From contig JAKOSS010000714.1 of the NCBI GenBank assembly GCA_029777145.1, forward strand, positions 1-14,941: 14,941 nucleotides of DNA, read 5' to 3'. Below, piece after piece: positions 1-14,941 of this stretch (the first letter of the stretch is position 1; the number at the start of each line of letters is the position of its first letter). The notes below the pieces were generated by a model that saw only the letters and a list, made by a program, of their open reading frames with translations, was not told where the DNA came from and searched no databases. This DNA comes from Acidobacteriota bacterium. GTDB taxonomy: Bacteria; Acidobacteriota; Blastocatellia; Pyrinomonadales; Pyrinomonadaceae. The translations under genes and the position numbers were made by a program.

Positions 1-76
1 ATTCAAAATTCAAGACTCAAATGGTGAGGTCCTGGTTCTTGAATCTTGAATCTTGAGTTTTGAATCTTGAATTTGA
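1..76. repeat. Heptad (TTGANNN) inverted-repeat array upstream of the hydrogenase-linked gene
   Basis: Positions 1-20 and 53-72 are inverted copies of each other with 18 of 20 positions matching. The right side consists of five head-to-tail heptads, TTGAATC, TTGAATC, TTGAGTT, TTGAATC and TTGAATT, at 39-73. The left side carries about three reversed heptads. The array ends only a few bases before the ATG at 77, where a Shine-Dalgarno would normally lie, and no SD is visible. The transcript could fold into a long AU-rich hairpin. Function is unknown. A related array follows the same gene at 1145-1209. Confidence 0.8.
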
Positions 77-1141
77 ATGATTTCGGATCGAGCCAGAAAG
101 ATCGCCGACGCCGTCCTTTACGAAGGTTACATCCTCTATCCGTACCGGAAATCCGCGATCAAGAACCGCCACCGGTTCAACTTCGGGCTCGTCGAGCCGG
201 GCGCGGAATTCAAGACAGAAGTTATCGCCCGCGGGTCGGATTTCGGGGTCACCTTTCGCTTCCTCCAGCTACAACAAAGACAAATCGTCGACGGGTTCGG
301 AAGACAGGTTGAACGGCTCGAGACCGCTGACGGCATTTTTGAATCATGGGACGAGGCGGTCGACCACGAAGTCGTCGAAGGCGCGTTCAACTTCCCTGCG
401 GATGTTTCTACTGAAGACCTTCCGACCGGCGCGCGTTACGAGCGAAGTACCGAAGATTGCGCCGGTTCGGTGAGCGTCGTTCATGAGAGGATCGATGACG
501 CGCTGACGAAGTTCTCGGTGACGATCCGCAACGAAGGTCCGGCGACGCTGATCTCCGCACACGCCGTGATGACGATCGACTCCGGCGAGTTCCTCTCGTT
601 GCTGGAATATCCGCCCGAACTTCAGTCCGAGATCGCATCGCTCGAAAACAAGGGGTTGTTTCCCGTACTGGTCGACAAACGGACGATGCTCGCGTCGCCG
701 ATCATCATGTACGACTTTCCGGCGGTCGCGGACGAAAGCGCCGGAGACTTTTACGATCTGACGGAGATCGACGAACTGCTCGCGCTCCGCGTCCAGACGA
801 TGACGGATGCCGAAAAGAACGAGGCGCGGAATCTCGACCCGCGGGCGGCACGCGTCATCGACGCCGCCGAGCGGATTGATCTCGATGCGTTGCACGGAAC
901 CTACCGATCGACGGATCTGCCGCCCGGAACGCGTGTCCGGCTGCATCCGAAGAAGAACGCCGACGCTTTTGACGTGTTCCTCGACGGACGGATCGCGGTC
1001 GTCGAACGAGAAGAGATCGACCTCGAAGGCCGCCGGTGTTATTCGGTGATCCTTGAGGACGAAACCGAGATCGTCGCCGCGCTTGGGAAGAACGTCGGCC
1101 ACCGGTTCTTTTTCGAAGCTGGCGAGTTGGAAAGGATCTAA
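77..1141 (+). CDS. Conserved hydrogenase-cluster protein of unknown function
   Basis: This is a soluble 354-residue protein with no signal peptide or membrane segment. The N-terminus has a LYPYR motif (about residues 20-24) followed by KNRHRFNFG (29-37). The C-terminal part has a charged stretch around FDVFLDGRIAVVEREEIDLEG. I recognise this combination from conserved hypothetical proteins encoded in [NiFe]-hydrogenase gene clusters of actinobacteria and other aerobic soil bacteria; this is recall, not a search result. The next gene on the same strand is a hydrogenase maturation protease, which supports a role in hydrogenase assembly or in an auxiliary subunit. The hydrogenase structural genes would be expected upstream, outside the window. 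The ATG at 77 is chosen because the N-terminus matches the family; a heptad repeat array replaces a normal RBS. The molecular function is unknown. Confidence 0.8.
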   Translation: MISDRARKIADAVLYEGYILYPYRKSAIKNRHRFNFGLVEPGAEFKTEVIARGSDFGVTFRFLQLQQRQIVDGFGRQVERLETADGIFESWDEAVDHEVVEGAFNFPADVSTEDLPTGARYERSTEDCAGSVSVVHERIDDALTKFSVTIRNEGPATLISAHAVMTIDSGEFLSLLEYPPELQSEIASLENKGLFPVLVDKRTMLASPIIMYDFPAVADESAGDFYDLTEIDELLALRVQTMTDAEKNEARNLDPRAARVIDAAERIDLDALHGTYRSTDLPPGTRVRLHPKKNADAFDVFLDGRIAVVEREEIDLEGRRCYSVILEDETEIVAALGKNVGHRFFFEAGELERI

Positions 1142-1144
1142 CAC

Positions 1145-1209
1145 TTGATAATTGAGACTTGAGACTTGAAAAGTCAGCGAATCTCAACTGTCAATTCTCA
1201 ACTATCAAT
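1145..1209. repeat. Second heptad (TTGANNN) inverted-repeat array, between the two hydrogenase genes
   Basis: Four forward heptads (TTGATAA, TTGAGAC, TTGAGAC, TTGAAAA; 1145-1172) are separated by a 9-base spacer from four reversed heptads (1182-1209, reading ATTGATA, GTTGAGA, ATTGACA, GTTGAGA on the minus strand). The 7-base period is exact on both arms. The array fills almost all of the gap between the stop at 1141 and the GTG at 1227. As RNA it could form an AU-rich imperfect hairpin inside the presumed operon transcript. It shares the TTGA heptad architecture of the array at 1-76 but not its exact variable bases. Confidence 0.8.
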
Positions 1210-1226
1210 TAATCGTTTGATCGGAT

Positions 1227-1697
1227 GTGAAAAGAGTATTGATAGCAGGAATCGGAAACGTGTTTCACGGCGACGATGCATTCGGGTGCGAGGTCGTCAA
1301 ACTCCTACAAGCGCGCGATCTTCCCGATGACGTCGAGGTCCGCGATTTCGGGATCCGCGGATTCGATCTCGCCTTTTCGATCGCGCAACCGTACGATTTG
1401 GTGATCCTCGTCGACTGCATCCGCGCCGGCGCCGCACCGGGAACGCTGATCGTTATGGAACCGAAGATCGGACGCGCCGCGACCGTTGAGTCGCACTCGC
1501 CGACACCCGTCTCGGCGCTTGAATTGGCCGCGCAGTTCCCCGAAAAGGCCGACCGCGTCGTCATCGTCGGATGCGAACCGGAAAACACCGAATTCGGGGA
1601 CGAAATGAGCGACGCGGTCCGGCAAGCTGTTGAGAAAGCGTTGACGACCGTATTCCGGCTCATGAAAGATCAGCCGTCGCCATCAGAAAGCAGATGA
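1227..1697 (+). CDS. [NiFe]-hydrogenase maturation endopeptidase (HyaD/HybD/HycI family)
   Basis: This is a 156-residue peptidase of family M52, which cleaves the C-terminal peptide from the hydrogenase large subunit after nickel insertion. The family signature GIGNVFHGDDAFG is at residues 8-20. By alignment with E. coli HybD, the nickel-sensing ligands Glu16, Asp62 and His93 correspond to Asp17, Asp63 (LVDCI) and His90 (ESHSPTP). An Asp at the first site in place of Glu is a conservative change. DFGIRGFDL (40-48) matches the conserved D-G-x-x-G region and IVGCEPE (113-119) the C-terminal strand. The start is GTG: the overlapping ATG at 1225 reads straight into a stop. No clear SD is present; the heptad array lies just upstream. 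The large subunit it serves is not in the window. Confidence 0.93.
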   Translation: MKRVLIAGIGNVFHGDDAFGCEVVKLLQARDLPDDVEVRDFGIRGFDLAFSIAQPYDLVILVDCIRAGAAPGTLIVMEPKIGRAATVESHSPTPVSALELAAQFPEKADRVVIVGCEPENTEFGDEMSDAVRQAVEKALTTVFRLMKDQPSPSESR

Positions 1698-1717
1698 GAA
1701 CGGTCACGGCCGTCTCT
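1697..1717. terminator. Possible shared terminator hairpin between convergent genes
   Basis: The arms AGAACGG (1697-1703) and CCGT-c-TCT (1710-1717) can pair over 7 bp with one bulged C, leaving a 6-base loop. The hairpin overlaps the stop codons of both convergent genes and is followed on the plus strand by a T-rich stretch (ATTTCTT). The stem is short and the T-tract is interrupted, so this is only a candidate. Confidence 0.3.
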
Positions 1718-3737
1718 ATTTCTTGCCCTTTCTCAGCAACCGGCGAACCGTAAGCCGCGTGGTAAATTTTGCCTCACTCACCTTGTTCCGCGTCGAAACC
1801 GCCAGACGCACGCCCCGATTTTCTTTGACGCCCTTATCGACTGAGCCCGGCGGGCCGGGTGCAGTCACGGTGTTTTCCTCGATCGCTGTCGCAGGATCCG
1901 CCGGCGACATCACTTCGACCAAAAGGCTCGTATCGTCGGGTTCGAAGAGGAACGTGTTCGCCGTCAACCTTTTGATCTCTTTGTCAGAATGGAAAAATGC
2001 CGTGATCGTCTCAGGTCGTTGAGTTTCGATCAGATCGGTTACCAGAAACGTTCCCGGCGCGGTGAACTCGAACGTCCGCTCGAATTTTCTGACGCCGAGT
2101 TCAGGCTCGTACGCGGCGGTCAGATCGGCGACGACCGATACGCCTTTTGAGGTCAGCTTCACCGCGGAAAGTCGTATTTCGTTGAGGCGTTCGTACGGAA
2201 TGTCCACCCAGACGTCGTGACCTTTCCCTTCCCTGTTCTGGCCCTTGCCGTCAAACACGACGGTGTTGTGGTGTTCAGTCAACGGCACGCCGGCGTAACC
2301 TGAATCTCCCGTCAGATACTTTCCGTTCGCCCAAATTATGAAACTTCCGGCATCCGGATGCGCGTGACCGCTCGAGAGCCGCCATTCGGGGAAATTTCGA
2401 AGCCCCTCGAGAGCAGACTTCCCTTCCGGCGGACCGGCTTTGAATGAAAATGCGGTCGCGTCGTCAGCCCAACCGGATCGCCAGAAGACGACTTCGTGAT
2501 CCTGAAAATAATGAAAAGTCGGCTGGTTATTGATCGGCACCGCTCGAATCGACGGATCGTACCAAATAAATGTCCAATACTCCTCCGCGTTTACCTGATT
2601 CTTCGATTTGAGCCAGTTCGCGATCCCCTGAGACTCACCGCTGTTGTAGCGCGAGGCGAGGTGATAAAGGATGTTGTAGTTCGTTCGAAACCTTCCATCG
2701 ATGCGTTCCCGTTCGTAATCATCTCCGGAACGCGAACGCGTGATCGGACCGGCATAAATATCGCCGTAATCGAAATTGAATTCCCCGCCCGGCAGCGTCG
2801 AATGGGCAACATAGGTCGCCGCGCTCTTGAGGCCCGGAGTCGTCTGGTAAAGGTCTTCTCCGGTTGAATGGAGATGGGCGTCGAGATAATGGATTATCCA
2901 CGGCGTCGAGAAGATCCAGTACTCCATTCCCTCGTAGTAGTATCCGTCCTTTGAGTAGGTCGCGAGGACACGATCAAAAATCGCGCGCGACAATGCCGCC
3001 CAGTCCTTTGCGTCGTCGGCCTCGCCCATCAAAGCATATGCCGTAACCGCCAGTCCCGAGATCGGAATGAACGTATGGTTCTGTGAGTAGGCGTAGGTTT
3101 TGCCGCGACGCGGCTTGAAAAACTCGTACATCAAGCGGGCCTGAACTGTCAGTTTCGCGCGGTATTTGTCGCGTTCCGCTTGGGTCAGATCGTGGTAAAG
3201 AAGATCGTACGCCCATCCCATGCCGTAGAGAAGATGTCCCGCTGCGAGATCGACGTTCGGCTTGTTGTTGGAGTATCCCCAGATCTCATACGAGACCGCC
3301 GCATCCATGTATTTCTTCGCGGCGACGAGATATTTCTTGTCGCCGGTCATCTTGTAAATGAATGCGGCTTCGGCAATTCCCAGTCCGACCTCATTTTGCG
3401 CGCGACGAGTCTCGGCGGGCGGCGGCGGCGGCTCGACCGACAATGCCCTGACCCTCCTGATCGCGGTCTGCCACAGGGTATCCTGCACCTTGGCCTTTGC
3501 TTTGAGTGCGTCGATCTCGGCTTGCGTTACGAAAACCCGCGGATGCACGCCTTCGAGTTCAGGCTTCAGCGCCGACGGCTTCGATCTCATGACCGCGACC
3601 AGCGGGTGTTCGCCTTTCAGCTTGTCACTTTTTTCATTTTCCTTCTCAAGTTCACGACTGTCCTGACCAAAGGATGGGAGTCCGGCGACGCCGATCAAAA
3701 GCAGGACAAAAACGACAACGAGCTTCAGTTTGCGCAT
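1716..3737 (-). CDS. Secreted heparinase II/III-type polysaccharide lyase
   Basis: A predicted 673-residue exported lyase. The signal peptide MRKLKLVVVFVLLLIGVAG-LPSFGQ comes first, then an N-terminal alpha/alpha-toroid starting with HPRVFVTQAEIDAL, typical of the heparinase II / oligoalginate lyase superfamily (PL15/PL17/PL21-like). Likely catalytic residues are His221 in SQNHTFIP, a Tyr in DGYYYEGMEYW (266-273) and His458 in SGHAHPDAGSF. Likely metal ligands are His460, Asp478 (TGDSGY) and a His in EHHNT (489-490), arranged as in Pedobacter heparinase II. The C-terminal half would be the beta-sandwich of that fold. These enzymes beta-eliminate uronic-acid-containing glycans to 4,5-unsaturated sugars. 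Start at 3737 was chosen to place the signal peptide at the N-terminus; ATG 3746 is also possible. The gene lies 17 bp after the SDR gene, as last gene of that set. The exact substrate (alginate, glucuronan or a GAG) cannot be read from sequence. Confidence 0.88.
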   Translation of the reverse strand: MRKLKLVVVFVLLLIGVAGLPSFGQDSRELEKENEKSDKLKGEHPLVAVMRSKPSALKPELEGVHPRVFVTQAEIDALKAKAKVQDTLWQTAIRRVRALSVEPPPPPAETRRAQNEVGLGIAEAAFIYKMTGDKKYLVAAKKYMDAAVSYEIWGYSNNKPNVDLAAGHLLYGMGWAYDLLYHDLTQAERDKYRAKLTVQARLMYEFFKPRRGKTYAYSQNHTFIPISGLAVTAYALMGEADDAKDWAALSRAIFDRVLATYSKDGYYYEGMEYWIFSTPWIIHYLDAHLHSTGEDLYQTTPGLKSAATYVAHSTLPGGEFNFDYGDIYAGPITRSRSGDDYERERIDGRFRTNYNILYHLASRYNSGESQGIANWLKSKNQVNAEEYWTFIWYDPSIRAVPINNQPTFHYFQDHEVVFWRSGWADDATAFSFKAGPPEGKSALEGLRNFPEWRLSSGHAHPDAGSFIIWANGKYLTGDSGYAGVPLTEHHNTVVFDGKGQNREGKGHDVWVDIPYERLNEIRLSAVKLTSKGVSVVADLTAAYEPELGVRKFERTFEFTAPGTFLVTDLIETQRPETITAFFHSDKEIKRLTANTFLFEPDDTSLLVEVMSPADPATAIEENTVTAPGPPGSVDKGVKENRGVRLAVSTRNKVSEAKFTTRLTVRRLLRKGKK

Positions 3738-3754
3738 GATTTCCATTTCCCGAA

Positions 3755-4531
3755 TCAGTCCATCAAAAGTCCGCCGTTGATCTCGATCGTCTCGCCGCAA
3801 AGATAACTCGCCGCATCGGATGCGAGAAAGGCGATCACGCTCGCGACCTCGGAAGGACTTCCTTCGCGGCCCATCGGAATCGCCTTGCGTAGGTTCTGCA
3901 TCACTTCGGACGTCGTGAATGTTTCATGATATGGCGTGTCGATGACGCCCGGTGAAACCGCGTTGACGCGGATCCCCTGCGCGGCAAATTCCTTAGCGAG
4001 CCCCTTCGTCATCGTCAGCATCGCCGCCTTCGCCGACGAGTAATGGATCGAACCGAGCGCTCCGCCGTTCCGCGCGGCGATCGAAGTGACGTTGACGATC
4101 ACCCCTTTGCCTTTCTCGAGCATCTTTGGAATTACGGCTTTGGCGGCGAAGAATCCGCTGGTCGCATTCAGATTCATCACTTCATTCCAGCGCGACTCGG
4201 TAAGCTCAAGCGTTCGGAGCCGTTCGACCAGCGAACCCGCGTTGTTGACGAGGATATCGACCGGACCAAGCTTCGCTTCGACTTCCCGCACCATGGTCTC
4301 GATCGCGCCGTCCTCTGTGACGTCGACCTGTAATGCGATCGCCCGTGCCCCGGAAACGCCGAATGCCGAGATCGCCGCGACCGCTTGTTCGGCGCCGGCA
4401 CCGTTCTTGTGATACGTCAGGCCGACCGAAGCTCCGAGCTTTCCGAAGAGTTCGGCTGTTGCCCGGCCGATCCCGCTCGAGGCGCCGGTGACGAGAACCA
4501 CCTTTCCCGTAAAATCAAAAAAGTCTTCCAT
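3755..4531 (-). CDS. SDR-family oxidoreductase, probable DEH (unsaturated uronate) reductase
   Basis: A classical short-chain dehydrogenase/reductase of 258 residues. The cofactor loop TGASSGIG is at 15-22, NNAG at 96-99, and the catalytic tetrad is Asn122 (LNATSG), Ser150, Tyr164 and Lys168 (YSSAK). The end CGETIEINGGLLMD is the usual SDR dimer region. Most annotation pipelines would call it FabG-like. Here it sits 5 bp downstream of a hexuronate-type transporter and 17 bp upstream of a lyase, and a KdgF-like cupin is in the same locus. I therefore infer reduction of 4-deoxy-L-erythro-5-hexoseulose uronate (DEH) to 2-keto-3-deoxygluconate, as done by the A1-R-type reductases of alginate degraders. 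The alternative is a KduD-like 2-keto-3-deoxygluconate dehydrogenase, but its partner KduI is not present. The best SD-like stretch (AAGGAG) lies inside the end of the transporter gene, about 14 bases from the ATG, suggesting translational coupling. Confidence 0.85.
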   Translation of the reverse strand: MEDFFDFTGKVVLVTGASSGIGRATAELFGKLGASVGLTYHKNGAGAEQAVAAISAFGVSGARAIALQVDVTEDGAIETMVREVEAKLGPVDILVNNAGSLVERLRTLELTESRWNEVMNLNATSGFFAAKAVIPKMLEKGKGVIVNVTSIAARNGGALGSIHYSSAKAAMLTMTKGLAKEFAAQGIRVNAVSPGVIDTPYHETFTTSEVMQNLRKAIPMGREGSPSEVASVIAFLASDAASYLCGETIEINGGLLMD

Positions 4532-4536
4532 TTTGT

Positions 4537-5880
4537 TTATGCATTCTCCTTCAGTTCATTGAGTGAAACCCTCTCGATCCGACCCGTCAGCCAAAACAGG
4601 ATCACCGTTCCAACCGGTGCAAGAATTCCCGCGGTGACGAGAATCGGAGTGTACGAAAAATTGTCAACGACCCAACCGGTCGTAAAAATGAAGATCATCG
4701 AACCGATGCCGGCACCCGTTCCGCCGAGTCCGGCGACCGATCCTACGGCCTCCGCCGGGAAAAAGTCGCTCGGCAGGGTCTGAACGTTGTTGATCCAGAC
4801 CTGAAACCCGAAAAGCACCGTGCCGATCAATGCCAGGGCGGCGATCGCGTCCGGCGTGAAGGCCGCGATTATCCCGGCCGGCATCAACAGCGCCGCGAAA
4901 GCGATGACAACTTTGCGGGCCGCGTTCACCGACCAACCGCGACCGATCAGGAAGCCTGAGAGCCAGCCTCCAAAGAGACTGCCGGCATCGGCGGCAACAT
5001 AAGGCACCCACGCGAACAGCCCGATCTGTTTCAGGTCGAAGCCGTGGACCCGGCTCAGATAAAGCGGCAGCCACGTGATATAGAGCCACCAAACCGGATC
5101 GACCAGGAACCGCGCGATCACGATCGCCCACGTCTTCCGCAACCGCAGGAGTTGGAACCAGCCGATCGTCTCGGGGCGGGATGTCGATCGGCTCTCGGCC
5201 GCATCGGCCGTCCCTTCGCCTTCCCGAATTACCACAAGTTCGTTCTTTGTCAGCCACTTGTGGTTTTCAGGCCGATCGTAAGTTATCAACCAAGCGACCA
5301 GCCAGACGAAACCCAAGAGTCCCGTCACGACAAACACTTCCTGCCAGTGTCCGAAGTACGTATATAGCCCAACGATGATCGGTGGTGCGACGATCGATCC
5401 GATCGCCGCTCCGCTGTTGAAGATCGCCATGCCCAAGGCACGCTGTCGTGCGGGGAACCACGTGGCGACCGTCTTCGCCGCTCCGGGCCAGTTGCCTGCC
5501 TCGCCGAGGCCGAGCAGAAATCGAAAGGCGCTGAGGCTCTTGATCCCGACCGAAAAGGCATGTGCCATGGCGGCGACGGACCACACGACGATCGATGCCG
5601 TAAACCCCTTCTTGATGCCGACGCGGTCGTACAGCTTGCCTGAAAGGCTTTGGCTGATCGTATATGCCAGCAAAAACCAGGTGGCGATACCTCCGAATTC
5701 GGTGTTGGTCAAATTCAGGTCCGTGGTTATGACCGGTGCAAGCACCGAAATCGTCAAGCGGTCGATATAATTGATCAGCGTTGCGAAAAAGATCAGACCA
5801 ACGATCAGCCAGCGAAGGCCGCGGAGCTTGAATCCACCGTCGGTGCCGCGATCCTCAAGCGTCAAATTGGGTTCTTGCAT
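4537..5880 (-). CDS. MFS hexuronate-type transporter (ACS family, ExuT-like)
   Basis: A 447-residue inner-membrane carrier of the anion:cation symporter family of MFS proteins, which includes ExuT (hexuronates) and GudP (glucarate). About 12 hydrophobic segments are visible. The first-helix motif NYIDRLTISVLAP (37-49) and RFLLGLGEAGNWPGA (120-134) are characteristic of this family. A hydrophilic central loop lies at about 200-245. The probable cargo is a monomeric uronate, most likely the unsaturated sugar made by the locus lyases, because the cupin and reductase that would act next lack signal peptides and are cytoplasmic. A good SD (AGGA within GCAGGAAACC) precedes the ATG. It is the first of three closely packed genes (5 bp to the SDR) and lies 85 bp after the LacI-family regulator gene on the same strand. 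No convincing promoter was seen in that 85-bp gap. Confidence 0.92.
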   Translation of the reverse strand: MQEPNLTLEDRGTDGGFKLRGLRWLIVGLIFFATLINYIDRLTISVLAPVITTDLNLTNTEFGGIATWFLLAYTISQSLSGKLYDRVGIKKGFTASIVVWSVAAMAHAFSVGIKSLSAFRFLLGLGEAGNWPGAAKTVATWFPARQRALGMAIFNSGAAIGSIVAPPIIVGLYTYFGHWQEVFVVTGLLGFVWLVAWLITYDRPENHKWLTKNELVVIREGEGTADAAESRSTSRPETIGWFQLLRLRKTWAIVIARFLVDPVWWLYITWLPLYLSRVHGFDLKQIGLFAWVPYVAADAGSLFGGWLSGFLIGRGWSVNAARKVVIAFAALLMPAGIIAAFTPDAIAALALIGTVLFGFQVWINNVQTLPSDFFPAEAVGSVAGLGGTGAGIGSMIFIFTTGWVVDNFSYTPILVTAGILAPVGTVILFWLTGRIERVSLNELKENA

Positions 5881-5965
5881 TGGTTTCCTGCCTGCCGTAA
5901 AAATGCGCGAAATTCTGTAAGCCGTCGGTGATTCTTTGCCAGTATCGAAGCGGCGTGGCCGCAGA

Positions 5966-7042
5966 TCAGGCGATTTGCGATCCCGACGACTCGCGTCTCA
6001 CCAATTCGCAGTTCAAGGTCCGTTCACGCCGGTTGATGTCTTCTTCGCTTTGGATCCGTTCGAGGAGCAATTCCGCGGCGATTGCCCCTTCGAGCGCCAT
6101 CGGCTGCCGAACCGTCGTCAATGACGGCGACATACGGGCCGCCATCGGAATGTCGTCGAAACCGACGATGGCGATCTCATCCGGGATATTGAGCCGGGCA
6201 TCCTTGATCGCGCGCATTGCACCGATGGCGGTAAAGTCGTTTCGGGCGAACACCGCCGTCGGCGGGTCGGCCAGCGAAAGCAACCGGTTCATGCTCTCGA
6301 AACCGATCTCTTCCGTGGAGTAGCCCGAAATTCCCACATCTTCGTTTTCGTGTCCGACGACGAGCCGCTCGTCGAGCGGGATCGAAAAATGAGCGTGCGC
6401 GTCACGATACCCGCGCAGTCGTTTCAAATTTGCACCGGATCGCAGGTTCGCTCCGATGAACGCGATTCTTCGGTGCCCGAGATCGATCAGATGCCGTGTC
6501 GCTTCAAAACCTCCGGTCAGGCTGTCGGCCGAAACCAGATCAACGTTCGGATGCCGGAAATCCCGTCCGATCACGACGACCGGGAGACCGCTGTCCGCGA
6601 TTCGTTCCAGATATCGGTCGCCGCTCCGGCTTGACCGTGTCGCGACGATGACGCCGTCGACATTGTGATTTGTCAGTGCTTCGAAGGCGACGACGTCTTC
6701 GGTCTCACTCTGCTCGCTGATGCATATGAAAAGATTGAACCCCCGATCCAAAAGTGTTGCGCGGACCGATCGTGCGAGTTCCGTCGAGTAAGGATTCGAA
6801 ATATCGCCCAGGACGAGACCAACGGTTTCGGTACATTGGCGTTTCAAGCTTCGAGCCAGACCGTTTCGGCGATAATTGAGATCCTTGACCGCCTGCATCA
6901 CCTTTCGGCGCGTTTCGTCGCTGACATATCCGCCGCCGTTGATAACCCGGGAGACGGTCATCGCGGTGACGCCTACCGCCGCCGCGATGTCGTTGAGAGT
7001 GACCTGCCGTTTGCCCGGCTTTCTTACTCGTGAACGGTTCAT
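5966..7042 (-). CDS. LacI-family transcriptional regulator
   Basis: A 358-residue LacI/GalR repressor. The N-terminal helix-turn-helix VTLNDIAAAVGVTAMTVSRV (14-33) is followed by a hinge region (NGLARSLKR, 60-68) and a periplasmic-binding-like sensor domain from about residue 73 (GLVLGDISNPYSTELAR) to the C-terminus (IVGFDDIPMAARMSPSLTTVRQP, typical of the family). It lies at the head of the transporter-SDR-lyase set, so the effector is probably a uronate or a catabolic intermediate such as KDG; this is inferred from context. A perfect CG-centred palindrome lies 9 bases before the start codon, directly after a sigma70-like -10 box, so the gene is probably autoregulated. No Shine-Dalgarno is apparent, and the predicted 5' leader is only about 14 bases. 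Confidence 0.93.
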   Translation of the reverse strand: MNRSRVRKPGKRQVTLNDIAAAVGVTAMTVSRVINGGGYVSDETRRKVMQAVKDLNYRRNGLARSLKRQCTETVGLVLGDISNPYSTELARSVRATLLDRGFNLFICISEQSETEDVVAFEALTNHNVDGVIVATRSSRSGDRYLERIADSGLPVVVIGRDFRHPNVDLVSADSLTGGFEATRHLIDLGHRRIAFIGANLRSGANLKRLRGYRDAHAHFSIPLDERLVVGHENEDVGISGYSTEEIGFESMNRLLSLADPPTAVFARNDFTAIGAMRAIKDARLNIPDEIAIVGFDDIPMAARMSPSLTTVRQPMALEGAIAAELLLERIQSEEDINRRERTLNCELVRRESSGSQIA

Positions 7043-7051
7043 ATCACGTAT

Positions 7052-7063
7052 GTTAACGTTAAC
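7052..7063. promoter_or_regulatory. LacI-type operator palindrome
   Basis: GTTAACGTTAAC is a perfect 12-bp palindrome with the central CG characteristic of LacI-family operators. It starts immediately after the predicted -10 box of the regulator's own promoter, covering the expected transcription start, a classical repressor position. A related but imperfect site with the same AACGTT core lies at 7278-7294 at the start of the divergent ROK transcript. Confidence 0.75.
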
Positions 7064-7092
7064 TTTCTACCACGGACGCTCGAAGTTGACAA
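7064..7092 (-). promoter_or_regulatory. Sigma70-like promoter of the LacI-family gene
   Basis: On the minus strand the -35 box TTGTCA (7092-7087) is separated by exactly 17 bases from the -10 box TAGAAA (7069-7064). Transcription would start near 7057, inside the palindrome at 7052-7063. Four or five positions of each hexamer match the consensus. Confidence 0.55.
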
Positions 7093-7249
7093 ATGCCGGG
7101 CAGAATATTGCGAATTGCCGTTCGGAATCACCGGGTAAATTGGTAAATCCAATTCGGATCGCTCGCCTCAGGCATCTCGTTCTGAACTCCACCGGACGGG
7201 CGAAAGGCAGACGGAATGGGGCGAAAACGACATTCCGCAAAAAAGACGC
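7093..7249. other. Central part of the divergent intergenic region, with one inverted repeat
   Basis: No gene is apparent here. The region is AT-richer than the flanking genes. It contains a perfect inverted repeat AATTGG-TAAAT-CCAATT (7138-7154), overlapped by an 11-base sequence AATCCAATTCG (7146-7156) that recurs exactly at 7258-7268 inside the ROK promoter. A looser similar element, GCGAATTGCCGTTCGG, lies at 7110-7125. These may be auxiliary regulator sites. Confidence 0.5.
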
Positions 7250-7278
7250 TTGACGCGAATCCAATTCGCACGTAATAT
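7250..7278 (+). promoter_or_regulatory. Sigma70-like promoter of the ROK regulator gene
   Basis: The -35 box TTGACG (7250-7255) and -10 box TAATAT (7273-7278) are separated by the optimal 17 bases, making this the best promoter match in the window. Transcription would start near 7285, giving a leader of about 139 bases before the ATG at 7424. Confidence 0.65.
7255..7269. promoter_or_regulatory. Palindrome inside the ROK promoter spacer (candidate operator)
   Basis: GCGAAT-CCA-ATTCGC is a perfect inverted repeat with 6-bp arms, lying between the -35 and -10 boxes of the predicted promoter. A protein bound here would block RNA polymerase. Which of the two regulators would bind it is unknown. 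Confidence 0.5.
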
Positions 7279-7369
7279 GTCAAACGTTCTAACAAATTCG
7301 CTAATTCAAGTTTGATTGCAGTCCATCCAGCAGGGTTTTAGATTCTAATATTGCTCGATTTTTTGCTTG

Positions 7370-7403
7370 TGCCGTCTTCAGGCCGCCTTTTGAGGCATTT
7401 TTT
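7370..7403 (+). terminator. Terminator-like hairpin in the ROK leader (possible attenuator)
   Basis: TGCC-g-TC (7370-7376) can pair with GAGGCA (7392-7397), giving 6 bp with one bulge, followed directly by six T residues (7398-7403). A smaller alternative stem, GCCT-TTTG-AGGC, is contained within it. The structure lies about 20 bases before the ROK start codon and after its predicted promoter. The stem is weak. Confidence 0.3.
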
Positions 7404-7421
7404 GTTAATTCATTAAACAAA
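7401..7421. promoter_or_regulatory. AT-rich palindrome adjoining the ROK start codon (candidate operator)
   Basis: A 21-base imperfect palindrome, with 8 of 10 arm positions pairing, has outer arms TTTGTT (7401-7406) and AACAAA (7416-7421). It ends two bases before the ATG, occupying the position of the RBS. AT-rich palindromes of this general kind are bound by NagC/Mlc-type ROK repressors, so an autoregulatory operator is plausible. Confidence 0.4.
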
Positions 7422-7423
7422 GT

Positions 7424-8650
7424 ATGCGCAAAATCGATCCCAATGATTTCAAGGTTGCGACCCGCGGCACTTCGCGCGAGATCAACCGCCAGATCGCGTT
7501 GACGCTGATCCGGACACATCAGCCGGTATCGCGCGCGGAACTGGCGCGGCTGATGGAGACCAACCGGGCGAACGTCACGCTCCTTGTCAATGAGCTGCTG
7601 ACCGAGGGTCTCGTGCGCGAAGGCGACCTTGGGGATGGAAAGGCCCGCGGCCGCAAGCCGACGTCACTCTATGTGAATTCCGACCGCGGCGTCGCGATCG
7701 CGCTCGATGTCAGGGCTTCGAGGACGTACATGATGCTGACCGATTCGATCGGACAGCAGATCGGCGAGATCATCAGTTTTCCGACAATGTTCGAACCGCG
7801 TGAATTTGTCGCCAATTTGGGCCGACATGCACGGAAGGCCGTTCTTGAGGTTTCCGGACAATCGACGTTTGACGGGATCGGGATCATCATCCCCGGAATG
7901 GTCGACCGGAAATCGGGGACGGTGATCAACGCGCCCGCCCTTGGCTGGAAACATGTCAAGCTCGGCGAGCTGCTCGAAAAGGAGTTCGAAGGTTCCGAAG
8001 TTCACCTCGAGAATTCAGGCAAGGCCTGCGCGCTGTCGCAGATATGGTCGGTTCGCAGCGACCTCCGCGGAAACAATGACATTGTCTTTGTCAGCGTGTC
8101 CGACGGTCTCGGCGTCGGGATCGTCATCAACGGCGAGGTCTTGCGGGGCAAGCACAATACGGCAGGCGAGTTCGGCCACGTCCCGCTCAGCATCGACGGC
8201 CCGAAATGCGCTTGCGGTGCGACAGGCTGTCTCGAAGCCTACATTTCGAACCCGGCCACTCTTTCAAGGTACTTGGGCAGAAACGTAGCGCGCCGGCAGC
8301 CGCGGGCGGTCGACGAGGCGGATTTCACGGTCGAGGATCTGATCGCGATCGCTCGGAAAAACGACGGGCGGGCGATCACGGCGCTCATTTCGACGGCGCG
8401 GTACCTGGGGATGGGACTGGCTTCGATCGTAAATGCGATCGACCCGACGGTGATCTATATCGGCGGCGAGATCACGGATGCCTGGGATCTGATCGAGGTG
8501 CACGTCCGCGAGGCCTTGCGCGAACGGGCGCTGACGAATGATCTCGCCGATGTCCAGATTCGAATCGTACCGGCGTCCGAGCATCCGCGGCTTCGCGGAG
8601 CCGTCGCCCTGATCACGGCCCCGGCGTTCGCCGCGCCGAAGGTGGCCTAG
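7424..8650 (+). CDS. ROK-family transcriptional regulator (NagC/Mlc/XylR type)
   Basis: A 408-residue protein. The N-terminal winged helix-turn-helix spans about 18-85 (REINRQIALTLIRTHQPVSR then ELARLMETNRANVTLLVNEL). The ROK domain follows, with DVRASRTYMML, GIGIIIPGMVDRKSG and SDGLGVGIVING. The structural zinc site is intact: His252 (EFGHV) and Cys262, Cys264, Cys269 (CACGATGC). In ROK sugar kinases the catalytic Asp lies in an ENDAN-like motif; here the segment is ENSGK (196-200) with Ser198 in its place, so kinase activity is unlikely and the protein should be a sugar-responsive repressor. It is divergent from the LacI-family gene and directly upstream of the TonB-dependent receptor, its likely target. 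No SD is visible before the ATG; the palindrome at 7401-7421 occupies that position. An alternative downstream start would cut into the HTH region and is disfavoured. Confidence 0.92.
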   Translation: MRKIDPNDFKVATRGTSREINRQIALTLIRTHQPVSRAELARLMETNRANVTLLVNELLTEGLVREGDLGDGKARGRKPTSLYVNSDRGVAIALDVRASRTYMMLTDSIGQQIGEIISFPTMFEPREFVANLGRHARKAVLEVSGQSTFDGIGIIIPGMVDRKSGTVINAPALGWKHVKLGELLEKEFEGSEVHLENSGKACALSQIWSVRSDLRGNNDIVFVSVSDGLGVGIVINGEVLRGKHNTAGEFGHVPLSIDGPKCACGATGCLEAYISNPATLSRYLGRNVARRQPRAVDEADFTVEDLIAIARKNDGRAITALISTARYLGMGLASIVNAIDPTVIYIGGEITDAWDLIEVHVREALRERALTNDLADVQIRIVPASEHPRLRGAVALITAPAFAAPKVA

Positions 8651-8684
8651 TCCGTCGCCCGCGTATCGATTCGATCGCGACGGA
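8651..8684 (+). terminator. Hairpin directly after the ROK stop codon
   Basis: TCCGTCGC (8651-8658) and GCGACGGA (8677-8684) form a perfect 8-bp GC-rich stem. The loop contains a second palindrome, ATCGA-T-TCGAT (8665-8675). There is no T-tract, so this may be a factor-dependent terminator, an mRNA processing or stability element, or an operator, rather than an intrinsic terminator. It separates the regulator from the receptor gene. Confidence 0.45.
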
Positions 8685-8750
8685 TCCGCCCGAACAAACA
8701 TTGCAGTAATTTTTCAGGAACGAGATTTTGCATTTAGTAAGGAGAAAACA

Positions 8751-11700
8751 ATGAATCAGCTAAACGGATTTCCACGATTGTCGACGGCTGGCACCGGTTT
8801 TCGTTGGACCGGGATACCGTTACTTCTTCTGGCGCTCTTAGCCATTCCTATTGCGGTGAGCGCGCAGATCACCAGCGCAACCATCGTCGGAACGGTTTCC
8901 GACGCGAGCGGCGCGGCGGTACCGGCGGCATCGGTAACTGCCCGCAACACCCAAACCGGTCTTACGCGTACCGTTAATTCCGACGGCGACGGCAACTACC
9001 GGATCGAGTTTCTCCCGATCGGTCAGTATGTCGTCGAAGTCGCCGCGACAACCGGGTTCAAGAAAGCGATCCGCGAGGCGATCTCCCTGAGCGTCGGGGA
9101 TGTGGCGCGCGTCGATGTCAGCCTTGAGGCCGGCTCGGTGAGCGAACAGGTGACGATCACGAGCGACGCACCGGAGGTCAATACGAGCACCGCCGAACTG
9201 GGCAGAACCATTCAGACCCAGGAGATCGAGAATCTTCCATTAGTTGAGCGCAACGTTTTCACCCTGCTTGATCTGACCCCCGGCGTCCAATCAAACAACG
9301 CCGGAGTCGCGACCGCTTCGGCATCGACGAGCAATCTCAGCTTGGGGTTTCCGGAACAAAGGACGCTGATCAACGGCGGCACCGACGGCGGCACGGGATC
9401 GGTCAATTATTATCTGGACGGCGGTCTGAACATGACGAATCTCCGGAATACCGGAAACATCGCGCCGAATCCGGATGCGATCCAGGAGTTCAGGGTCCAG
9501 ACGAACAGTTACAACGCCGAATACGGAAGATTCGCGAGCGGTATCATCAATATCCTTACGAAATCAGGCACGAACACCTTCCACGGTTCGCTTTATGAAT
9601 TCGTCCGCAACGACGCATTCAACGCCAATGAATGGGGATCGGTCGTTGAAAAGGCTCCGTACCGCCGTAACCAGTTCGGCGGAACTTTCGGTGGTCCCAT
9701 CAAGAATGACCGCACGTTCTTCTTTGCTTCCTACTCAGGACTGCGACAAACCACGAGCACGTTTCTGAACGGCGCCCGGGTCCCGACCGCGCTCGAACGC
9801 ATCGGCGACTTTTCGGCGTCGCCGGGCAGCGGTCCGCGGGATCCGGTGACGGGGGCCACATTCACGTGCAACGGCGTTTCGCGGGTCATTTGCCCGAACC
9901 GGATCAATCCGGTTGCGGCGAGGATCATCAACGACTACATTCCGCTGTCGAATGTCACCCTCAGCAACGGACTCCCGGGGTGGCAGGGGAATGTCGCGAA
10001 TCCATACAACACCGACGAATTTCTGGCGAAGTTCGATCATCAGTTGACCACGGCTCATCGCCTTACTGCGTCGTATTTCACCACCGCGGGGAGCACGACG
10101 GTGTTTCCGGGGAGCGGCAACCTGCCGTGGGCGACGCAAAAGTTCAAATGGCGGCAGCACAACGTGAACCTGAGCGACGTCTGGATCATCGGCCCGGACA
10201 AGATCAACCAGTTTTGGCTGACGTACAGCCGCAATTTCGGCGGACGACTGAACCAACCGGCAACTTCCCTCGCCGATCTCGGTTCGGCCTTTACGCCGCA
10301 GGGTGCGCCGTCGTTGCCGCAAATAACGGTCACAGGTTATTTCACGCTTTCGAATGCGATCGGCGGACCGCGCGCCGGAACCGACATGTACTCGATGCGG
10401 AACGTGTTCAGTTGGATCAAGGGATCCCATTCCCTGAAGATCGGCGGCGAAGTCTCGCTCAACAAGGACATCCAGGAAACGCTGCTCAATAATTACGGCG
10501 TCTTCTCGTTCAGTTCGTCAGGAGCGACGAACAACGCACTCGCGAACTTCCTGATTGGACTTCCGACCGGTTTGACCCAGGACGCGCCCGTCACGGCTTA
10601 CACGAATACGTGGTACACGGCGCTCTTCGTGCAGGACGACTTCCGCGTCAGTTCCCGCCTGACGCTCAATCTGGGCCTTCGGTGGGATGTTCAGACGCCC
10701 CCGACCGATCCTGAGAATCGGGTCGTGAACTATGTTCCGGGACAACGCTCGACCGTCAACCCGATCGCGCCGGTCGGAGCTCTGTTCTACGGCGATCCCG
10801 GCGTCGAAAGAGGCGGAATCCCGGTCGCGTACGACCACTTCTCTCCGCGATTCGGACTTGCCTGGGATCCGTTCGGTGACGGCAAGACTTCGATCCGCGC
10901 CGCCGCGGGGATCTTCTACGGGAGCATTTCCGGGAACGAATGGAACACCATGACGAACTTTCAGCCGTTCTCGACGCGGCTGAACTTCAGCGGCATCAAC
11001 CTGGCGACGTCCTCCAACGGCTGGACCGGCGCCTCGTTGAGCAATCCGTACCTGAACTTCCCGGGCGGCAATCCGTTTCCTTATCAGGGAACGTTCACCA
11101 CCGGCGGCGGACTCTTCGCCGTCGCGCAGGACTTCGCGTGGCCGCGGACGTTCCAGACGAACGTGTCCATTCAGCGGGAGATCTTCAAGGATCTCACGGT
11201 CGGCGCGGCGTATGTCGGAACGCTGGCCAGCAGGCTGCCTTTCGGTCGTGATGTCAATTATCCGGTCCTGACGCCGACGGCGACGACCGGCAACATCAAC
11301 GCGCGGCGTCCGAATACCGCGTTTGGCGCGGTTCTCGTACTCGATTCCGATCAGGACGCTTCGTACCACGGCATGCAGCTCACGACCGTTTGGCGAATGG
11401 GCAAAATGCTGAATCTAAATGCCTTCTACGTTCTCAGCAAGACGTTAAGCAGCGCGCAGCTTCACAACAACACGACTCAGGGGCTCGCGCAGAACTACAG
11501 CCGGCTCGATCTCGAGAGCGGACGCGCAGATACGGATCAACGTCACGTTTTCAGCCTGAGCATGAACTTCCGGCCTGATCTCTACAGAGGCAAGAACAAA
11601 GTTGCGAAGGCGATCATCAACGGCTGGAGCCTTTCGCCGATCGTCAAAGTGCGCAGCGGCCGGCCGTTCACGGTCACCAACGGAAACGTCGACGCGAATC

Positions 11701-12083
11701 TCGACGGCAATACGAATGACCGTGCCCAATTGATCGGCGATCCGCGGATCAGCAATCCGTCGCCGGCGATGTGGTTCAATACGGCCGCCTTTACGCGCAA
11801 CGCGATTGTCACCGGGGTGGCGACCGACGGCAACTCGGCCCGTAACTTGCTGACCGGCCCGGGATACAGGGTAGTTGATCTCGCTCTTTCGCGTGATTTT
11901 CGGTTCGGGGAACGCATCAAACTCCGATTCCGCGCCGAGGGAACGAATATCTTCAACCTCGTGAACTACGATCAGCCGAATGCCAGCGCACCGGCTCCCG
12001 GCACGACGTCATCAACGTTCGGCACCATTTCGGGCGCGTCGGCAATGAGGCGGTTGCAGTTCGGATTCCGTCTGACCTTCTGA
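8751..12083 (+). CDS. TonB-dependent outer-membrane receptor with carboxypeptidase-regulatory-like domain (Oar-like)
   Basis: A 1110-residue outer-membrane protein. An N-terminal signal peptide ends near Ala38 (AVSAQ). A carboxypeptidase regulatory-like beta-sandwich domain follows (about 40-125, GTVSDASGAAVPAASVTARN...GNYRIEFLPIGQYVVEV), then a plug domain (about 130-280, including IENLPLVERNVFTLLDLTPGV) and a long C-terminal beta-barrel ending in RLTF. The terminal Phe fits the outer-membrane insertion signal. This architecture is that of the Oar-like receptors abundant in Acidobacteriota, which work without an obvious SusD partner; none is encoded here. The likely role is energy-dependent uptake of oligosaccharides, inferred from the adjoining lyases. 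It has the strongest RBS in the window (AAGGAG at 8739-8744, six bases before the ATG). It probably has its own promoter or shares that of the ROK gene; a hairpin after the ROK stop may reduce read-through. Confidence 0.93.
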   Translation: MNQLNGFPRLSTAGTGFRWTGIPLLLLALLAIPIAVSAQITSATIVGTVSDASGAAVPAASVTARNTQTGLTRTVNSDGDGNYRIEFLPIGQYVVEVAATTGFKKAIREAISLSVGDVARVDVSLEAGSVSEQVTITSDAPEVNTSTAELGRTIQTQEIENLPLVERNVFTLLDLTPGVQSNNAGVATASASTSNLSLGFPEQRTLINGGTDGGTGSVNYYLDGGLNMTNLRNTGNIAPNPDAIQEFRVQTNSYNAEYGRFASGIINILTKSGTNTFHGSLYEFVRNDAFNANEWGSVVEKAPYRRNQFGGTFGGPIKNDRTFFFASYSGLRQTTSTFLNGARVPTALERIGDFSASPGSGPRDPVTGATFTCNGVSRVICPNRINPVAARIINDYIPLSNVTLSNGLPGWQGNVANPYNTDEFLAKFDHQLTTAHRLTASYFTTAGSTTVFPGSGNLPWATQKFKWRQHNVNLSDVWIIGPDKINQFWLTYSRNFGGRLNQPATSLADLGSAFTPQGAPSLPQITVTGYFTLSNAIGGPRAGTDMYSMRNVFSWIKGSHSLKIGGEVSLNKDIQETLLNNYGVFSFSSSGATNNALANFLIGLPTGLTQDAPVTAYTNTWYTALFVQDDFRVSSRLTLNLGLRWDVQTPPTDPENRVVNYVPGQRSTVNPIAPVGALFYGDPGVERGGIPVAYDHFSPRFGLAWDPFGDGKTSIRAAAGIFYGSISGNEWNTMTNFQPFSTRLNFSGINLATSSNGWTGASLSNPYLNFPGGNPFPYQGTFTTGGGLFAVAQDFAWPRTFQTNVSIQREIFKDLTVGAAYVGTLASRLPFGRDVNYPVLTPTATTGNINARRPNTAFGAVLVLDSDQDASYHGMQLTTVWRMGKMLNLNAFYVLSKTLSSAQLHNNTTQGLAQNYSRLDLESGRADTDQRHVFSLSMNFRPDLYRGKNKVAKAIINGWSLSPIVKVRSGRPFTVTNGNVDANLDGNTNDRAQLIGDPRISNPSPAMWFNTAAFTRNAIVTGVATDGNSARNLLTGPGYRVVDLALSRDFRFGERIKLRFRAEGTNIFNLVNYDQPNASAPAPGTTSSTFGTISGASAMRRLQFGFRLTF

Positions 12084-12114
12084 TAGCCTGAAGTCCGGAG
12101 AGCGGAACTTAACG

Positions 12115-12147
12115 GGAGTCTGTCCGAATGCAGAACGGGCAGACTCC
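12115..12147 (+). terminator. Terminator-like hairpin after the TonB-dependent receptor
   Basis: GGAGTCTGTCC (12115-12125) pairs with GGGCAGACTCC (12137-12147) over 11 bp with one G-U pair and an 11-base loop. It begins about 30 bases after the receptor stop codon. No T-tract follows, so termination would be Rho-assisted or the hairpin may act in mRNA stability. Confidence 0.5.
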
Positions 12148-12185
12148 GTCCCGCTGATCCCGGATCACGCACCGGAAGATTTTGA

Positions 12186-12329
12186 CCGCGAATCTTCGCG
12201 ACGCAGCGCGAATTGAACACCGGGACGAGCTGTCATTTGATCCGATCGCTCCAACGTCGGTGATCATTTGGGAAAAGCCGCGCAACCTGACGGCGGTTTG
12301 ATTTGGCGTCAAATCGCGAAGATTCGCGG
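12186..12329. repeat. Pair of inverted 16-bp palindromic repeats upstream of the 632-residue protein gene
   Basis: CCGCGAATCTTCGCGA at 12186-12201 and its exact reverse complement TCGCGAAGATTCGCGG at 12314-12329 are 112 bp apart. Each copy is itself a near-perfect palindrome (CGCGAA-2 bases-TTCGCG). A further small stem, GATTTG-GCGT-CAAATC (12300-12315), abuts the second copy. The pair fills the gap between the receptor terminator and the next operon. It could be a REP-like intergenic element or a pair of operators. Confidence 0.7.
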
Positions 12330-12375
12330 GCGATTATTTTTATCACGTCATCTGGGTTTGATGATCGGAGAACTG

Positions 12376-14274
12376 ATGATCAGGACAAAGCGAACCGGAA
12401 TCGCCGGGTTTCTATCGGCCATCGTTTTGATCGGAATCGTCTGCGGGCTGATTCCCTCCACGGCGTCGGCACAAAACCAAATCGTTGTAAATGGTGTTTT
12501 GGCAAAGACGCTCCACGCCGAGATCGACGGTTTCCTCGCCAAAGAGATCGCAAGCCACTTCGCGAACATCAAATCGCTCGACCCGCCGCCCGAACGAGTC
12601 TTCGGCGCGCTGACGGTCGGCGAATTCTCGTGGGGAAGTTTTGCGAGAGCGCTCGCGGCGCAGGCCGATCTGGGCGGAAACCGGATGATCGCAGGCAAGA
12701 ATACGGCGCGGGCGATCGCCGAAATGGGACTGATCGAATCGCGGCAAGGCGGGAAGGCATTCGCTCAGCTGTATTCGATTCTTGCGCTTCGGCATTTCGG
12801 GACCGATCTCTCAAAGAACGCCGTTTGGTTGAGCATGAGCGAGTCCGAGCGGAAAGAGTGGCACTCGCTGCTCGACCCCGCCCGGTTCTACGATCCGCAG
12901 AAAAGGGCCGTCATCAATCTTCCGGAGAATTATCTCGGCGTCGCCGCCCGCGTCGCCGCGATGAGCTGGCAATTGGGCGTTCTCAAGGACCGCGCGTTCC
13001 TTGATTCCGTCGTCGAGCGCGCGGCGCAGCAGTTCACTGAAGGTGCGATCTATTCTGACGACAATCCTCCGACCGGGCGATACGACCGCTATTCGAACGA
13101 GTACGCGCGCTATTGCTGGGACGCGGCCGACATCGCGGGACGCGGCGACATCAAAGACAAGCTGCGCGCGTCGATCAAAACCCAGATGCGGCTCTGGTAC
13201 GATCTCGTCTCACCTGCCGGTTACGGATACAACTGGGGACGCAGCCAGGGATTGGTGAGCTATCTGGACACCCTCGAGATCGCTGCGTTCTTGGCGCAAA
13301 ATCCTGAATTCAGCCCGGCGCCGCTGACCGAGATCGCGGCACTTTTCAATCAGGCGTGGCGATGGATCCGCGCGGACTACGACGACGCGACCCACATGTT
13401 CACGGTCTTCGCCTTCGGGCGCGGCAACTACTCGTACATCAACCGCAACCGTGAGTGGCAGCAGACCGGAACCGGATTCGGCAAAATAGTATTGGCCAAT
13501 TCGACCTTCTTCAAGGCGCTCGAGAAAGAGCGTGTCGATTCGTTTCCGGCGAGCCCGACGCTGCCGGACGTCGCCCGGTTCGAGTACTTCTCCCAAAACA
13601 ATAACCTTCGCGAAGGCGTCTGGCTCGTACGCCAGGGGAAACTGCACTTTGCATTGCCGATCACGGTCGGAACGAAACCGGCGATCTCCGATTACCTTCC
13701 GGCTCCGTTCGGATTATCGGGATTTTCCGCTCCGGTCGAAGAGGTTTATCCGTCATTCGTCCCGTTCTTGACGCTCGGTGACGGCAGCGTATATGCGGCC
13801 GCCGACGGTTCCGATCTTATTCGTCCGGCGGATGACGCCCGTTCGCTGGAGATCACGAACGACAAATGGGCGCGCATCAACAGCAAATCGGGCGAACGAT
13901 TCGACAACGGACTGCGGAGCGTCGTGAATTTCTCGATCGAACGCGGCAAGTTCATCCGCCGCGAAACGGTCACCGCCCGGCGCGACGTCGTGATACGCGC
14001 TTGGAAGTTCGTCTTTCCTTCGACCGCGTCGGCGGCGTCGCAGATATTCCGCGACGGAACCACCGAATTTCAACTGGATGGCCGCGATGGCCGCACGTTG
14101 GTCGCCATCAAACTGCCGTTTCCGTCGTCGATCCGCATTCTGGCGACCGGAGACGACAAACTCGGCAAGGGCGTGCTCGGCCCGATTCCGATCCACATCG
14201 TCGCCGAAGCGGAAGAAACTCGCCTGTCCGCCGGGCAAACATTCACCTGGGAAATCAGCGTTGAGCCTAAATAG
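12376..14274 (+). CDS. Secreted protein of unrecognised family; candidate alpha/alpha-toroid polysaccharide lyase
   Basis: I do not recognise the family. The protein has 632 residues with a signal peptide ending at STASA-Q (about residue 32). The N-terminal half (about 45-385) looks mainly helical, with repeated aromatic-rich motifs resembling helical-toroid carbohydrate enzymes: NLPENYLGVAARVA (181-194), YDRYSNEYARYCWDAAD (236-252), YGYNWGRSQGLVSYLDT (283-299) and NYSYINRNREW (351-361). The C-terminal half (about 400-632) looks beta-rich, as in lyases with a toroid followed by a beta-sandwich. The start at 12376 is chosen because GGAG (12367-12370) lies five bases upstream and the signal peptide then begins the protein; the longer TTG start at 12268 would bury it. 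The KdgF-like cupin gene follows after 4 bp, then an alginate-lyase-family gene. Context therefore suggests a lyase or other enzyme acting on uronate polymers. No catalytic residues can be assigned with confidence. Confidence 0.8.
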   Translation: MIRTKRTGIAGFLSAIVLIGIVCGLIPSTASAQNQIVVNGVLAKTLHAEIDGFLAKEIASHFANIKSLDPPPERVFGALTVGEFSWGSFARALAAQADLGGNRMIAGKNTARAIAEMGLIESRQGGKAFAQLYSILALRHFGTDLSKNAVWLSMSESERKEWHSLLDPARFYDPQKRAVINLPENYLGVAARVAAMSWQLGVLKDRAFLDSVVERAAQQFTEGAIYSDDNPPTGRYDRYSNEYARYCWDAADIAGRGDIKDKLRASIKTQMRLWYDLVSPAGYGYNWGRSQGLVSYLDTLEIAAFLAQNPEFSPAPLTEIAALFNQAWRWIRADYDDATHMFTVFAFGRGNYSYINRNREWQQTGTGFGKIVLANSTFFKALEKERVDSFPASPTLPDVARFEYFSQNNNLREGVWLVRQGKLHFALPITVGTKPAISDYLPAPFGLSGFSAPVEEVYPSFVPFLTLGDGSVYAAADGSDLIRPADDARSLEITNDKWARINSKSGERFDNGLRSVVNFSIERGKFIRRETVTARRDVVIRAWKFVFPSTASAASQIFRDGTTEFQLDGRDGRTLVAIKLPFPSSIRILATGDDKLGKGVLGPIPIHIVAEAEETRLSAGQTFTWEISVEPK

Positions 14275-14278
14275 ACCG

Positions 14279-14632
14279 ATGATCAGCGAAAAGATTGAAA
14301 CAACCGCACTTGTAACCGACTGGTCGTCAGTGAAGACCGAGTCTCCCGCGCCAGGCATCACGCGGCAGATGATCGTCGGGCAGAATGTGATGATGGTCCG
14401 GTTCACGTTCGAACCGTTCCTCGTGACGGAGGAACACACGCATCCCCACGAACAGATGACGATCGTCGTGAAAGGGCGCGTCAAATTCATTATCAGCGGC
14501 GAAGAGCGCATGGTTTCGGCGGGCGATGTGCTCCATTTCCCCCCGCACAACCGTCACGGCGCGACCATGCTTGATGAGGAAGTCGTGCTGATCGACATCT
14601 TCTCGCCGATCCGTGAGGACTTTCTGGCCTGA
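14279..14632 (+). CDS. kdgF: KdgF-like cupin, unsaturated uronate ring-opening enzyme
   Basis: A small single-domain cupin of 117 residues without a signal peptide, so cytoplasmic. The metal-site motif HTHPHEQ (53-59) supplies His53, His55 and Gln59, and His93 (PHNRHGA) is the second-motif ligand. This H-x-H-P-H-E-Q arrangement is characteristic of KdgF, which converts 4,5-unsaturated monouronates from pectin or alginate into linear ketonized sugars (DKI or DEH). This is the step between the lyases and the SDR reductase of the locus. ATG 14279 is four bases after the preceding stop, indicating operon coupling; a longer reading frame running back to 14078 overlaps the upstream gene and is not real. 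No clear SD is present, consistent with coupling. The gene symbol is assigned by motif and context; other small cupins share the fold. Confidence 0.82.
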   Translation: MISEKIETTALVTDWSSVKTESPAPGITRQMIVGQNVMMVRFTFEPFLVTEEHTHPHEQMTIVVKGRVKFIISGEERMVSAGDVLHFPPHNRHGATMLDEEVVLIDIFSPIREDFLA

Positions 14633-14642
14633 CGAAACCCGT

Positions 14643-14941
14643 ATGAACAGCAATCTCTTGGCGAAATCGCGTCTGTTGGCTTTCATCGTCGCAATCTATT
14701 GCGCCGTCGCATCGATCGCCGGCGCGCAGTCTTTGCCGCGCGTCTTCATTCTCGATGCCCGGGAACTGCTCACGGCCAAGCAGCGGCTCGCCGATCCTTC
14801 ACTGAAGGATCCGGCTTTGAAAGCGTCGCTGAGGAATATTGAGAAGAACGCGAAATCCGCCCTCGCGGCCGAGTATGCGTCGGTTGTCACCAAATCCGTC
14901 GCGCCGCCGAACGGCGACAAGCACGACTACATGAGCCAGGC
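14643..14941 (+). CDS. Alginate lyase family protein (PF05426-like), N-terminal part only
   Basis: The first 99 codons of a gene that continues past the window end. A signal peptide (about residues 1-28, ending AGA-Q) is followed by LPRVFILDARELLTAKQRLA and, after a helical segment, VAPPNGDKHDYMSQ (87-99). This P-P-x-G-D-K-H-D-Y-M-S motif is typical of the N-terminal part of the alginate lyase family PF05426 (the PL5-like helical toroid, also part of PL17). The enzyme would be secreted or periplasmic and beta-eliminate mannuronate/guluronate polymers or act on another glycan. ATG 14643 lies 10 bp after the cupin stop, so it belongs to the same transcription unit. Catalytic residues lie beyond the window, so activity and PL family cannot be judged. 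Confidence 0.85.
   Translation, partial: MNSNLLAKSRLLAFIVAIYCAVASIAGAQSLPRVFILDARELLTAKQRLADPSLKDPALKASLRNIEKNAKSALAAEYASVVTKSVAPPNGDKHDYMSQ

What the first reader, a model, noticed from the sequence alone, without database searches (positions are those of the whole stretch)
12376..14274. Possible undescribed polysaccharide lyase family in a uronate-utilisation operon
The 632-residue secreted protein is first in an operon with a KdgF-like cupin and an alginate-lyase-family gene, yet matches no family I recognise. It has a helical N-half with aromatic motifs (NLPENYLGVA, YSNEYARYCWDAAD, YGYNWGRSQG) and a beta-rich C-half, the layout of toroid-plus-beta-sandwich lyases. Asn185, Tyr186, Tyr239, Arg245, Tyr283, Tyr285 and Arg289 are candidate substrate-cleft residues. 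Gene order suggests it acts on the same polyuronate as the known lyases.
Basis: partly seen in the sequence, partly recalled or inferred. Interest (0 to 1): 0.75.

Follow-up and report, generated by a model that had tools for sequence, protein, structure and literature searches.

The report
Unnamed uronate-eliminase family in Acidobacteria
This soil-bacterium gene belongs to a large, unnamed protein family that looks like an enzyme breaking down acidic sugars by elimination, either cutting sugar chains or removing water from their ends; which of the two it does can be tested simply.

Summary
The 632-residue ORF at 12376-14274(+) is real. It looks secreted and sits directly before a KdgF-like cupin and a cut-off PL38-like alginate-lyase gene, downstream of a TonB receptor. 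It has no usable Pfam, NCBIfam, PHROGs or PDB sequence match, yet 2646 relatives scored at E<=1e-3; those listed with an organism name are Acidobacteriota. AlphaFold2 (pLDDT 90.9) gives an alpha-toroid plus beta-sandwich whose best full-length PDB matches are polysaccharide lyases (PL35, PL33, PL8, PL12, PL15, PL21, PL17) and dermatan-sulfate epimerase. Asn185, Tyr239 and Arg289 line up with Asn177, Tyr229 and Arg285 of one of them. The trace is weak (10 of 51 members, best E 0.0014, below cut-off), a fourth key Tyr is missing, and the lyases' HxHxD motif occurs in 1 of 262. Best reading: an undescribed family of secreted uronate beta-eliminases (about 0.75), more likely an exolytic oligo-uronide lyase feeding KdgF (0.5) than a dehydratase (0.25). 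Activity is untested; dbCAN/CAZy could not be searched.

The parts
12376..14274 (+). candidate uronate beta-eliminase, 632 aa, the gene in question
12376..12477 (+). probable signal peptide and start of linker (residues 1-34, ...STASA-QN)
   Evidence: read from the sequence (hydrophobic stretch then ASA); pLDDT below 50 at 26-37; no signal-peptide program run
12493..13533 (+). alpha/alpha toroid domain, about residues 40-386
   Evidence: AF2 helices; toroid matches over model range 39-407
13540..14271 (+). beta-sandwich domain, about residues 389-632
   Evidence: AF2 strands 389-631; full-length lyase matches reach residue 632
12928..12930 (+). codon of Asn185 (motif ENY), proposed carboxylate neutraliser
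   Evidence: 262 of 262; aligned with the DUF2264 Asn / BcGDH Asn177
13090..13092 (+). codon of Tyr239 (motif DRYS), proposed C5 base
   Evidence: 262 of 262; aligned with the DUF2264 DxY / BcGDH Tyr229
13222..13230 (+). codons of Tyr283, Gly284 and Tyr285 (motif GYGYxWGRS), candidate proton donors
   Evidence: both Tyr 262 of 262; DUF2264 has mostly Gly and Ile/Val at Arg-6 and Arg-4
13240..13242 (+). codon of Arg289 (WGRS), proposed to activate Tyr239 and bind the carboxylate
   Evidence: 262 of 262; aligned with the DUF2264 GRS / BcGDH Arg285
14279..14632 (+). KdgF-like cupin, 4 bases downstream
   Evidence: Cupin_2 E 1.2e-13; KdgF 5fq0 E 1.6e-13
14643..14941 (+). PL38-like (PF05426-cluster) alginate-lyase-family gene, cut off by the contig end
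8751..12083 (+). TonB-dependent receptor, upstream on the same strand
   Evidence: label by reading the sequence; same BLAST cluster in 24 of 32 loci; no Pfam scan of this cluster was run
7424..8650 (+). ROK-family regulator
   Evidence: PF00480 E 9.7e-48
1716..3740 (-). heparinase II/III-like lyase (DUF4962 + Hepar_II_III_C), divergent operon
   Evidence: nearest PDB sequences dermatan-sulfate epimerase, PL15, PL35
3755..4531 (-). SDR oxidoreductase, possible 4-deoxy-uronate (DEH/KduD-type) reductase
   Evidence: PF13561 E 2.2e-62; the reductase role is inference
4537..5880 (-). MFS transporter, nearest to the galactonate transporter kind
   Evidence: TIGR00893 280 bits, below its cut-off of 395
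5966..7042 (-). LacI-family regulator

Best explanation
The gene belongs to an undescribed family of secreted (periplasmic or cell-surface) uronate beta-eliminases built as an alpha-toroid plus beta-sandwich. Proposed mechanism: a uronosyl residue binds in the cleft between the domains; Asn185, helped by Arg289, neutralises its carboxylate; Tyr239, kept deprotonated by Arg289, takes the C5 proton; a second Tyr (Tyr283, Tyr285 or another invariant Tyr such as 296 or 354) protonates O4, and the group on O4 leaves, giving a 4,5-unsaturated uronate. I think the leaving group is usually a sugar, that is, the enzyme is an exolytic oligo-uronide lyase whose unsaturated monomer is opened by the adjacent KdgF and then handled by KduI and an SDR reductase. 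Shown: fold (predicted), residue invariance, gene order. Inferred: elimination chemistry, residue roles, exo mode, substrate.
Against: No activity data. No sequence match to any lyase family. Profile-profile comparison with the local heparinase-like, PF05426 and DUF2264 sets was not significant (shuffled columns scored up to 23.4 against 19.8). The HxHxD motif is in 1 of 262 (10 of 10 heparinase-like neighbours); beyond residue 390 the only His columns over 10% are 407 (31), 445 (138) and 607 (258 of 262). The sequence trace points to dehydratases rather than lyases. GH88/105 is present over cut-off in 26 of 31 carriers, as a dehydratase partner would need. Other lyases are present in many loci, so elimination there need not rest on this protein.
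Confidence: 0.5

Rival explanations
1. A GH154-like uronate dehydratase: it removes water (O4) from a saturated non-reducing-end uronate, making the 4,5-unsaturated end that GH88/GH105 then hydrolyses.
For: DUF2264/PF10022 is the Pfam family hit by most members: 10 of 51, best E 0.0014. In the six of ten members scanned singly that hit it, the match lies within residues 133-291 and profile 113-255, the stretch that holds the Asn, DxY and GRS motifs. A separate DUF2264 HMM aligned in that register in 181 of 262, most with scores near zero (median of all hits -0.3 bits, top 11.6; reversed sequences top -0.1, median -5.7). Asn, Tyr and Arg match BcGDH Asn177, Tyr229 and Arg285, whose Ala mutants were inactive. 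GH88/105 over cut-off in 26 of 31 carriers against 22 of 119 in a phylum sample that itself holds some carriers.
Against: All hits lie below Pfam's 25-bit cut-off (best 18.2). The acid Tyr at Arg+4, 120 of 120 in DUF2264, is never Tyr here: Leu 132, Val 122, Ile 4, Ala 2, Met 1, Phe 1 of 262. BcGDH Glu74 has no clear counterpart by eye. 4 of 31 carrier genomes lack any GH88/105 match.
Confidence: 0.25
2. A toroid enzyme of another reaction: a glycoside hydrolase, or a uronosyl C5-epimerase like dermatan-sulfate epimerase, using the same cleft.
Confidence: 0.13
3. A non-catalytic or quite different periplasmic protein, for example a glycan-binding partner of the TonB receptor.
For: It follows the TonB receptor as SusD follows SusC, and none of the ten window proteins scanned matched a SusD family.
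Against: Many invariant Asn, Tyr, Arg, Asp and Glu residues and a fold matching enzymes; three of the residues align with a catalytic set.
Confidence: 0.08

Closest known systems
GH154 / DUF2264 (PF10022), e.g. beta-D-glucuronate dehydratase BcGDH (9o4u, 9nwf)
   Different: Below the Pfam cut-off; acid Tyr at Arg+4 missing, two Tyr on the other side of the Arg instead; BcGDH is said to lack a second domain.
PL35 GAG lyases (GAGase II/VII, 8khv, 8khw) and PL33 (8r72)
   Same: Best full-length fold matches; Asn-to-Tyr spacing of 53-54.
   Different: No sequence similarity found; HxHxD in 1 of 262; the WGRS Arg is not among the catalytic residues listed for them in the passages seen.
PL17 / PL15 exolytic oligo-alginate lyases
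   Same: Toroid plus beta-sandwich; an exolytic PL17 is listed between SusC and KdgF in a PUL, as here.
   Different: No sequence similarity found; no conserved His at the expected stretches.
PL8 lyases (hyaluronate, chondroitin AC, xanthan lyase; family label recalled for 1n7o and 2e22)
   Same: Full-length fold matches (1n7o, 2e22, 1cb8); an Asn, a Tyr and a GR motif in that order.
   Different: A PL8 HMM from two Acidobacteriota sequences scored 0.9 bits at most, reversed controls 1.2; PL8's helical-domain His has no conserved counterpart.

Membership tests
GH154 / DUF2264 | PF10022 score over the 25-bit cut-off | tested here: not met
   best 18.2 bits, L024; the window protein itself 0 hits
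GH154 / DUF2264 | Asn177, Tyr229, Arg285 (BcGDH numbering) | tested here: met
   Asn185, Tyr239, Arg289 in 262 of 262; register from weak HMM alignments, not from a structure superposition
GH154 / DUF2264 | Tyr289 (Arg+4) | tested here: not met
   Tyr in 0 of 262; DUF2264 Tyr 120 of 120
GH154 / DUF2264 | uronate dehydratase activity | not testable with these tools
   needs an assay
toroid polysaccharide lyases (PL12/15/17/21/33/35/39) | alpha-toroid plus antiparallel beta-sheet domain | tested here: met
   predicted model
toroid polysaccharide lyases (PL12/15/17/21/33/35/39) | Asn neutraliser and catalytic Tyr about 53-57 residues apart | tested here: met
   Asn185 and Tyr239, spacing 54 (reference numbers)
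toroid polysaccharide lyases (PL12/15/17/21/33/35/39) | catalytic His in the beta domain, HxHxD-type metal site | tested here: not met
   HxHxD in 1 of 262 against 10 of 10 heparinase-like neighbours; by sequence only, His607 (258 of 262) was not placed in space
toroid polysaccharide lyases (PL12/15/17/21/33/35/39) | sequence match to an existing family | tested here: not met
   no lyase family in Pfam for 51 members at E<=10, though HMMER's filters drop most weak matches; PDB sequences none
any PL family | beta-elimination of a glycosidic bond | not testable with these tools
   needs an assay
CAZy / dbCAN families | match to a CAZy HMM | not tested

The most novel reading that the evidence does not exclude
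A new CAZyme family, largely of Acidobacteriota, that joins two groups thought separate: it has the Asn-Tyr-Arg core of GH154 dehydratases inside the two-domain body of toroid lyases, with the proton-donor Tyr moved from Arg+4 to Arg-4/-6 and no beta-domain HxHxD, and so shows how one eliminase scaffold switched between expelling water and expelling a sugar.
Probability: 0.4. Interest if true: 0.7.

Novelty: new variant of a known kind. Interest (0 to 1): 0.5.

Why it matters
Thousands of proteins, named 'hypothetical' where a source names them, would gain a function in uronate-polymer breakdown by Acidobacteriota, and a biochemist gets a family with a ready mutational map. If the kinship with GH154 holds, it links dehydratases and polysaccharide lyases and helps settle how GH154 should be classified.

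Tried and rejected
Profile-profile comparisons with hhalign against the local heparinase-like, PF05426, DUF2264 and other neighbour families gave nothing significant, and a cropped comparison with DUF2264 scored 19.8 against 19.7 for the reversed profile and, in 59 column shuffles, a mean of 16.4 and a maximum of 23.4. So the GH154 kinship rests on the HMM scans, not on hhalign.

The HMM scans have their own weakness. In NCBIfam, L-lactate dehydrogenase matched 9 of 51 members at best E 0.0039, in the window protein over residues 194-236; that enzyme is a TIM barrel by recollection, so I take this as chance. In Pfam, Harakiri matched 5 of 51 (best E 0.032) and WGR 3 of 51 (0.032). Hits near E 1e-3 repeated across related sequences are therefore not proof. 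The DUF2264 hit differs in covering 109-148 residues, in including the catalytic residues and in sharing the toroid. My own DUF2264 HMM was built from 120 sequences, the rival HMMs from 2 to 10, so their power differs, and I chose it after noticing the motifs; the Pfam scan does not have that bias.

I first thought that this protein was the only eliminase in the pectin-type loci; L017 proved to hold PL10 (PF09492), GH28 and GH88, so this holds only for L020, within the stretch held (10 kb up, 2.2 kb down; eight of ten neighbours scanned; the TonB receptor and a 193-aa minus-strand ORF were left out), and that genome has GH88 elsewhere.

The gene calls in the loci are a crude longest-ORF pick; for L007 and L028 it chose antisense frames over this gene, so their neighbours are unreliable.

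Full report
THE OBSERVATION. The ORF 12376-14274(+) codes for 632 residues. The stop is followed after 4 bases by a 117-residue cupin (14279-14632) and after another 10 bases by a gene cut off by the contig end (14643-). The cupin matches KdgF (5fq0, E 1.6e-13). The cut-off gene is 40% identical over 94 residues to a protein of locus L007 in a cluster whose scanned member is PF05426 and matches PL38 structure 8bdq at E 9.9e-64 and 'alginate lyase' 3nfv at 1.3e-90 (the PL38 label of 8bdq is). Upstream lie a TonB-dependent receptor and a ROK regulator; a divergent operon carries a heparinase II/III-like lyase, an SDR, an MFS transporter and a LacI regulator. The heparinase-like protein's nearest PDB sequences are dermatan-sulfate epimerase, PL15, PL35 and PL39.

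FAMILY AND SPREAD. The protein itself has no Pfam match at E<=1, none in PHROGs, two chance-like NCBIfam matches and no PDB sequence match. It has 2646 homologues at E<=1e-3 among 7997 scored candidates (120 listed); a query from Vicinamibacteria gave 2818 of 7995 (120 listed). None of the 240 listed carries a Pfam domain, and those listed with an organism name are Pyrinomonadaceae, Vicinamibacteria or Vicinamibacterales, that is Acidobacteriota; most have no name. A scan of species genomes with two peptide patterns gave 32 loci, all from Acidobacteriota records except L030, labelled only 'bacterium'. An even sample of the phylum had it in 10 of 396 genomes, one match each, the weakest at E 2.5e-277 although the threshold was 1e-6 and up to three candidates a genome were scored, so the family seems sharply bounded.

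RESIDUES. In 262 homologues (235 of 240 listed proteins and 27 of 32 loci; 10 dropped as too short; 257 distinct) Asn185, Asp228, Asp229, Arg235, Asp237, Arg238, Tyr239, Ser240, Glu242, Tyr243, Arg245, Tyr283, Tyr285, Arg289, Tyr296, Asp298, Glu301, Arg349, Tyr354, Glu360, Gln362, Gln363 and Tyr440 are invariant; Tyr186 is Tyr in 260 and Phe in 2. The family is closely related throughout (about 46-74% identity to the window protein in the sets aligned), so invariance alone is a mild argument. The Asn185-Tyr239 spacing of 54 equals that of the catalytic Asn/Tyr of PL35 and PL12 (numbers in PMC12088678, passages) and is one more than in PL33 (PMC11848413, outline and sections 8, 11 and 17). Those lyases also use a beta-domain His, and the PL35 enzymes a nearby metal site. 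HxHxD is found in 1 of 262 members here against 10 of 10 heparinase-like neighbours; the only common His columns beyond residue 390 are 445 (138) and 607 (258 of 262).

THE GH154 TRACE. Scanning 51 diverse members against all 24,736 Pfam families at E<=10, the family hit by most members was DUF2264: 10 of 51, best E 0.0014; no lyase family appeared; the rest were Harakiri (5), WGR (3) and seven families with one member each. The window protein is not among the ten. Of ten members scanned singly, six hit DUF2264, within residues 133-291 and profile positions 113-255, at 13.2-18.2 bits. An HMM that I built from 120 DUF2264 proteins aligned in that register in 181 of 262 members, mostly at scores near zero, with a top of 11.6 bits against -0.1 for reversed sequences; HMMs of the heparinase-like, GH88, PF05426 and PL8 proteins gave at most 2.6 bits. 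DUF2264 includes GH154: a member matched 8oi4, 9o4u and 9nwf. BcGDH is reported as a beta-D-glucuronate dehydratase that primes ends for GH88; Ala mutants of Glu74, Arg78, Asn176, Asn177, Trp178, Phe181, Tyr229, Arg285, Tyr289 and Tyr354 were inactive on chondrosine, which the authors call a poor substrate (PMC12269599, passages and section 9). In the printed 9nwf sequence the mutated Arg285 is the Arg of the GRS motif, Tyr229 sits in DNYN and Asn177 in NNW. The HMM alignments place Asn185 on Asn177, Tyr239 on Tyr229 and Arg289 on Arg285. Tyr289 is kept in 0 of 262, and Phe181 is Val in 262 of 262 by the same register. Against the kinship: no match passes the Pfam cut-off, hhalign is not significant, and a lactate dehydrogenase model gave similar E-values in 9 of 51 members. 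I put true kinship with GH154 at about 0.65.

CONTEXT ELSEWHERE. In 32 loci (crude gene calls; cluster labels from one or two scanned members each) the neighbours include TonB receptor 24, KdgF-like cupin 21, KduI 17, SDR 15, ROK 14, MFS 11, GH88/105 10, heparinase-like 10, PF05426 8, GH3 5, LarA-like 4, DUF4861 4, GH28 3 (families). The cupin starts within 1.2 kb downstream on the same strand in 20 of 29 loci. In a family tree of 28 rows the PL38-type neighbours (8 rows, the window included by its cut-off gene) and the pectin-type (GH28 or DUF4861, 6 rows) each need one change and are separated by fully supported branches; 14 rows carry neither label. That DUF4861 marks pectin loci is recalled. 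One branch thus goes with alginate/glucuronan-like genes and the other with pectin-type genes, while cupin and receptor recur in both. KdgF acts on unsaturated monouronates (PMC11381880, passages), so a step yielding them is expected here.

LYASE OR DEHYDRATASE. For the dehydratase: the sequence trace, and GH88/105 over cut-off in 26 of 31 carriers against 22 of 119 in a phylum sample that includes some carriers. For the lyase: loss of the GH154 acid Tyr; four carriers without any GH88/105 match (G082/L021, G007/L023, G008/L025, G418/L031), which all keep this gene beside a KdgF-like cupin, an SDR and a heparinase-like lyase; and the place between receptor and KdgF that an exolytic PL17 holds in a Bacteroides PUL. 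Missing genes in draft genomes are weak evidence. I lean to the exolyase, 0.5 against 0.25.

VERDICT. A real, large, unnamed family with a lyase-type body and, if the weak trace is true, a GH154-type core. No paper on it was seen in seven searches of the open library (listings).

Noticed in passing
window 1716-3740 (-): Heparinase II/III-like protein (DUF4962) whose closest PDB sequence is human dermatan-sulfate epimerase (E 1e-19), ahead of PL15 and PL35; its cluster lies near the present family in 10 of 32 loci.
   Followed up: partly
L010:14472-15770(-), L011:12498-13805(-), L013:3481-4875(-), L022:11981-13297(-): A LarA-like gene of 432-464 aa (lactate racemase N-terminal domain in the one scanned) lies beside the uronate genes in 4 loci, perhaps a nickel-pincer sugar-acid epimerase.
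   Followed up: no
L019:3687-6269, L021:2992-5901, L022:134-2755, L025:3040-5631: An 860-970 aa protein next to KduI in four loci of the pectin-type clade; in the one scanned DUF4861 covers residues 40-389 and the rest has no Pfam match at E<=0.01.
   Followed up: no
L024:12966-19118 and L028:13027-17961: Very long ORFs (2050 and 1644 aa, alike) downstream of the family gene in loci where no uronate genes were called nearby.
   Followed up: no
window 77-1141 and 1227-1697 (+): A hydrogenase maturation protease (HycI, E 7e-16) preceded by a 354-aa protein without a Pfam family over cut-off, next to the uronate locus.
   Followed up: no
L017:17100-19064(+): A 654-aa protein with GH88 at residues 57-406 and a DUF4350 match below cut-off behind it; open frames of 630-680 aa around GH88 occur in many carrier genomes.
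   Followed up: no
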